DNA of 64,000 nt from Pseudolabrys sp. (lineage in GTDB: Bacteria; Pseudomonadota; Alphaproteobacteria; Rhizobiales; Xanthobacteraceae). The notes under the pieces are model-generated. The model was not told where the DNA came from. It saw nothing but the letters and a program-made list of their open reading frames with translations, and did not search any database. This document shows positions 1 through 64,000 of this stretch, piece after piece. Numbering within the stretch: position 1 is the first letter of the stretch; each line of letters begins with the position of its first letter. Where the stretch lies: positions 124,001 to 188,000 of the forward strand of contig JAUXXH010000052.1 in assembly GCA_030684935.1 (NCBI GenBank), written 5' to 3'. The position numbers and the translations under genes were made by a program.

Positions 1-460
1 ACACCTCCTGCGACGGCGTGTGCCCCCGCGGCGCGCTGACCGCCTGGGTGACGGCGTTGTTCGGCACGATCTTCAGCGCGCCCGCCCCGACCATCTCCTG
101 CAGTTCGGAAATCATCTGCTCGACTTCCAGCGGCTTGCCGAAGAAGCGGCTGTCTGCCGGCCGCTCGGCCGCTGTCGGCCTTACCTGACCCGATACCAGC
201 ACGATCTTGATTGCCGGCCAGCGCTTGTGCACCGCGTGCGCGAGCTTCAGGCCGTCGATACTGCCCGGCATCTGGATGTCGGTGAACAGCAGCGAGATGT
301 CCGAGCGCGACTCGAGAATGGCAAGCGCCTCGTCGGCATTGACGGCTTCGACCGGCGTGAAGCCGGCGTCCTCGACGATGTCGACCGCGCGCATGCGCAG
401 CACCATTTCGTCTTCAACGATAAGAACGTTGGGGGGGGCCTCGGATGGATCGGTCGACAT
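1..460 (-). CDS. Response regulator receiver protein (partial, runs off the left edge)
   Basis: A CheY-like receiver domain begins at the ATG at 460 and reads left to the window edge without a stop, so the C-terminus is not seen. The visible residues include the acidic pair E16/D17 in VLIVEDE, the phospho-acceptor D61 in LLFTDIQMPG, S90 in VLVSGQ and K109 in FFGKP, the normal quartet of an active receiver. It should accept phosphate from a histidine kinase and signal in the cytoplasm. About 30 residues follow the receiver before the edge, so it may be a single-domain regulator or may carry a short output region. No partner kinase is visible here. The function beyond phospho-relay is unknown. 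Confidence 0.88.
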   Translation of the reverse strand, partial: MSTDPSEAPPNVLIVEDEMVLRMRAVDIVEDAGFTPVEAVNADEALAILESRSDISLLFTDIQMPGSIDGLKLAHAVHKRWPAIKIVLVSGQVRPTAAERPADSRFFGKPLEVEQMISELQEMVGAGALKIVPNNAVTQAVSAPRGHTPSQEV

Positions 461-1060
461 GTCCGCCTAGCCTTTCAGTGCAAGCTGACGGAATGGGTCG
501 CGCAAAATGCCGGACCGCAATGATGCGGCGCCGCCGGCTTTCGATCCCGTTGCAATTGTGTGTGCAATTCACAATAGCGCGAAAACGGCCGCGTTGCTAC
601 AGCGCTGCATCCGAATACCGCCTTAGCGGCCAAGAAAGATAAGTGGCGCGGCACGGAACAAACGCCCGATGTGGAATTCGTGCGAGCAAAGCGGCCCGAG
701 TCAAAAAGGCTCGGCTGTATTCTGTTCGAGCTGGCTTAATTCGCCGCTGATGGTGAGGTCGATGTATCCAGCAGCAGCGCGCGAGAGATGTTGTTCTCAG
801 TTTCCGTTGTTAGGTCAGCCTGCTCAGTTGAATGCGGCCGCCAATCTGTTGTTCTGACCTTGGTCGTGCGGCGCACACCCGACTTGTTCGTGCACTTACG
901 ATTGTCATCAACAGCCATCGGGCGAGTCGCCGTTTTGACCCGCAATCCGGTACGAAAACTTGTGTTGCCGGTCATCTGCGACGCGACATTGGCTTTGAAC
1001 AAAAAACGTTTTCGACTAACGTTTGCGACGATAAGCAAAAAAATCTTGGGGGAGGATAAC
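461..1060. other. 600-base gap holding an eipB-like gene remnant
   Basis: No intact gene with plausible coding character is seen. Open frames here lack recognisable products and have poor starts. The only informative content is a degenerate fragment of an eipB-like 3' end at 701-804, listed separately. Base composition is more mixed than in neighbouring genes, as expected of decaying or regulatory DNA. The promoter of the PEBP gene at 1061 should lie in its right part. Confidence 0.6.
701..804 (-). pseudogene. Decayed 3' fragment of an eipB (DUF1849) paralogue
   Basis: Read on the minus strand, this stretch encodes NNISRALLLD, then after a one-base deletion near 764-768 IDLTISGELSQLEQNTAEPF and a stop. 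The C-terminus of the intact eipB gene at 4716-5588 reads NGISRALVLD, YTDFTISAELSLLEMKTAKP. The match is clear at DNA level too (for example GCGCGCTG.TGCTGGAT and CACCATCAGC). The rest of the gene cannot be recognised upstream. It is probably the leftover of an ancient duplication; it sits about 4 kb from the intact copy. The final Cys of the family is lost. Confidence 0.6.
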
Positions 1061-1648
1061 ATGAGTGTCTTCAGGCTCGCTTCAGCGGCGACCGGACTTG
1101 CACTGCTGTCAATCTGTTTTGGCGCAGGCCATATGGTCGCGGCTAACGCCGCGGAAGGTTTTTCGATCACGTCGCCGGCCTTCAAGGACAACGACCTGAT
1201 GGACCGCAAATTCGCGGCCAAAGGCGGACCGCGCAAATGCGACGGTGAAAACATCTCGCCACCATTGCAGTGGTCGAACGCACCGGCCGGCACCAAGTCT
1301 TTCGCCATCGTCATTCACGACGCCGTCGGCGGTCACGGGCTCGGAATTGACCATTGGGTCGCTTACGGCATCCCGGCGTCAACCACGTCCTTTGCCGAAG
1401 GCGCGGTCAGCAAGCCGCCGCAAGACGGCAACTACGTCGGCGGAAAGAACCGGATCGATAGGCCGTTCTATTTCGGCCCCTGCCCGGATGTCGGCGATCT
1501 TCCCCATCACTACGAGTTCATAATCATCGCGACGTCGCTCGAACCGGGCGCCCTTGCCCCCGGCCTCGACAAGGCGGGGCTGATCAAGGCCACGGAAGGC
1601 CACCGGCTCGGCGCCACCAGCATGATCGGCCGCTATGGGCGCAAATAG
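1061..1648 (+). CDS. YbhB/YbcL family (PEBP, Raf-kinase-inhibitor-like) exported protein
   Basis: A 195-residue protein of the phosphatidylethanolamine-binding protein family. Residues 1-31 form a signal peptide ending near ANA-AEG, so the mature protein is periplasmic. The family core follows: FSITSPAF, then CDGENISPPLQWSNAPAGTKSFAIVIHD, the substrate-pocket histidine in IDHWVAYGIP, and GPCPDVGDLPHHYEF near the C-terminus. The start at 1061 is preceded by GGGGGAGGA, a strong ribosome-binding site, which rules out the longer upstream frame. Bacterial members have no firmly established substrate. It stands alone ahead of the TRAP transporter genes; 89 bases separate it from the next start. Confidence 0.9.
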   Translation: MSVFRLASAATGLALLSICFGAGHMVAANAAEGFSITSPAFKDNDLMDRKFAAKGGPRKCDGENISPPLQWSNAPAGTKSFAIVIHDAVGGHGLGIDHWVAYGIPASTTSFAEGAVSKPPQDGNYVGGKNRIDRPFYFGPCPDVGDLPHHYEFIIIATSLEPGALAPGLDKAGLIKATEGHRLGATSMIGRYGRK

Positions 1649-1737
1649 CGATATCTGACAGCGGAGCGCGCATCGACAGGAGACAAAGACACCAACCAAA
1701 ATTGCCCGGAAACTCGGGAAACTTGAGGGGAAACGTC

Positions 1738-2706
1738 ATGAACGCCATCAGACTTGCTGCCTTGTCTGTACTTGGCTGCCTTGTGTTCGGCACCGCCAAC
1801 GCCCAGGTGGTGACAATCGTCACCACGCCCGCAGGCTCGTTCACCAATTCGATCGGCGCCGCGATCGCCAAGGTGGTCGTCGAACAAGGCGGGCTGCGGG
1901 CAACGGTATCCCCGCAACAATCGCACGGCCAGGATTCGGTCAATGACGGCAGCGCCGAACTCAGCCTCGCGACCATTACCGACGTACAACAATACGTCAC
2001 CGGAACGGTCGACTTCGAAGGCAAGGGCGCCAAGAAGAACCTTCGGCTGATCGGACGTCTGGTGCCGATCATGATGTCCGGTTATGTCCGGCTCGACTCC
2101 GACATCAAGACGCTCGCCGACATCAAGGGCAAGCGCATCCCCTCCGGCTATCCGGCGCAACGTTCGGTGCAGCGCGTGGTGCTGTCGCAGCTCGCCGGCG
2201 CCGGCTTGAGCGAGGCCGATGTCCGGCCGGTGCCGGCGCGCAATATCGTCGCCAGCGCCGACGACTTTGCCGCCGGCAAGACCGACATCTTCTGGTTCGC
2301 CCTCGGCGCGGCCAAGGTCAAACAGGTTGCCGCCAGCGTCGGCGGCCTGCGCGCTATTTCGATCGAGACCACGCCGGCGGCGCTGGCGGCGATGAAAAAA
2401 TACGTGCCCGGTTCCTATCCAGTGACGCTCCAGCCATCCAAACAGTTCGAGGAAATCCGCTCGCAGACCGTGGCGCAGGCCTATGACGTGGTGTTCTTCA
2501 CCCGCGCCGACCTGGCCGACGACGTCGTCTACAAGATCACCAAGGCGGTGTTCGACAACAAGAAGGATATGGCGGCGGTATTCCCGGGGATGAACCAGTT
2601 CAACCCTGAACAGATGTCGACCAAATACGACGATCTGACCTATCACCCCGGCGCCATCAAATTCTTCCAGGAGAAGGGCCTGTGGCCGCCGCGGGATCCC
2701 TCATGA
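1738..2706 (+). CDS. TAXI-family TRAP transporter solute receptor
   Basis: A 322-residue periplasmic receptor of the TAXI type. The first 22 residues are a signal peptide ending TANA-Q, followed by VVTIVTTPAGSFTNSIGAAIAKVV, typical of this family, and PQQSHGQDSVNDGSAELSLATITD in the ligand domain. Known TAXI receptors bind small organic acids such as glutamate or 2-oxoglutarate; the ligand here cannot be read from sequence. The ATG at 1738 follows GAGGGGA at good spacing. The permease begins 74 bases downstream on the same strand, so the two form one transporter operon. Confidence 0.9.
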   Translation: MNAIRLAALSVLGCLVFGTANAQVVTIVTTPAGSFTNSIGAAIAKVVVEQGGLRATVSPQQSHGQDSVNDGSAELSLATITDVQQYVTGTVDFEGKGAKKNLRLIGRLVPIMMSGYVRLDSDIKTLADIKGKRIPSGYPAQRSVQRVVLSQLAGAGLSEADVRPVPARNIVASADDFAAGKTDIFWFALGAAKVKQVAASVGGLRAISIETTPAALAAMKKYVPGSYPVTLQPSKQFEEIRSQTVAQAYDVVFFTRADLADDVVYKITKAVFDNKKDMAAVFPGMNQFNPEQMSTKYDDLTYHPGAIKFFQEKGLWPPRDPS

Positions 2707-2780
2707 CCCGCACCGCCTGATTCCGCGCAATTGGCCCGGCTGCGGGCAGCAACACACAACGTTGTGTCCAAGGACCCGAC

Positions 2781-4697
2781 ATGAGTCTTCTCGTGAATGC
2801 CCTCGCGGTCACGCTGACCTGCGGCGTGCTCGCGTGGGCGGCAGACCTGGTCCGGCTGTTCGGGTTGCTGATCTACGTCGAGCAGTACATCGCGCTGATG
2901 GTGGCGCTCGCACTGCCGCTGGTGTTTCTCACCGTGCCGGCGCACCGGGCGGCGCCGCAGCCCGAACAGGAGGGCGGCGGGCGGAGCGGTCCGGCGCCTT
3001 GGTATGACCAGTTGGCAGCGCTGGCCGGCTTCGTCCTCGGCATCTACGTCGCCTTCCGGTTTCCCGAATTGTCGGAGATGGGCTCGCAACGTCCATGGGA
3101 CGGGCTGATCCCGGCGGTCATGCTGTGCCTGCTGTTCCTCGAGGGGCTGCGCCGCACATCCGGCACGGCGATCACCGTAGTGGTGGTCGGATTCTTCGTG
3201 CTGGCGTTGATCGGCCATTTGCTGCCGGGCGCGCTTACCGGCCGCAAGGTTCAGCTCGACCGGCTGACCTATTTCCTGGTGTGGGATTCGAGCGCTTTGT
3301 TCGGCACCGTCATGCAGATCATCACCACAGTGGTGGTGGCTTTCGTCTTCTTCGGCAATATCCTGTTCAAGTCCGGCGGTTCGGCGTTCTTTACCGACAT
3401 ATCGATGGCGATGATGGGCCGCTACCGCGGCGGTCCCGGCAAGATCGCCATCATGGCGTCGTCGCTGTTCGGCACCATTTCCGGCAGTGTCGTCGCCAAT
3501 GTCGTCACCACCGGCGTGGTCACCATCCCGCTGATGAAAAAGGCCGGCTTCCGGCCGCAACTCGCCGGCGCCATCGAGGCGGTGTCATCGACCGGCGGCC
3601 AGTTGATGCCGCCGGTGATGGGCATTGCCGCGTTCCTGATGGCCGAGTTTCTGCGCGTCCCCTATTCCGACGTCGTTCTCGCAGCGCTGATCCCGGCCGT
3701 GCTGTTCTATCTGGCGCTGTTCCTGCAGGCCGACCTGGAGGCCGCCCGGCTGGGTTTGCGCGGCATCGATGATGCGCTGATTCCGCGCGCCCGGCAGGTC
3801 CTCAAGGACGGCTGGCATTTTCCGATTCCATTCGTGGTGCTGATCGGCGCCCTGTTCTGGCTCAATTACGAACCTTCGGCGGCCGCACTGCTGGCGGCAG
3901 CGGCGGTGATCGTCGCCTCGGTTGTTTTCGGCTTCAAGGGCAAGCGGCTCGGCCTGCTCGACTTCTATTACATTCTGCGCGACACCGGCCTGACCGTGAT
4001 CGGCCTGTTCATGATCGCGGCCGCCGCCGGCGCGGTGATCGCCACGCTCAACTATTCCGGTCTCGGCTTCTCGCTGACCCTGGCGCTGGTGCATATCGCC
4101 GGCGGCAACCTGATCGCGCTGCTGGTCATCGCCGCCATCGCCTGCATCATCCTCGGCATGGGCATGCCGACGGTCGGCGTCTATATCCTGCTGGCGACGC
4201 TGGTGGCCCCGGCCTTGATCGAAATGAAAGTCGATCCGATGGCCGCGCACCTGTTCATTCTCTACTTCGGCTGCCTGTCGATGATCACGCCGCCGGTCGC
4301 CATCGGTGCCTACGCGGCCGCGCACCTGGCCAAAGCGGATCCGATCAAGACCGGATTCGAAGCGGTGCGCTTCGGCTGGCTGGTGTTCGTCGTGCCGTTC
4401 CTGTTCGTGTTTTCAAACACGCTTTTGATGCGCGGCGAGCCGATCATGATCATCGTCGATATCGCCGCCGCCGTGGTTGGCGTCTGGTTCGGCGCCGCCG
4501 GGGTGATGGGCTATTCAATCCGCCGTCTGGCTGCGGCCGAACGCGCCGCCTATCTGGCGGCCGGCCTTTTCCTGCTGCTGCCGATGGGCGCCTTTGGCGT
4601 CGGCCGCTGGATCAATCTGGCTGGCTTGGTTCTGGCGGTGTGCATCATGGCGCGGGAGCGGCTGCTGCGCCGCGCCGCCGCCACGGCGGCGCCCTAG
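2781..4697 (+). CDS. TRAP transporter permease, fused 4TM/12TM subunit
   Basis: A 638-residue inner-membrane protein in which the small DctQ-like and large DctM-like subunits are fused, as is normal for TAXI systems. The N-terminal part has several hydrophobic segments up to about residue 130. The large DctM region follows with SSLFGTISGSVVANVVTTG and ISSTGGQ-like AVSSTGGQLMPPVMGIAAFLMAE motifs, then GMGMPTVGVYILLATLVAPAL and a second MITPPVAIGAYAAAH. It imports the ligand captured by the receptor encoded just upstream, driven by an ion gradient. Length and motif order match complete family members. Confidence 0.93.
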   Translation: MSLLVNALAVTLTCGVLAWAADLVRLFGLLIYVEQYIALMVALALPLVFLTVPAHRAAPQPEQEGGGRSGPAPWYDQLAALAGFVLGIYVAFRFPELSEMGSQRPWDGLIPAVMLCLLFLEGLRRTSGTAITVVVVGFFVLALIGHLLPGALTGRKVQLDRLTYFLVWDSSALFGTVMQIITTVVVAFVFFGNILFKSGGSAFFTDISMAMMGRYRGGPGKIAIMASSLFGTISGSVVANVVTTGVVTIPLMKKAGFRPQLAGAIEAVSSTGGQLMPPVMGIAAFLMAEFLRVPYSDVVLAALIPAVLFYLALFLQADLEAARLGLRGIDDALIPRARQVLKDGWHFPIPFVVLIGALFWLNYEPSAAALLAAAAVIVASVVFGFKGKRLGLLDFYYILRDTGLTVIGLFMIAAAAGAVIATLNYSGLGFSLTLALVHIAGGNLIALLVIAAIACIILGMGMPTVGVYILLATLVAPALIEMKVDPMAAHLFILYFGCLSMITPPVAIGAYAAAHLAKADPIKTGFEAVRFGWLVFVVPFLFVFSNTLLMRGEPIMIIVDIAAAVVGVWFGAAGVMGYSIRRLAAAERAAYLAAGLFLLLPMGAFGVGRWINLAGLVLAVCIMARERLLRRAAATAAP

Positions 4698-4715
4698 CCT
4701 TCCATCAGGCGGCCG

Positions 4716-5588
4716 TTACGGGCAGGGTTTTGCCGTCTTCATTTCCAGCAGGCTCAGTTCGGCGCTGATGGTGAAATCGGTATAATCCAGCACCAGCGCG
4801 CGCGAGATGCCATTTTCGTAAATCTCGAAGGCGATCGAATAGGCGGGCGTCTGCTCGCCGCTGCGCGCGGTCTTCTCGTCCTGCTGCTCGAAATAAGTGA
4901 TGCTCACCGGCCAGCGCTTGAGCGTGGCCAGCGCCGGAATGTTCGCGGCCGCGTCGGTGGCCGGTTTCTGGTCCGGCGCCATCTCGCGGCCGATCACGGT
5001 CAGCGTGTTGTAGAACTTGTCGCCGGTTTCCGAACCATCGTAGACCGGAAACTCCAGGATCGACTGGCCTTCGCGCGCGGCCACGAGAATGCGGCGCATA
5101 TGCTCGGTCGGAAATACCGCGCCGGCCGGGACGGTAAGTTTTCTTGGCTTCGGCTTGTTCAGGTTGACCGCGACAGCCTTGGCGGTGCGTTCGGCGCGAC
5201 CGTCGACCGCGTCGGCGCGCTTGTCGTTCAGTTTGTTCTGCGAGTTGAACCGGAACTTGCGGGCATTGCCGTCCTCCCAGGTCGTCGAGCTCATTTCGCT
5301 GATGACGGCCTTGCCTTCACCGGAGTCCAGTTCCGACACCTGGCGGAATTGCAGATCGTAGCCGGCGCAGGCGCTGCCGGAAAAATCATAGACGATGCGA
5401 CCGCGCACCGCCTCGACGCCGCGGGTGCCGCGCGATTTCAGCAGTTTGAGATCGTAGACCGCGCGGTGCGGCGCCAGCACAGCCGCGCCGTCGGCCGGTG
5501 CGGCCTGCGCCGGGTACCCGAGGGCGGCTGCCAGGCCGGCAACCGCAAGGGATGGAACCAGCCGCTTGACCGTGACGCACCTGTTCAT
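4716..5588 (-). CDS. eipB: Cell envelope integrity protein EipB (DUF1849)
   Basis: A 290-residue periplasmic protein of the EipB/DUF1849 family, conserved in Hyphomicrobiales and shown in Brucella to support cell-envelope integrity. Residues 1-30 form a signal peptide ending AQA-APA. The mature part starts LAPHRAVYDLKL, and contains RGRIVYDFSGSACAGY and ATLKRWPVSITYFEQQD. Cys74 and the near-terminal Cys289 fit the conserved disulfide pair of the family. A longer frame exists, but the start at 5588 gives a proper signal peptide. It is convergent with the TRAP permease. A broken copy of its 3' end lies at 701-804. Confidence 0.9.
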   Translation of the reverse strand: MNRCVTVKRLVPSLAVAGLAAALGYPAQAAPADGAAVLAPHRAVYDLKLLKSRGTRGVEAVRGRIVYDFSGSACAGYDLQFRQVSELDSGEGKAVISEMSSTTWEDGNARKFRFNSQNKLNDKRADAVDGRAERTAKAVAVNLNKPKPRKLTVPAGAVFPTEHMRRILVAAREGQSILEFPVYDGSETGDKFYNTLTVIGREMAPDQKPATDAAANIPALATLKRWPVSITYFEQQDEKTARSGEQTPAYSIAFEIYENGISRALVLDYTDFTISAELSLLEMKTAKPCP

Positions 5589-5809
5589 CGACAAACCTCT
5601 CCCCGGCCGCACAAGGCGCCCGCATTCGAGAACAAAGAACAAGAAAGTAGCAAGATAGAGGCCGCTGCCGATTCCGGCAACGGGCATGCCGACGGCCGGA
5701 GCCTGCCGATCTTTACCAAAAAGCCCTTTCGCCGTGCATCGAACGGTTCGGCTGCCTTGCGCAAGGCCGACCGATCAGCCAATAGAATATCCTTCATCGG
5801 GAGAACCTT

Positions 5810-6277
5810 ATGGCCGGAATGGCAGAGAAAACACTGGATCGCCTGGGTATCGTTCTGCCGACCCCGGCCGCCCCAATCGCCAATTATGTCGCCTGCGTTC
5901 GCACCGGCAATCTGCTGGTGGTGTCGGGCCAGCTCTGCTTCGGCGACGACGGCCAACTGGTTGCCAAGGGCCAGCTCGGCAGCGGCGTGACGGTGGACGA
6001 CGGCCAGCGCGCGGCACGCGCCTGCGCGGTCAACCTGCTGGCGCAGATCAAGGCGGTGATCGGCGATCTCGACAAGGTCACCCGCGTGGTCCGGCTCGGC
6101 GGCTTTATCAATTCCGCGCCGGGCTTTACCGACGGCCCCAAGGTCATGAACGGCGCTTCCGACCTGATGGTCGAGGTGTTCGGCGACCTCGGCCGCCATG
6201 CCCGGTCGACGGTCGGCGTCTCGGCGCTGCCGGCCGATGCCGCGGTCGAAGTCGAAGGACTGTTCGAGGTCGCATAA
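5810..6277 (+). CDS. RidA (YjgF/UK114) family protein
   Basis: A 155-residue member of the Rid superfamily. The sequence matches the longer RidA-like group that starts with ILPTPAAPIANYV and contains VSGQLCF near the N-terminus and VFGDLGRHARSTVGVSALPADAAVEVEGLFEV at the C-terminus. The arginine in ARSTVGV corresponds to the residue that binds the substrate carboxylate in true RidA enzymes, which hydrolyse reactive enamine/imine intermediates. The exact activity of this subgroup is not settled. It is followed after 6 bases by the glycerophosphodiesterase gene, with which it probably forms an operon that continues through the acetyltransferase and HIT genes. Confidence 0.88.
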   Translation: MAGMAEKTLDRLGIVLPTPAAPIANYVACVRTGNLLVVSGQLCFGDDGQLVAKGQLGSGVTVDDGQRAARACAVNLLAQIKAVIGDLDKVTRVVRLGGFINSAPGFTDGPKVMNGASDLMVEVFGDLGRHARSTVGVSALPADAAVEVEGLFEVA

Positions 6278-6283
6278 AACGAA

Positions 6284-7030
6284 ATGGCGGGACTGGACTG
6301 GCTGAGCGCGCGCCCCATCGCCCATCGCGGGCTGCATGACGCGTCGGCCGGCGTGATCGAGAACACCGCCTCGGCCTTTGCCGCGGCGATCGCGGGCAAC
6401 TACGGCATCGAGACCGACCTTCAGATCAGCGCCGACGGCGAAGCCATGGTGCATCATGACGATGCCCTTGGCCGTCTCACCGAAGGCCACAGCCGGTTGG
6501 CTGACATGACCGCCGCCGCGATCAAGGCAGCGCCTTTCAAGGCCACCGCCGACCGCATCCAGACCCTGGGCGAACTGTGCGATCAAATCGCGGGCCGCGC
6601 CACGCTGGTCCTGGAGCTCAAGAGCCGTTTCGACGGCGATGTGCGGCTGGTGCAGCGGGTCTCCGACGTCCTGAACAGCTATGCCGGTCCGGTGGCGGTG
6701 ATGTCGTTCGATCCGGCGCTGATCGAGGCGGCGCGCGCGATCGCCCCCGGTCTGCCGCGCGGCATCGTTGCCGAGCGCCGATACGCCCATCATGAATGGG
6801 ATCGCATGCCGGCCGCCGCCAAACGGCGCCTGGCGCACCTGCTGCACATGCACCGCACCCGGCCGCACTTCATCGCCTATGCGGTGCAGGATCTGCCGTC
6901 CCCGGCCCCGGTCCTAGCGCGGATGCTGTTCGGGCTGCCGCTACTGACCTGGACGGTGCGCAGCGAAGCCGACCGCAAAACCGCCGCGCGCTGGGCCGAC
7001 CAGATCATCTTCGAGGGGTGGCGGCCCTGA
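6284..7030 (+). CDS. Glycerophosphodiester phosphodiesterase (UgpQ-like)
   Basis: A 248-residue cytoplasmic enzyme of the GDPD family. It shows the catalytic AHRG motif at residues 13-16, the metal-ligand pair E43/D45 in GIETDLQ, and the second catalytic histidine around residue 57 in AMVHHDDAL. VLELKSRF in the middle is also typical, and LTWTVRSEADR at the C-terminus is conserved. It hydrolyses glycerophosphodiesters from phospholipid turnover to glycerol-3-phosphate and an alcohol. There is no signal peptide. It lies 6 bases downstream of the RidA-family gene, so translation is probably coupled. Confidence 0.92.
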   Translation: MAGLDWLSARPIAHRGLHDASAGVIENTASAFAAAIAGNYGIETDLQISADGEAMVHHDDALGRLTEGHSRLADMTAAAIKAAPFKATADRIQTLGELCDQIAGRATLVLELKSRFDGDVRLVQRVSDVLNSYAGPVAVMSFDPALIEAARAIAPGLPRGIVAERRYAHHEWDRMPAAAKRRLAHLLHMHRTRPHFIAYAVQDLPSPAPVLARMLFGLPLLTWTVRSEADRKTAARWADQIIFEGWRP

Positions 7031-7104
7031 AATTTGGATGCCGGCGGAACACAAGCGGGCTCTCCGGGGTAATCAAGGGCAAACGCAATCGGAAGGAGCC
7101 GCCG

Positions 7105-7395
7105 ATGAAAGCCTGGATCGCCGCCTTCGGAATCGCCGCAGCTTTCGCAGTCGCGGCGCCCACGGCCCATGCCGCCCCCGCCGGTCAGACCACGGCGGGT
7201 TCTGCCGCAACCAAGAAACCGGCCGCCAGGAATGCCCCGGCCCGGCGCCAGGCGCCGCGGCGGGTTCAGCCGCAGCGGCAGATTGCCTGCACCTATATGG
7301 GTTGCCGGCCTGTCCCGCGCGGCTGCCAGCCCGTCACCGAATACAACTGGGATGGCGTTCCGACCGGGTTCGACGCCGTCGCTTGCAGGCGCTGA
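7105..7395 (+). CDS. Small exported basic protein of unknown function
   Basis: A 96-residue protein. Residues 1-23 form a clear signal peptide (AAPTAHA-AP), followed by an Ala/Lys/Arg/Pro-rich stretch (residues 30-58) and a short conserved-looking end with four cysteines: IACTYMGCRPVPRGCQPVTEYN and DAVACRR. The cysteines probably form disulfides in the periplasm. The start at 7105 follows GGAAGGAG. Similar short Cys-containing exported proteins are common in Bradyrhizobium relatives, but no function is known to me. Confidence 0.75.
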   Translation: MKAWIAAFGIAAAFAVAAPTAHAAPAGQTTAGSAATKKPAARNAPARRQAPRRVQPQRQIACTYMGCRPVPRGCQPVTEYNWDGVPTGFDAVACRR

Positions 7396-7453
7396 CGGCT
7401 GTTCGCCTTCAAGGACGAACGATTTCCGGCGCAATGCAGGCTATAAAGGCCTT

Positions 7454-8680
7454 ATGCCCGAGGTCGAACTTCGCATCCGCATTGCGCCGTCGCTTGCCGA
7501 AATTCCCGCTGAAACCTGGGATGCCTGCGCCTGCCCCGCCGTTAAAGTATTAGATGAGGATAATTTATCCCCAGAGTTATCAACACAAGGATATCCGTAT
7601 AACCCTTTTATATCTCATGGATTTCTTCACAGTCTTGAACAGTCTGTTTCGGTTGGCGGCCGGTCGGGCTGGCAACCGCGCCACCTCCTCGCGGAGGACG
7701 CCTCCGGCCAGTTGCTCGGCTGCGCCCCCTGCTATGTGAAGCTGCATTCACAAGGCGAATACGTTTTCGACGCCGGCTGGGCCGACGCCTACGAGCGCGC
7801 CGGCGGCGACTATTATCCGAAGCTTCAGGTGGCGGTGCCCTTCACCCCGGTCACCGGCCGGCGTCTGCTGGTGCGGCCGGGCCCCCAGGCCGCCACGATC
7901 CGCGGCGCGCTGGGTGATGCGCTGAGCGAAATCACGACGGCCAGCCAATTATCGTCGGCCCACGTCACCTTCCTCACCGAAGCGGAATCCTGCCTGCTCG
8001 GCGAACGCGGCTATCTGCAACGCACCGACCAGCAGTTCCACTGGCATAACCAGGGCTACGCCACGTTCGAGGATTTCCTGTCGGCGCTGTCGTCCCGCAA
8101 GCGCAAGGCAATCCGCCGCGAACGCAAGGAGGCGCTGGCGGCCGGGGTAGAGGTGGTGCCGCTCACCGGGTCGGACCTGACCGAGGAGGTCTGGGATGCC
8201 TTCTTCCGGTTCTACATGGACACCGGCTCGCGCAAATGGGGCCGCCCGTATCTCACCCGCGAATTCTTCTCGATCGTCGGCGCCACCATGCCCGACAAGA
8301 TCCTGCTGGTGATGGCGCGGCGCGAAGGCCGCTGGATCGCCGGCGCCATCAACTTCATCGGCGGCGACGCCCTCTACGGCCGCAACTGGGGTGCGGTCGA
8401 GCACCACCCCTTCCTGCATTTCGAGCTCTGCTATTACCAAGCGATCGACTATGCGATCGCGCACAAGCTGGCGCGGGTCGAGGCCGGCGCCCAGGGTGAG
8501 CACAAATTGGCGCGCGGCTACCTGCCGCAGACCACCTATTCGGCGCATTTCATCGCCCATCCCGGATTGCGCCGGGCGGTTGCCGACTATCTGGCGCGCG
8601 AGCGCGCCTATATACAGGCGGCCGGCGAAGAGCTTGCGGCGGCGGCGCCGTTCCGCAAGGATTTGGCCGAGCAAGAATGA
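7454..8680 (+). CDS. GNAT family N-acetyltransferase (DUF482, peptidogalycan-type)
   Basis: A 408-residue protein of the DUF482/FemAB-like GNAT family. Recognisable blocks are NPFISHGFLHSLEQS, GWQPRHLL, AGWADAYERAGGDYYPKLQVAVPFTPVTGRRLLV, SRKRKAIRRER, YFL-like FYMDTGSRKWGRPYLTREFF, and YGRNWGAVEHHPFLHFELCYYQAIDYAI followed by VEAGAQGEHKLARGY. Its acyl acceptor is not established. The residues about 30-50 region is encoded by DNA with codon use wholly unlike the rest of the gene (see the AT-rich patch). Its stop overlaps the first possible start of the HIT gene, so these genes are linked. The start at 7454 gives the family's usual N-terminus. Confidence 0.87.
   Translation: MPEVELRIRIAPSLAEIPAETWDACACPAVKVLDEDNLSPELSTQGYPYNPFISHGFLHSLEQSVSVGGRSGWQPRHLLAEDASGQLLGCAPCYVKLHSQGEYVFDAGWADAYERAGGDYYPKLQVAVPFTPVTGRRLLVRPGPQAATIRGALGDALSEITTASQLSSAHVTFLTEAESCLLGERGYLQRTDQQFHWHNQGYATFEDFLSALSSRKRKAIRRERKEALAAGVEVVPLTGSDLTEEVWDAFFRFYMDTGSRKWGRPYLTREFFSIVGATMPDKILLVMARREGRWIAGAINFIGGDALYGRNWGAVEHHPFLHFELCYYQAIDYAIAHKLARVEAGAQGEHKLARGYLPQTTYSAHFIAHPGLRRAVADYLARERAYIQAAGEELAAAAPFRKDLAEQE
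7543..7650 (+). other. AT-rich patch with DnaA-box-like sequences inside the GNAT gene
   Basis: Within the high-GC acetyltransferase gene, roughly 100 bases use codons such as TTA, ATA, AAT, TAT and GTA almost exclusively. At 7565-7573 lies TTATCCCCA and at 7577-7585 TTATCAACA. Each differs by one base from the DnaA box TTATCCACA, and their starts are 12 bases apart. The reading frame stays open through the patch. It may be an inserted or functionally constrained segment. No replication gene is nearby, so an origin role is speculative. Confidence 0.45.
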
Positions 8681-8694
8681 TCCGGGGAGCGCCG

Positions 8695-9123
8695 ATGCCG
8701 AGCTACGATCCGAACAACATCTTCGCCAAGATCCTGCGCGGCGAACTGCCCTGCTACAAGGTCTATGAGGATGACAAGGCGCTGGCCTTCCTCGACATCA
8801 TGCCGCGCGCGCCCGGCCACACGCTGGTGCTGCCGAAGGCGCCGGCACGCAACATTCTTGACGTGCCGGCCGCCGATCTCGCCCATGTCGCCACCGTGGC
8901 GCAGAAGATCGCCAAGGCGGCGATGACAGCCTTTGCCGCCGATGGCATCACCGTCCAGCAGTTCAACGAAGGCGCCGGCGGACAGGTGGTGTTCCACCTC
9001 CATGTCCACGTCATCCCGCGCAAGGCCGGCCAGCCGATGAAGCCGCCGGCGGCGGAGAAGGAAAAACCCGAGGTGCTGGCCGAACAGGCCAGGACGCTGG
9101 CCGCAGCATTGGCCGCCGGCTAG
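8695..9123 (+). CDS. HIT family protein
   Basis: A 142-residue histidine-triad protein, a nucleotide hydrolase or transferase acting on substrates such as AMP derivatives. The triad HLHVHVIP is at residues 101-108 (H101, H103, H105), preceded by NNIFAKILRGELPCYKVYEDD at the N-terminus and QQFNEGAGGQVVFH, all typical of bacterial HIT/HinT proteins. I prefer the ATG at 8695 because GGGGAG lies 5 bases upstream; an ATG at 8677 overlaps the previous stop. It closes the run of plus-strand genes from RidA onward. Confidence 0.93.
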   Translation: MPSYDPNNIFAKILRGELPCYKVYEDDKALAFLDIMPRAPGHTLVLPKAPARNILDVPAADLAHVATVAQKIAKAAMTAFAADGITVQQFNEGAGGQVVFHLHVHVIPRKAGQPMKPPAAEKEKPEVLAEQARTLAAALAAG

Positions 9124-9134
9124 CGCGCCGCCGT

Positions 9135-10073
9135 TCAACCGCGCAGGATGTTCTGCATTTCTGCCGGCCGGCCCTCGATGTGGCAGCGCAGGTTGTGCAC
9201 CACGAGCGGCAGCACCTGCTCGGCATAGACGTCGCTCATGCCGCCGATGCGGGGCGTGATGATGACGTTCGGCATGTCCCAGAGCGGGCTTTCCGCCGGC
9301 AAAGGCTCGGTTTCGAACACATCGAGCGCGGCGCCGCCGATGCGGCCGTCCTGCAGCGCCTGCACCAGCGCCTTCTCGTCGACCACCGGGCCGCGCGCCA
9401 GATTGATCAGGATGCCGGTCGGCTTCATGGCGCCGAGAACATCACCGTCGATCATGTGCCGGGTCTGCGCGGATAGCGGCACCAGCACAATCAGGAAGTC
9501 CGCCTGCCCGGCCGCCTCGGCCAGACGGCTGCGCGGCATCATCGCATCGAAATGCGGCGCCGCGATGCGGGCATCGCTGATGCCGATCACCCGCATGCCG
9601 AACGCCGCGCAGCGCGCCGCCAGCGCCTCGGCGATCGGGCCGATGCCGACCAGCACGGCGGTCTTGCCCCAGATCAGTTTCTGCGGCCAGCGCTCCCAGA
9701 CATGGTTCTGCTGGTTGCGCAGCATGCGCGGAAATTCACGCGACAGCGCGATCATCGACAAAAACGCCAGTTCCGACATCTGCGGCCCGTGAATGCCGCG
9801 GCCGGAAGTGACGCGCACATCCGGCTTCAGGCTTTTCAGGGTGTCGATGCGCTCCGTGCCGGCGGAGATCGCGCAGAGATAGCGCAGCCGCGGCATTTGC
9901 GCGATCAGTTCGTCAGTCACGTCATGCGCCATCGCCACCAGAACTTCGCAGTCGGCGCATTGCGGCAGCGCATCGGCAATGGTCGCTGCGTCGCGGACCT
10001 GCACCTGCGGGAACGCTTTCTGCACCGCAGCGGGATCGAGATGCACGCCGCGGTCCAGGATCAGAATTGTCAT
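9135..10073 (-). CDS. D-2-hydroxyacid dehydrogenase (NAD-binding)
   Basis: A 312-residue member of the D-isomer 2-hydroxyacid dehydrogenase family. The Rossmann fold shows VGIGPIAEALAARC in place of the more usual GxGxxG, then LVPLSAQTRHMIDGDVL, ILINLARGPVVDEKALVQAL and GAALDVFETEPLPAESPLWDMPNVIITPRIGG. The usual Arg (LARG) and Glu (FETEPL) active-site positions are present. The common catalytic His motif (THNAG/PHxAG) appears as TPRIGG, with Arg replacing His, so the activity may differ or be reduced. Substrate unknown. It starts at the ATG at 10073; the upstream TTG is less likely. It lies downstream of azlCD on the same strand. Confidence 0.88.
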   Translation of the reverse strand: MTILILDRGVHLDPAAVQKAFPQVQVRDAATIADALPQCADCEVLVAMAHDVTDELIAQMPRLRYLCAISAGTERIDTLKSLKPDVRVTSGRGIHGPQMSELAFLSMIALSREFPRMLRNQQNHVWERWPQKLIWGKTAVLVGIGPIAEALAARCAAFGMRVIGISDARIAAPHFDAMMPRSRLAEAAGQADFLIVLVPLSAQTRHMIDGDVLGAMKPTGILINLARGPVVDEKALVQALQDGRIGGAALDVFETEPLPAESPLWDMPNVIITPRIGGMSDVYAEQVLPLVVHNLRCHIEGRPAEMQNILRG

Positions 10074-10102
10074 ATGCGGGGTCTCCAATTGGAAATCGTG
10101 GG

Positions 10103-10450
10103 TCAGTGAGCTGTCAGGTAGCCGCCGACGACAAGCGTCGTCAGGCCGATCAGGACGCCGGCCAGCGCCGAGCGCTTGATGAGGACAAATCCAAGAAAGC
10201 CGCAGACCGTGGCGGCGACGCGCACCCAGATCGGGATGGTGTCAAGCGCGCCGCTGGAAAACAAGATCAGCTTGGCAATGACGCCGGCCAGGATCGCCGT
10301 CGCCACCGCGCGCGACCACATCACGATCTCGGAATCCTCGTTGAGACCGCGCGCCAGCACCAGCCCCAGCACGCGCCAGACCTCGTTCGGCAGGTAGCCG
10401 ACGATGATCAGCATAAGATAGGGCCACAACTCGGCTGCGGCGGGGTTCAT
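10103..10450 (-). CDS. azlD: AzlD domain-containing small membrane subunit
   Basis: A 115-residue hydrophobic protein with four likely membrane segments. The N-terminal PYLMLIIVGYLPNEVWRVLGLVLARG matches the AzlD family. AzlC and AzlD together form an exporter of branched-chain amino acids (BrnFE/YgaZH type) in the inner membrane. Its ATG at 10450 overlaps the stop of azlC by four bases (ATGA), showing translational coupling. The nearby leucine-breakdown genes are suggestive but not adjacent, and the transported substrate is inferred only from family. Confidence 0.88.
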   Translation of the reverse strand: MNPAAAELWPYLMLIIVGYLPNEVWRVLGLVLARGLNEDSEIVMWSRAVATAILAGVIAKLILFSSGALDTIPIWVRVAATVCGFLGFVLIKRSALAGVLIGLTTLVVGGYLTAH

Positions 10451-11175
10451 GTCGCGGCCGCCCGGAGCCGGTGAACGGCATAAGCGAGCGTGCCGCCGAT
10501 GATGCCGGTCCACATCAGGTCGAGCCCGATCTCCAGGTAAACCAGCAACGGCAGCAGCACCAGGCCGAGCACAAGCGCCAGTCTGTCCATCAACATGCGC
10601 GCGTTGTTGGCGGTGGAAATCAGGAACGACATCGGCGTCAGGAACAACAGCGCCGCCGCGAACACGGTCGGCAGCCCGCGGGCGAGATAGAAGCCGATGA
10701 ATCCGAATGTCACCGCCGTACTCATGAAGGTGACCGACAGGCCGTTGCAATAGGCGATGCGCCGTTCCGGCGCGATGCCGGGCAAATGACGCAGCGACTC
10801 CATCCACATGCTGACGGCGGTGAAGTGCGCCGGCAGCAGCAGGTGACGGACCCGGGTGCCGGGGCCGCGCAGCAGCGGCAACAGCGATACCACCATCGGA
10901 AACAGCCGGATCGCGCTGAGCGACACCGCGATCGCCGCCTCGATCATCGATGAGCCAAGCCCGATGGCGGTAATCAGGATGACCTGCGCCGGCGCCGCCC
11001 AGACAACGATTGTCGACAGCGCCAGCCACCACGGCGCCAGGCCGAAATCATGCGCCAGCGCGCCGATGCCGATATAGGTGCCCATCATCACCGGGAAGAA
11101 CACCGAGCTCACGGCCCGCCGCGCGCCGCCCAGGAAGGCGGCGCTGGACGAGTCGTAGGTGGCGGGCACCGGCAT
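10447..11175 (-). CDS. azlC: AzlC family branched-chain amino acid exporter, large subunit
   Basis: A 242-residue inner-membrane protein. Recognisable AzlC blocks are FFPVMMGTYIGIGALAHDFG near the N-terminus, WAAPAQVILITAIGLGSS, AISLSAIRLFPM-like VSLSAIRLFPMVVSLLPL and TFGFIGFYLA. It makes the export channel with AzlD, encoded immediately downstream with a four-base overlap. It is the first gene of a short minus-strand group azlC-azlD-dehydrogenase. Confidence 0.91.
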   Translation of the reverse strand: MPVPATYDSSSAAFLGGARRAVSSVFFPVMMGTYIGIGALAHDFGLAPWWLALSTIVVWAAPAQVILITAIGLGSSMIEAAIAVSLSAIRLFPMVVSLLPLLRGPGTRVRHLLLPAHFTAVSMWMESLRHLPGIAPERRIAYCNGLSVTFMSTAVTFGFIGFYLARGLPTVFAAALLFLTPMSFLISTANNARMLMDRLALVLGLVLLPLLVYLEIGLDLMWTGIIGGTLAYAVHRLRAAAT

Positions 11176-11255
11176 GGCTGCTTGGTGTCATAGGCCCGCC
11201 GCATCTGCAACCGGGGCGCGACCGCGCCCGGCGCATGCGCCCCCCGCGAAATGCG

Positions 11256-11280
11256 AAGGCCGGGCACATGGCCCGGCCTT
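11256..11280. terminator. Hairpin terminator between azlC and clpA
   Basis: A perfect 10-base inverted repeat, AAGGCCGGGC and GCCCGGCCTT, with a 5-base loop. It lies 25 bases past the clpA stop on the minus strand and fits a GC-rich terminator. The following T-run is short. Confidence 0.75.
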
Positions 11281-11305
11281 CAGTACAATGATGGGGGCGA
11301 GACGC

Positions 11306-13771
<2,466 letters not shown>

Positions 13772-13810
13772 TAGCTTCCCATCTTCATTGTATCAGGCGC
13801 CCCCCGACTC

Positions 13811-14155
13811 TCATTTTTTTTCCATCACGCATTGCAAAGGATGCTGATGTTTTCGGGCAAAGTCCATAACCTGCGTCACTTTGGTTTCGGCCACTTCGTA
13901 GGTGAAAGTTCCGCATTCGCCGATGCCGTGATGATGGACATGCAACATAATGCGTGTGGCGGCTTCGTGGTCCTTGCCGAAGAATCGCTCGATGACGTGC
14001 ACGACGAATTCCATCGGCGTGTAGTCATCGTTGAGGATCAGCACGCGGTACATGTTCGGCCGCTTGGTCTGCGGCTTGGTCTTGGTGATGACGGCGGTCG
14101 ACGGCCCCGCCGGGTCGCCGGGGTTGCCCTTGCGTTTGCGGTCGTCGTCGGCCAT
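13811..14155 (-). CDS. clpS: ATP-dependent Clp protease adaptor ClpS
   Basis: A 114-residue adaptor that recognises destabilising N-terminal residues and hands substrates to ClpA. The core is complete: [25 protein letters not shown], the [22 protein letters not shown] segment and the closing [10 protein letters not shown]. The [10 protein letters not shown] residues form the N-degron pocket. I place the start at the ATG at 14155 ([10 protein letters not shown]), the family's usual beginning; a start at 14254 would add 33 weakly conserved residues. It is the first gene of a clpS-clpA operon. Confidence 0.95.
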
Positions 14156-14830
14156 CCGCTCAACCCAACGCAGCTGGTCGCCAAGCGCAGGGATTTGCGA
14201 CGGCGCCGCTGGCATGATCTGGGAAGTGTCGGTCATTCTGGCAATGGCGGTCATGGTTCGGTCGAAGCAGTTCGTAAGTGGCGAAGCTGGCAGGCGGTGG
14301 GGCCGTCTGCGGCCCTCGGCCCATCATAATGACCCCGCCGCCGTCATTCCAAGCTGGCAATTCGGCAGGCCTGCGTTTTCCCGTTCCGGGAGAACCCTGA
14401 ACGGACAGGCCCCGGCCTCCTCCAGTCAGATAGCTCTCGGTTGCCCGATCACAACCCATTCGGACCCAATCTGAAGCAAATTCTACCCAATTGCGCCGTG
14501 TATTGAGCCGCTGCGGGCGAACGGGCATGCGGAGAATGCCGCGGGTCTTCCCCCGGGCAGATCGCGCACCGGTCGGCCCCCCCCCCACGCGGGCGTCCCG
14601 GTTAGCGCACGCTAACCCCTCGTTAATCGTATCCGCTAAGAACTGCGTGGCATTGGCGGCTTCCGCAGTACGGACCGTTAACGAGCCAAGCCTCTGAAAA
14701 ATCAACGGTAACGACAGACGGCGGGCGCAAACGCTTACTGCGGAACCGGGATTCTGGGGTCGCGGTACACCGACCTTTTAGCACCGGCCTTTATGAAGGC
14801 ACCCGTACTTAAACGTATGGGTGAGCCGTG
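14156..14830. other. 675-base gap between clpS and the TadG-like genes, with palindromes
   Basis: No convincing gene: a 181-codon frame on the minus strand overlaps the clpS start and has no family features. It should hold divergent promoters for clpS and the TadG-like gene. Visible structure: a run of ten C at 14577-14586; an 8-base perfect inverted repeat GGTTAGCG-CA-CGCTAACC at 14600-14617; and an inverted repeat ACCCGTAC/GTATGGGT (14801-14808 and 14815-14822, one mismatch) whose right arm overlaps the ribosome-binding site of the gene starting at 14831. Confidence 0.6.
14600..14617. promoter_or_regulatory. Perfect 8-base palindrome upstream of the TadG-like gene
   Basis: GGTTAGCG and CGCTAACC are exact complements separated by CA. 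Such a dyad of 18 bases fits the binding site of a dimeric regulator. It lies about 215 bases before the start at 14831. The regulator is unknown. Confidence 0.4.
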
Positions 14831-16480
14831 ATGACACACTTTTGGACAAAGCTGGGCCGCAGCCTTCGCAACTTCCGCACCGCCCGGCGTGGCAACGTCG
14901 CCACCACCTTTGCCCTCGCCGCCTTGCCGGTGCTGGCCACCGTCGGGTTTTCGGTCGATTACAGCAACGCCAATTCGGTCAAGGCCGCGATGCAGTCGGC
15001 GCTCGACTCGACCGCGCTGATGTTGTCGAAGGACGCCGCAACCATCAATAACACGCAGCTGCAGGCGAAGGCGAAGACCTATTTCGAGGCGTTGTTTACC
15101 CGGCCGGATGCCAAGAACATCACCATCGCCGCGTCCTACACCGCCGAAGGCGGTTCGACCGTCGTCGTCAACGGATCAGCCGACGTGCCGACCAATCTGC
15201 TTGGCATTATCGGTTACAACCAGATCACCGTGAAAGGCTCGTCCACGTCGAAATGGGGCTCGACGCGGTTGCGGGTGGCGCTGGTGCTCGACACCACCGG
15301 CTCGATGTCGGACGACGGCAAGATGCCCGCGCTGAAGTCGGCAACCAAGGGCCTGCTTGAGCAGTTGCAGAGTGCGGCCTCCACTAACGGCGACGTCTAT
15401 GTCTCGATCGTGCCGTTCAGCAAGAACGTCAATCTCGGCTCCGGCAACTTCAACGCCAGTTATATCGACTGGACCGACTGGGAGGCGGAGCCGGCTACCC
15501 TGAGCTCAAAGCCGAGCGGTTGGGATCAAGTCGGCCCCGGAAGTCCCTGCCCGTTCACCAATAATAATCATGGCTTCGTCTGTGCGCCCAGTCCCACCAG
15601 CACCTCGACAACCTCCTCGATCCCGTCAAGCGGCACCTACAGCGGCTATATCTGTCCGGCCACCGACTCCGGCCGCAAGGATTCGACCAAGATCGGAATA
15701 AGGTACAACGGCTGCTACACCAGCGTTGAAAAGACTCGGACGATTTCGAGCGGATCCAGCGCCAGTTGCGGCAGCACCGTCAACTGCTCCTGCAGCGGCA
15801 GCGGCAGCAAGAAAGTGTGTACCCAGACCTATTTCGATCATCCCTGGGTCGTGAACGCCAAAAGCACCTGGAACGGCTGCGTCACCGACCGCGGCAATGC
15901 TTCCGGTCCGGTGTCCAACTATGACCGGCTGGTGACGGCGCCGAGCGCCAACATAGCGGCGTCGAAATATCCGGCCGAACAGAACGCCTACTGTTCGCCG
16001 GAGGTCGTCGGCCTCAACTACAATTGGGCGGCGATGCACACGCTGGTGAACAACCTGTATCCGCTCGGCGCCACCAACCAGCCGATCGGCCTGGTGTGGG
16101 GCTGGCAGACGCTGGTCGGCGGCGGCCCGTTCACGGCACCGCCGAAGGACTCCCAGTACACCTATACCGACGTGATCGTGCTGATGTCGGACGGCCTCAA
16201 CACTTTGAACCGCTGGAGCGGCAACGGCTCGAGCACCAGCACGGCGGTCGACGCCCGCATGGTCGACTCGAGCGGGGCCGGCACCTGCGCCAACATCAAG
16301 GCCGCCGGCATCACCATCTATGCCGTTCACGTCAACACCGACGGCGACCCGATGTCGACGCTGCTCAAGAACTGCGCCAGCCAGGATGACAAGTTCTGGA
16401 TGGTGACATCGGCGAACGGGCTCGGCAGCGTGTTCAGCGCCATCGGCAGCAACCTGACCAAGCTCCGGGTGGCGAAGTAA
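14831..16480 (+). CDS. TadG-like protein with split von Willebrand A domain, copy 1
   Basis: A 549-residue envelope protein. Residues 18-45 (RRGNVATTFALAALPVLATVG) form the TadE/TadG-type N-terminal membrane segment found in Flp-pilus-linked proteins. A vWA domain starts near 148 with the metal site D154-x-T156-x-S158 (LVLDTTGSMS); its second half, DVIVLMSDGLNT, appears only near residue 447. About 200 residues are inserted between, with a Cys-rich Ser/Gly stretch NCSCSGSGSKKVC. The main body should lie outside the inner membrane. GTG at 14828 is an alternative start. A close paralogue follows. No other tad genes are in the window. Confidence 0.88.
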   Translation: MTHFWTKLGRSLRNFRTARRGNVATTFALAALPVLATVGFSVDYSNANSVKAAMQSALDSTALMLSKDAATINNTQLQAKAKTYFEALFTRPDAKNITIAASYTAEGGSTVVVNGSADVPTNLLGIIGYNQITVKGSSTSKWGSTRLRVALVLDTTGSMSDDGKMPALKSATKGLLEQLQSAASTNGDVYVSIVPFSKNVNLGSGNFNASYIDWTDWEAEPATLSSKPSGWDQVGPGSPCPFTNNNHGFVCAPSPTSTSTTSSIPSSGTYSGYICPATDSGRKDSTKIGIRYNGCYTSVEKTRTISSGSSASCGSTVNCSCSGSGSKKVCTQTYFDHPWVVNAKSTWNGCVTDRGNASGPVSNYDRLVTAPSANIAASKYPAEQNAYCSPEVVGLNYNWAAMHTLVNNLYPLGATNQPIGLVWGWQTLVGGGPFTAPPKDSQYTYTDVIVLMSDGLNTLNRWSGNGSSTSTAVDARMVDSSGAGTCANIKAAGITIYAVHVNTDGDPMSTLLKNCASQDDKFWMVTSANGLGSVFSAIGSNLTKLRVAK

Positions 16481-16752
16481 TCCTCACGCCAGAACCGGGC
16501 GGGGCCGCATTTGCGGTGCCCGCCTGGTCGTCCACGGTAAAGAGGTGTTGGTGCGGTCATGGGCCGCGCCTAAACTTCCGCCAATCGGCGGAGGTGCGCT
16601 TAACCAGCTACGGCGCAGCAATTGCTGGCGTTCCCGGCCGGAATAATGCGCGTGCTTTACGCAACCGGTCGATTGCCGACGATCGACACCCCATCCCTTT
16701 CATCGACTCCGCGTAGACCGAGCTTCCTTCTCCCTCCGGCCGGTCATTCGCG
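16481..16752. other. Gap between the two TadG-like genes with a 12-base palindrome
   Basis: No gene is seen. A nested hairpin CGGGC...CCGC-ATTT-GCGG...GCCCG lies at about 16496-16523 and could terminate copy 1. A perfect 12-base palindrome CAGCAATTGCTG lies at 16616-16627, about 125 bases before copy 2, and GCTTAACC nearby resembles a CtrA half-site. This implies the second gene has its own promoter. Confidence 0.4.
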
Positions 16753-18498
16753 ATGCATGATTTCTCCTCCAAACTCCTTGGCCTGGCGCGCGCCTTCGCC
16801 GGTTTCGGACGGGCGCGTGACGGCGCGGTCGTCATCATCTTTGCGCTGGCGATCATTCCGGTGTTGGGATTGGTCGGCGCCGCGGTCGATTTCAGCCGCG
16901 CCAATTCCCTCAAGGCGACGATGCAGAACGCGCTCGATGCGACCGCGCTGATGCTGTCGAAAACGGCCGCCTCCCAGACCAGCGCCCAGCTTCAGGTTGC
17001 CGCGCAAAGCTATTTCATGGCCCAATTTACCCGGCCCGAAGCCAGGAATGCATCCGTCACCGCAAGCTATTCCAAGTCCGGCGGATCGACCGTCGTGGTC
17101 AACGGCAGCGCCGACATCGATACCGAATTCATGGGTATCCTCGGGCTGAAATCCATCAACATCACCGGCACCTCGACCAGCAAATGGGGTTCAGCCCGGC
17201 TGCGGGTGGCCCTGGTGCTCGACACCACGGGGTCGATGTCATCGGACAACAAGATGACCGCGCTCAAGACCGCGACCAAGAACCTGCTGACACAAATGCA
17301 GGCAGCCGCCAGCGCCGACGGTGACGTCTATGTGTCGATCATTCCGTTCAGCAAGAACGTCAATCTCAATCCGAGCAATTACAACGCGACTTATTTATCC
17401 TGGGTCGACTGGGAGGCCGAGCCGGCCTATATGGCGACCTGGCTCGCCAACAGCACCAACAACAATACCTGGAAGGCAACCGGACCGGGCGATACCTGCC
17501 CGTTCACGACCTCCAGTCACGGCTTCCGCTGCACCACCGGCCCGGCCAATGACAGCGCGAATACCAACACGGTCCCATCAAGCGGCACCTTTGCCGGCTA
17601 CATCTGCCCGGGCGTCGACGGCGGCAACAGAAACGCGCTGAAGATCGGTCTGCACTACAACGGCTGTTACAACAGCGTGCCGACCACAACAACCACATCC
17701 ACAACGGTCTCAACCGGGTGGAACGCCAGTTGCGGCAGCCGCACCAATTGCTCCTGCTCCGGCAGCGGCAGCAGCCGAAAGTGCGTGCAGACCACGACCA
17801 CCACCGGCGAACCCTATACCCATGTCTGGCGACCGGCCGGGACCGCAGCCGTGCTTGCGAAAAGCGCCTGGAACGGTTGCATTACCGACCGCGGCACCAC
17901 AGCCGCTCCAAGCCAGAACTATGACCGGCTGGTCACCGCGCCGATCAGCAGCATCGACGCATCGAAATTTCCGGCCGAGCAGAATTCATACTGCTCGCCG
18001 GCCATTACGGGCCTTAGCTACAACTGGACCGCCATGAAGACGCAGGTCGACAACCTGTATCCGCTCGGCGCCACCGGGCAGCCGATCGGGCTGGTGTGGG
18101 GCTGGCAATCTCTGGTCGGCGGCGGGCCGCTCACGGCGCCGGCCAAGGATCCCAACTACACCTATACCGACGTCATTATTCTGCTGACGGACGGCCTCAA
18201 CACCCAGAACCGCTGGTACGGCAACGGCTCAAGTACCAGCACGCAGGTCGACGATCGGATGTACGATTCCACCGGCCAAGGCACCTGCGCCAACATCAAC
18301 GCGGCCAAGATCACGGTCTACGCGATCCAGGTCAACACCGGCGGCGATGCAACCTCGACGCTGCTGCAGAAATGCGCCGGCAGCCCGGGCAAGTTTCCCG
18401 ACCCCGAAAAATTCTTCCTGCTGACGTCCGCCAACGACATCATCACCACATTCGACGCCATCGGCACCAACCTGACCAGGCTGCGCATCGCCCAATAG
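16753..18498 (+). CDS. TadG-like protein with split von Willebrand A domain, copy 2
   Basis: A 581-residue paralogue of the preceding protein with the same order: an N-terminal TadE/TadG-like membrane segment (VVIIFALAIIPVLGLVGAAVDFS), the vWA metal site LVLDTTGSMSSDNK, a long insertion including YICPGVDGG, NCSCSGSGSSRKC and a Thr-rich run, and the closing half DVIILLTDGLNTQNRW. The insertion is longer than in copy 1, mainly through Asn/Thr-rich stretches, while the flanking vWA halves are nearly the same. Copies 1 and 2 share YPLGATxQPIGLVWGWQ, showing tandem duplication. The role may be surface adhesion or pilus assembly; this is inferred. Confidence 0.88.
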   Translation: MHDFSSKLLGLARAFAGFGRARDGAVVIIFALAIIPVLGLVGAAVDFSRANSLKATMQNALDATALMLSKTAASQTSAQLQVAAQSYFMAQFTRPEARNASVTASYSKSGGSTVVVNGSADIDTEFMGILGLKSINITGTSTSKWGSARLRVALVLDTTGSMSSDNKMTALKTATKNLLTQMQAAASADGDVYVSIIPFSKNVNLNPSNYNATYLSWVDWEAEPAYMATWLANSTNNNTWKATGPGDTCPFTTSSHGFRCTTGPANDSANTNTVPSSGTFAGYICPGVDGGNRNALKIGLHYNGCYNSVPTTTTTSTTVSTGWNASCGSRTNCSCSGSGSSRKCVQTTTTTGEPYTHVWRPAGTAAVLAKSAWNGCITDRGTTAAPSQNYDRLVTAPISSIDASKFPAEQNSYCSPAITGLSYNWTAMKTQVDNLYPLGATGQPIGLVWGWQSLVGGGPLTAPAKDPNYTYTDVIILLTDGLNTQNRWYGNGSSTSTQVDDRMYDSTGQGTCANINAAKITVYAIQVNTGGDATSTLLQKCAGSPGKFPDPEKFFLLTSANDIITTFDAIGTNLTRLRIAQ

Positions 18499-18525
18499 CC
18501 GGCGCGCCACGGGACCGGAAAAGTA

Positions 18526-18552
18526 AAAGCCCGGCTGGATCAGCCGGGCTTT
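18526..18552. terminator. Strong hairpin terminator, probably bidirectional
   Basis: AAAGCCCGGCTG and CAGCCGGGCTTT form a perfect 12-base stem with a GAT loop. A-rich and T-rich flanks lie on the two sides, so it can serve both the TadG-like gene (plus) and the phasin gene (minus), whose ends converge here. Confidence 0.88.
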
Positions 18553-18589
18553 GTCGTATCGAACGCGCGCTAAGTTGAAGCGTGGCGGC

Positions 18590-18919
18590 CTACTTGGCCT
18601 TCGCGACCATGGCTTCGAACGGCTTGTAGGATTCTTTGGCCAGATCGGCGTACATTTCGCTGATCTTGGTGGCCTCGGCGACGAAGCCTTCATAGGCGGT
18701 CTTGGCGTATTCGGTCTGCAGTTCGATCGCCTTCTCCAGCGACTTCACGCCGAACAGCTTTTCCAGCGCTGCCGTGCTCTCCTCGAACGACTTCTTCGAA
18801 TAGCTGGCGATCTCAGTGGCGATCGCCTGGGCGCTCTTGGAAACAGCACCCATCGACTTCATGGCAATATCGGCATTCTCTTTGCTGACCTGCTGCAGGT
18901 CCTCGAAATTCTTGACCAT
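18590..18919 (-). CDS. Phasin family protein
   Basis: A 109-residue phasin, a helical protein that coats polyhydroxyalkanoate storage granules. The sequence is alpha-helical and Lys/Glu/Ala-rich (VKNFEDLQQVSKENADIAMKS, FEESTAALEKLFGVKSLEKAIELQTEYAKTAYEG), with no signal peptide, and matches the phasin_2 pattern. The start at 18919 is preceded by AAAGGTAA; a longer frame starts inside the regulatory region and is rejected. The upstream palindrome pair at 19004-19044 is probably the PhaR operator. No PHA synthase lies in the window. Confidence 0.9.
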   Translation of the reverse strand: MVKNFEDLQQVSKENADIAMKSMGAVSKSAQAIATEIASYSKKSFEESTAALEKLFGVKSLEKAIELQTEYAKTAYEGFVAEATKISEMYADLAKESYKPFEAMVAKAK

Positions 18920-19003
18920 GGTGTTACCTTTCCCGGCCCGCCATTGCGGGTCCAATGTGCTCAATGTCCGAGCCCGGCCGGGCGGGACTGGATTAACCTT
19001 ATA

Positions 19004-19044
19004 TTGCACTGCACAATAAAGTCAAGCCTGATGCTGCAGTGCAA
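19004..19044. promoter_or_regulatory. Paired TGCA-N-TGCA operator upstream of the phasin gene (probable PhaR site)
   Basis: TTGCACTGCA at 19004-19013 and its exact complement TGCAGTGCAA at 19035-19044 form an inverted repeat with a 21-base spacer. Each half is itself a TGCA-N-TGCA palindrome. PhaR repressors of alphaproteobacteria bind TGC-rich inverted sequences of this kind upstream of phasin genes. The site lies 85-125 bases before the phasin start, where it would overlap the promoter. Confidence 0.7.
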
Positions 19045-19185
19045 ATAATCTCGTCAAATCGAGGGTATTGCGTTAATAACTTGTAAACCGCGTTCTCCTA
19101 CCGTCGTGGGCGTGCGTCGCGAAAGCGCTATAAATTAGCCTAAAAGGCGACCTAGGAACGGCAATCAATCGGGTTGGGAGAGTCG

Positions 19186-20808
19186 ATGTCGCGTGCGGGG
19201 GCCATTTTCCAACAGACTCTCCGTTGGGGCGCCCTGGGTCTCGCGGCTCTCGTCCTGGTCACCGCCGTCAGCACCGACGCCGACGCGCGGAACCGCAAGC
19301 GCAAGGCCGCCGCGCCAGCCTATACCCCGCCCTATGCCTCGCTCGTCATCGACGTCAATTCCGGCTCGGTCTTGCAGGCGACCAATGCCGACACGCAGCG
19401 CTTTCCGGCCTCGCTGACCAAGATCATGACGCTCTATCTGCTGTTCGAGCAGTTGGAGTCAGGCAAGATGAAGCTGAACACCGAAATGCCGGTGTCATTA
19501 AATGCCTCCCGCCAGGCGCCGTCCAAACTGGCGCTCAAGCCGGGTCAAACGATCCAGGTCGAGACCGCGATCCGCGCCCTCGTCACCAAATCGGCCAATG
19601 ACGTCGCCGTCGTGATCGCCGAAGCCATTGGCGGTGATGTTGCCACCTTCGGCCGCCAGATGACAGCCAAGGCCCGCGCCCTCGGCATGAACAACACCGT
19701 CTACCGGAACCCCCACGGCCTGCCCGACTCCGAACAGATCACCACCGCGCGCGACCAGGTCATCTTGGGCCGTGCCGTCCAGGATCGCTTCCCGCAATAT
19801 TATCACTACTTTTCGACACGAACCTTGGCCTTCCGCGGCCAGACCATACGCAATCACAATCGCCTGCTGGGCAGCGTCGCCGGCGTCGACGGCATCAAGA
19901 CCGGCTATATCCGCGCCTCCGGTTTCAATGTCGTCACCTCGGTGCGCCGCGGCAACCGGCATATCGTGGCGGCCGTGTTCGGCGGCAGCACGGCGGCCGC
20001 CCGCGATGCCCGTATGCGCAGCCTGATCGACAACAATATCAACATCGCTTCGGTGCGACGCACCACGCCGCTGATCGTCGAAGGCTGGACGGGCGGAAGG
20101 GTCGTCCAGGTCGCTTCCGCGCCACCGGTACCGGCTGCCGATCCCCGCCCCGCGCCCGTGGCGGCGGCTGCCGTGCCGATGCCCGTCCCGTCACCGGCCC
20201 CGGCCGCCGCACCGACGCCGATCGCGGCGCCGGCGACTGCCGCCGTGACCCCCGGCTCGACCGACCCGATCAAGCCCGTAGCCGTGCGGACCGTCGCCGT
20301 GCAACCAGCCACCGTGAGCACGGCGTCGCTGTCGCCACTGCCGCCCGATAATCGCAGGCTGCTGCCTGCTCCGGCCGGCACGACCTCCAGCGTCACCACC
20401 GTCGCCACCGTCAAAAACGAGCTGCCGCCGCCGCCCCCTGGCGCAGGCCCCGGCATCCTGGGCGTTCTCCCGGCGCGGCAGGTTTCGTCGGCCCAGGTCG
20501 CTTCGGCCGGCGGCCCGGTCCCGGTCCCGGCGGCAACGGCAGAACTGGCCGCACGCCCGCGCGGCGGCTGGATGATCCAGGTCGGGGCCTTCGACGACGA
20601 AGGCGCCGCCAAGGACCGTCTGGTCGAAGCCAAGGACAAGGCCAAAGCCCAGCTTGGCGAAGCCAGCCCGTTTACCGAAAAAGTCGCGCGAGGCCCGAAG
20701 TCGCTTTTCCGCGCCCGTTTCGCCGGCATTGACAAGGATCAGGCTGAGACCGCCTGCAAGAACCTCAAGCGCAGCGATATCCCCTGCATGACGCTGCGGA
20801 ATAACTAG
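19186..20808 (+). CDS. D-alanyl-D-alanine carboxypeptidase with C-terminal SPOR domain
   Basis: A 540-residue peptidase of family S11 (DacA/PBP5-like), which trims pentapeptide side chains of peptidoglycan. After an N-terminal signal/anchor segment come the three active-site motifs: S76-LT-K79, S136-A-N138 and K238-T-G240. A long Pro/Ala-rich linker (residues 300-455) follows, then a SPOR domain (about 465-540, GGWMIQVGAFDDEGAAKDRL) that binds denuded glycan strands, often at the division site. The start at 19186 follows GGGAG; the TTG at 19174 is less likely. Catalytic motifs are complete, so it should be active in the periplasm. Confidence 0.94.
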   Translation: MSRAGAIFQQTLRWGALGLAALVLVTAVSTDADARNRKRKAAAPAYTPPYASLVIDVNSGSVLQATNADTQRFPASLTKIMTLYLLFEQLESGKMKLNTEMPVSLNASRQAPSKLALKPGQTIQVETAIRALVTKSANDVAVVIAEAIGGDVATFGRQMTAKARALGMNNTVYRNPHGLPDSEQITTARDQVILGRAVQDRFPQYYHYFSTRTLAFRGQTIRNHNRLLGSVAGVDGIKTGYIRASGFNVVTSVRRGNRHIVAAVFGGSTAAARDARMRSLIDNNINIASVRRTTPLIVEGWTGGRVVQVASAPPVPAADPRPAPVAAAAVPMPVPSPAPAAAPTPIAAPATAAVTPGSTDPIKPVAVRTVAVQPATVSTASLSPLPPDNRRLLPAPAGTTSSVTTVATVKNELPPPPPGAGPGILGVLPARQVSSAQVASAGGPVPVPAATAELAARPRGGWMIQVGAFDDEGAAKDRLVEAKDKAKAQLGEASPFTEKVARGPKSLFRARFAGIDKDQAETACKNLKRSDIPCMTLRNN

Positions 20809-20809
20809 C

Positions 20810-20827
20810 GCGCGCCTGAAGGCGCGC
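20810..20827. terminator. Hairpin just after the carboxypeptidase gene
   Basis: GCGCGCC and GGCGCGC form a perfect 7-base stem with a TGAA loop directly after the TAG stop. There is no T-run, so it may slow 3' decay or terminate only in part. Confidence 0.45.
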
Positions 20828-20928
20828 AACGACACCAATAAAAATACAATTCAAAACAAGAAAATGCCGATAACAGGACTGCGTCGAACGCCAGGAGCCG
20901 CTGACGGTATTGTTGCGTCAGGAGTATC

Positions 20929-21624
20929 TCAGCGATGGCGACGAAGAAGAATTTCCTTGGCCTCGTTAATGCGGGCCGCGAGGTAGGTCGACCCTCCCTG
21001 ATCGGGATGGAATTTTTTCATCAGCGTGCGGTGCGCGCGACCGATGTCGTCGGCGCTCGCGCCGGCCTGCAGGCCAAGGATCTGATAGGCCTCCTGCTCC
21101 GACATTTTGCCGCCGGGCGCCGCGCCCCGCCCCGCTGCCGGGTCACCTTGCGCGTATTCACTCCAGCCGGGATCCCGGCGGTCAAGATACGCCATCAATA
21201 GCGCGCGGCTCTCGTCGTCGACTTCGCCCAGCAGTTCGACCAGCGTGGCGATGTCGACGCCTTCAAGCGCGGCACCCTGCAGGCGGCCCGAGAGAATGCG
21301 CCCGCGCATGGCCCCCGTGTCGTGATCGAGCTCCATCTCGAAAAACGTCGACTGCACGCGCGACGCCTGCCCGCTGCTCTTCTGCGCCCGGGCGGAAAAG
21401 CCGGCTGGCCCGAACGGCATCCAGCCGAGCAGGCCGAGGCCGAAGGCGCCGACCATGATGCCCATGCCGAGATTGCCGCGCAGGCCGAGAAATACGCCGA
21501 GCCCGAGCGCGGCGATGCCGCCGCCGGCCTTGAGGATGCGCGCGCCGAGCTTGGGCTCGACCTTGGAAATCAGGTGCAGCGCCCACAGCCCCAGCACCAG
21601 TGCCAATAACCCGAAAACCAGCAT
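20929..21624 (-). CDS. Membrane-anchored J-domain protein
   Basis: A 231-residue protein. The first 70 residues hold two or three membrane segments (LVFGLLALVLGLWALHLIS; GGIAALGLGVFLGL; MGIMVGAFGLGLLGW). The middle (95-150) has MELDHDTGAMRGRILSG and a conserved VDDESRALLMAYLDRR helix. The C-terminus is a J domain with AYQILGL and the HPD motif at 206-208 (KKFHPDQGGS), which stimulates DnaK/Hsp70. The arrangement resembles the Tim14/Pam18-like J proteins of alphaproteobacteria. It starts 4 bases after the stop of the upstream VWA gene, so they form an operon. Confidence 0.88.
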   Translation of the reverse strand: MLVFGLLALVLGLWALHLISKVEPKLGARILKAGGGIAALGLGVFLGLRGNLGMGIMVGAFGLGLLGWMPFGPAGFSARAQKSSGQASRVQSTFFEMELDHDTGAMRGRILSGRLQGAALEGVDIATLVELLGEVDDESRALLMAYLDRRDPGWSEYAQGDPAAGRGAAPGGKMSEQEAYQILGLQAGASADDIGRAHRTLMKKFHPDQGGSTYLAARINEAKEILLRRHR

Positions 21625-21628
21625 CGGC

Positions 21629-22360
21629 TTATTTCATCTGCGCAAGCAGCAGGCGCGCGCTGCCTGCCTTGCGCGCCGATAGGTCAGACAAGGCCTTGAT
21701 GCCGCCGGCGGCATAGGCGGCCACGGCGCGCAGCAATTCGCCGAGCTGGCTCGCAGCGCCGGTGTCGAAGCGCGAATAGGCGCCCCGGGTCAGCCGGGCG
21801 ATCTCGCGAAAGGCGTTTTCCGCGACCGGGTCGTGGCCCTCCTGAAACATGAACACGGGCACGCCGAGCAGGCCGAGTTCGCCGGCCGCGGCGCACAGGT
21901 CGTCGATGCTCTCCTCCATGGCGTCGCCAACAAACACCAGCGCCTGCGCCCGCTGCTTGGCGCTTTCCTGGCGGGCGTGGCTCAGCACCTTGCCGATCTG
22001 CGTGTGACCGCCGCGGACGTCGATGCGCGACATCAAGTCGGCCAGCTTGTCGCTGCCGGCGACCCAGCCGGAGGCCCGGCATTCGTTCATGCCGCGGAAA
22101 TAAACGAGCTGGATATCGAGCCCGCCGACCGAGGCGGCCTCGCGGAACATGTCGGCCTGCAGCGCGCAGGCGGAATCCCAGGTCGGCTGCCGGCTCATGG
22201 TGGCGTCGAGGGCAAAGATCAGCCGGCCGCGCTTGCCCGCTGTCGGCGCCGGGCCGAGCGAGCGCACCTTGGCCAGAAACGCGTCGATTTCCGTCCGCGA
22301 CGCGGGTTCCGTCCCGGCGGTCGTGGGCGCCGGGGTCTGGCGGGTACGGTCTTTGCTCAT
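21629..22360 (-). CDS. VWA domain-containing protein
   Basis: A 243-residue soluble protein with a von Willebrand A domain from about residue 45. The metal site D52-x-T54-x-S56 is seen in LIFALDATMSRQPTWD, and QALVFVGDAMEESIDDL holds another family block. There is no signal peptide. VWA proteins often bridge partners in a metal-dependent way; no target is known here. The gene is directly followed by the J-domain gene and preceded by mipZ 101 bases upstream, all on the minus strand. Confidence 0.87.
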   Translation of the reverse strand: MSKDRTRQTPAPTTAGTEPASRTEIDAFLAKVRSLGPAPTAGKRGRLIFALDATMSRQPTWDSACALQADMFREAASVGGLDIQLVYFRGMNECRASGWVAGSDKLADLMSRIDVRGGHTQIGKVLSHARQESAKQRAQALVFVGDAMEESIDDLCAAAGELGLLGVPVFMFQEGHDPVAENAFREIARLTRGAYSRFDTGAASQLGELLRAVAAYAAGGIKALSDLSARKAGSARLLLAQMK

Positions 22361-22461
22361 CGGGTCGCTCTCATGGCCACAGTCTACACCGATTCAACGC
22401 GCCGCGGGCGCATCCGCCTCAAATGGCGATGTGCGGCAAAAGGTGCAATGGCAGCAGGAAT

Positions 22462-23379
22462 TTAGATGACGTCGTGGACCTGGAGCGGCTGGTCCATGAC
22501 GGAATACCACTCGGCGCGGGCGCTGGCGCGGCGGCGGCCGTTTTCCGAGAGCGGCAGATGCAGCGCATTCAGCAGCGAGATCACTTCCTCGCGCGCCGTG
22601 ATGTGCGACATGCTCGGCCGGGTGCCGAGGGTGATTTCGTCGAGATCGTCGAGCGCGGTCAGGCCGCGCGGGAAGAATTCGCGGTAGACGACGCGTTCGG
22701 CAAAGCCGTCGACGCTGCGGAAGCCCATGCGCTTCGACAACTGGTTGATGCCCTCGCCGACCAGCCGCTTGTTGCGCGAGCCGAGCGTGGCGAGACGGTT
22801 GCGCACCACGATCCAGTCCGTGACGCGGCCGTCGACAAGCCGGCGCTGGCGGCGCGCCTCGCGCACCATCTCGGCATAGTGGCTTTCGCCGGTGACGGTG
22901 AAATTGGTCTGGTCGAGCGTGGCCAGCACGTCGAAATCGACGAAGCTGTCGTTCAGCGGCGTCACCAGCGTATCGGCCATCGAATGCGCCAGCCGCATCA
23001 GGTAGGTGTCGTTGCCGGGCGTGTCGATCACCACCACGTCATGGCTATGCTCGATCCGGGCGATCGCCTTCGAGAAATTGGCGAACTCCTGCGCTTCGTT
23101 GGCCTCGACCAGATTGCCGTCGGCGCGCGCGATGCAGTAATGCGTCGGCAGTTCGAGCTTGAGGCGGGCGCGCTCGGCCCAGGCGCGGCGGTTCTCGACG
23201 TAGTGGGTAAAGCTCTGCTGCCGCGAGTCGAGATCGATGGTGGCGACACGCTGGCCGGCCTTCATCAGCGCCACCGCGATGTGCAAGGCGGTGGTGGATT
23301 TGCCCGAGCCGCCCTTCTCATTGCCGAGCACGACAACGTGCGCAGACTGCGGGGACTCCTGGATCGGCTGGACCAACAT
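22462..23379 (-). CDS. mipZ: Division-plane positioning ATPase MipZ
   Basis: A 305-residue ParA-type P-loop ATPase. The deviant Walker A is KGGSGKST at residues 22-29, with VVVIDTPG as Walker B and the strand NDSFVDFDVLATLD. MipZ forms a gradient from the ParB-bound pole and blocks FtsZ polymerisation, so the ring assembles at midcell in alphaproteobacteria that lack MinCD. The length and C-terminal part (RVVYREFFPRGLTALD) match MipZ rather than a plasmid ParA. It is divergent from panC; a TTAACCATTAA element lies in the shared promoter gap. Confidence 0.93.
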   Translation of the reverse strand: MLVQPIQESPQSAHVVVLGNEKGGSGKSTTALHIAVALMKAGQRVATIDLDSRQQSFTHYVENRRAWAERARLKLELPTHYCIARADGNLVEANEAQEFANFSKAIARIEHSHDVVVIDTPGNDTYLMRLAHSMADTLVTPLNDSFVDFDVLATLDQTNFTVTGESHYAEMVREARRQRRLVDGRVTDWIVVRNRLATLGSRNKRLVGEGINQLSKRMGFRSVDGFAERVVYREFFPRGLTALDDLDEITLGTRPSMSHITAREEVISLLNALHLPLSENGRRRASARAEWYSVMDQPLQVHDVI

Positions 23380-23443
23380 TGACGCGCCCTTTGATCCGGC
23401 AATTCTCGATGTTTTACGATGCTTTAGTCAAGTTTATCACAGT

Positions 23444-23454
23444 TTAACCATTAA
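23444..23454. promoter_or_regulatory. TTAACCATTAA element between mipZ and panC (possible CtrA half-site)
   Basis: The sequence contains TTAACCAT, the CtrA half-site described for Sinorhizobium, with a second TTAA overlapping it. It lies 65 bases upstream of mipZ and 78 upstream of panC. Control of mipZ by the cell-cycle regulator is plausible but not shown. Confidence 0.45.
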
Positions 23455-23531
23455 TCCACGTGGTCGTACTTACCGTCTCCTGATATTGGCTAGCGCGGTT
23501 CCACGACAAGAACCTGACAAGGTCGGCCGGC

Positions 23532-24395
23532 ATGGCGATTAAAACGACAAAACGGCCTTCGGTCGTGCGCACGATTTCGGCACTCCGCCGCGCCATTCAG
23601 CACTACCGCGACGGCGGCGAGCGCATCGCGCTGGTGCCGACCATGGGCGCCCTGCACCGCGGCCATCTGACACTGGTGCGCGAAGCACGGCGCCGCGCCG
23701 AGCGCGTCGTGGTGTCGATCTTCGTCAACCCGGCGCAGTTCGCGCCACACGAGGATTTCGGCAGCTATCCACGCACTTTCGAGACCGATCTTGAAGCTCT
23801 TGCGGAAGAGCAGGTCGAACTGGTCTGGGCGCCGCCGCCGGCGGTGATGTATCCGGACGGATTCGCCACGCGGATCGCGCCGGAGGGCGCAGCGCTGGCC
23901 GGGCTCGAGGACAAATTCCGCCCGCACTTCTTCGGCGGCGTCTGCACCGTCGTGGCCAAGCTGTTCACCCAGGCGATGCCGGACGTCGCGCTGTTCGGCC
24001 AGAAGGACTACCAGCAGCTCCGCGTGGTGACCCAGATGGCGAGCGACCTCGACCTGCCGGTGAAGGTGATCGGCGTGCCGACCGTGCGCGAGAAGGACGG
24101 CCTGGCCCTGTCGTCGCGCAATGTCTACCTGTCGGCCCCGGAGCGCGCCGCGGCGCCGGTGCTGCACCGGGTGCTGAAGGCCTGCGCCACCGGCATCAGG
24201 GCCGGAGAGCCGGTCGGCGCCGTGATCGCCGCCGGTCGTAAGGAAATCGCCAAAGCCGGCTTTGTGCTCGATTATCTCGAAGCCCGGCATGCGCTGACGC
24301 TGGCTCCCGTCACCTCGCGGCAGGATGGGCCGATCCGGCTGCTGGTGGCGGCGAAAATCGGCAAGACCCGGCTGATCGACAATCTGGCGGTGTAG
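23532..24395 (+). CDS. panC: Pantoate--beta-alanine ligase
   Basis: A 287-residue enzyme that joins pantoate and beta-alanine with ATP to make pantothenate, the coenzyme A precursor. The nucleotide-binding HIGH-like motif appears in [14 protein letters not shown] (residues 36-49). [13 protein letters not shown] and the KMSKS-like region with [15 protein letters not shown] follow, as does [16 protein letters not shown]. The length is normal and the start at 23532 fits. It stands alone, divergent from mipZ. Confidence 0.97.
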
Positions 24396-24472
24396 GCTTG
24401 CTGTCCCTCTCCACCGTCAAGCCCGGGCATGACGCGGAGTGTGACGCGGGCGCAGCGTCACCGCCGTCAGCC

Positions 24473-24910
24473 TCACAGCAGCCCCAACTCCCGCAGGTCG
24501 CGGCGCATTTGCTCCGGCATGGCAGCGGCACCGGGCGCGGCGCGGGCCAGATCGCGCGGCGCTTCCTTCGGCTCGAGATAGCGCCAGCCCTGAAACGCGG
24601 AACGTGGCCGCGGCTCGACCAGCACCAGTTTGCCGTCGAGCACGACGCGGCAGCGGCCGATGCCGTCCTTGTCGGTGAACGGGCGGATGTCGAGAATGCG
24701 TTCGCGGCAGGTGACCTGCCCCTTGATCACCCAGAACAGCGAGCCGCCGTCGGTCAGTTCTCCGGCGCGCTTCGGCACCATCCGCGTGGTGTGGATATGC
24801 TCGGGCTTCTGCCCCTTGGCCTTTTTCTCTTTCAGCTTCTGCTTGATCCAGCCGTCCAGATCGGCGACCGAGTCACAGCCAACGCAGAGCTTGATGAGAT
24901 GAAGCGGCAT
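24473..24910 (-). CDS. DUF1489 family protein
   Basis: A 145-residue conserved protein of unknown function found throughout alphaproteobacteria. Family features are the start LHLIKLCVGCDSVADLDGW, HTTRMVPKRAGEL, GSLFWVIKGQV and VEPRPRSAFQGWRYL. There is no signal peptide or membrane segment. It begins 14 bases after the carboxylase alpha gene on the same strand, so it may be co-transcribed, but no function link is known. Confidence 0.92.
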   Translation of the reverse strand: MPLHLIKLCVGCDSVADLDGWIKQKLKEKKAKGQKPEHIHTTRMVPKRAGELTDGGSLFWVIKGQVTCRERILDIRPFTDKDGIGRCRVVLDGKLVLVEPRPRSAFQGWRYLEPKEAPRDLARAAPGAAAMPEQMRRDLRELGLL

Positions 24911-24924
24911 TACTGACTTCCAAC

Positions 24925-26898
24925 TTACGTTTCGGACGAGGCGTCCCCGGCCTCGATCAGCATCACCTTGGCGCCTTCGGCGACCTGCGCACCGATGATG
25001 ACCGCAACCTCGGCCACGACGCCATCGACCGGCGCCGTCAGGGTATGTTCCATCTTCATGGCCTCGATGATGGCGAGACGTTGGCCGCGTGTGACCCGGT
25101 CGCCTTTGTCCACCAGAATGCCGAGCACCTTGCCATGCATCGGCGCGCGCACAAGCCCGCCAGAACCGGTGTCCCCAGACGCGTCGAGGGAAAGGTCGCG
25201 CAGCGCCACCCTGGTCTGGCGTCCTTGCCGCAGCACGTAGGCCGCCGCGCCATCCACGACCGTCACGGCGTCCGGCGCCACCGCAGCGCCACCAACTGTC
25301 ACCTCCGGTCCCGCCGGTCCATAGGTGACGTCCGCGACGACGTTTTCACCGTCGGCCAGCACGGGCAGCGCCAGCGTCCGCCTCCCGGATAGCTGAAACG
25401 CGTCGGTGGCGTCCCACGGCGACGACGGTGCGTCCGGTTCGCGCATGTCTGCCCCGGCAAGCCGCGCCTGCTCGCCCCGGAGCAGCTCCGCCACACCGGC
25501 TGCCGCGGCCGCCTTGTCGAGGCCCTGAGGCGCGACGCCCAGCGCTTCGAGATGGCCGTCGATGAAGCCGGTATCGAAATCGCCGTCGCGGAAGCCCGGC
25601 GCCCGGCACAGGCGGCTGAGAAAGCCGGCATTGCTGCGCGGGCCGATGACCACCGTGGCGTCGAGCGCATCGGCCAGACGGTTGAGCGCCGCGTTGCGGG
25701 TTGCGCCATGCGCGATCAGCTTGGCAATCATCGGATCGTAGAACGGCGTCACCGTGTCGCCGGCCTCGACGCCGCTGTCGACACGCAGCCCGTCGCCTTG
25801 CGGAAATTGCAGCGCGATCAGACGGCCGGTCGACGGCAGAAAGCCGCGCTCGGGATCCTCGGCATACAGCCTGGCCTCGACAGCGTGGCCGTCGAGCCGG
25901 ACCTCTCTTTGGGTCAGCGGCAGCGCCTCACCGGCGGCGATGCGGAACTGCCATTCGACCAGATCGAGCCCGGTCACGGCCTCGGTCACCGGATGTTCGA
26001 CCTGCAGCCGGGTGTTCATCTCCATGAACCAGAAGCCATCCGCCTTCAGCCCACCCGCGCCATCGGCGATGAACTCGACGGTGCCGGCGCCCTCGTAGCC
26101 GACCGCCTTAGCCGCGGCGACCGCCGCCGCGCCCATCGCCGCGCGCAAGTCCGCGCTCAGGCCCGGCGCCGGCGCTTCCTCGATCACCTTCTGGTGCCGG
26201 CGTTGCAGCGTGCAATCGCGCTCGTTGAGATGGATGGCGTTGCCGTGGCGGTCGGCAAAGACCTGCATCTCGATGTGGCGGGGGCTGGCGACGTATTTCT
26301 CGATCAGCACGCGCGCATCGCCAAACGCCGACGTCGCCTCGCGCTTCGCCGCCGCCAGCGCGGTATCGAAATCGGCATGGCGCTCGACTTTGCGCATGCC
26401 CTTGCCGCCGCCGCCGGCCACCGCCTTGATCAGCACCGGATAGCCGATCTCGAACGCCTTGCGCTTGAGGAAGGTCGGATCCTGCATGTCGCCATGAAAA
26501 CCCGGCACCACCGGCACGCCGGCCTTCTCCATCAGCGCCTTGGCGCGGTCCTTCAGTCCCATGGCGCGGATCGCGTCCGGCGGCGGGCCGACAAAGGCGA
26601 TGCCGGCGTCGCGGCAGGCCTCGGCGAAACCGGCGTTCTCCGACAGGAAGCCATAGCCGGGGTGGATGCAGCCGGCGCCGGACGCCTTGGCCGCGGCCAT
26701 CAGCGCGTCGATGCGCAGATAGCTCTCGGATGCCGGGGCCGGTCCGAGCCGGTGCGCCTCGTCGCACATCCGCACATGCATCGCTCCGGCGTCCGCATCG
26801 GAATAGACCGCAATGGTGCGCAGGCCGAGCCGTTGCGCAGTGCGGGCGATGCGGCAGGCGATCTCGCCGCGGTTGGCGATCAGGACGGAGGAAAACAT
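24925..26898 (-). CDS. mccA: Methylcrotonyl-CoA carboxylase biotin-carrying alpha subunit (acyl-CoA carboxylase)
   Basis: A 657-residue biotin-dependent carboxylase subunit. It begins SSVLIANRGEIACRIARTAQRLG, has the ATP-binding loop GGGGKGMRKV, MEMNTRLQVEHPVTE, and ends with a biotinyl domain whose acceptor lysine is near residue 615 in EAMKMEHTL. It carboxylates biotin; the beta subunit then transfers CO2 to the acyl-CoA. I favour methylcrotonyl-CoA as substrate because the beta subunit at 35409-37016 is of the methylcrotonyl type and an isovaleryl-CoA dehydrogenase lies at 49726, but propionyl-CoA carboxylase cannot be excluded from this chain alone. Unusually, the beta gene is about 8.5 kb away. 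Confidence 0.88.
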   Translation of the reverse strand: MFSSVLIANRGEIACRIARTAQRLGLRTIAVYSDADAGAMHVRMCDEAHRLGPAPASESYLRIDALMAAAKASGAGCIHPGYGFLSENAGFAEACRDAGIAFVGPPPDAIRAMGLKDRAKALMEKAGVPVVPGFHGDMQDPTFLKRKAFEIGYPVLIKAVAGGGGKGMRKVERHADFDTALAAAKREATSAFGDARVLIEKYVASPRHIEMQVFADRHGNAIHLNERDCTLQRRHQKVIEEAPAPGLSADLRAAMGAAAVAAAKAVGYEGAGTVEFIADGAGGLKADGFWFMEMNTRLQVEHPVTEAVTGLDLVEWQFRIAAGEALPLTQREVRLDGHAVEARLYAEDPERGFLPSTGRLIALQFPQGDGLRVDSGVEAGDTVTPFYDPMIAKLIAHGATRNAALNRLADALDATVVIGPRSNAGFLSRLCRAPGFRDGDFDTGFIDGHLEALGVAPQGLDKAAAAAGVAELLRGEQARLAGADMREPDAPSSPWDATDAFQLSGRRTLALPVLADGENVVADVTYGPAGPEVTVGGAAVAPDAVTVVDGAAAYVLRQGRQTRVALRDLSLDASGDTGSGGLVRAPMHGKVLGILVDKGDRVTRGQRLAIIEAMKMEHTLTAPVDGVVAEVAVIIGAQVAEGAKVMLIEAGDASSET

Positions 26899-26957
26899 CG
26901 GCGGACCCGTTCGTTGCGCCGGGATAGTAGAGGATGGCCGCGAAGCGTCGACCTTTA

Positions 26958-27764
26958 TTACCGCACCGCCGGCGGCGGACGCTTTGGCGGCAGCGGCGTG
27001 CCGGTCTCGGCAGGCGCCGCACCGGCGGTGGCCGGGTCGGTCGCCGCGGCCGCCAGCTGCGGCTCGGTGTCCATGATGCTCACCGGGGGGATCACCGTGC
27101 GCGGCAGATTGTTCTGCCCGGTGGCGGCCCGCGCCATCGCTGGCGGTTCGGCCAGCGATACCACCGGAGCCGTGTCACGCTCGGAGACTTGCGGCTGTTG
27201 CTGCGCCACCGGCGGCGCGACCGGCCGATTCCAGGACTCGGCATGGCGCGCGGTGTATTGCTCGAAGACGCGGTTGCGCAGATTGGCCTTCAGCACGCCG
27301 CTGTCGCGCACCAGCGCAAAGCCGTCGCAGCGCTCCGGCGTGCAGCCGTCGCGGATCGCCAGCACATGAGCGGCGATGCCGAAGCGGTCGAGTTCGATGG
27401 CGCGGCGGGTGGCGGCAAAGGCTTGGCCGAAATCATGGCTGCCGGCGGCCTCGGCCAGCAGCGCCAGTCGCGCGCCGGTATACTGAACCGCCGCCGCCGC
27501 GCTGGGCGCCGAGGCAAACACGGCCTTTTCGCAGGCCTGCTCGATCGCCTCGCCGGCGGTGCCGTCAAGACACGCCAGCGCCGACCCCGGCGCCAGCGCG
27601 CCGAGGCTTAACGCCATATGCCGTTCCAAAAGGGCGCGCCGCTCGGCCGCGCGCTGCTCAAGCGCCAGCCGGTCGAGGCCGGCGACCAGCGCCAGTCCGG
27701 CGGCGGCCAGCCCGGCAGCAACAAGAAGCAGGCGCATCAGTGACGTTGCAACCATATCCTTCAC
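26958..27764 (-). CDS. Conserved hypothetical membrane-anchored protein with Pro/Ala-rich tail
   Basis: A 268-residue protein of unknown function. One membrane segment lies near the N-terminus (LLLVAAGLAAAGLALVAGL), with the rest probably in the periplasm. The middle domain has cysteines in ALACLDG, EQACEKAVFAS and RDGCTPERCDGFALV, and a helical ALSLGAL/AAVQYTGARLALLAEA region. The last 90 residues are Pro/Ala-rich and disordered. It resembles hypothetical proteins common in Bradyrhizobium relatives. ATGs a few codons in are alternative starts. It lies 20 bases downstream of the Bug receptor gene on the same strand. Confidence 0.8.
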   Translation of the reverse strand: MKDMVATSLMRLLLVAAGLAAAGLALVAGLDRLALEQRAAERRALLERHMALSLGALAPGSALACLDGTAGEAIEQACEKAVFASAPSAAAAVQYTGARLALLAEAAGSHDFGQAFAATRRAIELDRFGIAAHVLAIRDGCTPERCDGFALVRDSGVLKANLRNRVFEQYTARHAESWNRPVAPPVAQQQPQVSERDTAPVVSLAEPPAMARAATGQNNLPRTVIPPVSIMDTEPQLAAAATDPATAGAAPAETGTPLPPKRPPPAVR

Positions 27765-27783
27765 CGATGCGCCTGCGATCAGG

Positions 27784-28749
27784 CTATTGAACCTTGGCGC
27801 CGGATGCCTTGACCACGCCGGCCCACTTCTCGATGTCTTTCTTCAGATAGGCCTCGAACTCGGCCGGCGTCTGTACCATCGGGATGGCGCCCTGCTTGAG
27901 CCAGGCTTCCTTTACCGCCGCACTGTTGATCACCTTGTTGATGGCGGTATTGAGGAACGTGATCACCTCCGGTGGCGTGCCCTTCGGCGCCATGACGCCA
28001 AGCCAGATGGTGGCCTCGTAGCCGGACACGGTCTCGCTAACCGCCGGCATGTCGGGCGTCAGCGGCGTCCGCTTGACGCCGGTGGTGCCGAGCGCCCGCA
28101 CCTTCCCGCTCTTGGCCAGTTCGGTCATGGTGGTGACGGCGTCGAACATCATGTGCACATTGCCGGACAGTACGCTGTTGCGCGCGTCCCCCGAGGCCTT
28201 GTGCGGGATGTGGACGATGTCGGTGCCGCTCATGGCTTTGAACAGTTCGCCCGCCATGTGATACGGCGTGCCCGGACCGGACGAAGCGTAATTGAGCTTG
28301 CCGGGATCCTTCTTCGCCAGCGCGACGAATTCGGCCACCGTCTTGGCCGGCACCGACGGGTGCACCACCATGATCAGGTCGGAATAGTTCAACGTCGCCA
28401 CCGGCACGAAATCGCGCATCAGTTCATAAGGCTTGTTGGGCAGCAGCGATTCGTTGGTGGTGTGGGTGTTCGACATCACCAGCAGCGTGTAGCCATCGGG
28501 TGCCGATTTCGCGACCGCATCGGTGCCGATCACAGCGCCGGCGCCGGGCCGGTTCTCGATCACGAAGGCCTGCTTGGTTTCTTCGGACAAATGCTGGGCA
28601 ACGATGCGGGCGAACACGTCGGCCGGGCCGCCGGCGCCGAACGGCACGATCATGCGCACGGTGCGCTCCGGATATTTCTGGGCGGCGGCCGGCGCCGCCA
28701 CCAGCATCGGCAACAAAGCCAACAGGCTCAAACGCAAAAGTTTCATCAT
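27784..28749 (-). CDS. Bug family periplasmic solute receptor
   Basis: A 321-residue tripartite-tricarboxylate-type receptor. Signal peptide ends AAPAAA-QKYPERTVRMIVPFGAGGPADVFARI, the usual beginning, and the ligand domain shows GAGAVIGTDAVAKSAPDGYTLL, NYASSGPGTPYHMAGELFK and PAVSETVSGYEATIWLGVMAPKGTP. These receptors bind small carboxylates. No tctA/tctB membrane genes are adjacent, which is common, since Bug genes are amplified as orphans in this group of bacteria. Ligand unknown. Confidence 0.9.
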   Translation of the reverse strand: MMKLLRLSLLALLPMLVAAPAAAQKYPERTVRMIVPFGAGGPADVFARIVAQHLSEETKQAFVIENRPGAGAVIGTDAVAKSAPDGYTLLVMSNTHTTNESLLPNKPYELMRDFVPVATLNYSDLIMVVHPSVPAKTVAEFVALAKKDPGKLNYASSGPGTPYHMAGELFKAMSGTDIVHIPHKASGDARNSVLSGNVHMMFDAVTTMTELAKSGKVRALGTTGVKRTPLTPDMPAVSETVSGYEATIWLGVMAPKGTPPEVITFLNTAINKVINSAAVKEAWLKQGAIPMVQTPAEFEAYLKKDIEKWAGVVKASGAKVQ

Positions 28750-28828
28750 CGATAAATCTCCCCGTGGTCACTTCTGATTGAGAACATTATAGTAACGCCG
28801 CGATAGTGGACGCTATTCCGCAACTGGT

Positions 28829-29164
28829 TCAAGCCCCTCCGGGCGCGCGGTAACTGGGCGCCAGATCGCTGGCCGCGGCGAAGGCGCCCTTGGCCTCGAC
28901 CGAGCTCATGGCCAGCGTCGTGCGCAGGTCGGTGACGCCACCGCTGCTGCCGGCGGCCAACAGCACCGCGGCCATCTGGGTTTCGCTGGGCGCTTCGCAG
29001 ATGGCCAGGAAATCATAGTCGCCAAAGGTGAGGTAATAGCCGATCAGACGGCCGCCGACTTTGGACAGCATGCGCGCCACCGAATCGGCGCGGTCTTCCG
29101 GCCGGATAATCATGCCTTTGATGGCGTCGCGGGTGTAACGGCCCTGGGTGATGAAGATCGGCAT
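28829..29164 (-). CDS. GYD domain-containing protein
   Basis: A 111-residue protein of the GYD family, named for the conserved Gly-Tyr-Asp around GGRLIGYYLTFGDYDFLAI. It starts PIFITQGRYTRDAIKGMI. It is probably cytoplasmic and small; the biochemical role of the family is unknown. The start at 29164 follows AGGAG with 8-base spacing; the longer upstream frame is rejected. It lies between a Bug receptor and a histone-like protein on the minus strand, separated by gaps of about 80-115 bases. Confidence 0.88.
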   Translation of the reverse strand: MPIFITQGRYTRDAIKGMIIRPEDRADSVARMLSKVGGRLIGYYLTFGDYDFLAICEAPSETQMAAVLLAAGSSGGVTDLRTTLAMSSVEAKGAFAAASDLAPSYRAPGGA

Positions 29165-29277
29165 GCGGTTTTCTCCTGCGGCCAACCGGGCCGCGTCACG
29201 GCATCATAAGCGATGGGAGAGACAAATGTGCGACCGCGCGTCGCCGCACCTCCGGATCGTTTCCGGCCGGAACCGCG

Positions 29278-29793
29278 TCAGGCCTTGTCGAGCTGGCTTT
29301 CCTTGGCCACGCGCTCGAACGCCTCAACGTTGCTCTTGATCCGGTACTGATAGTCGTCGCTCTCCGACGGCAACAGTTTGATCACCGTATAACTGCCGGT
29401 GGCGGCGGTGCGGCCGAAGGTCGGCGAGGTGTAATAGACCGTCTCCCCGACCGTATAGCGGTGCGCCTTGACCGGCTGTTCCGGCTGCACCGGCGGGCTC
29501 GGCGTATGCACCATCGGCGCCGCAGCTTTGATCGCTGCGGATTTCACCGCAGCCGACTTGACCGGTGATTTCGCAGACGATTTGACAGCGCTGGGCGCGA
29601 CAAGCGCCGCCGCGCGCGGCGGCCGCGTCGACTTGGTCGACCTTGCCTTGGTCGACGTCGATTTGCCGACCGGGTTGCGCGCCGATTTGGACGGCTTCTT
29701 GGTCGACGCACGCGCGCCTTTGGCGCTTTTCTTAACGGTGCGCCCGGCGGTTTTGGTGGACCGCCCGGCAGCCTTCACTGACTGTCTGCTCAT
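29278..29793 (-). CDS. Basic histone H1-like protein with conserved C-terminal domain
   Basis: A 171-residue protein of two parts. Residues 1-90 are rich in Lys, Ala, Ser, Thr and Pro (KTAGRTVKKSAKGARASTKK, KSPVKSAAVKSAA), like the tail of histone H1 and known bacterial H1-like DNA-binding proteins. Residues 110-171 form a compact block, YTVGETVYYTSPTFGRTAATGSYTV then KLLPSESDDYQYRIKSNVEAFERVAKESQL, which recurs in hypothetical proteins of Hyphomicrobiales. There is no signal peptide. I infer a nucleoid or RNA role from the tail. A hairpin sits just before its start. Confidence 0.75.
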   Translation of the reverse strand: MSRQSVKAAGRSTKTAGRTVKKSAKGARASTKKPSKSARNPVGKSTSTKARSTKSTRPPRAAALVAPSAVKSSAKSPVKSAAVKSAAIKAAAPMVHTPSPPVQPEQPVKAHRYTVGETVYYTSPTFGRTAATGSYTVIKLLPSESDDYQYRIKSNVEAFERVAKESQLDKA

Positions 29794-29805
29794 CCGGGTA
29801 ATATA

Positions 29806-29821
29806 GCAGCAATTTTGCTGC
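29806..29821. promoter_or_regulatory. GCAGCAA/TTGCTGC dyad ahead of the histone-like gene
   Basis: GCAGCAA and TTGCTGC flank TT. The dyad lies 13 bases upstream of the minus-strand start at 29793 and overlaps the likely ribosome-binding or promoter area (TATATTACC follows on that strand). It may be an operator or a leader hairpin. Its meaning is uncertain. Confidence 0.4.
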
Positions 29822-29955
29822 CGGGGGAAGTTTTTTGAGCAAAAAGCCTATGTTTTTCAATACGTTATAAAGAAGTTTCGGCCGGGTTTGGCGGTATCAA
29901 GGACACGGGCGCCCGCCCTCGGGATGGCCAGGCCCCCGTCCGGCCCGCGGCCGAT

Positions 29956-29981
29956 GGAACCGGAACCTCTCTCGCCGCGTT
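29956..29981 (+). promoter_or_regulatory. Predicted sigma-EcfG promoter of the gene at 30009
   Basis: GGAAC (29956-29960) and CGTT (29978-29981) are separated by 17 bases, the exact layout of the general-stress sigma factor consensus of alphaproteobacteria. The start codon lies 27 bases further on. Confidence 0.72.
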
Positions 29982-30008
29982 CTTTTGCGGGGATCGAGGA
30001 GATTAACC

Positions 30009-30209
30009 ATGCGGCTTCTGTTCGGCATCATCATCGGCGGCCTGCTGACCGTCGGCGGCGCCTATGTCTATGACTCCAACAATGTCAGGATGGCAACAAC
30101 GGCGCCGACCACGGCCGAGCGAACGCTGGTCAACTGGGACGTCGTCGGCACCAAATGGGATGAACTGACCCAGCGCGCCCGGGCCCAGATCCATCAGCTC
30201 ACCAGCTGA
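30009..30209 (+). CDS. Small single-pass membrane protein, probable general-stress gene
   Basis: A 66-residue protein. Residues 1-21 (MRLLFGIIIGGLLTVGGAYVY) form one membrane segment, and the rest (NNVRMATTAPTTAERTLVNWDVVGTKWDELTQRARAQIHQL) is soluble and probably lies outside. GAGGAG precedes the ATG. A predicted sigma-EcfG promoter stands just upstream, so it is likely induced in general stress. No family function is known to me. Confidence 0.75.
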   Translation: MRLLFGIIIGGLLTVGGAYVYDSNNVRMATTAPTTAERTLVNWDVVGTKWDELTQRARAQIHQLTS

Positions 30210-30272
30210 CGCTGTTCCACCTGAGACAATTCGCCGTGCTAGTGTGGTGCCTCCCTGACGGAGGCACTCCCC

Positions 30273-31247
30273 ATGAAAGCGGCCTATTACGAGCGCAACG
30301 GTTCTGCGCGTGACGTGTTGCGTGTCGGCGAGGTGCCGACGCCGCAAGCCGGGCCCGGCGAAGTCCGGGTCAAGCTGGCCACCTCAGGCGTCAACCCCTC
30401 CGACGTCAAAGCCCGCCAAGGCAGCCGCAAGATCGCCTGGCCGCAACTGATCCCGCACTGTGACGGCGCCGGCGTCATTGATCAGGCTGGAGACGGGGTT
30501 CCGCAGTCGCGGATCGGCGAGCGCGTGTGGGTCTGGAACGGGCAATGGCAGCGCCCGTCCGGCACCGCGGCCGAATTCATCGTGCTGCCGGCGGTGCAGG
30601 CGGTGAAGTTGCCGGATTCCGTCGGCTTCGACGTCGGCGCCTGTCTCGGCATTCCCGCCATGACCGCCTACCACGCGGTCCTGCTGGCCGAAATCGGCAA
30701 AGGCAGCGTTGTGCTGGTGACCGGCGGCGCCGGCGCCGTCGGCCAATACGTCATCCAGTTCGCCAAGGCGGCCGGCGCGACCGTCATCGCCACCGTGTCG
30801 TCACCGGACAAGGCGGCGCTGGCGCGCGAGGTCGGGGCCGACCACACCATCGACTACAGAAGCGAAGATGTGCCTGCGCGCGTGATGGCGATCACCGGCA
30901 ACAAGCCGATCGACGCCATCATCGACATGGATATCGCCAGCAATGCCAAATACGTCGCCGGCGTGCTCAAGGCCAAAGGCAATGTCATCGTCTACGGCAC
31001 GTCCAATCCGCAGGCGACCATCCCGGCCGGCTTCGGCATTCCGAATGCGACGCGGTACCAGTTCTTCATCGTCTACGAGATTACCGCCGCGGAACGCGAG
31101 CGCGTCGTTACCGCCATTACACGGGCGCTGGAATCCGGCACGCTGAAGCATCGCATCGCCCCCCACACCTTCCGCCTCGGCGACATCGTGGCGGCGCACG
31201 AGGCGGTGGAGAAGGTGTCGGTCGGCAACGTGGTCATCACCATCTGA
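30273..31247 (+). CDS. NADPH:quinone reductase (zeta-crystallin-like MDR family)
   Basis: A 324-residue medium-chain dehydrogenase/reductase of the Zn-independent quinone reductase type. The catalytic domain starts MKAAYYERNGSARDVLRVGEVPTPQAGPGEVRVKL; the Rossmann site is GAGAVGQYVIQFAKAAGA, with VTGG before it. ILE-like NPSDVKARQG fits the family. It reduces quinones or enones with NADPH in the cytoplasm; substrate unknown. The MFS gene begins 8 bases downstream, so the two are one operon. Confidence 0.9.
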   Translation: MKAAYYERNGSARDVLRVGEVPTPQAGPGEVRVKLATSGVNPSDVKARQGSRKIAWPQLIPHCDGAGVIDQAGDGVPQSRIGERVWVWNGQWQRPSGTAAEFIVLPAVQAVKLPDSVGFDVGACLGIPAMTAYHAVLLAEIGKGSVVLVTGGAGAVGQYVIQFAKAAGATVIATVSSPDKAALAREVGADHTIDYRSEDVPARVMAITGNKPIDAIIDMDIASNAKYVAGVLKAKGNVIVYGTSNPQATIPAGFGIPNATRYQFFIVYEITAAERERVVTAITRALESGTLKHRIAPHTFRLGDIVAAHEAVEKVSVGNVVITI

Positions 31248-31254
31248 GCGGCCC

Positions 31255-32466
31255 ATGAGCGCGGTATCGCATCGCTTCGGCTGGTATCTGGCCCTGCTGC
31301 AGCTGTTGTTCACGCTGTGCTGGACCATCTACGTCATCTATCTGCCGAAACTCGCCGCCAGCGCCGGCCTGCCGCCCGGCGCGGTGATCTGGATCCTGAT
31401 GCTGGACCAGGCGGTGTTCACGATCTGCGACTATGCCGCCGGCGTCGCCGCCGACAAGGTCACGCGGGTGCTCGGCCGGCTCGGCGTCTGGGTCGCCATC
31501 GCGACGGCAGTGTCCTGCGCCGCCTTCATTGCCTTGCCCTTCGTGGCCTTTGTTGGGGCGCCGCTGCTGATCGCGGTGACGCTGGTGTGGACCGTCACCT
31601 CGTCGGCGCTGCGCGCGCCGCCGCTGATGCTGCTTGGCAAATACGCCGCCCGGCCGGCGATCCCCTATCTGGCGGCGCTGGCGCTGCTCGGCACCGGCAT
31701 TGCCGGAGCGGTCGGGCCCTATCTCGCCCTGACGCTGCGCGACGTCGACCCGCGGCTGCCGTTCGCGGTGGCCAGCATCGTGCTGGTGCTGACGACCTTG
31801 GGCATGATCGCGGCCGAACGCCAGTTGGCGAAGGCGCCAAAGCCGGACGCCGGCGCGGCGCCGCCGCGCGCCTTTGGCACCTTGACCACACCGGCCGCCG
31901 TCTTTGCCCTCGGCATGATCGTGCTGGCGCTCGGCTACCAGATGCATTTCGCCCTCAACAGCGCGGCGCTGTACCTGCGCTTTGCCACCCCCGCCGATCT
32001 GCCATGGCTGATGCCGGTGTTCTGGATCGGCTTCAACATCGCCATGTTCCCGGCAGGCGTCGTGACCAAGCGCGTCGGCGGCTACTGGGTCATGGGGGGC
32101 GCCGCGCTGGCCGGCGCGCTGGCCATCCTCGCCGCGCATCAGGCGCAGGACCTGCAATGGCTGATTGTGGCGCAATTCTCAGCCGGCGCCGCCTGGGGCG
32201 CGATCCTGATGAGCGCCTTTACCGTCGCGTTTCTGATCGGCGCCCATGGCGGCGAAGGCCGCATGGCCGGCCTGCTGTTCTCGGCGCTGGCGCTGGCGAC
32301 CTTCGTGCGCATGGCGGCGGTGGCGACCGGGATCAATGGCGTCCCGGAATACAAGGCGGTGCTGCAATGGGTGCCGGCACTGTGCTGGGCTTTGGCGGGC
32401 GCGGCCCTGCTCTATCTCGCGGCGGTGGGCGTCCGGCGGTTCACCGCGACGCGGGCAACGCCATGA
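31255..32466 (+). CDS. Major facilitator superfamily transporter
   Basis: A 403-residue inner-membrane protein with about twelve hydrophobic segments, matching the MFS pattern, with a central loop rich in Ala, Pro and Lys around residues 180-205. WTIYVIYLPKLAASAGLP lies near the N-terminus. The substrate is unknown. Its stop overlaps the start of the next gene by four bases (ATGA), so both are co-translated. It follows the quinone reductase gene in the same operon. Confidence 0.88.
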   Translation: MSAVSHRFGWYLALLQLLFTLCWTIYVIYLPKLAASAGLPPGAVIWILMLDQAVFTICDYAAGVAADKVTRVLGRLGVWVAIATAVSCAAFIALPFVAFVGAPLLIAVTLVWTVTSSALRAPPLMLLGKYAARPAIPYLAALALLGTGIAGAVGPYLALTLRDVDPRLPFAVASIVLVLTTLGMIAAERQLAKAPKPDAGAAPPRAFGTLTTPAAVFALGMIVLALGYQMHFALNSAALYLRFATPADLPWLMPVFWIGFNIAMFPAGVVTKRVGGYWVMGGAALAGALAILAAHQAQDLQWLIVAQFSAGAAWGAILMSAFTVAFLIGAHGGEGRMAGLLFSALALATFVRMAAVATGINGVPEYKAVLQWVPALCWALAGAALLYLAAVGVRRFTATRATP

Positions 32467-33005
32467 ATGCGCCCGACAGCAGCATCGATATCGCGGTCCG
32501 CACGCGAACCATCGCGCAATTGTTCAATTCGTTCGATCCGTCGCCCTTCCGCGAAAAGGATCTCGACGCCGGCGTCGAGGAATTTCTGGTCAGCTGGGTG
32601 CGCGAACTGCCGCCCGGCGCACGCTTCAATATCGTCGTCCATCTGCCACCCGAGGAAGCGTCACGTCCGGAGGCCGCCGGTATCGGCGAGGCTTTCGCGC
32701 ACTACTTCCACGACCGCACCGAGGCCAGTGAAAACGAGTTGCGCGAGCTGTTCCGCATCGGCCGCCGCTCGCTGGCGATCGGCGTCGGCGTGCTGATCAC
32801 CTGCCTGATCGCCAGCCAGGTGTTCGCAGCCATGATTCCGAACCAGACCGCGGCGCGGGTGGTGGAGGAAAGCCTGATCATCGTCGGCTGGGTCGCCAAC
32901 TGGCGGCCGATCGAAATCTATCTGTACGACTGGCTGCCGATCCGGCGGCGCATCCAGCTGCTCCGGCGGGTCGCGCAGGCGCCGGTGCGGGTGCAGGCAG
33001 GCTAA
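32463..33005 (+). CDS. Conserved hypothetical membrane protein
   Basis: A 180-residue protein. Residues 20-90 form a soluble domain (IAQLFNSFDPSPFREKDLDAGVEEFLVSWVRELP, then FNIVVHLPPEEASRPEA), followed by one or two membrane segments (SLAIGVGVLITCLIASQVFAAM and VVEESLIIVGWVANWRPIEIYLYDW). It starts in a four-base overlap with the MFS stop. Similar proteins (often starting FNSFDPSPF) are widespread in alphaproteobacteria, without assigned function. Its end overlaps the convergent substrate-binding-protein gene by four bases. Confidence 0.83.
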   Translation: MNAPDSSIDIAVRTRTIAQLFNSFDPSPFREKDLDAGVEEFLVSWVRELPPGARFNIVVHLPPEEASRPEAAGIGEAFAHYFHDRTEASENELRELFRIGRRSLAIGVGVLITCLIASQVFAAMIPNQTAARVVEESLIIVGWVANWRPIEIYLYDWLPIRRRIQLLRRVAQAPVRVQAG

Positions 33006-33739
33006 GCCGAAGGCGGCGCCACCTCGGCGGCGCGCAGGCCGGCGCTATCGAAGGCATGGCGCACCAGGCCGGACTGCTTGGCATGCTCCATCAGCGCCGT
33101 GGCGACCTTGAGCGCCGCCGGCCGCCCCTTCGGCACCGCCACCGCCACGCCGACCTGCTGAAAATGACCGGGCAGCACCCGTGCGCCGGGCAAATCCGGC
33201 AGCAGCCCGACAAACGAGTCATGGGTCAGGGCGAAGGCATCGCCCTGCCCGCTGCGCGCCATGGCGGTCATCAGGTCGACGCTCGGCACCTCCTCGACCG
33301 TCGCCTCCGGCGCAGTGCGCCGGGCGCTGCGCACCGTGGTCGTGTTGGAGATGCCGACAATCCGCACGCCAGGCCGGTTGACGTCGTCGATGCTCTGGAT
33401 GGCCGAGCCGGCCGGCACCAGATAGGTGCTGGCGATGACGAAATAGGACGGGCCGAAATCGACTTTAGCCTCGCGCGCCGGATCGCGCGGCATGAAGGCG
33501 ATGTCGCAGGCGCCGCTCGCCACCGCCTCGGTGACCTGGCCGGAATTGTCATAGACCTGCAACGCCAGCGGCACCTGCAACGTGTCGGCGAAGGCGCGCA
33601 TCAAATCGACGGTGACGCCATGCGCATCGCCGCGGCCGTTGCGGGTGCAGAAGAAGGCCGAGCCGGCCGGGGCGGCGACGACGCCGGCGCGCAGCGTGCC
33701 GGTCGGCGCCAGATGGTGTGCATCGTCGGAAGCCAGCAT
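33002..33739 (-). CDS. Substrate-binding-type (PBP2) protein without signal peptide
   Basis: A 245-residue amino-acid-binding-protein-like chain: LAPTGTLRAGVV at the start, GVTVDLMRAFADTLQVPLALQVYDNSGQVTEAVASGACDIAFMPRDP in the first lobe, and a VGISNTTTVRSARR second block. The family normally acts in the periplasm, but no signal peptide is present from the start that overlaps the previous stop by one base (TGATG). It may act in the cytoplasm or in another way than uptake. It follows the SDR gene in tight coupling. Confidence 0.83.
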   Translation of the reverse strand: MLASDDAHHLAPTGTLRAGVVAAPAGSAFFCTRNGRGDAHGVTVDLMRAFADTLQVPLALQVYDNSGQVTEAVASGACDIAFMPRDPAREAKVDFGPSYFVIASTYLVPAGSAIQSIDDVNRPGVRIVGISNTTTVRSARRTAPEATVEEVPSVDLMTAMARSGQGDAFALTHDSFVGLLPDLPGARVLPGHFQQVGVAVAVPKGRPAALKVATALMEHAKQSGLVRHAFDSAGLRAAEVAPPSA

Positions 33740-34446
33740 CAGAATTTCTCCACCCAGGGCCGCAGCTCAAGCTCGGATGTCCAGGCGCTGCGCGGCTGCG
33801 ACAGCACGTGCAGGTAACTCGCCGCGATCGCATCCGGGTCCATCAAGGAGTCGGGGTTGTCTGCGGGTTCGGGACGGCGCTCGCTTCTTATGCCGCCGTC
33901 GATGACGAAATGGCAGACATGGATGCCGTGCTGCGACAATTCGCGCGCCATGCTCTGCGCCAGGCCGCGCAGCGCGAACTTGCCCATCGCGAACGGCGCC
34001 GACTGCGCATAGCCCTTCACCGACGCCGACGCGCCGGTGAACAAAATCGCGCCGTGGCCAACCCCTTGCTGGATTCTTGGCAGCATGCGCTTGGCTGCCG
34101 CCTGCGCCACCAGGAAGGCGCCGTAGGCGGTAATCGCGATCGCCTTCTCCACCTCGACGGGATCGAGGTCAGTGAAGGGGCCGCGCGTGCGGTAGCTGGC
34201 GTTGTAGACGACGACGTCCGGCGTCTGCCCGGCCGCGTCGAGGTCGACGAAAAGCTTCTCGACCTCGTCGCGCTGCGCGGCATCGCAATTAAAGGTCCGG
34301 GCGCCGGTGGCGGCGGCGAACTCGTCGAGCTTGGCGGCGGAGCGTGCGGCCAGCGCGACCGACATGCCGGCTGTGGTGAACGCGCGCGCGAGTGAAGCTG
34401 ACAGGCCGGAGCCGGCACCGACGATGAGGGCGGAGGTGTGTTTCAT
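33739..34446 (-). CDS. Short-chain dehydrogenase/reductase (SDR)
   Basis: A 235-residue oxidoreductase. The N-terminal cofactor site is SALIVGAGSGLSASLARAF, a GxGxG-type variant; YNASYRTRGPFTDL follows. The usual catalytic YxxxK is replaced by an FAMGKFALRGLAQSMA segment: Phe stands where Tyr is expected, with Lys three residues later, so activity may be altered. Related proteins are annotated as SDR family NAD(P)-dependent oxidoreductases. Substrate unknown. Translationally coupled to the downstream PBP2-like gene. Confidence 0.85.
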   Translation of the reverse strand: MKHTSALIVGAGSGLSASLARAFTTAGMSVALAARSAAKLDEFAAATGARTFNCDAAQRDEVEKLFVDLDAAGQTPDVVVYNASYRTRGPFTDLDPVEVEKAIAITAYGAFLVAQAAAKRMLPRIQQGVGHGAILFTGASASVKGYAQSAPFAMGKFALRGLAQSMARELSQHGIHVCHFVIDGGIRSERRPEPADNPDSLMDPDAIAASYLHVLSQPRSAWTSELELRPWVEKF

Positions 34447-34483
34447 CCGCTCATCTTATGGCAGATTCGGCCCGGGACACCAC

Positions 34484-34512
34484 TTGCCGACCCGTTTTTT
34501 TGTATATACATT
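34484..34512 (+). promoter_or_regulatory. Promoter with TGTATATACA palindrome before brnT
   Basis: TTGCCG at 34484 resembles a -35 box, and a perfect 10-base palindrome TGTATATACA at 34501-34510 covers the -10 area. The brnT ATG is only four bases beyond, with no ribosome-binding site, so the mRNA is probably leaderless. The palindrome suits autorepression by BrnA, as known in Brucella; this is inferred. Confidence 0.55.
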
Positions 34513-34514
34513 AA

Positions 34515-34820
34515 ATGCCGTGGAAAATCACATTCGACCCGGCCAAACGCGAATGGACGCTGCGCGTGCGCGGGCTGGATTTTCCCGAAGCACCGATCGT
34601 CTTCGATGGGACAACCATCGACGAGCCAGATGATCGCTATGACTATGGTGAGCTGCGTATCATAACGATCGGTCATCTGCGCGGACGAATGATTGTCTTC
34701 GGGTGGACACCACGCGGTGCGGCTAGACATATATTTTCGATGAGGAAGACCAATGAGCGCGAGAAAAAGCTCTACGGCCAGGAATTCGAAGCGCGTCGGC
34801 AGCGACATGAAGAAAGTTGA
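34515..34820 (+). CDS. brnT: BrnT family ribonuclease toxin
   Basis: A 101-residue RelE-fold toxin of the BrnT family, which cleaves RNA and halts translation. It shows KITFDPAKREWTLRVRGLDFPEA, DRYDYGELRIITIGHLRGRMIVFGWTPRG and the ending RHIFSMRKTNEREKKLYGQEF with the family's conserved basic and Glu residues. The start at 34515 lacks a ribosome-binding site. The brnA gene begins inside the brnT 3' end (68-base overlap), a standard type II module. Confidence 0.9.
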   Translation: MPWKITFDPAKREWTLRVRGLDFPEAPIVFDGTTIDEPDDRYDYGELRIITIGHLRGRMIVFGWTPRGAARHIFSMRKTNEREKKLYGQEFEARRQRHEES

Positions 34821-35085
34821 TGCGTATGTCCTCACGCAGGCCGACTACGACGAAATCCCCGAACTGACTAAAGAATGGTTCAAACGCGGCACCATCCATA
34901 TCGGCGGCGTGCCGGTATCGCGCGGCCGTCCGAAGTCAGCAGCACCGAAAAGCGCCGTCAGCATCCGGCTCGATCCTGACGTGATCGCTTTTTACCGCGC
35001 TTCCGGGCGCGGCTGGCAGAGCCGCATCAATGAAACGCTGCGCAAGGCGGCGAAGCTGCCGATAGAGAAGCGGAAGAAGGCGTGA
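34753..35085 (+). CDS. brnA: BrnA family antitoxin
   Basis: A 110-residue antitoxin. The N-terminal half (KKVDAYVLTQADYDEIPELTKEWFKRGTIHIGGVPVSRGRPK) wraps the toxin, and the C-terminal half AVSIRLDPDVIAFYRASGRGWQSRINETLRKA is a ribbon-helix-helix DNA-binding domain typical of BrnA. The start at 34753 follows GAGGAAG, so I prefer it to an ATG at 34807. It neutralises BrnT and probably represses the operon through the palindrome at 34501-34510. Confidence 0.9.
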   Translation: MSARKSSTARNSKRVGSDMKKVDAYVLTQADYDEIPELTKEWFKRGTIHIGGVPVSRGRPKSAAPKSAVSIRLDPDVIAFYRASGRGWQSRINETLRKAAKLPIEKRKKA

Positions 35086-35095
35086 GCTTGCTGCG

Positions 35096-35310
35096 CTAAA
35101 TCTCCGCATCCGAGCGCACGACCGCAACGACCTCGAACTGGTCCTTCTCGTCTTCGTTTTTGGCATAGGCGTTCAGCGCCTCGCGCGCCTTGGCGATCGC
35201 CTCTTCCGGCGTCCAGCAGCTTTCGACCTGCATGCTGTCATCCTCGCCGTCGAAATAGACGAAGAAGACTTCCCAGTCATGGCCGGGCGGTTTTTGGGGG
35301 TGGCGGGCAT
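35096..35310 (-). pseudogene. Small conserved protein, reading frame broken near the start
   Basis: Reading the minus strand, the frame ending in the stop at 35096 gives HDWEVFFVYFDGEDDSMQVE then CWTPEEAIAKAREALNAYAK and EVVAVVRSDAEI, clearly protein-like and acidic. No start codon fits that frame, but ATG at 35310 gives MPATPKN in another frame. Removing one base in the C5-A5 run at about 35291-35300 would join them as MPATPKKPPGHDWEVFF, a protein of about 70 residues. It is either a true frameshift or an error in the homopolymer run. Function unknown. Confidence 0.55.
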
Positions 35311-35346
35311 GGCGAAGGCGTAACGCGCCGCGGGGACGCAGACAAT

Positions 35347-35372
35347 GGCGGATTACGCTGCGCTAATCCGCC
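35347..35372. repeat. GGCGGATTA/TAATCCGCC palindromic repeat (REP-like)
   Basis: GGCGGATTA and TAATCCGCC are perfect complements around CGCTGCGC. This matches the widespread GGATTACGCT-type intergenic palindrome seen in many bacterial genomes. It lies in the 98-base gap between the small broken gene and mccB. Confidence 0.65.
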
Positions 35373-35408
35373 TTACGGGCACTTTCCTCTGGTGACCTAC
35401 GCGGGACC

Positions 35409-37016
<1,608 letters not shown>

Positions 37017-37098
37017 CAGCCCCTCCCCTGCAAGCGGACGAGGGTGCCTTGGCGGCACCGGTTAGGCAATGCCGGCAAATCGGTCGCGGGGCGGCGCC

Positions 37099-37124
37099 GG
37101 AACTGTCCGGTTCCGGCAAACGTT
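37099..37124 (+). promoter_or_regulatory. Predicted sigma-EcfG promoter of the gene at 37151
   Basis: GGAAC (37099-37103) and CGTT (37121-37124) with a 17-base spacer match the alphaproteobacterial general-stress promoter. The gene starts 27 bases downstream. Confidence 0.72.
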
Positions 37125-37150
37125 CTCATTGGAAACCCCGAGGAACCATC

Positions 37151-37465
37151 ATGACTTTAAATGCGCCATATCTGACCATGCTCGCCGCCTTGATATTGGG
37201 TACCGGCGTTGCTGTTGCGCAGACGACCGATCTGCCGCCCGAGCCCGCCCCGCCCGCGCAGCAGAACGCACCGGCCGAGATCATCGCGCCGCCGATGAAT
37301 GCAGGCGAGCGGAAGGCACCTGCGACCACTGGTCAAGACGTGCCGACGGAACTGGCGCCGGGCAAAGGCGAGAGCGTGACGCCCAACAGTCTTCTCAAAG
37401 AACCGAGCGGCAAGGATGCGACCGACATGAAGGGTTCGTCCGATGTCGGCAACGCGACCAAGTAG
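37151..37465 (+). CDS. Small exported Pro/Ala-rich protein, probable general-stress gene
   Basis: A 104-residue protein with a signal peptide of about 23 residues (LTMLAALILGTGVAVA-QTT), followed by a Pro/Ala/Gly-rich, low-complexity mature part (TDLPPEPAPPAQQNAP, ERKAPATTGQ, KEPSGKDATDMKGSSDVGNATK). It is likely periplasmic and unstructured. Its promoter has the sigma-EcfG form. No known family is recognised. It is one of three small genes in a row with such promoters. Confidence 0.72.
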   Translation: MTLNAPYLTMLAALILGTGVAVAQTTDLPPEPAPPAQQNAPAEIIAPPMNAGERKAPATTGQDVPTELAPGKGESVTPNSLLKEPSGKDATDMKGSSDVGNATK

Positions 37466-37521
37466 GGCGCTTTTGTCGCGTGTCATTTCACATATCCGTT
37501 CGCACATCGGCGTGAGGCGCC

Positions 37522-37547
37522 GGAACGCACGTTTGTCTTCGGTCGTT
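37522..37547 (+). promoter_or_regulatory. Predicted sigma-EcfG promoter of the gene at 37625
   Basis: GGAAC (37522-37526) and CGTT (37544-37547), 17-base spacer, same consensus as the two neighbouring stress promoters. The start codon is 77 bases downstream. Confidence 0.7.
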
Positions 37548-37624
37548 GTCCCCACAGTTGCTGCGATACACGCAGCGCATACGCCGCGGGTCGCCGCGGC
37601 GCCATCCAAGGAGGATTATCCCCT

Positions 37625-38074
37625 ATGAAGACATTCACGACCCTGACCGCAGCGGCGGCCCTTATTGCCGGCATGTCGATTGCCAGCGCGCAAAATCCGG
37701 CCGGCCCGGCGCCGGCGACGGGTTCGCCGAGCAACCTCAATGCCGGCCAGGTGACCGGCACCCCCGGTGCCGGCGCGCAAAGCGGCGCCCAGCCTTCCGG
37801 TACCGGCGGCATGCCCGGATCCAGCACGACGGCTGCGCCGAATACCGCTGAGAATCCGCCGCCGAGCGACCCGAACGCCGCCGCGCAGTCAGGCACCTCG
37901 GCCGGCTCCATGAGCGGCTCGCAGTCGCCTGCCTCGGCCACCATGGGTACGCCGACGCCGTCCACGACTGGCGCAGCGCCGTCGGGTGCGGATCGTCCGG
38001 CCCCGGGCAGCCTTGACGCCGGCAGTGAAACAGGCACGTCGGGCGCCCGCAGCGGCGGCACCGCCCCCCGCTAA
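37625..38074 (+). CDS. Exported low-complexity Gly/Ser/Ala/Pro-rich protein, probable general-stress gene
   Basis: A 149-residue protein. The signal peptide ends at about residue 23 (AGMSIASA-QN). The mature part is nearly all Gly, Ala, Ser, Thr, Pro, Asn and Gln (GAQSGAQPSGTGGMPGSSTT, SAGSMSGSQSPASATMG), so it should be disordered and may act as an extracytoplasmic protectant or cell-surface component; this is inferred from composition. GGAGGA precedes the ATG. A sigma-EcfG-type promoter lies upstream and a strong terminator follows. Confidence 0.7.
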   Translation: MKTFTTLTAAAALIAGMSIASAQNPAGPAPATGSPSNLNAGQVTGTPGAGAQSGAQPSGTGGMPGSSTTAAPNTAENPPPSDPNAAAQSGTSAGSMSGSQSPASATMGTPTPSTTGAAPSGADRPAPGSLDAGSETGTSGARSGGTAPR

Positions 38075-38110
38075 GCTAAGCGTCTCGTACCGACGTTCTT
38101 CCGAAAACGC

Positions 38111-38139
38111 CCCCGCGCCGATCAACGGCGCGGGGTTTT
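38111..38139 (+). terminator. Intrinsic terminator after the Gly/Ser-rich gene
   Basis: CCCCGCGCCG and CGGCGCGGGG form a perfect 10-base stem with an ATCAA loop, followed by TTTTA. Classic terminator for the plus-strand gene ending at 38074. Confidence 0.92.
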
Positions 38140-38186
38140 AAATAACCGCCAATACTGCGACGCCGGCGCACGGTAAATTGACCTGC

Positions 38187-38211
38187 GGAACCGCCTATCC
38201 GCGCGCGCGTT
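38187..38211 (+). promoter_or_regulatory. Predicted sigma-EcfG promoter of the csbD-like gene
   Basis: GGAAC (38187-38191) and CGTT (38208-38211) with a 16-base spacer match the general-stress consensus. The CsbD-family start lies 43 bases downstream, and CsbD proteins are known stress genes, which supports the call. Confidence 0.78.
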
Positions 38212-38253
38212 GTCTTAGCGATCCCCGCAGCAAAACACGCATGAGGCATTCAT

Positions 38254-38436
38254 ATGAACAAAGACCGTATTGAAGGCAGCTACGAGCAGGCCAAGGGTAA
38301 AGTGAAGGAAGTCGCCGGCAAGGCGACCGGCGACACCAAGCTCGAAACCGAAGGCAAGGCGCAGCAGGTCGCCGGCAAGGTGCAGAACACCGTCGGCGGC
38401 ATGAAGGATGCGGTGAAGGACGCCGTGAACGACTAA
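38254..38436 (+). CDS. CsbD family general stress protein
   Basis: A 60-residue protein of the CsbD family: MNKDRIEGSYEQAKGKVKEV, GKATGDTKLETEGKAQQVAG and KVQNTVGGMKDAVKDAVND. It is Lys/Glu-rich, amphipathic and soluble. CsbD-type proteins accumulate in general stress in many bacteria (first seen under sigma-B control in Bacillus), but their mechanism is unclear. The promoter here has the sigma-EcfG form, in line with stress control. A terminator follows the gene. Confidence 0.93.
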   Translation: MNKDRIEGSYEQAKGKVKEVAGKATGDTKLETEGKAQQVAGKVQNTVGGMKDAVKDAVND

Positions 38437-38463
38437 TCCTTGACCCTTCGCTTGCGATTAGGG

Positions 38464-38489
38464 AAAGCCCGGCCCGCGTGCCGGGCTTT
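38464..38489 (+). terminator. Hairpin terminator after the csbD-like gene
   Basis: AAAGCCCGGC and GCCGGGCTTT are exact 10-base complements with a 6-base loop. The right arm itself ends in TTT. It closes the plus-strand stress gene and separates it from the cupin gene. Confidence 0.88.
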
Positions 38490-38569
38490 CTGTTATTCGC
38501 GTTCCAGGACGTCTTCACCGAGGCGCGGTCGTCGTACTAGGCTTTGCGCTCCCGCATGGAGACACCCTC

Positions 38570-38983
38570 ATGGACGCCCGCACCGACGACTACAAAGACC
38601 TGAAACTGAAGCTGCAAGGCTTCGTGCCGCCCGGCCAGGGCTTTCATCGCAATCTGCTGCTCGACACGCTGTATGCCTCGCTGCCGCGCGACGCGCAGGC
38701 CAAGGTGCAGATCTACAATGCCGAAATCGTGCCCGGCGGCTACACCAACTGGCATTGTCATAACGGCGCGGCGTTCTTCGTCTGTCTGCAAGGCCAATTC
38801 GAGGCGCATTTTCAGGAAGGTATCCTGGTCAAGGCGACGGCCGGCGACTGCTACTCGGAGCCGATTGCCAAATTCCACCGCGGCCACAACCCGCACCCGG
38901 AATTGCCCTATCTCTGCGTCGGACTCTGCTTCACCTCGCCCGACCGCGAACACGTCACCAATTCGCTGGAATGCCCCTGGTGA
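38570..38983 (+). CDS. Cupin domain-containing protein
   Basis: A 137-residue protein with a single cupin barrel. Metal-ligand-type residues appear in PGGYTNWHCHNGAAFFVCLQGQFEAHF, the first cupin motif, and KATAGDCYSEPIAKFHRGHNPHPEL, the second. It probably binds a metal and a small ligand; no substrate is known. Its last 76 bases overlap the convergent EEP gene. It starts at 38570 after GAGACACC, a weak ribosome-binding site. Confidence 0.85.
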   Translation: MDARTDDYKDLKLKLQGFVPPGQGFHRNLLLDTLYASLPRDAQAKVQIYNAEIVPGGYTNWHCHNGAAFFVCLQGQFEAHFQEGILVKATAGDCYSEPIAKFHRGHNPHPELPYLCVGLCFTSPDREHVTNSLECPW

Positions 38984-39684
38984 CCGTCGAGCGCGATGTC
39001 GGCGATGACCGGGAGATGATCGGACAGCGCCCGTCCGCCCGGATCGACAAAGCTGCGCACCAGCGCCGTTCGCGGCCGGCAGTAAATGCGATCGAGCCGC
39101 AGCATCGGAAAGAATGACGGAAAGGTCCGGACGTGCGTGCGGCCGGGAAACTCGCCGGACAGCACCGCCCGCACCGAGCCGGGCCAGAACCAGTCGTTGA
39201 AATCGCCGATGATGACGGCGGGCCCCTCGCCCGCCGCCAGTTGCATCAAAACCCGCGCCTGATCGCGGCGCTCGCGGATGCTCAGGCCGAGATGCGTCGC
39301 CACGACCGTCAAGGGCCCGCAGGGCGTCGCCACTTCGGCGCGAATGGCCCGGCGCGGCTCGCGCTCGCCGAACGAGATGTCGCGTACCTCGTGCGCCACG
39401 ATCGGCCACCGGCTGACCAGCATCTGCCCGTAGTCGCCGTCCTTGGTCGTCAGCGCCTTGGCGCCGATGCCGTGCACGCCGACGGCGGCCGGCAACAATT
39501 CGAACGGATTGGCGGCGCCGTCGATGCAACGCCGCGAGTCGACTTCCTGCAACGCGACGATGTCGGGGTGCCAGCGGCGGATCAGCTTGATCACCTGCGC
39601 CAGGTCGAAGCGCGGATTGCGCCCGAAGGCGCCGTGAATGTTCCAGGTCATGACCCGGACGGTCGGCGTCCCCTTTTCCGTCAC
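38908..39684 (-). CDS. Endonuclease/exonuclease/phosphatase (EEP) family protein
   Basis: A 258-residue EEP-fold enzyme. The metal and catalytic motifs are present: MTWNIHGAFG, IVALQEVDSRR (catalytic Glu), THLGLSIRERR, VIIGDFNDWF and the closing SDHLPVIADI with the catalytic His. It hydrolyses a phosphodiester of nucleic acid or lipid. It starts at GTG 39684, overlapping the PLD-VTT stop by four bases (GTGA), so it is made with that protein. E. coli has a similar pairing, ybhP next to clsB. Its 3' end overlaps the convergent cupin gene by 76 bases. Confidence 0.9.
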   Translation of the reverse strand: MTEKGTPTVRVMTWNIHGAFGRNPRFDLAQVIKLIRRWHPDIVALQEVDSRRCIDGAANPFELLPAAVGVHGIGAKALTTKDGDYGQMLVSRWPIVAHEVRDISFGEREPRRAIRAEVATPCGPLTVVATHLGLSIRERRDQARVLMQLAAGEGPAVIIGDFNDWFWPGSVRAVLSGEFPGRTHVRTFPSFFPMLRLDRIYCRPRTALVRSFVDPGGRALSDHLPVIADIALDGHQGHSSELVTCSRSGEVKQSPTQR

Positions 39685-41786
39685 GAACGGCCGGTCGAGT
39701 AACGCGACACCAGCGCCTGGACGCCGATCGACACGGCAATCCAGCAGGTCACGACGGCAGCCAGCAAGGCGAAATCGGTCGGGGTCGGCGCCGTCATGAT
39801 ACGGGCAATCTGATGCCCGACCGCCGAAATCATGACCAGACCGGGCAACATGCCGAGCATGGTGCCGGCGAGATATTCGAGGACCGGGATGCCGCTGGCG
39901 CCGGCCACCAGATTGACCACCGTGAAAGGGGCGACCGGCACCAGCCGGACCGCAGCGATGGTGATGACGCCGCGTCTGGCGACGCGCTGGCGGACGCGGT
40001 TGAGGCGGGGCCCAAGGAAATTGCGGAGCGGCCGTTTGCCGATCGCCGCGCCGATGGCGTAGACCGCCAGCGCGCTGGCCAGGGCTCCGGCGGTGGCATA
40101 GCCGAAGCCGAGCCACGGGCCGAAGGCGGCGGCGGTCGCGGCGATCAAGACCGTGACCGGAAAGAATACAAAGCCGGCGACGACAAAGGCCCCGACGACG
40201 ATAAACGGCGCAGCGGTATTGCCATTGATCGACGCAAATGCGGCGCGGACCTCATCGGGCCGGGCCAGCGGCACGTAGCGCCAGACCAACGCCAGCGCCA
40301 GCATCACAAGACCCGCCGCGACCACCTTGACCACGGTGGAAATATGCCGGACCGGCACGATGCCACCGGTCATGTTGCTGACGAATTGTTCGGCGCCGAT
40401 CGGCTTTTCCGGATCGGCCACGCTCTGAAACACAGTGTCCAGTTCTTCAGTGCCTTCCGGTATGTCGTGGATCGGCTCAAGGCTGTGGCCGTTGCGGCTG
40501 AGCGTCCGCGACACCGCGACCAGCGACCCGCCCGCTTCCTTCAGCGCCGCCGCGACCTCGTCGGCAGTGGCGCCGCAATGATCGCCGACCAGCCGGTTGC
40601 GCACATGCGCGATCTGCGCGCGCTCGGCGTCCGTTTTGGCCTCGATCACGAGGTCGCATTCGGTATCAGTGCCCATCGAGCGGTTGTTGAGATTGGCCGA
40701 ACCGACGCGGAGAAACTTGTCGTCGACGACCATGACCTTGGCATGGACCATGGTGGCGGCGTTGCGCTCGCCGTCGCTGACCTTCGGATAGACCAAGTGG
40801 ACCCGGTCGCCGCCGGCTTCCGTCACCTTGCGCTTGAAGGCGATGCGGCCGGCGCGCATGCTGTGCGCCTCCAGCCAGGAATCGTGCGACTGCGGCGCGA
40901 CGATCAGCAGCTCGAGTTCGGGCTTTTCCCGCAGACGCCTGGCCAGCCTCTCGGCCACGGCGGCCACTGTGAGGTACTGGTTTTCGATGTAGATCGAGCG
41001 TTCTGCCGCGTCGATGCTGTCGAGAAACAGCCGCTGCACTTCCCGCACATCGATCTGGCCCTCGTAGCGCGGCTGGGTGCGGGCGATGCCAATCTCGACA
41101 TCGGTGAAATCCGGCGTGACATGGTCGGGCCAGGGATCGCCCTCCGTGGTCACCGCGCGCACGTTCTCATAGGCGGCACAAGCCCAGCGGTCGCGCAGCA
41201 GTTCGCCCAGCGCCTGCGCCGCCTCGCCGTCCACCACCATCTGCACGTCGTGAAACGGCGCATAGGGCTTGCCATCCGGGTCGATACGGTGCGGATCGTC
41301 GAGGTCGTGGCGGGAGGTGTCCCAGCGCCGCTGGGTGATGTCCAGACCGCCGCTGAAAGCGATTTTGTCGTCGACCACCACCAGCTTCTGGTGCTGCGAC
41401 GAGCCGACCGGCACGCAATCGTCGAGGCAGAACTTGATCTGGTCCGGCGTCGACCAGCGCAGCGCCAGGGTCGGAAAGGGATCGCGCTCGGTGGCATAGA
41501 GTACCGAGAAATCCCACAGCAGCAGGCTGATCTGGAGTTGCGGGCGTTCGACCACCAGCCGCGCCAGGAATTCCGCGAGCAGCGGTGGATATCCGTCATC
41601 CGCCTCGCCCGAGGCGCCGACCAGCCGGGTTTTGCTGTGAATGTCCCAGCCGGCGATCATGATCGAGCGCTCGGCCTTGATCATCGCCTGCCGGACGGCA
41701 GCGAAATAGTCGGCACCGTCCACCAGCACGGCGGCGCGCCCCGCCGGCGCGGTGCGCCAAACGTTCCGGTCCGGTTCGAGAATCAT
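39681..41786 (-). CDS. Phospholipase D-like protein fused to a VTT (DedA/TVP38-type) membrane domain
   Basis: A 701-residue fusion. Residues 1-430 hold two PLD catalytic HKD motifs, H132-x-K134...D139 (HQKLVVVDDKIAFSGGLD) and H348-x-K350...D355 (HAKVMVVDDKFLRVGSANLN), as in cardiolipin synthases and phospholipases D. Residues about 475-701 form a VTT (SNARE-associated/TVP38-like) domain with several membrane segments and a conserved FPVTVLIAATAAAFGPWLGF block. VTT proteins include DedA and lipid scramblases. I infer a lipid-remodelling enzyme at the inner membrane. The EEP gene is translationally coupled downstream. Confidence 0.9.
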   Translation of the reverse strand: MILEPDRNVWRTAPAGRAAVLVDGADYFAAVRQAMIKAERSIMIAGWDIHSKTRLVGASGEADDGYPPLLAEFLARLVVERPQLQISLLLWDFSVLYATERDPFPTLALRWSTPDQIKFCLDDCVPVGSSQHQKLVVVDDKIAFSGGLDITQRRWDTSRHDLDDPHRIDPDGKPYAPFHDVQMVVDGEAAQALGELLRDRWACAAYENVRAVTTEGDPWPDHVTPDFTDVEIGIARTQPRYEGQIDVREVQRLFLDSIDAAERSIYIENQYLTVAAVAERLARRLREKPELELLIVAPQSHDSWLEAHSMRAGRIAFKRKVTEAGGDRVHLVYPKVSDGERNAATMVHAKVMVVDDKFLRVGSANLNNRSMGTDTECDLVIEAKTDAERAQIAHVRNRLVGDHCGATADEVAAALKEAGGSLVAVSRTLSRNGHSLEPIHDIPEGTEELDTVFQSVADPEKPIGAEQFVSNMTGGIVPVRHISTVVKVVAAGLVMLALALVWRYVPLARPDEVRAAFASINGNTAAPFIVVGAFVVAGFVFFPVTVLIAATAAAFGPWLGFGYATAGALASALAVYAIGAAIGKRPLRNFLGPRLNRVRQRVARRGVITIAAVRLVPVAPFTVVNLVAGASGIPVLEYLAGTMLGMLPGLVMISAVGHQIARIMTAPTPTDFALLAAVVTCWIAVSIGVQALVSRYSTGRS

Positions 41787-41876
41787 TGACGCGCGTACCC
41801 GTTGAAGCCCGGGAACTCAACGCGCGAAGGGAACTTTGGTTCGGATGATTTTGCCTCGAATACCGCCGCTTTTCGT

Positions 41877-42551
41877 CTAAATCCCGCGTACCAGCGGCCA
41901 ATCGGGCTCGTTGTTCGGCATCACCCAGGGCTCCTCGAGCGCGGCCGCGGTCCACTCCTGCCAGGCCGGCAGCGCCATCACCGCCGTCATGTAGGCGCTC
42001 GCCGCTTCGCTGACCGGCAGGCCATAGCTGTGCAGCCGCGACACCACCGGCGCATACATGGCATCGGCAGCGCCAAACCCACCGAACAAGAACGGCCCCT
42101 TGTGGCCGAACCGCGCCCGGCAATCGCGCCACAACGCATCGATGCGCCAGACGTTCTCCATCACCTCGTCGCTCTGGGGACGCAGCTTCGGCGGCAGCCA
42201 GATGTTCATCGGACAGTTCTTGCGCAGCGCCTGAAAGCCGCCATGCATCTCGTTGGCCACCACGCGGGCATGGCTGCGCGCCGCAGGGTCCGCCGGCCAC
42301 AGCGCGGCGGCCGGAAACCGCTCGGCCAGATGCTCGAGAATGGCCAGCGACTCCCAGACGGACTGGTCGCCGTCGATAAGCACCGGGACCTTGCCGGCGG
42401 GCGAAAAAGCCAGCACTTGCTCCCGGCTGCCCGGCTCGTAAAGCGGGATTACCTTTTCGTCGAAAGCGATGCCCGCCACCTTCATGGCGATCCAGGGCCG
42501 CAGCGACCACGACGAATAGTTCTTGTTGCCGATGATCAGCGTCAGCGCCAT
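41877..42551 (-). CDS. Glutathione S-transferase family protein
   Basis: A 224-residue protein with the two GST parts: an N-terminal thioredoxin-like domain (LTLIIGNKNYSSWSLRPWIAM, GKVPVLIDGDQSVWESLAILEHLAE) and a C-terminal helical domain from about residue 95 (FGAADAMYAPVVSRLHSY). SSW near the start includes the likely catalytic Ser. It conjugates or reduces electrophiles with glutathione; substrate unknown. It starts at 42551 and lies 7 bases downstream of the rhodanese gene, so both form an operon. Confidence 0.92.
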   Translation of the reverse strand: MALTLIIGNKNYSSWSLRPWIAMKVAGIAFDEKVIPLYEPGSREQVLAFSPAGKVPVLIDGDQSVWESLAILEHLAERFPAAALWPADPAARSHARVVANEMHGGFQALRKNCPMNIWLPPKLRPQSDEVMENVWRIDALWRDCRARFGHKGPFLFGGFGAADAMYAPVVSRLHSYGLPVSEAASAYMTAVMALPAWQEWTAAALEEPWVMPNNEPDWPLVRGI

Positions 42552-42558
42552 GGCCTGC

Positions 42559-42993
42559 TTACGCCTTCGCCGCGTCCGGCTTCGCCTCTGGGCGCGTCTC
42601 CGGCGCCTCGACGGCGCCGCCGGCCTTCTTCCAGGCGCCGAACCCGCCTTTGATATGGGCGACCGGCTTGAGACCCATGTTGTGCGCCGCGTGCGCCGCC
42701 AGCGCCGAGCGCAAGCCCCCGGCGCAGAAGAACACAAAGCGCTTGTCCTGCGCGAACACCGGCTTGTGGTAGCTGCTCTGCGGATCGATCCAGAATTCCA
42801 GCATGCCGCGCGGACAATGGAAGGCGCCGGGCACCTTGCCGTCGCGCTGCAATTCGCGGATGTCGCGGATGTCGACCAGCACCGTGTCATCGCGGCCGGC
42901 GAGCGTGATCGCCTCCTCCACCGGAATAGTCTCGATCTCGCGTTCGGCGGCGGCGACCAGTTCCTTGGTCCCAAGAGTAATCGTTTGCGGCAT
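42559..42993 (-). CDS. Rhodanese-like sulfurtransferase
   Basis: A 144-residue single rhodanese domain. Motifs are VLVDIRDIRELQRDGKVPGAFHCPRG and the catalytic loop FFCAGGLRSALAA, where the Cys carries the persulfide. The last 20 residues are Ala/Pro/Glu-rich. It transfers sulfur in the cytoplasm; the acceptor is not known. It lies just upstream of the GST gene on the same strand. Confidence 0.92.
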   Translation of the reverse strand: MPQTITLGTKELVAAAEREIETIPVEEAITLAGRDDTVLVDIRDIRELQRDGKVPGAFHCPRGMLEFWIDPQSSYHKPVFAQDKRFVFFCAGGLRSALAAHAAHNMGLKPVAHIKGGFGAWKKAGGAVEAPETRPEAKPDAAKA

Positions 42994-43112
42994 AGGGGCT
43001 CCTTTGAGCTCATGGTGGCAGAGCCCGCAGCGCCGCTCAAGTGTCAGGCCGGTAGCCGCCCCCGGTTGTCGCCGGCACTGCGAGCGGGCACCATTGCGGC
43101 AGGAGTCGTTCG

Positions 43113-43796
43113 ATGACCATGGCCACCATCACGTTGCCCGATATTCTCGCCGTCGCCTGGTTCGTCGGCGCCTGGCTGATCTATTCGATCGTCATTGAGA
43201 AGACCGCCAAGGGAAAGACCAGCCTCAACGCGCTGATGAACGGCTATCGCGACGACTGGATGGAGCGGCTGCTGGTGCGCGACATGCGCATGGTCGATGC
43301 CCAGGTGACGGCGGCGCTGCAAAGCGGGACGGCGTTTTTCGCCTCCACCAGCCTGATCGCCATCGGCGGCGCGCTGACGCTGATGCGCGCCTCGGACGAT
43401 ATTCTGCCGGTGATCTCGCTGTTCGGTCAGGGCGCGATGCCGTCGCGGCAGTTGTGGGAAATGAAGATGCTCGGCCTGATCGTCATCTTCATCTACGCCT
43501 TCTTCAAGTTCGCCTGGGCGTACCGGCTGTTCAACTATTTCGCCATCATGGTCGGCGCCGCGCCGCCGCCGGAGGAGCGCGACACGCCGGCGGCGCGAGC
43601 CTTCGTCGCGCGGGCGGCGCATGTCTGCACCGACGCCGGCCGCCACTTCAACCGCGGCCAGCGCGCCTTCTTCTTTTCGCTTGGCTATCTCGGCTGGCTG
43701 CTCGGACCGCTGCCGCTGGTGCTGACCACCACCGGCGTGGTGATTGTGATGTGGCGGCGGCAGTTTTCCTCGGAGTCGCGAAAGGCGTTCGACTAG
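43113..43796 (+). CDS. DUF599 family membrane protein
   Basis: A 227-residue protein with about four membrane segments, beginning LPDILAVAWFVGAWLIYSIVIEK and containing MNGYRDDWMERLLVRDMRMVDAQVTAALQSGTAFFASTSLIAIGG-like DUF599 blocks (conserved RMVD and FFAST). GFAWRLF-like FKFAWAYRLFNYF is also typical. Function is unknown. AGGAG lies 8 bases before the ATG. Its stop overlaps the convergent YdcF-family gene by four bases. Confidence 0.92.
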   Translation: MTMATITLPDILAVAWFVGAWLIYSIVIEKTAKGKTSLNALMNGYRDDWMERLLVRDMRMVDAQVTAALQSGTAFFASTSLIAIGGALTLMRASDDILPVISLFGQGAMPSRQLWEMKMLGLIVIFIYAFFKFAWAYRLFNYFAIMVGAAPPPEERDTPAARAFVARAAHVCTDAGRHFNRGQRAFFFSLGYLGWLLGPLPLVLTTTGVVIVMWRRQFSSESRKAFD

Positions 43797-44590
43797 GTTC
43801 TCGGCCCGGGCAGCAAGGCGTCGGTTCGGCCGGTGAGCCAATAGACGACAAGCCCGCTCCACTCGTGCGCGGCGAAATCCGTGGCGGACAGCCCGCTCGA
43901 GAAGACTCCCTGCGGCCGCACCGTGCCCCCGTCGGCGGTGCGCCAACTGACCGGATAAGCCTCGACATCGAAGCCGGCGCGGCGGAAACAGCCGATCGCC
44001 CGCGGCATGTGAAAAGCCGATGTCACCACCAGCCAGCGTTCGCCGGGTTTCGGCTGCGCCAGTTCCTTGCTGAAGATCGCGTTCTCGTGGGTGTTGCGGG
44101 AGCGCCGTTCCAGCGTCACCCGTTCGCGCGGCACGCCCATGGCGTCGAGAAGCGGCGGCAACTGGTCGGCCTCCGGCCGCCGGTTCGCCCGCAGGCTGGC
44201 ATCGCCGCTGCTGAAAATGATCCGCGCATCCGGATAGGCTCGCGCCAGCCGGCCGATCGCCATCACGCGCGCGCCTTCGCCGCTGAGCGTCGGCTCATCG
44301 GCGGGACGGCCGGGAATGTCGCGGATCGCACCGCCCAGCACCACAATGCCGTCGGGCGCGCCGCGGGACGCGTCCCAGCGCGGAAAGCGGTCTTCCAGCA
44401 CATTGACCAGAAGCCGGCCGACCGGCAGGTAGCCGATCGCCAGCAGCAGAACGACGCTCATACCGGCCAGCCAACGGCCGGCGCGGCGCCAGCGCGTGGC
44501 CATCAACACCAAGCCGGCGGCGCACAGCAAAACCAACAGATTGGACGGCATCAGCAGAAAGGCGACGGTCTTTGATAAGACAAAGAACAT
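43793..44590 (-). CDS. YdcF (DUF218) family protein
   Basis: A 265-residue protein with two N-terminal membrane segments (FLLMPSNLLVLLCAAGLVLMA and WLAGMSVVLLLAIGYLPVG) and a periplasmic DUF218 domain: GIVVLGGAI, ARVMAIGRLARAYPDARIIFSSGDAS, ENAIFSKEL and VVTSAFHMPRAIGCFRRAG. YdcF/ElyC-type proteins are linked to envelope biogenesis and undecaprenyl-lipid balance in E. coli. The start at 44590 gives the usual N-terminus. It follows RraA-like on the minus strand by 3 bases. Confidence 0.92.
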   Translation of the reverse strand: MFFVLSKTVAFLLMPSNLLVLLCAAGLVLMATRWRRAGRWLAGMSVVLLLAIGYLPVGRLLVNVLEDRFPRWDASRGAPDGIVVLGGAIRDIPGRPADEPTLSGEGARVMAIGRLARAYPDARIIFSSGDASLRANRRPEADQLPPLLDAMGVPRERVTLERRSRNTHENAIFSKELAQPKPGERWLVVTSAFHMPRAIGCFRRAGFDVEAYPVSWRTADGGTVRPQGVFSSGLSATDFAAHEWSGLVVYWLTGRTDALLPGPRT

Positions 44591-44593
44591 GGC

Positions 44594-45289
44594 CTACCGA
44601 GATTTTTTCCAGTCTTCGTAGCGCTTCTTGTTTTCTTCGTTGGGCGGATAGAGGCCGGGCAGCTTGGCGCCCTTCTCCACTTCCTGCACCAGCCAGCTTT
44701 CCATCAGCTCGTGCTCGGCGCCGCCTTCGGCGACGAAGTCGACCAGGTTCTTCGGGATCACCACCGCGCCGTCATCGTCGGCGACAATGACGTCGCCGGG
44801 GAAGATGGCGCAGCCGCCGCAGCCGATCGGCTCGTTCCAGCCGACGAAGGTCAACTGGTTGACCGAGGCCGGCGCCGCCATGCCGGCACACCAGACCGGT
44901 AGTCCGGTGGCCTGGACGCCGTGCTTGTCGCGCATCACGCCGTCGGTGATCAGCGCGGTGACGCCGCGCTTGACCATGCGCATGCAGAGAATGTCGCCGA
45001 AGATGCCGGCGCTGGTGACGCCCATGGCGTCGGCCACCACGATGCAGTTCTCCGGCATGGCCTCAATGGCGCTGCGGGTCGAGATCGGCGCGCTCCAGCT
45101 TTCCGGCGTCGCCAGATCCTCACGCACCGGCACGAAGCGCAGGGTGAAGGCCTCGCCGACCACGCGCTTGCCGGAAAAGCCGAGCGGCATGGCACCGGCC
45201 ATCCAGGAGCGGCGGATGCCTTTCTTCAGCAGCATCGTGGTGATGGTGCCGGTGGTGATATTCTTCAGGGCGTCAAGCGCAGAGGTCAT
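44594..45289 (-). CDS. RraA-like / HMG aldolase family protein
   Basis: A 231-residue protein of the RraA fold. It shows SALDALKNITTGTITTMLLKKG at the start and the key ITDGVMRDKHGVQATGLPVWCAG segment containing the Arg-Asp pair that defines HMG/CHA aldolases, rather than RNase E inhibitors that lack it. VNQLTFVGWNEPIGCGGCAIFPGDVIVADDDGAVVIP follows. It may cleave a 4-hydroxy-2-oxo acid or decarboxylate oxaloacetate. It lies 12 bases after the VUT gene and 3 before ydcF on the same strand. Confidence 0.87.
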   Translation of the reverse strand: MTSALDALKNITTGTITTMLLKKGIRRSWMAGAMPLGFSGKRVVGEAFTLRFVPVREDLATPESWSAPISTRSAIEAMPENCIVVADAMGVTSAGIFGDILCMRMVKRGVTALITDGVMRDKHGVQATGLPVWCAGMAAPASVNQLTFVGWNEPIGCGGCAIFPGDVIVADDDGAVVIPKNLVDFVAEGGAEHELMESWLVQEVEKGAKLPGLYPPNEENKKRYEDWKKSR

Positions 45290-45301
45290 GGGTCCGTTCC
45301 G

Positions 45302-45892
45302 TCAGGCAGCGGTGAGGCCGAGGCGTTCGTCGCGGCGGCGCAGCAGCGCCACCAGCGGGATCGACAATAGCACCATCCAGGTCTTGCCGACGATCTGTCC
45401 GGACAAATACTCCAGCGAACCGAAAGCCAGCCACAAGAAGACGATCGAGTCGACGACCAGCCCGGCCATCGACGACAGGACGACGGCCGCCACCAGACGG
45501 CGGCGCGCCAGCGGCGTGTAGATCGCGAAGTCGACGAACTCAGACAGCAGGAAGGCCGTGGTCGAGGCCATCACCAGCGACGCCGGCGCAACACCGGCGG
45601 AGATCGCCGCGCCGGCCAGAATGGCGGCGATGCCGAATTCGACGCCGAGCCGCCGCTGCACCAGATCGCGCAGCACCAAGGCCACGCCGATCATCAGCAC
45701 ACCCGACGGCGCCATCAGCCCCGGCGCCACCGGGATCAGGCACGGGCTGTTCGGGCCGCAGACGGTGCCGACATTGCCGATCATCCAGTTCGCGAGGGGG
45801 ATGGTCAGGCAAAACAAAACGAGGAAAATGCCGCCTTCGATATTCTTGCGCGTCTCGAAGTTGTTGCGCGTCTCAAACTTGCCGTCAGTCAT
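45302..45892 (-). CDS. VUT family transporter (YhhQ-like queuosine precursor transporter)
   Basis: A 196-residue inner-membrane protein with about six segments. [28 protein letters not shown] and [19 protein letters not shown] match the VUT/YhhQ family, whose E. coli member imports queuosine precursors. Its first 20 residues hold a short repeat (FETRN, FETRK). It begins inside the end of queC by 8 bases. Queuosine pairing supports a precursor carrier role, now linked to de novo synthesis. The N-terminal repeat is encoded by a direct DNA repeat. Confidence 0.88.
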
Positions 45893-46610
45893 TCGTCAGC
45901 CGTCCATCGCAGAATTTCGCAAAGCCCCGCGCCCGCAAATCGCAGGCCGGGCACGTTCCGCAGCCATAACCCCAGTCATGCCGGTGGGTGCGGTCGCCGA
46001 CGTAGCAGCTATGGGTGTCCTCGACAACGACGTCGAGAAAGGCCTCGCCGCCGAGTTCCAGCGCCATGGCGAAGGTCGCCGCCTTGTCGATCCACATCAG
46101 CGGCGTGTGCAGGACCACCCGCCGGTCCATGCCCAGGCTGAGCGCCACCTGCATGGCCTTGACGGTGTCGTCGCGGCAATCCGGGTAGCCGGAATAATCC
46201 GTCTCGCACATGCCGGCGACGATATTTGCGGCGCCGCGCCGGTAGGCCAGCGCGCCGGCAAAACAAAAGAAGATCAGGTTGCGACCGGGCACGAAGGTGT
46301 TCGGCAGGCCGCTCTCGGCCATGGCGATTTCGGTGTCGCGGGTCAGGGCCGTGTCCGAAATGGCGGCAAGCGCGTCGAGCCGCACCATGTGGTCGTCGCC
46401 GAGCCGCGCCGCCCACTCCGGCTTCAGCGCCGCCATCCGTTCGCGCAGCCGCGGGCGGACGTCGAGTTCGACCGCGTGACGCTGGCCATAGTGAAATCCG
46501 ACGGTCTCGACCCGGGCATAACGCTCCAGCGCCCACGCCAGACAGACGGTCGAGTCCTGTCCGCCGGAGAACAGCACCAGCGCGGCGTCCGGCTGCGCGC
46601 TCAGTCCCAC
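45885..46610 (-). CDS. queC: 7-cyano-7-deazaguanine (preQ0) synthase
   Basis: A 241-residue enzyme that converts 7-carboxy-7-deazaguanine to preQ0 with ATP and ammonia, feeding queuosine tRNA modification. The ATP PP-loop motif FSGGQDST is at residues 14-21, and the zinc cysteines are in [16 protein letters not shown] near the C-terminus, with another in HSCYVGD. The start is GTG 46610, ten bases into the end of the aldo/keto reductase gene, giving the normal length. Its end overlaps the VUT gene, so the two are co-translated. queD, queE and queF are not in the window. Confidence 0.94.
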
Positions 46611-47413
46611 TTCGGCGACCAGGTCCAGTCGACAATGCGCTCGCCGCGCGCCAGGCCCGCGATCGCCTTCATCTCCGCATCCGACAGCGCGAAATCGAAG
46701 ATCGCGATGTTCTCTTCCAGCCGCTCGCGCCTGCTGGTGCGCGGAATCACCACGATGCCCTGCTGCACCAGCCACCGCAGGCACACCTGCGGACCAGTCT
46801 TGCCGTGCGCCTTGCCGATTTTCTCCAGCAGAGCATCGTCCTTGGCGCCGCCGCGCGCGATCGGGCTATAGGCCACCACCGCCATGCCGTGACTGCGGCA
46901 GGCGGCTATCACCTTGTCCTGATCGAGATAGGGGTGACACTCGATCTGGTTGCACACCAGCGGCTCGCTCGACACTTTGGCAGCCTCGTCGAGCAGCGCC
47001 ACGGTGAAGTTCGACACGCCGATCTGCCGGGTGATGCCTTCGCGCTTCATCTTCGCCATGGCGCCGAGCGTCTCCGCCAAAGGCACCCGCGGGTTCGGCC
47101 AGTGGATCAGCAGCAGGTCGATGGCATCGAGCCGCAATTTGGCGAGGCTCGCCTTCACCGACCGCTCCAGGTCATGCGGGGCCAGCATGGTCGGCTGCAC
47201 CTTGGTGGTGACCGTCACCTCGGCGCGCCGCCCCGAGGCGTGCACGCCCTCACCGACCTCGCGCTCATTGTCGTACATCTGCGCGGTGTCGATGTGGCGA
47301 TAGCCAAGCCGGATCGCCTGCTCGACCAGCCGCGCACAGTCGCGGCCGCGCAGATCCCAGGTCCCGAGACCGATAATCGGCAGCTTGAAACCCTTGGCGT
47401 CGACGGTCTGCAT
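46601..47413 (-). CDS. Aldo/keto reductase, copy 1
   Basis: A 270-residue (beta/alpha)8 NADPH-dependent oxidoreductase. The family tetrad and signatures are seen: [22 protein letters not shown] (Asp, Tyr), VTTKV (Lys), [16 protein letters not shown] (His), [28 protein letters not shown] and [17 protein letters not shown]. It is paralogous to the gene at 47528-48352 (about the same length and motifs). The start at 47413 follows GGAG; a longer frame begins upstream in repeat DNA. It overlaps queC by 10 bases. Confidence 0.94.
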
Positions 47414-47426
47414 CAACACACTCCGC

Positions 47427-47511
47427 TCATTCCCGCGCACGCGGGAATCCAGGGTTGCAATGACAGAGCCAGCAGGCCTTGGCTCTGGATCCCCGCTTTC
47501 GCGGGGATGAG
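47427..47511. repeat. Palindromic intergenic repeat pair (REP-like, ATTCCCGCG type)
   Basis: ATTCCCGCG/CGCGGGAAT (47429-47448) and ATCCCCGC/GCGGGGAT (47489-47508) are two hairpins set in opposite direction around a 40-base core, with TCCAG and CTGGA beside them. This ...CGCGGGAATCCAG...CTGGATCCCCGC... pair is a well-known dispersed repeat of Bradyrhizobium-type genomes. It lies between the two reductase genes. Confidence 0.82.
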
Positions 47512-47527
47512 CGGGAGGCGGACGAGA

Positions 47528-48352
47528 TCAAGGCGTGTCCCACACCGGCGCATGGGGCGGGTTGACCACGCGCATGTTGGTAGCGTTGAGCGCCTTCAGT
47601 TCGGCCATCTCTGGCTCGCTGAGCTGGAAATCGAACACGTCAAGATTGGCTTTCATGTGATCGGGCGTGGCGGTGCGCGGGATGGCGGAGACGCCGCGCT
47701 GCACCAGATAGCGCAGCGACACCTGCGCCGCGCTCTTGCCGTGCGCCTTGCCGATGCGCTCCAGCGCGTCGGCACCCGGCACCTTGCCGCGCGCGATCGG
47801 GCAATAGGCCACCACGGCCATCCCGTGCTTCTTGCTCGCCGCCAGCACCTTGTCCTGGTTGATGAAGGGATGCATCTCGATCTGGTTGCAGACCAGCGGC
47901 TCGGTGGTCACCGCCCAGGCCTCGTCCAGCATTTTGGTGGTGAAATTGGCGACGCCGACATGTTTGGCCTTGCCGTCCTTCTTCGCCTTGCACAGCGACG
48001 GAATGCTGACCGAGAACGGGATGTCCTTGTTGTTCCAGTGGATCAGCAGCAGGTCGACGTAAGGCAGTTGAAGGTTATCGAGGCTCTGGTCGAGCGACTT
48101 CTGGAAGTTCTCCGGGGTCAGGTTGTTCTCGCGCACCTTGGTGGTGATGAACATGTCCTCGCGCTTGACGCCCGACTGCCGAAAACCCTCACCGTTCTCT
48201 TTCTCGTTGCCATAGAAATTGGCGGTATCGATGTGGTGGTAGCCCATTTGCAGCGCAGCCTTCACCGCCTGGACGCAGACGTCTTCCTTGAGGGTCATGG
48301 TGCCCAGACCGATGGTCGGAATTCGGCAACCGTGGGCTTCGACGTATTGCAT
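47528..48352 (-). CDS. Aldo/keto reductase, copy 2
   Basis: A 274-residue aldo/keto reductase with the catalytic Asp/Tyr in GYHHIDTANFYGNEKENGEGF, ITTKV, LLLIHWNNKDIPFS, GVANFTTKMLDEAW and NQIEMHPFINQDKV. IPRTATPDHMKANLDVF fits the cofactor region. It is a paralogue of copy 1; the shared [22 protein letters not shown] and NQIExHP segments show duplication. I place the start at 48352 because AAGGAGATTGCG precedes it; a longer frame has no such support. Confidence 0.94.
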   Translation of the reverse strand: MQYVEAHGCRIPTIGLGTMTLKEDVCVQAVKAALQMGYHHIDTANFYGNEKENGEGFRQSGVKREDMFITTKVRENNLTPENFQKSLDQSLDNLQLPYVDLLLIHWNNKDIPFSVSIPSLCKAKKDGKAKHVGVANFTTKMLDEAWAVTTEPLVCNQIEMHPFINQDKVLAASKKHGMAVVAYCPIARGKVPGADALERIGKAHGKSAAQVSLRYLVQRGVSAIPRTATPDHMKANLDVFDFQLSEPEMAELKALNATNMRVVNPPHAPVWDTP

Positions 48353-48482
48353 CGCAATCTCCTTGAGGGCGTGATTTTTGGTTGGTGAGGCGGGCGCGCG
48401 GCGGAGAATGCCCGCTCGGCGCCGCGCTGCCAACGGGGGGTACTCCCGGCCGGGTCCGGGGGCTGCCGGCAGATCGGAAAGG

Positions 48483-48770
48483 TCAGCGCCGGCTGCCGCC
48501 GAGCGCCGCAAACGCCGCTTCCGGCGCGCTGTCGATCAGCTTGAGCAAGGCGCGGGCGGGCCCGCGCGGATGCCGCTTGCCCTGCTCCCAGTTGCGCACG
48601 GTCTCAATCGGCACCTCGATCTTGTCGGCGAAAGCCGCCTGCGTCAGCCCGCAACGCGCCCGCACCTGGCGCACGAAGCTCGCCGGATCGCGGTGATTGA
48701 GGGTCTTTTCGCTGCCGTCGGGCTGGATTTCGACTATGCGCCCGTCCGCCTTCAACCGCACCCGCATCAT
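48483..48770 (-). CDS. XRE-family helix-turn-helix regulator
   Basis: A 95-residue DNA-binding protein. The N-terminal half starts MMRVRLKADGRIVEIQPDGSEKTLNHRDPASF; the HTH lies at about 42-65 in VRQVRARCGLTQAAFADKIEVPIETVRNWEQGKRHPRGPA, and the tail ARALLKLIDSAPEAAFAAL is typical of NadS/HigA-like regulators. Such proteins are often antitoxins encoded beside a RelE-like toxin, but no toxin lies next to this one. ATG at 48770 or 48767 follows GGGAG; an upstream TTG is less likely. Confidence 0.82.
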   Translation of the reverse strand: MMRVRLKADGRIVEIQPDGSEKTLNHRDPASFVRQVRARCGLTQAAFADKIEVPIETVRNWEQGKRHPRGPARALLKLIDSAPEAAFAALGGSRR

Positions 48771-48849
48771 GGCCGCGTCTCCCAAAAGTTGATGTCGGCC
48801 AATGAGCTAGCTGATTCGGGGAAGGCAAAAGTTAATGCGGGGCGGCGGC

Positions 48850-49233
48850 CTAGCGAATAAGGCGGACTTCGACGTCAAGGCCGAGCGACCGCCACGAGCG
48901 GTCAGCGGTCAGAACAGGCAGCCGCTCGCGCTCGGCCAGGGCGAGGCAGGCGCGATCGGCCAGCGAAAGACCAAACCTCTTTGTGAGTGGCCGAAGTTCG
49001 CCGGCCCGGCGTGCCAAACGCGCGTCATGGGCGATGAGCGTCAGACCCATTGTGGCGAGCTTGCGCAGCATAGCGTCTATGGATTCGTTGCGGTCGAGAC
49101 ACTTGCTGATCACCTCGGAGTAGTTGACCGACGACAACAGCGCCCCGGGCAAGGCCGTCCGCACCGGCTCGGCGCCGGGCTCGTTGAAATAAACGGCGAG
49201 CACCGCCGAGGCGTCCAGCACCGCGGCCGTCAC
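48850..49233 (-). CDS. PIN-domain (VapC-type) ribonuclease toxin
   Basis: A 127-residue PIN-domain protein. The acidic metal-binding quartet is visible at D7 (AAVLDASA), E40 (VNYSEVIS), D93 (GLSLADRACLALA) and D111 (VLTADRSW). Such toxins cut RNA, often tRNA, when freed from the partner. Its start overlaps the AbrB-like antitoxin stop by four bases. The operon is probably autoregulated through the palindrome at 49693-49717. Confidence 0.92.
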   Translation of the reverse strand: MTAAVLDASAVLAVYFNEPGAEPVRTALPGALLSSVNYSEVISKCLDRNESIDAMLRKLATMGLTLIAHDARLARRAGELRPLTKRFGLSLADRACLALAERERLPVLTADRSWRSLGLDVEVRLIR

Positions 49234-49664
49234 CGCCGTCGCTTCTTGTGCCCGCGCAGTTCCTGCAGCGTTTCCTCATCTTCCTTGACCGCTTCCGCGC
49301 GGCGCTCGGCGATCAGTTCGTCGGAGGGATAAACGCCTGTGGCCGCCGTCGAGGACGCCTCCACTTGAAGCTTGCGCAGCCCGTGCCGATGGCTGTGCAT
49401 CCGCACCTCGCCATCCTTCAGCCAGGCGGTGATGACGTCGCCCTCCTCCAGCTCCATCGCCTCGCGCATCTCGGCTGGCAATAGAGCCCGGCCTTTCGGA
49501 CCCAGCACGAGGAAATACCGCGTGGTGCCATCGGGCAGCGTTTCAGGCGGCGGCAGCTTGCGTTTGCCTTTCGCCGCTTCCGCCGCGTCGCTGCCGCTGG
49601 AGCGCGGAACGCCGTAAGGCGTCTTCGGTTCGGCAAAGCCCTTGGGTTTTGTTGTGCGCGCCAT
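49230..49664 (-). CDS. AbrB/MazE/SpoVT-type antitoxin of the PIN toxin
   Basis: A 144-residue protein. Residues about 48-92 form the swapped-hairpin AbrB-like DNA-binding domain (TRYFLVLGPKGRALLPAEMREAMELEEGDVITAW). The N-terminal Lys/Pro/Ala-rich region (1-45) and a C-terminal helical stretch (ERRAEAVKEDEETLQELRG) are longer than in usual VapB-type antitoxins. The start at 49664 is preceded by an operator palindrome. It should repress its own operon and block the PIN toxin encoded downstream. The pair resembles rhizobial AbrB-PIN modules. Confidence 0.88.
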   Translation of the reverse strand: MARTTKPKGFAEPKTPYGVPRSSGSDAAEAAKGKRKLPPPETLPDGTTRYFLVLGPKGRALLPAEMREAMELEEGDVITAWLKDGEVRMHSHRHGLRKLQVEASSTAATGVYPSDELIAERRAEAVKEDEETLQELRGHKKRRR

Positions 49665-49692
49665 GAGCAGATTTTAGCGTCGGGAGGGGGTA

Positions 49693-49717
49693 GTGTCACT
49701 ATCCAAAATAGTGACAC
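49693..49717. promoter_or_regulatory. Perfect operator palindrome of the AbrB/PIN operon
   Basis: GTGTCACTAT and ATAGTGACAC are exact 10-base complements around CCAAA. The palindrome lies 29-53 bases upstream of the antitoxin start, right for binding by the AbrB-like protein near the promoter. On its other side lies the convergent-free gap before the ivd gene end. Confidence 0.85.
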
Positions 49718-49725
49718 GCTGCGGT

Positions 49726-50898
49726 TCACCGCGTCTTCTCGAATATCTCCCGGCCGATCAGCATCCGCCTGATCTCCGAAGTCCCTGCCCCGATCTCGTA
49801 GAGTTTGGCGTCGCGCAGCAGGCGGCCGGTCGGGAAATCGTTGATGTAGCCATTGCCCCCGAGGCACTGGATCGCCTCCAGCGCCATCCAGGTGGCCCGC
49901 TCGGCGGCGTAGAGAATGGCGCCGGCGGCGTCCTCGCGCGTGGTGCGGCCCTCGTCGCAGGCGCGCGCCACCGCGTAGACGTAGGATTTGGCCGCGTTCA
50001 TGGTCACGTACATGTCGGCGATCTTGGCCTGCACCAGCTGAAATCGCCCGATGGCCTGGCCGAACTGCTGGCGCTGATGCACGTAGGGCACCACCACATC
50101 CATGCAGGCCTGCATGATGCCGAGCGGCCCGGCGGCCAGCACCACCCGCTCATAGTCGAGGCCGGACATCAGCACGTTGACGCCATTGCCGACGGCGCCG
50201 AGCACGTTCTCCTCCGGCACTTCGCAGTCGGTGAACACCAGTTCGCTGGTGTCGGAACCGCGCATGCCAAGCTTGTCGAGCTTCTGCGCCGGCGCAAAGC
50301 CCTTCATCCCCTTCTCGACGATGAAGGCAGTTATCCCGCGCGCGCCGGCGGTGCGGTCGGTCTTGGCATAGACCACCAGCGCATCGGCGACCGGCCCGTT
50401 GGTGATCCACATCTTGGTGCCGTTGAGAACATAGCGGTCACCCTTCTTGTCGGCGCGGGTGCGCATCGACACGACATCGGACCCGGCGCCCGGCTCCGAC
50501 ATCGCCAGCGCGCCAACATGCTCGCCGGAAATCAGTTTCGGCAAATGCCTTTGCTTCTGTTCGGCGCTGCCATTGCGGTTGATCTGGTTGATGCAGAGAT
50601 TGGAGTGCGCTCCATAGGACAGGCCGACCGAGGCGCTGGCGCGCGACACTTCCTCCATCGCCACGCAATGCGCGAGATAGCCGAGGCCCGAACCGCCCAG
50701 CTCCTCGGGGACGGTGATGCCGTGCAGGCCGAGCGCGCCCATGGCCGGCCACAGGTCGCGGGGAAATTCATTGCTGCTGTCGATCTCGGCAGCGCGCGGG
50801 GCGATGCGGTCCTGGGCAAAGCCGCCGGCCGTCGCGCGGATCATGTCGACGTCGGCGCCAAGGCCGAAGTCGAAGCCGGCCCATGCATTGGGGATCAT
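49726..50898 (-). CDS. ivd: Isovaleryl-CoA dehydrogenase
   Basis: A 390-residue acyl-CoA dehydrogenase that oxidises isovaleryl-CoA to 3-methylcrotonyl-CoA, an early step of leucine breakdown. Signatures are [35 protein letters not shown], and [18 protein letters not shown]. The Glu at 250 lies at the position of the catalytic base (E254) of human isovaleryl-CoA dehydrogenase, in the helix that is moved in other acyl-CoA dehydrogenases; this makes the assignment specific. [10 protein letters not shown] and [14 protein letters not shown] close the chain. Methylcrotonyl-CoA carboxylase, the next step, is encoded elsewhere in this window. Confidence 0.95.
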
Positions 50899-50939
50899 CG
50901 CGTCCTCCCGGGATCGGCGACGACCTTACCGCCTTCGCC

Positions 50940-52844
50940 TCACGCTGTCAGGGCTTCCGGCGTGCGGCCCTGCCTGGCCTGCGCCAGCAGCCGGTCGATG
51001 GCCCGGGCCGGCGCCGGCTTGGCGAACAGATAGCCCTGCATCTCGTCGCAGCCGGCCAGCCGCAGCAAGACCCGCTGCTGTTCTGTCTCGACGCCCTCGA
51101 CCAGCACCGACAGGCCGAGCGCGCGGCCCAGCGCCACGATGGCCTGGATAATGACGCCGCCATTGGCGGACGTGCCCAGCCCGGCCACGAAACTGCGGTC
51201 GATCTTGAGCTTGTCGAGCGGGAAACGCTGCAGATAGCCGAGGTTCGAGTAGCCCGAGCCGAAGTCGTCGAGGGCGACACTGACGCCCAAGGCATGCAGA
51301 TCGTCGATGCGCTGGACCATTTCTTCCGGGTTGTCGATGAGAACACCCTCGGTGATTTCCAGCACCAGCCGTTCCGGCGCGACGCCGCTTTCGCGCAGCG
51401 CCGCGCGAACCAGATCGACGATGCTGGCATCTCGCACCTGAAGCGGCGAAAGGTTCACCGCGACGTAGAGATCGGGCCAGCGCTTGGCCTCCATCAGCGC
51501 GCGGCGCAAAACGAAAGCGCCCAGCACCTCCATGAAGCCCATCTGCTCGGCCACCGGAATGAAAACGGCCGGACCGATCGGGCCCCGCACCGGGTGGGTC
51601 CAGCGCAGCAAGGCCTCAACGCCGACCATCTTTCCACCATTGGCGGCCACGATCGGCTGATAATGCAGTTCCAGTTCGTTGGCCTCAAGCGCGCGCGGCA
51701 ACTCCCGGGTGATGAATTTGTGGTCGGCCGACGCCACGTCGAACGACATGTCGAAGCCGACGATCGCGCCCGGCCCTTTTTCGGCGGCTGCGCGCAGCGC
51801 CAGTTCGGCCCGGCGGGTCAGTTCCCCGCGGGTGGTGGCATGGCGCGGCGTCTGGGCAAAACCGGCATGGGCGCTGACCCGCACCGCGGTTCCGGTCAAG
51901 TCGGGACGCGTCATCGCGTCGAGCGCGGCACGGATCGCCGGCTCGACCTCGTCGGCGCCGGTGATCGCCACGGCGAATTTGTCGCTGCCAATGCGGCCAA
52001 CCGTTGCCGACGGCGGCAACGCTTGCTGAAGCGCATTGGCAACGGCAGCGACGAGTTCGTCGTTCCCGCACTGGGCATCGACATCGGCCAGGCCGTCGAC
52101 TTCGATCAGCACAAAGCTGGTGATCTCGGGGCCGGCACGTTCGGCCAGAGCGAGGTCGAGCAATTCCAGCATCTTGGCATGGTTGGGCAAGCCGGTGAGC
52201 TTGTCGCTGTCGGCGGCGCGTTGCGCCTGCGCCTCGCTCGCCGCCAGGTCGCGCTGCGCGCGCCTGAGCATGCCGAGAGCAACCCCGGCAAAGATCACCA
52301 GGACGATCGCAATGCCGGCAATCAGCGGCATCAGCCGGTTCATCGTCTCGGTCATCGGATGGACGCGGTCCCAGGTGAAGAATCCGGCGATACGGCCCTG
52401 CGCGTCGATCGCCGGCTGCATCTCGCGCTGGCTGGAGGCAGGATTGGTTTCGAACTTGAGGTCCTTCAGGCCGGCATTCTGCTCGGCCATGCGCACGAAG
52501 CCCGGGTCGATCGATCCGGAGCGGCCGAACAGGCCGCGGAATTCGGCCATGGCGTTGCGCAGCGAGGCGCGCTGCTCGGTCCAAAGCTTCTCGTCGCTGC
52601 GGCGCGCCATCTCATAGCCGACCGCGGCGGTAATCATGGTGGCGCCGACGGCGACGATCGCCAGCACAGCGATCCATTGCGACGCGGACAGCACGCGCCG
52701 CGCCCTCGCCCGGGTCACATCAGCAAGTCCGGCCCCCGCCGCCTGCTTATCGGTCTCGCCGTCCACCGCATCACCCCGGGGCGCACCCCATTGCGCCTGC
52801 CTATAGGGATACGGATTCAGCCTTAATAGGCGGTCAGGAAACAC
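50940..52844 (-). CDS. GGDEF-EAL protein with degenerate GGDEF, likely c-di-GMP phosphodiesterase
   Basis: A 634-residue membrane protein. Two membrane segments (about 57-77 and 171-192) enclose a periplasmic sensing region. A GGDEF domain (about 205-360) follows, but its signature reads GSDKF (286-290), so synthesis of c-di-GMP is unlikely. The EAL domain (about 375-620) keeps EALLRW (410-412 EAL) and DDFGSGYSNL, and LEITEGVL with the catalytic Glu, so it should hydrolyse c-di-GMP. The start at GTG 52844 is uncertain; a later start would remove up to 30 residues. It lies downstream of mgtE on the same strand. Confidence 0.88.
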   Translation of the reverse strand: MFPDRLLRLNPYPYRQAQWGAPRGDAVDGETDKQAAGAGLADVTRARARRVLSASQWIAVLAIVAVGATMITAAVGYEMARRSDEKLWTEQRASLRNAMAEFRGLFGRSGSIDPGFVRMAEQNAGLKDLKFETNPASSQREMQPAIDAQGRIAGFFTWDRVHPMTETMNRLMPLIAGIAIVLVIFAGVALGMLRRAQRDLAASEAQAQRAADSDKLTGLPNHAKMLELLDLALAERAGPEITSFVLIEVDGLADVDAQCGNDELVAAVANALQQALPPSATVGRIGSDKFAVAITGADEVEPAIRAALDAMTRPDLTGTAVRVSAHAGFAQTPRHATTRGELTRRAELALRAAAEKGPGAIVGFDMSFDVASADHKFITRELPRALEANELELHYQPIVAANGGKMVGVEALLRWTHPVRGPIGPAVFIPVAEQMGFMEVLGAFVLRRALMEAKRWPDLYVAVNLSPLQVRDASIVDLVRAALRESGVAPERLVLEITEGVLIDNPEEMVQRIDDLHALGVSVALDDFGSGYSNLGYLQRFPLDKLKIDRSFVAGLGTSANGGVIIQAIVALGRALGLSVLVEGVETEQQRVLLRLAGCDEMQGYLFAKPAPARAIDRLLAQARQGRTPEALTA

Positions 52845-52875
52845 GGTGAACGAAGCGTAACTGCGCTGTTGTCCG

Positions 52876-54267
52876 CTACCGGAGGCCGAACCAGAACGAC
52901 GCGATGGTCAGGAACGAGAAGAAGCCCAGCACATCGGTGATCATGATCACGAACGGACTCGACGCCACCGCCGGGTCGACCTTAAGCCGGTGCATGGCCA
53001 GCGGGACCAGGATGCCGCCCAGTGCGCCGGCCACCAGGTTGCACATCATGGCCAGGCCGATCACCACGCCGAGACCAGGCACCTCGAACCAAACATAGGC
53101 AGCCACGCCGGTGATGACGGCGAAGGCCAGACCGTTGAGCAGGCCGACCATCAACTCGCGCCGGATCACCCGCCAGGCATTGCCGGCGTTGAGTTCGCGG
53201 GTGGCCAGCGCGCGTACCGCGACCGTCATGGTCTGGATCGCGGCATTGCCGCCCTGGTTCGCGACCACCGGCGCTAGCACCGCCAGCGCCACCATCTTCT
53301 GCAACTGGCCTTCGAACATGCCAAGCACGTTGGCGGCGACGAAAGCGGCACCGAGATTGAGCAGCAGCCAGTTGAAGCGGCCGCGCACGATGGTCAGCAC
53401 CGTATCGGACAGCTCTTCGTCGCTGATAACGCCGCCGAGCGCCTTGATGTCCTCTTCGGCTTCTTCCTCGATCACGTCGGCGACGTCGTCGAAGGTGATG
53501 ACGCCGACCAGCCGTTCACTGCCGTCGACCACCGGTGCGCCGACCCAGTTGTAGCGCTGGAACTGCCGCGCCACCTCTTCCTGGTCCTGGTCGGCGCGCA
53601 CCCGCGGCCGGTCCTCTTCCATCAGGTCTGCAACCGGCACCGGCCGCTTGGAGCGCAGCAGCCGGTCGAGCGACACCATGCCGAGCAGCTTGCCGGCCGC
53701 GTCGACCACAAACAATTCATAGAACCGCTCCGGCAGATCCTCGGTCTCGCGCATGTAGTCTATCGCCTGGCCGACGTTCCAGTCGGGCGGCACGGCGATG
53801 AACTCGGTCTGCATCCGCCGGCCGGCCGACTCGGCCGGGTAATCGAGACTGCGGGACAGCGCCAGCCGCTCGATGGTCGGCAATTGGTTGAGGATCTCGG
53901 CGCGGTCCTCGGCGGTCATGTCGGCCAGAACGGCAACCGCGTCGTCGGTATCGAGGTCGCGCACCCCGTCCGCCACCGTGCGCGGCTCGAGTTCCTCCAG
54001 GATCTCGCCGCGCACCGTGTGATCCATTTCGGTGAGCGCGGTGAAATCGAAATCGATGCCGAGCAGTTCGATCAGGCGCGGCCGCAGCGGCGGTTCCAGC
54101 GCCTCCACCAGGTCGCCCAGATCGGCCTCGTGCAGATCGGCGACCTGTTCGCGCAGGGCGGCAACGTCAACGGCCTCGATCGCCCGCTCGACCTGATCGA
54201 CGAATTCGGCGCGAATCGCGCCATCGTCGTCACGCAGCGGCAAGGTGCTGTTTTGGGATTCGGCCAT
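52876..54267 (-). CDS. mgtE: Magnesium transporter MgtE
   Basis: A 463-residue inner-membrane Mg2+ channel. It has the N domain (about 1-135, DLGDLVEALEPPLRPRLIELLG), two CBS domains (about 140-265, FELFVVDAAGKLLGMVSLDRLL and VGAPVVDGSERLVGVITFDDVADVI) that gate by Mg2+ level, and five membrane segments at the C-terminus, including VVANQGGNAAIQTMTVAVRALA and NLVAGALGGILVPLAM. Length is normal. It imports Mg2+ when cytoplasmic level is low. Confidence 0.96.
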   Translation of the reverse strand: MAESQNSTLPLRDDDGAIRAEFVDQVERAIEAVDVAALREQVADLHEADLGDLVEALEPPLRPRLIELLGIDFDFTALTEMDHTVRGEILEELEPRTVADGVRDLDTDDAVAVLADMTAEDRAEILNQLPTIERLALSRSLDYPAESAGRRMQTEFIAVPPDWNVGQAIDYMRETEDLPERFYELFVVDAAGKLLGMVSLDRLLRSKRPVPVADLMEEDRPRVRADQDQEEVARQFQRYNWVGAPVVDGSERLVGVITFDDVADVIEEEAEEDIKALGGVISDEELSDTVLTIVRGRFNWLLLNLGAAFVAANVLGMFEGQLQKMVALAVLAPVVANQGGNAAIQTMTVAVRALATRELNAGNAWRVIRRELMVGLLNGLAFAVITGVAAYVWFEVPGLGVVIGLAMMCNLVAGALGGILVPLAMHRLKVDPAVASSPFVIMITDVLGFFSFLTIASFWFGLR

Positions 54268-54424
54268 GCCGGACCTCGGCGTCGGATTGTCGGGACAGGA
54301 ATGGTCCGCTTGTACGCCGCGCGGCCGCGGCAGCGCAAACGATTAACGCGTAAACCTTGTCACACATGCGCACTTGCCGGCGCGGGGGGCTTGCTATCAA
54401 TTGCACCCACCTTCAGAGGCAAGC

Positions 54425-55198
54425 ATGACACGCATCGTCGCCCTCGCGCTGGCCGCGGCCTTTGTTCCCCTGGCCGCAGCGGCGGAACCGTGCCCGGGCC
54501 ATCCGCAGGCGTTGGGCACCGAGCGGGTGATCGAGGTCGATGCCAGGACGACGCCGCGGGTCGGCCGCAAGCACTTCCCGACCACCCTGCCGCTGCGCGC
54601 CAAGGAACTGGTGCTGACCTTCGACGACGGCCCTTGGCCGGGCACCACGCCGCGGATCCTCGACGCGCTGAAGCGCGAATGCGTCCGTGCCACGTTTTTC
54701 CTGCTCGGCCGAAATGCCGAAGCGAATGCCACGCTGGCGCGGCGGACGCTGGCCGAGGGCCACAGCATCGGCCACCACACCTATTCGCATCCCGAGTTGA
54801 ACCGTATGCCGCTCGACAAGGCGGAAGCCGAGATCGACCGCGGCATCGCCGCCGACGAATTCGCCGTCTATGGCCACCGCCGCACCGATCCGGTGATGCC
54901 GTTCTTCCGCTTTCCAGGATTCGCCTCGACCAAGCCGCTGCTCGACCGCCTCAGCGACCGCGGCATCGTCGTGTTCGGCGCCGATGTCTGGGCCAGTGAC
55001 TGGCTGCCGATGTCACCGGAGCATCAGTTGGAGCTGATCCTGGCGCGCATCGACCAGGCGGGCCGCGGCATCGTGCTGTTTCATGACACCAAGCAGCAGA
55101 CCGCGGCGATGCTGCCGGCCTTCCTGCGCGCGTTGAAGTATCGCGGCTACCGCATCGTTCACGTCGTGCCCGCCGGAATCCGCGGCGCGCTGAACTGA
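54425..55198 (+). CDS. Polysaccharide deacetylase family protein, copy 1
   Basis: A 257-residue exported NodB-fold enzyme. A signal peptide of about 18 residues (FVPLAAAA-EP) precedes the catalytic domain with LTFDDGPWPGTTPRIL (catalytic Asp and metal Asp), metal His in HHTYSHPELNRMP, FRFPGFAS and the closing RGIVLFHDTK. It removes acetyl groups from a cell-surface or peptidoglycan N-acetyl sugar. The start at 54425 gives a good signal peptide. Copy 2 follows 163 bases downstream. Confidence 0.93.
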   Translation: MTRIVALALAAAFVPLAAAAEPCPGHPQALGTERVIEVDARTTPRVGRKHFPTTLPLRAKELVLTFDDGPWPGTTPRILDALKRECVRATFFLLGRNAEANATLARRTLAEGHSIGHHTYSHPELNRMPLDKAEAEIDRGIAADEFAVYGHRRTDPVMPFFRFPGFASTKPLLDRLSDRGIVVFGADVWASDWLPMSPEHQLELILARIDQAGRGIVLFHDTKQQTAAMLPAFLRALKYRGYRIVHVVPAGIRGALN

Positions 55199-55286
55199 AG
55201 CTGTGCCATTTCAGGACAGGCGTTTCATTTTTGCCGCAGCGCTCGAACAATTCACCGAGCATTCTTCGCCGTGCGATTCAACATGG

Positions 55287-55301
55287 TTAATTTTCAGTTA
55301 A
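55287..55301 (+). promoter_or_regulatory. Predicted CtrA box TTAA-N7-TTAA upstream of polysaccharide deacetylase 2
   Basis: TTAA-TTTTCAG-TTAA followed by C matches the full CtrA consensus TTAA-N7-TTAAC. It lies 60-74 bases before the start at 55361, a normal place for an activator or repressor of that promoter. Confidence 0.7.
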
Positions 55302-55360
55302 CGTAACGACGCGTAGTTCAAGAGCCTTCCCATTTCGGAGTCGCGCCAGGAGGCGTGCGA

Positions 55361-56467
55361 ATGGGGACAGTGGGGGCTTTCATGCGTCGCGTTGCGTTGC
55401 TGCTGACTTGCCTCACGATGGGCTTTGCGCCGGCGATGGCGGCACCCTGCCCCGGCAACCCGAATGCGCTCGGCACCGCGCGCACCATCACGGTCGAGCA
55501 AACGGCGTTTCCGCGCATCGGCACGGTGCAGTACCGCAACACGCTGCCGCTCAACGACCGCGAGGTGGTGATCACTTTCGACGACGGTCCGCTGCCGCCC
55601 TATACCACCCGCGTGCTCGATGCGCTGGCGCGCGAATGCGTGCAGGCGACCTTCTTCCTGGTCGGCCGCATGGCGACCGCGCATCCCGAACTGGTGCGGC
55701 GCATCTACAATGCCGGCCACGTCATCGGCACGCACAGCCAGAACCACCCGCTCACCTTCGACCAGATGGAATTGCCGCGGGTCGAGCGCGAAGTCACAGC
55801 CGGTATCGCCTCGGTGCAGGCCGCGGCCGGCAACCCCAAGGCGGTGGCGCCGTTTTTCCGCATTCCCGGTCTCGCCCGCACGCGGCAGGTCGAAGCCTAT
55901 CTCGCCTCGAAGTCGCTTTCGGTGTGGAGCGCGGACGAGGTCGCCGACGACTGGTTCCGCGACGTGACCGCCTCTGACATCGTGCGCAAGGCGATCGAGC
56001 GCATCGAGGGCCGCGGCCGTGGCGTGCTGCTGCTGCACGACATCCATCCCGCCACCGCGATGGCGGTCCCGGTGCTGCTCCGCGAACTGAAAAAGCGCGG
56101 CTTCAAGGTGGTGCACGCCATTCCGGCCGGCGAGCGGCCGAGGTCGGTGCCCGAACTCGACACGCCGGTCGCCGACAGCGGCAGCTGGCCGCGGGTGGTG
56201 AAGGCCAGCGCCCCCGCCGTCGCCCAGACCGCCACGCTACCCCGCCTTCCGGCGGCGCGCCCCGACGCGGCGCGATCCCCGCTAACCACCCGCACAACAA
56301 CCGTAAGTGCCGCCCGGAAGCAGTCCTACCCCACCGGCACAACGACGAGCCACACGACCAACCGCAGAACCGCGACGGCCGCTCCAAGCCGAACTCAGAC
56401 CGTGGTCCAGCGCCGCACCTGGACCACGAGCTGGCCGCGTCAGACCCGATACTCGTACTGGCGCTGA
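55361..56467 (+). CDS. Polysaccharide deacetylase family protein, copy 2, with basic C-terminal tail
   Basis: A 368-residue paralogue of the previous gene. Signal peptide (FAPAMA-AP) is followed by the NodB domain with ITFDDGPLPPYTTRVLDAL, HSQNHPLTF, FRIPGLAR and RGVLLLHDIH. Residues about 270-368 form an added Thr/Arg/Ser/Pro-rich tail (ARPDAARSPLTTRTTTV, PTGTTTSHTTNRRTATAAPS), absent in copy 1, probably surface-anchoring or glycan-binding. AGGAGG precedes the ATG at 55361; an ATG at 55382 is the alternative. A CtrA box lies upstream. Confidence 0.92.
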   Translation: MGTVGAFMRRVALLLTCLTMGFAPAMAAPCPGNPNALGTARTITVEQTAFPRIGTVQYRNTLPLNDREVVITFDDGPLPPYTTRVLDALARECVQATFFLVGRMATAHPELVRRIYNAGHVIGTHSQNHPLTFDQMELPRVEREVTAGIASVQAAAGNPKAVAPFFRIPGLARTRQVEAYLASKSLSVWSADEVADDWFRDVTASDIVRKAIERIEGRGRGVLLLHDIHPATAMAVPVLLRELKKRGFKVVHAIPAGERPRSVPELDTPVADSGSWPRVVKASAPAVAQTATLPRLPAARPDAARSPLTTRTTTVSAARKQSYPTGTTTSHTTNRRTATAAPSRTQTVVQRRTWTTSWPRQTRYSYWR

Positions 56468-56472
56468 CGGCG

Positions 56473-57369
56473 TCAGGCGGTGTTCGCCGCAAACCCGTAC
56501 AGCTCTGCCGGGTTGTCGACCAGCGCGAGGCGCTGCGTGGTCGCGTCCGGAAACCAGAGCGGGACGAGATCGACCAGATCGCCGTCGTTCGGCATTGGAA
56601 CCGGGCAGATCGGGTGCGGCCAGTTGCTGCCCCAGAGCATGCGGTCGGGCCGCGCGCTGACGATGCCCTCGATCATCGGCAGCATGTCGCGGTGCGGATA
56701 GGGTTCGGCCGACAACCGGTACAGACTGGCGAGCTTGACCCAGCAGCGGTCGGTATCGAGCAGGCGCATCAATGTGGCGAAGGCGGGCGCGTTGATGCCT
56801 TCCGCGGCGGTGATGCGCGCCAGATGATCGAGCACGAAGTTGCTGCGCACCGCCTTGAGCCGCGCCTCGACCTCGACCAGCTCCACCGAGCGGTTGACGT
56901 GCAGCACCAGATGCCAGCCGAGATCGAGCGTTTCGGCCGACAGCTTCTCCAGATGCGAGAAATCGGCGCCGCCGCTGACCACCGTCGACATGCGGGCGCC
57001 GCGCATGCCGCGCCGGTGCAGATCCTCCAGCGTTCCGCGCGGCAGCCCGGACGGGATCACAGCGACGCCGCGCAGCCGGGCCGGATCGCGGTCGAGCGCG
57101 GCAAGCGTTGCACTATTGTCGGTGCCATGGGCGCCGCCATGGACGATCACCGCGCGGTCGACGCCGAGCGTGGCGTGCAGGTCTTGCAGATCCTCGAAGG
57201 TGCAGTCTTCCGGCGTGTAGCTGCGCTGCGGGCTGAACGGAAATTCCGCCTGCGGCCCGAACACGTGCACGTGGCAATCGCAGGTGCCGCGCGGCAGCAC
57301 GAAAGCCGGCTGCTTCGGGTGGCGATCCGGGCCGGGACAGGCATGCATCGGGCGGGCACTTTCGGTCAT
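56473..57369 (-). CDS. Amidohydrolase (2-pyrone-4,6-dicarboxylate lactonase-like)
   Basis: A 298-residue metal-dependent hydrolase of the amidohydrolase superfamily. The first metal ligands are in CDCHVHVFGP, and VDRAVIVHGG, RNFVLDHL-like SNFVLDHLARI, WVKLASLYRLS and DRMLWGSNWPHP mark the PDC hydrolase (LigI) group. Such enzymes open or form lactones of dicarboxylic acids. The neighbouring Bug receptors, GntR and PEP mutase-fold genes point to breakdown of a carboxylated compound. It is divergent from the Bug receptor gene at 57493. Confidence 0.88.
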   Translation of the reverse strand: MTESARPMHACPGPDRHPKQPAFVLPRGTCDCHVHVFGPQAEFPFSPQRSYTPEDCTFEDLQDLHATLGVDRAVIVHGGAHGTDNSATLAALDRDPARLRGVAVIPSGLPRGTLEDLHRRGMRGARMSTVVSGGADFSHLEKLSAETLDLGWHLVLHVNRSVELVEVEARLKAVRSNFVLDHLARITAAEGINAPAFATLMRLLDTDRCWVKLASLYRLSAEPYPHRDMLPMIEGIVSARPDRMLWGSNWPHPICPVPMPNDGDLVDLVPLWFPDATTQRLALVDNPAELYGFAANTA

Positions 57370-57448
57370 CGATCAATCAATCCCTGGTGCGCTGCGGCTC
57401 GCGACCACCAAGCCTGTTTGACCGCGGCCCCGGAATGGGTCAATAAAG

Positions 57449-57476
57449 AAAATCGATGCTGGGAAATAAAATCGAT
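57449..57476. promoter_or_regulatory. AAAATCGAT direct repeat in the divergent promoter gap
   Basis: AAAATCGAT occurs at 57449-57457 and 57468-57476, start-to-start 19 bases, about two helix turns. It lies between the divergent amidohydrolase and Bug receptor genes and may bind the GntR regulator encoded at 58525. This AT-rich stretch stands out from its surroundings. Confidence 0.4.
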
Positions 57477-57492
57477 AATAGGGAGATACATT

Positions 57493-58470
57493 GTGCTGAC
57501 CCGAATTTCCGCACTCGTCTGCGCCGCCCTGGCGGCCTCGATTTTCACCGGATTCGTCAGCCCAGTTCAGGCTTTCCCCGATCGCGCCGTGCGCATCGTC
57601 GTGCCGTTCCCGCCCGGCGGCTCGAACGATGTGATCGCCCGTCTGCTGGCGCAGAAGCTGTCCGCGCAGTGGGGCCAGACCGTGCTGGTGGAGAACCAGA
57701 GCGGCGGCGGCGGCAACGTCGGCGCCAACAACGTCGCCAACGCCACGGCCGACGGCTACACGCTGCTGCTGGCCGCGCCGGGTCCTCTCGCGATCAACCA
57801 GTCGCTTTACGCCAAACTGAATTTTGACCCGACCAAGGACTTCGCGCCGGTGGCGCTGGTCGCCTCGGTGCCGATCATTCTCGCCGTCAACCCGGCGGTG
57901 AAGGCCAACACGGTCGCCGAGCTGATCGCGCTCGCCAAGGCGCAGCCGGGCAAGCTGAACTTCGGCTCCTCGGGCAACGGGTCGACCAACCACCTCGCCG
58001 GCGAACTGTTCAAGAGCCTGGCGGGCATCGACATCGTGCATGTGCCCTATCGCGGCGCGGCACCGGCGATGAACGATCTGGTCGCCGGTCACATCCCGAT
58101 GATGTTCGACAACATGCCGGCGGTGCGGCCGCAGGTCGACGGCAAAACGATCCGCCCGCTGGCGGTCGCCAGCAAGACCCGCTCCAAGGTGTTCCCGTAC
58201 GTGCCGACCATGATCGAAGCTGGCGTTCCGGGCTTCGAAGCCGAAGCCTGGTTCGGTCTGGTGGCGCCGGCCAAGACGCCGGCCGACGTTCTCAAGACGC
58301 TGAGCGACTCCACCGCCAAGGCGCTGAAGGACCCGGACATCGCCGCCCGGTTCGCCGAACTCGGCGCCGAGCCCGGCACCGTCACCGGCGCCGCCTTCGG
58401 CACCTTCCTCGCCACTGAGGCGACCAAGTGGGGCAAGGTGGTCGAAGCCGCCGGCGCCAAGATCAACTGA
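57493..58470 (+). CDS. Bug family periplasmic solute receptor (catabolic cluster, first)
   Basis: A 325-residue tripartite-tricarboxylate-type receptor. From GTG 57493 a signal peptide (FVSPVQA-FP) is followed by FPDRAVRIVVPFPPGGSNDVIARLLAQKL, NVGANNVANATADGYTLL, NFGSSGNGSTNHLAGELFKSLAG and PTMIEAGVPGFEAEAWFGLV. GGGAGATA precedes the start. The long in-frame extension upstream is not real. It probably captures a carboxylate for the pathway encoded here. No tctA/tctB genes lie in the window. Confidence 0.9.
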   Translation: MLTRISALVCAALAASIFTGFVSPVQAFPDRAVRIVVPFPPGGSNDVIARLLAQKLSAQWGQTVLVENQSGGGGNVGANNVANATADGYTLLLAAPGPLAINQSLYAKLNFDPTKDFAPVALVASVPIILAVNPAVKANTVAELIALAKAQPGKLNFGSSGNGSTNHLAGELFKSLAGIDIVHVPYRGAAPAMNDLVAGHIPMMFDNMPAVRPQVDGKTIRPLAVASKTRSKVFPYVPTMIEAGVPGFEAEAWFGLVAPAKTPADVLKTLSDSTAKALKDPDIAARFAELGAEPGTVTGAAFGTFLATEATKWGKVVEAAGAKIN

Positions 58471-58524
58471 CGGAACAAGGCGTCCGGCCATGCCGGCCGG
58501 ACGCCCCACTTTGGACAGCGACAC

Positions 58525-59208
58525 ATGACCGACGCAGCGGCCAAGGACAACGGCGACCAGACGCTGGCGGCAAGTCTGGCCGTCCAACTGCGTCAAGCCA
58601 TCATCGCCGGCCGCTTCGAACCGGGCGCGCGGCTGCGGCTGGACGATCTGCGCTCCGAATTCGGCGTCAGCCTCAGCCCGCTGCGCGAGGCCTTGACGGG
58701 CTTGGGCGCCGAGCGGCTGGTCGATGTCGAGGCACAGCGCGGTTTTCGCGTGCCGCCGGTGTCGGAGAAGGCGCTGAAGGAAATCACGCGGCTGCGCGTC
58801 GAATTCGAGAGCATGGCGCTGCGCGAAGCGATCGAACGCGGCGACCTCGACTGGGAGAGCAGGGTCGCGGGCGCCCTGCACCGGCTGCGCCGCACCGGCC
58901 GCGCGCCCTCGGGCGACGGCCTGGAAGAATGGGAAAAGGCGCATCGCGCCTTCCACATGTCGCTGCTGTCGGCGAGCGCCATGCCGCTGCTGCTGAACTT
59001 CTGTTCGGTGCTGCACGATCACAGCGACCGCTACCGCCGGATGTTCCTCAAGACCCATCCCGGCGACCGCGACGTGCCCGGCGAGCACGCGCGCATCGCC
59101 GACCTCACGATGTCGCGGCAGGCCGATGACGCATGCGAACTGCTGCGTCAGCACATCAGCCGCACCGGCGAGAATGTCCGCCTCGCCCTCACGGCCACAG
59201 CCACCTGA
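58525..59208 (+). CDS. GntR family transcriptional regulator (FadR/FCD type)
   Basis: A 227-residue repressor or activator. Residues 14-80 form the winged HTH (LAVQLRQAIIAGRFEPGARL, LRSEFGVSLSPLREALTGLGAERLV); from about 90 the helical FCD ligand domain follows with EITRLRVEFESMALREAIERGDLDW, FHMSLLSAS and DHSDRYRRMF. The FCD domain binds small carboxylates and a metal, suiting control of the surrounding genes. It lies 54 bases after the first Bug receptor gene. Confidence 0.93.
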   Translation: MTDAAAKDNGDQTLAASLAVQLRQAIIAGRFEPGARLRLDDLRSEFGVSLSPLREALTGLGAERLVDVEAQRGFRVPPVSEKALKEITRLRVEFESMALREAIERGDLDWESRVAGALHRLRRTGRAPSGDGLEEWEKAHRAFHMSLLSASAMPLLLNFCSVLHDHSDRYRRMFLKTHPGDRDVPGEHARIADLTMSRQADDACELLRQHISRTGENVRLALTATAT

Positions 59209-59238
59209 TCAACCCCACTGCACAAGGTCGAACACACC

Positions 59239-59619
59239 ATGACTGAGAGCCCCCGCAGCCTTGCGGAATTCGAAAAACGTTACGAAGACATGATCGGCTT
59301 CACGCCGCCGAAGATCGGCAAGCGCCTGAAGCTCAGCATGAAGGTCGACCCGAAGCTGCTCGGCGCGCTGGAAGATTGGCGCATGACCGCGCTGACCCCC
59401 GACGCGCTCGACCCGAAGACCGTGCAACTCATCTGCTTTGGGATCCTGCTGGCGCAGACCTCGGAAGCCGCCGTCAATCACGGCAAAGCCGCGGTCAAGG
59501 CCGGCGCCACGCTCGAAGAACTGCATGCCGCCGCCGGCATCGCCGCGCTGTTCCGCGGCCTCGCCGCCTTCAATCTGGCCGGCGAAACGCTCGAAAAAAT
59601 TTTTCCCGACGGCGCCTGA
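59239..59619 (+). CDS. Carboxymuconolactone decarboxylase (AhpD-fold) family protein
   Basis: A 126-residue CMD-family protein: SLAEFEKRYEDMIGFTPPKIGKRLKL, then LICFGILLAQTSEAAVNHGKAAVKAGATLEELHAAAGIAALFRG. The conserved His of the CMD core is in AVNHG, but the redox Cys pair of AhpD-type proteins is missing (SEAAVNH), so it is not a peroxidase and may be a decarboxylase or lactonase-like enzyme. It lies 30 bases after the GntR gene, as expected in one catabolic operon. Confidence 0.88.
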   Translation: MTESPRSLAEFEKRYEDMIGFTPPKIGKRLKLSMKVDPKLLGALEDWRMTALTPDALDPKTVQLICFGILLAQTSEAAVNHGKAAVKAGATLEELHAAAGIAALFRGLAAFNLAGETLEKIFPDGA

Positions 59620-59667
59620 GCGCCTTCGATACCAGCGATCAAACAAAACGACAGGGAGACAACAACA

Positions 59668-60654
59668 ATGTTCAATGCACTTCGGGGCCTCGCCCGCACG
59701 ACGGCAATCGCCGCAACCATGGTCGGCCTTGCCGGCGCAGCGCAGGCTCAGGACTTTCCGACCCATTCGATCCGGCTGGTCGTCGGCTTCGCCGCCGGCG
59801 GCGCCAGCGACGTCGCCGCGCGCGTCATCGCCCAGAAGATGGGCGAGTATCTCGGCCAGCAGATCGTCATCGAAAACAAGCCAGGCGCCAGCACATCGAT
59901 CGCCGGCGACACCGTCGCCAAGGCGGCGCCGGACGGCTACATGCTGTTTCAGGCTGGCAATGCCAATGCCGTCAACGCCATTGCCACGCCGAAGCCGCCA
60001 TTCGATATCCTGACCGACTTTGAGCCGGTCGGCATCGCCATCACCTCACCCAGCATCCTGGTGGCGCACCCCTCCGCCAACGTCAAAACCATGAAAGAGC
60101 TGATCGCCAAGGCAAAGGCCGAGCCGGGCGCGATCATGTACGCCTCGTCGGGAGCCGCTGCGGTGTCGCGGCTGGCCGGCGAAATGCTGGCTTATGAGGA
60201 AAAGATCAAGCTCACGCACGTGCCCTATAAAGGCAGTTCGCAGGCGATGAACGATCTGCTGGCCGGCCGGGTGCAGATCATGTTCTCGCCGATCTCGACC
60301 GCCCTGCCCCTGATCAAGGAAGGCAAGCTGGTGGCGCTGGCAGTGACGTCCGCGCAGCGCGAGAAGGATACACCGGACGTGCCGACCCTCGTCGAAGCCG
60401 GCGTCAAGCCGATCGACATGAGCATCTGGTCGGGCTTCGTTGCGCCGAAGGGCACGCCGCCGGATCGCATCGCCAAGCTCGCCGATGCGCTGCAGAAGGC
60501 GCTCAAGAGCGATGAGGTGCACAAGCAACTCGCCATGCACGGCATCACCCCGGCCGCCGGTGGCAAGCCGGAGGATTGGACCAGGCGCATGAAGGGCGAC
60601 ATCGAGAAACTGGAAAAGCTCGTCGCCGAAACCGGCCTGAAGATCGGCCAGTAA
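59668..60654 (+). CDS. Bug family periplasmic solute receptor (catabolic cluster, second)
   Basis: A 328-residue receptor with signal peptide AAQA-QDFPTHSIRLVVGFAAGGASDVAARVIAQK, then STSIAGDTVAKAAPDGYMLF, YASSGAAAVSRLAGEMLAYEE and TPDVPTLVEAGV. It is related to but clearly distinct from the receptor at 57493. Two Bug receptors in one operon suggest two related ligands or a sensing role for one of them. AGGGAGACAAC precedes the start. Confidence 0.9.
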   Translation: MFNALRGLARTTAIAATMVGLAGAAQAQDFPTHSIRLVVGFAAGGASDVAARVIAQKMGEYLGQQIVIENKPGASTSIAGDTVAKAAPDGYMLFQAGNANAVNAIATPKPPFDILTDFEPVGIAITSPSILVAHPSANVKTMKELIAKAKAEPGAIMYASSGAAAVSRLAGEMLAYEEKIKLTHVPYKGSSQAMNDLLAGRVQIMFSPISTALPLIKEGKLVALAVTSAQREKDTPDVPTLVEAGVKPIDMSIWSGFVAPKGTPPDRIAKLADALQKALKSDEVHKQLAMHGITPAAGGKPEDWTRRMKGDIEKLEKLVAETGLKIGQ

Positions 60655-60718
60655 CACCACGCACCATCACACGCGCGGCGCTGCCAGTCCGGCGGCGCCG
60701 CCACCCGAGAGGCTGGCG

Positions 60719-61585
60719 ATGAAGACGCTCAAGGAACTGATCAAAGGCGATGACCTGGTGGTCGCGCCGGTAGCGCTCAACCCGATGATGGCGAGGTTGG
60801 CGGAAGACACCGGCTTCAAGGCGGCCTATCTCAGCGGCGGATCGCTCGGCTGGCTCAAATGCGTCACCGAAGCCAATCTGAGTCTGACCGAAATGTGCGA
60901 TGTCGGCATCGACATCCGCGCTGTCAGCAAGATCCCGCTGGTGCTCGACGCCGGCGGCGGCTGGGGCGAACCGGTGCACATGCACCGCACCATTGCGCTG
61001 ACCGAGGTGGCCGGCTTTGCCGCCATCGAACTGGAGGATCAGTACCTGCCCCGCCGCGTGCAGCATCACATCGGCGAGGAGAACCTGATCCCGCCGGAGG
61101 CGATGGTACACAAGATCAAGGAAGCAGTCGCGGCGCGCACCGATCCGAACCTCATCATCATCGGCCGCACCAATGCGCGGCGGTTGCACGGCCTCGACGA
61201 GGCTTTGCGCCGCGGCGAAATCTATCACCGCGCCGGCGCCGACATGCTGTTCATCCATTCCCGCGACGCCGAGGAATTGCGCAAGATCGCCGAGCGCCTT
61301 CCCGCACCGCTGATGATGTTCGCGCCGCAGGACGGCTTTTCGGCCTTCGGCGCCTCGGCGGCGGAACTGGCCAAGATGGGCTACCGGCTGGCGGCGTCGT
61401 CCGGCTCGGCCTTTGCGGCGATGTACAAGGCGGTGCGGCAATCCTACGAGTGCCTGGCGCGCAACGAGCCCGACCCGTTCCTCGGCAAAGGCGGCGCCAC
61501 CGCCGAGATGAAGCGGGCGCACGCCACCACAGGTCTCGACCGGCTGCTGGAGATCGAAAAGCGCACCACCGAGCGCGTCGGCTGA
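60719..61585 (+). CDS. Isocitrate lyase/PEP mutase-fold protein
   Basis: A 288-residue member of the isocitrate lyase/PEP mutase superfamily. It has VAPVALNPMMARLAEDTGFKAAYLSG, IPLVLDAGGGWGEPVHMHRTI, FAAIELEDQYLPRR and ADMLFIHSRDAEELRKIAERL. In lyases of this fold the loop after EDQ carries KCGH; here it reads PRRVQHH, lacking the catalytic Cys. It is therefore probably a PEP mutase, oxaloacetate hydrolase or decarboxylase type rather than isocitrate lyase. It ends the catabolic operon. Confidence 0.87.
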   Translation: MKTLKELIKGDDLVVAPVALNPMMARLAEDTGFKAAYLSGGSLGWLKCVTEANLSLTEMCDVGIDIRAVSKIPLVLDAGGGWGEPVHMHRTIALTEVAGFAAIELEDQYLPRRVQHHIGEENLIPPEAMVHKIKEAVAARTDPNLIIIGRTNARRLHGLDEALRRGEIYHRAGADMLFIHSRDAEELRKIAERLPAPLMMFAPQDGFSAFGASAAELAKMGYRLAASSGSAFAAMYKAVRQSYECLARNEPDPFLGKGGATAEMKRAHATTGLDRLLEIEKRTTERVG

Positions 61586-61589
61586 AACG

Positions 61590-62198
61590 TCAGTCGGCCG
61601 CGCGCGGCCTTCGCAGCATCGGATACAGCACCGGCGACGAGCCGGCCTGGATCTCGCCCATCAGTTTGAAACCGTGCTGCTGGTAGAACGGCACGTTGCC
61701 GGGATTGCTGGATTCCAGATAGGCCGGCACGCCGGTGCGGTCGCATTCACGGAGCGCGTGGCGCATCAGCGCGCTGCCGAGGCCCTTGCCCTGCCGCGCC
61801 GGATCGACGCCGATCAGCGGCAGGTACCAGTGCGGCTCGGCCGGGTGAAACTCCGCCATCTGTTCGAAGACGGCACCGCCTTCGGCAAAGCGCGCCGGGG
61901 CCATGGCCTTTTCCATGATGGCGACCATCGCATCGCCGTCGGACTCGCTGCCCGGCGACAGCCAGACAGCCACCCCGGCAAAATCGGCGACAACGTGGGC
62001 GTTGGCCGTCTCAAAGGCGTTGCCGGCAAAGGCCCGCACCAGTCCAGGGAAATGCGTCAGGTAGACGTCGGGATCCGGCATGCTCCAGCGCGCCATCGGA
62101 TCGGTGCCGAAGGCCAGCACAATGGTGGCAACGGCGCGCGCCTGCTCGGCCGCCGATACCGCCCGGACATGAGGAACCGCTGCCTCGTCTGAAGACAT
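61590..62198 (-). CDS. GNAT family N-acetyltransferase
   Basis: A 202-residue acetyltransferase. The acetyl-CoA loop is in LIGVDPARQGKGLGSALMRHALREC (the Q/R-x-x-G-x-G/A motif), with AYLESSNPGNVPFYQQHGFKLMGEI and WYLPLIGV, as in GNAT proteins of the puromycin-acetyltransferase-like group. Substrate unknown. The start at 62198 excludes a long false extension that runs through the tRNA gene. It lies 35 bases downstream of tRNA-Leu on the minus strand. Confidence 0.92.
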   Translation of the reverse strand: MSSDEAAVPHVRAVSAAEQARAVATIVLAFGTDPMARWSMPDPDVYLTHFPGLVRAFAGNAFETANAHVVADFAGVAVWLSPGSESDGDAMVAIMEKAMAPARFAEGGAVFEQMAEFHPAEPHWYLPLIGVDPARQGKGLGSALMRHALRECDRTGVPAYLESSNPGNVPFYQQHGFKLMGEIQAGSSPVLYPMLRRPRAAD

Positions 62199-62232
62199 GC
62201 TCTTCGTCACGACGTTTCGGTGATCTGAAACG

Positions 62233-62317
62233 TGGTGCGGCCAAGAGGACTCGAACCTCCACGGGTTGCCCCGCTGCCACCTCAAGGCAGTGCGTCTACC
62301 AATTCCGCCATGGCCGC
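62233..62317 (-). tRNA. tRNA-Leu (anticodon GAG)
   Basis: An 85-base tRNA gene on the minus strand with encoded CCA. The acceptor stem pairs GCGGCCA with TGGCCGC, discriminator A; the D arm and TPsiC arm (GGTTCGAGTCC) are present. The anticodon loop TTGAGGT sits on stem CTGCC/GGCAG with anticodon GAG at 62281-62283. The long variable arm is that of a class II leucine tRNA, reading CUC and CUU codons. Confidence 0.95.
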
Positions 62318-62522
62318 ATTGAATAGAACGGAAAGCTTTTGAATCCCTGCCCGTCCCGTCAAGAGCGGACCGTGTAACAAATAGGGTTGTCAGCGACAAG
62401 GCCCGGCAGCGGCGGAATTCGCCGTCGCGCCGGATTTTTTTCAAGCCCGATCAACCCCTTATGCGGGGCGTCCGCGCCCGGGGCCGGACCAGGGCACAAA
62501 TATACCTGTGAACCGGCAGGCT

Positions 62523-62774
62523 TCAGCGCATGTCCGCCGGGCGCGGCAGCAGGTCGCCGATCTCGACCGCGATCTTGTTGCCGTTGATGACGACCTTGCC
62601 CTTGGCGACCGCCAGGTTGTTGGCCAGGATCTGGACCGCATCGTCCTCGGCGGTTTCCAACTCAATGACCGCGCCGCGGCCGAGCCGCAGCACCTGGTGG
62701 ATCGGCATCATGGCGGTGCCCAGCACCACCGATATGTCCACGGAAACCTTGTCGAATGTGCTCAACGGTGCCAC
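62523..62774 (-). CDS. fliN: Flagellar motor switch protein FliN
   Basis: An 83-residue FliN/SpoA-domain protein: DKVSVDISVVLGTAMMPIHQVLRLGRGAVIELE, then VQILANNLAVAKGKVVINGNKIAVEIGDLLPRP. The SpoA domain is full length, without the long N-terminus of some FliN proteins. In the flagellar C-ring FliN supports the switch complex and export gate. No other flagellar gene is nearby, so it lies apart from the main cluster. A perfect CtrA box lies 53 bases upstream on its strand. Confidence 0.92.
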   Translation of the reverse strand: MAPLSTFDKVSVDISVVLGTAMMPIHQVLRLGRGAVIELETAEDDAVQILANNLAVAKGKVVINGNKIAVEIGDLLPRPADMR

Positions 62775-62826
62775 TTCCCTTTTGCCCCGCGCCGGTGCGG
62801 GTGGGCTTCAGGTCACCATGCTATGG

Positions 62827-62841
62827 TTAACCGATGATTAA
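62827..62841 (-). promoter_or_regulatory. CtrA box TTAA-N7-TTAA upstream of fliN
   Basis: On the minus strand TTAA-TCATCGG-TTAACC matches the CtrA consensus exactly, including the C after the second TTAA. It lies 53-67 bases ahead of fliN and overlaps the lipB start. CtrA controls flagellar genes in many alphaproteobacteria, so the assignment fits. Confidence 0.75.
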
Positions 62842-63601
62842 TGCGCGCGACGGACTGACATTGGGACTGGCGGCACCTGCGGGATCGGCGGCGGTGGAAT
62901 GGCGCATCAGCGACACCCCGGTCCCCTATGCCGAGGCCGTCACCGCCATGGAAGCGCGCGTGGCGGCCATTGTCACCGGTCAGGCCCGGGAACTGGTCTG
63001 GCTGCTCGAACACCCGCCGCTTTACACCGCCGGCACCAGCGCCGACATGGCCGATTTGGTCGACGCCCGCTTCCCGGTGTTCGAGACCGGCCGCGGCGGC
63101 CAGTTGACCTATCACGGGCCGGGCCAGCGGGTGGCCTATGTCATGCTCGACTTGAAGCGGCGCGGGCCGGATTTGCGCCGCTACGTCGCCTCGCTCGAGG
63201 AATGGATCATCCAGACTCTGGCTGCCTTCAACGTCCGCGGCGAACGGCGCGAGGACCGCATCGGCGTCTGGGTGCGCCGCCCCGACAAAGGTGACGGCTT
63301 CGAGGACAAGATCGCCGCCATCGGCATCAGGGTGAAGCAGTGGGTGACGCTGCACGGCATGGCGCTCAACGTCGATCCGGACCTGTCGCACTTTACCGGC
63401 ATCGTGCCCTGCGGCGTCAGCGAGCAGCGCTACGGCGTCACCAGCCTGGTCGATCTCGGCATCCCTGTGACCATACCCGAAGTCGACATGGTGCTGCGGC
63501 GCGAGTTTGCGGCGCTGTTCGGCGGTCAGACCGTCGGCAGCACGGAAAACAAGTCGCCCGGCCCGCGGAGCGCCAGCTCGGCCTCGGTCCCCGGGCGCTG
63601 A
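62834..63601 (+). CDS. lipB: Octanoyltransferase LipB
   Basis: A 255-residue enzyme that moves octanoyl from acyl-carrier protein to lipoyl domains, the first step of lipoylation. The lipoate-ligase-fold motifs are [21 protein letters not shown] (residues 87-107), [13 protein letters not shown] with catalytic Lys168, and [18 protein letters not shown] with acyl-carrying Cys193. Length is normal. The ATG at 62834 lies inside the fliN CtrA box; an RBS is not clear. Its last 76 bases overlap the convergent acylphosphatase gene. Confidence 0.96.
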
Positions 63602-63828
63602 TCGAGCGCATCGACGCGCGCGGCGAAGGGACCTAGCCGGCAGGCCTCGATGGCCGCCGCCACCACCGCATCGTCGCCGGCCATGACCGCCTCGACCGAA
63701 CCGTCGCGGCGGTTGCGCACCCAGCCCTCGATGCCGCGTTTGATCGCCTCGCGTTCGACGAAGGCGCGGTAGCCGACGCCCTGCACCCGGCCGCGCACCA
63801 TGATGTGGAGGATGACACGCGCCGTCAT
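63526..63828 (-). CDS. Acylphosphatase
   Basis: A 100-residue enzyme that hydrolyses acyl phosphates. The signature [13 protein letters not shown] holds the phosphate-binding Arg21, and Asn39 in [14 protein letters not shown] is the second catalytic residue. It starts in a four-base overlap with the stop of the gene at the right edge and converges with lipB, sharing 76 bases. There is no signal peptide. Confidence 0.94.
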
Positions 63829-64000
63829 GTGATATCGCCGACGTCGATGATGCGCGCGCCGGTCCAGCGTGACGTCGACCAGCGCTCAACCGAGCGCACA
63901 TAAGGCTCCGGCAATTTCCAGCCGCGCGCGGCGGCCGCGATCAGCTCGGCATAACCGGGCCGCGGCTTGCCGATGGCGCGGCGGCGCAGCAGGTAGAGCA
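63825..64000 (-). CDS. C-terminal part of a gene, possibly gamma-glutamylcyclotransferase-like (partial)
   Basis: Only the last 58 residues are in the window, since the gene continues to the right. They read IGKPRPGYAELIAAAARGWK, LPEPYVRSVERWSTSRWTGA and RIIDVGDIT, ending in TGA inside the acylphosphatase start (four-base overlap). The P-x-Y-x-x-L/I-x-x-x-A-x-x-x-x-L-P-x-x-Y arrangement resembles the C-terminus of gamma-glutamylcyclotransferase/AIG2-like proteins, but I cannot confirm this. It is co-transcribed with acylphosphatase. Confidence 0.5.
   Translation of the reverse strand, partial: LYLLRRRAIGKPRPGYAELIAAAARGWKLPEPYVRSVERWSTSRWTGARIIDVGDIT

Follow-up and report, generated by a model that had tools for sequence, protein, structure and literature searches.

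Three small genes lie in series on one strand of a Pseudolabrys sp. contig, each behind a GGAAC/CGTT box, and the question raised by this locus is whether the boxes are promoters of the alphaproteobacterial general stress response or chance matches in a GC-rich genome. The stretch of DNA analysed as a whole, hereafter the window, is 64,000 nucleotides long and belongs to a genome with a completeness of 89.6%. As a previous reading of the sequence alone (the sequence-only reading) had claimed, the boxes at 37099 (N17), 37522 (N17) and 38187 (N16) are exact and each stands before a small gene: gene 1, coding for a Pro/Ala-rich protein, gene 2, for a Gly/Ser-rich protein, and csbD, whose product matches PF05532 (Table 1). 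Export of the first two proteins was read by eye from their leaders. All three boxes are on the forward strand, and the distances from box to ATG are 26, 77 and 42 nt (ATGs at 37151, 37625 and 38254, respectively). The explanation that joins all the evidence, which we consider highly probable judging from the sequence, is that the three genes are neighbours transcribed as separate units, all belonging to the general stress response, and for their products a hydrophilin-like role appears the likeliest.

Table 1. Features of the island in the window and of the general stress machinery elsewhere in the same genome
Feature	Position	Strand	Remarks
Carboxyltransferase gene, left of the island, divergent	35409-37058	-	
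P1, EcfG-type promoter of gene 1	37099..37124	+	exact GGAAC-N17-CGTT
Gene 1, 104 aa, Pro/Ala-rich, predicted signal peptide	37151..37465	+	low-complexity region with QQNAPAE motif
P2, EcfG-type promoter of gene 2	37522..37547	+	exact GGAAC-N17-CGTT
Gene 2, 149 aa, Gly/Ser/Thr/Pro-rich, predicted exported	37625..38074	+	
Intrinsic terminator, gene 2 / csbD interval	38111..38145	+	10-bp all-GC stem, then TTTTAAATAA
P3, EcfG-type promoter of csbD	38187..38211	+	exact GGAAC-N16-CGTT
csbD, 60 aa	38254..38436	+	CsbD family PF05532
Intrinsic terminator 3′ of csbD	38471..38497	+	
LigD	L051:1926-4523	-	behind exact box
EcfG-like sigma	L051:6650-7189	-	
NepR	L051:7189-7629	-	frame overlong
PhyR	L051:7615-8424	+	
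Ku	L322:1264-2142	-	behind exact box
Second EcfG-like sigma	L373 (G000:C15:97771-97929)		sigma regions 2 and 4, PhyR_sigma2 match

P1 also contains GGAAC-tgtccg-GTTCC, and two further exact matches are present within the window, at 29956 (+) and 52041 (-). The first of these (29956-29981, +) is another non-coding GGAAC-N17-CGTT, located 27 nt 5′ of a 66-aa ORF (30009-30209, +; MRLLFGIIIGGLLTVGGAYVYDSN...) with no Pfam match; a 78-aa look-alike of this ORF in genome G157 is also found behind a GGAAC-N16-CGTT box. A PADLOC scan gave no match, and an Rfam match over the csbD terminator was rejected as due to chance, being sub-threshold (28.3 bits vs 55).

Chance and conservation of the boxes

Within one genome the signal is modest. 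With spacings of N15-18 the window showed 5 matches vs 1.69 expected, a number reached by 4 of 100 shuffles. Genome-wide, the exact motif occurred at 91 sites in 3.67 Mb, and the control patterns gave 79 (reversed motif), 44 (wrong spacing, N21-22) and 103 sites (reversed, N21-22). The comparison of motif density over the genome proposed in the sequence-only reading thus gave a total that is not evidence of enrichment. By the same reading, such a succession of exact matches was unlikely to be fortuitous; on this genome alone the case is only moderate, as three same-strand sites within 1113 bp were obtained in 0.77% of 20,000 random placements (P ~0.008), made with the 47 + 44 sites on one unbroken sequence, and it is the conservation across Pseudolabrys, described below, that makes it. 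More informative than the total, the 91 sites were sorted by a rough GC3 rule and by the presence of a start codon and a ribosome-binding-like sequence 10-130 nt downstream: 37 were non-coding with such an ORF, 22 non-coding without it and 32 in coding-looking frames. The rule misses some promoters, in fact the LigD box was classed with the 22 non-coding sites that lack an ORF. Taking the first 30 sites of each set, 16 were non-coding and 10 promoter-like for N16-17, vs 9 and 3 for N21-22. More small, apparently exported proteins were observed directly behind exact EcfG-type boxes in the same genome (L012, L324, L303, L318, L323 and L030), and those of L012 and L324 have a PGQMM motif in common.

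Forty-three genomes of the genus were searched; 35 gave a CsbD match, and 32 loci of the close form, window included, were compared by seeking the motif within 150 nt of the orthologues' start codons. The exact motif was upstream of csbD in 30/32 loci, of gene 1 in 25/28, of gene 2 in 15/23 and of an extra gene for a DUF3551-type protein in 3/3, for a total of 73 of 86 regions, which, the loci of a genus being related, are non-independent events. Plotted against spacing, matches are most numerous at 16 and 17, and no other spacing exceeds a count of 3 in any of the sets. When the nine box letters were permuted 2000 times, the mean was 0.067 of 86 and the highest score 12, this last coming from a permutation that amounts to the true motif shifted by one base; control windows 300-450 nt upstream had the motif in 4 of 82 cases. 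The spacers are hardly conserved, with a mean identity of 0.35-0.39 vs 0.28-0.31 in random sequence of equal composition. The sequence features that mark the EcfG regulon, namely GGAAC/CGTT boxes, a spacing of 16-17 nt and nearness to the start codon, are found here and are kept beyond both chance and the level of the spacers. Chance matches would be in keeping with the 91 sites genome-wide, 32 of which look coding, and with controls that yield from 44 to 103; they can hardly be credited as an explanation of the three boxes, because the motif is conserved at the 16-17 spacing across the genus in 73/86 orthologous upstream regions, while the spacers drift.

Relaxing the motif to GGAAC-N16/17-NGTT recovered 23/23 gene-2 promoters, the 8 inexact ones differing at the first -10 base. 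This variable base is in line with the promoters of Sphingopyxis, for which passages of PMC7083833 describe the -35 as rigid and the -10 as flexible. The same freedom did not rescue the 2 csbD and 3 gene-1 regions devoid of the motif. They are, for csbD (2/32), those of G205 and of G209, where only 104 nt are on the contig, and, for gene 1 (3/28), those of G205, G226 and G199, the last having N in its sequence there. The gene-1 start of G216 was not located and this locus was left out of the counts, and G171 and G127, with a boxed gene 1 and no close csbD, are outside the 86.

As for csbD outside the genus, the window protein matches the PF05532 profile over its full length (E 1.8e-21, 76.2 bits vs a cut-off of 40), and of its 180 relatives in named genomes the best 80 were kept. 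Among these, the motif preceded csbD in 21/23 genus-like loci, which overlap the Pseudolabrys comparison set, in 8/33 other, mostly alphaproteobacterial loci (7 with N16 and 1 with N17), and in 0/24 beta- and gammaproteobacterial, Firmicutes and actinobacterial ones. Betaproteobacteria, gammaproteobacteria, Firmicutes and actinobacteria are not known to have EcfG. Distant csbD paralogues within the genus had a box close upstream in 3/10 cases, and the second csbD copy of the window's genome, one of these ten, had none.

Sigma factor and transcription units

In relatives of this bacterium, phosphorylated PhyR takes up NepR and EcfG is set free. The genes for PhyR, NepR and EcfG lie side by side in the window's genome, and that for PhyR is likewise behind an exact box. 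In Sphingopyxis granuli, passages of PMC7083833 list csbD, ku-ligD and phyR as direct targets of the general stress response and give csbD expression as 0.00 in a double ecfG mutant. The proposal of a general-stress island made in the sequence-only reading is strongly supported, at the level of sequence, by the conservation in the genus, the 16-17 spacing, the PhyR-NepR-EcfG set and this published EcfG dependence of csbD elsewhere. A different sigma factor, or mainly the second EcfG-like sigma (C15:97771) instead of the EcfG adjacent to phyR and nepR, could also read these promoters: the second protein does have both sigma regions (2 and 4) and matches PhyR_sigma2, and Sphingopyxis paralogues share the motif hierarchically, according to the passages of PMC7083833 on them. 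We judge this unlikely. The second sigma would itself be of the EcfG type, and a different ECF group would need an identical -35, -10 and spacing. The NepR profile detected a single NepR in the genome (C34), and none beside the second sigma.

With the phyR-adjacent EcfG as the preferred reader, stress would lead phosphorylated PhyR to take up NepR and release EcfG, and we infer from the sequence and its conservation that the EcfG-RNA polymerase would begin transcription within a few nucleotides downstream of the CGTT boxes at 37121, 37544 and 38208, each gene probably forming an independent unit. A single stress operon, for which P1 would be the main promoter and P2 and P3 secondary ones, would agree with genes that are close and on one strand, with the failure to detect a terminator in the gene 1 / gene 2 interval, and with a terminator upstream of csbD in only 10/31 loci (a terminator-like site follows csbD in 28/31). 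In the window, instead, the terminator at 38111, with its 10-bp all-GC stem, separates gene 2 from csbD, and csbD retains a box of its own in loci without genes 1 and 2 (G217, for example), so that a single operon appears improbable. The terminator scan of the region gave 3 terminator-like sites vs 2.1 in shuffles, and sigma-70-like sites were 0 vs 0.3, which says little; since both counts are near the shuffle level, the quality of the long stem is the one informative point.

The exported proteins and the gene-2 promoter

The sequence-only reading gave genes 1 and 2 as having no described function and as candidates for new extracytoplasmic stress proteins. At E 1 neither matched any family of Pfam or NCBIfam, gene 1 being without the C-terminal DUF1236 domain (PF06823) and gene 2 without DUF3551 (PF12071). 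As a correction to that reading, gene 1 has relatives, being the short form of a DUF1236 subfamily, and in other species the slot of gene 2 is occupied by DUF3551-type proteins. The long gene-1 orthologues, of ~185-260 aa, consist of a leader, a linker (PAPAAQQNAPAEKxAPPMNAGE) and the C-terminal domain, for which both long relatives scanned matched PF06823 (G034, E 1e-17; G038, E 2e-20). The short form, found in the window, G212, G203 and G142, ends before the domain, and the window copy keeps leader and linker. When mapped on a tree built from the carboxyltransferase next to it, the short form occupies 4 of 27 rows and requires 3 changes, of which well-supported branches force at least 2. The domain was thus lost or gained repeatedly, and loss is the likelier direction because most relatives carry it.

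Could gene 1 then be what is left of a degenerating DUF1236 gene, with gene 2 and csbD as the only ones of importance? The missing domain and the scattered short forms, with at least 2 forced changes among the 4/27 rows, would suit such a remnant. Against it, window and G212, which are sister rows (99/97), keep P1 and an identical end region (EPSGKDATDMKGSS), and their gene-1 dN/dS is 0.14 over 100 codons, a rough value as the dS of 1.70 is near saturation; we therefore regard decay as very unlikely. The same comparison gave a dN/dS of 0.23 for gene 2. Both genes, each computed for window vs G212, are under purifying selection.

The link to EcfG-type promoters extends to the subfamily in other genera. 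Its profile, which includes the DUF1236 domain and may pick up cousins as well, gave matches at E 1e-20 in 124 of the 198 genomes sampled from the family. The promoters were checked at the 30 best loci, 28 of which were readable (G071 and G128 were dropped): an exact box precedes the gene in 7/7 Pseudolabrys and 15/21 other-genus loci, and the remaining 6 of the latter have GGAAC-N16/17-NGTT. That every DUF1236 gene is linked to EcfG was rejected, as among the 30 best-scoring PF06823 hits, mostly of other architecture, only 4 had a box before an in-frame Met. By sequence, the link belongs to the gene-1 subfamily and not to DUF1236 in general. No EcfG link for DUF1236 was found in the DUF1236 passages of PMC8909678, in which a DUF1236 gene of Rhizobium phaseoli is up, with a fold change of ~8, under aluminium.

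Gene-2 relatives share the leader MKTLTTLTAAAALIAGMSxAxAQ and are built on two plans, one with the low-complexity region alone, as in the window, and one with a linker and a cysteine-bearing, DUF3551-type end (G205, G216, G223, G211, G214 and G227), assigned in these six by tblastn with the G091 protein. In G091, G225 and G224 the DUF3551-type protein is, instead, the product of an independent fourth gene, likewise preceded by a box, and the 77-aa G091 protein matches PF12071. DUF3551 had no mention in the open-access literature searched. Structure models gave a mean pLDDT of 48.0 and no secondary structure for the window gene 2 and a mean of 46.6 for a long gene-1 relative; these values, obtained with 10 and 14 rows respectively, fit disorder and are no proof of it. 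As the models are of low confidence, no fold is claimed for gene 2 or for DUF1236.

A further element distinguishes the gene-2 promoters: 19 of 23 (e.g., L042, L043, L045, L047 and L120) carry a palindrome, GTTCCnGGAAC, with the -35 box as its right half, and 10/23 have an additional GTTCC 3-7 nt downstream. The palindrome was absent from the other island promoters compared (gene 1, 0/28; csbD, 0/32; DUF3551 gene, 0/3). The window itself is without it, since at P2 (37510-37526) the left half is lost (GGCGCCGGAAC), and its closest relative, G212, has it. Searching GTTCCnGGAAC-N16/17-NGTT in the 43 genomes of the genus gave 46 matches vs 7 for the reversed control: 20 are gene-2 promoters, 1 is an other-strand reading in G142 and 25 lie elsewhere. 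In G228 (L137; 3975, 4074), which has no gene-2 match, csbD is preceded by a tandem pair of EcfG-type boxes and the palindromic promoter is kept. Promoters of the DUF1236 subfamily in another genus, in G038 (L038/L048) and G092 (L273), show GGAACnGTTCC at the -35, the reverse of the gene-2 arrangement. A divergent promoter at the palindrome was also considered, but inspection by eye revealed no AACG at a suitable distance, and this reading is left out of account. The palindrome looks like the site of a second, putative regulator, which we would place at the -35 because the palindrome is kept at 19/23 gene-2 promoters and at none of the 28 + 32 + 3 others. A broader scheme, which we put forward as a rather doubtful one, would make the gene-2 promoter a two-input EcfG promoter, at whose -35 a putative regulator competes or cooperates, and the exported low-complexity proteins together with CsbD a two-compartment dehydration shield, in which the folded domains (DUF1236, DUF3551) would be dispensable.

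Possible role and comparison with known systems

The products of genes 1 and 2 would be exported via their signal peptides to the periplasm or beyond and CsbD would be cytoplasmic, as predicted from the sequence, and they could act like hydrophilins, protecting the cell from water or osmotic stress on either side of the inner membrane. Protection is the likeliest role given that hydrophilicity is shared by CsbD and the exported proteins, the latter also having few order-promoting residues; taken by itself, and drawn from composition, this role is a tentative suggestion. Order-promoting residues make up 2.4% of mature gene 2, 11.2% of gene 1 and 16.7% of CsbD, vs 31-34% in two neighbouring proteins; the GRAVY values (Kyte-Doolittle) are -0.80, -0.64 and -0.95 for gene 1, gene 2 and csbD, vs -0.07 and -0.34 for the two neighbours. 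Hydrophilins are defined by glycine >6% and a hydrophilicity index >1. All three island proteins exceed this glycine content (8.8, 18.1 and 13.3%, in the same order), and so do control proteins at 8.0 and 9.5%, so that glycine alone is not discriminating.

Judged by its sequence, the island would be a neat and well-conserved but otherwise unremarkable part of the EcfG regulon, with a known kind of regulation, and it leaves the known working of EcfG unchanged. What it adds is an assignment, at sequence level, of the DUF1236 subfamily and of fast-evolving small exported low-complexity proteins to this regulon, which places them beside CsbD as candidate stress protectants, and a well-replicated case in which the promoters are fixed and the proteins behind them turn over.

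Compared with known systems, the island proteins resemble hydrophilins such as YciG in the high glycine and hydrophilicity of the definition, as given in passages of PMC5437024, and differ from them in that two of the three are predicted to be exported and in that the likeness here comes from composition. Among DUF1236 proteins (PF06823), the relatives of gene 1 have the leader and the QQNAPAEK linker in common with it, and their domain is absent from the window copy. Salmonella YjbJ, of the CsbD family, is among the sigma-S controlled small ORFs in passages of PMC5437024; control by a stress sigma factor would be shared with the window CsbD, the factor being sigma-S there and, as we infer, of EcfG type here. 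Closest is the EcfG regulon itself, with GGAAC-N16-CGTT in Sphingopyxis granuli TFA (passages of PMC7083833) and GGAAC-N17-20-GTT in Sphingomonas melonis Fr1, at a similarly short distance from the start codon. Its Sphingopyxis members csbD and ku-ligD, listed in the same passages, follow a box here too. The difference is that the Pseudolabrys locus, as known from its sequence, has three serial promoters, four in some relatives, each before a single small gene.
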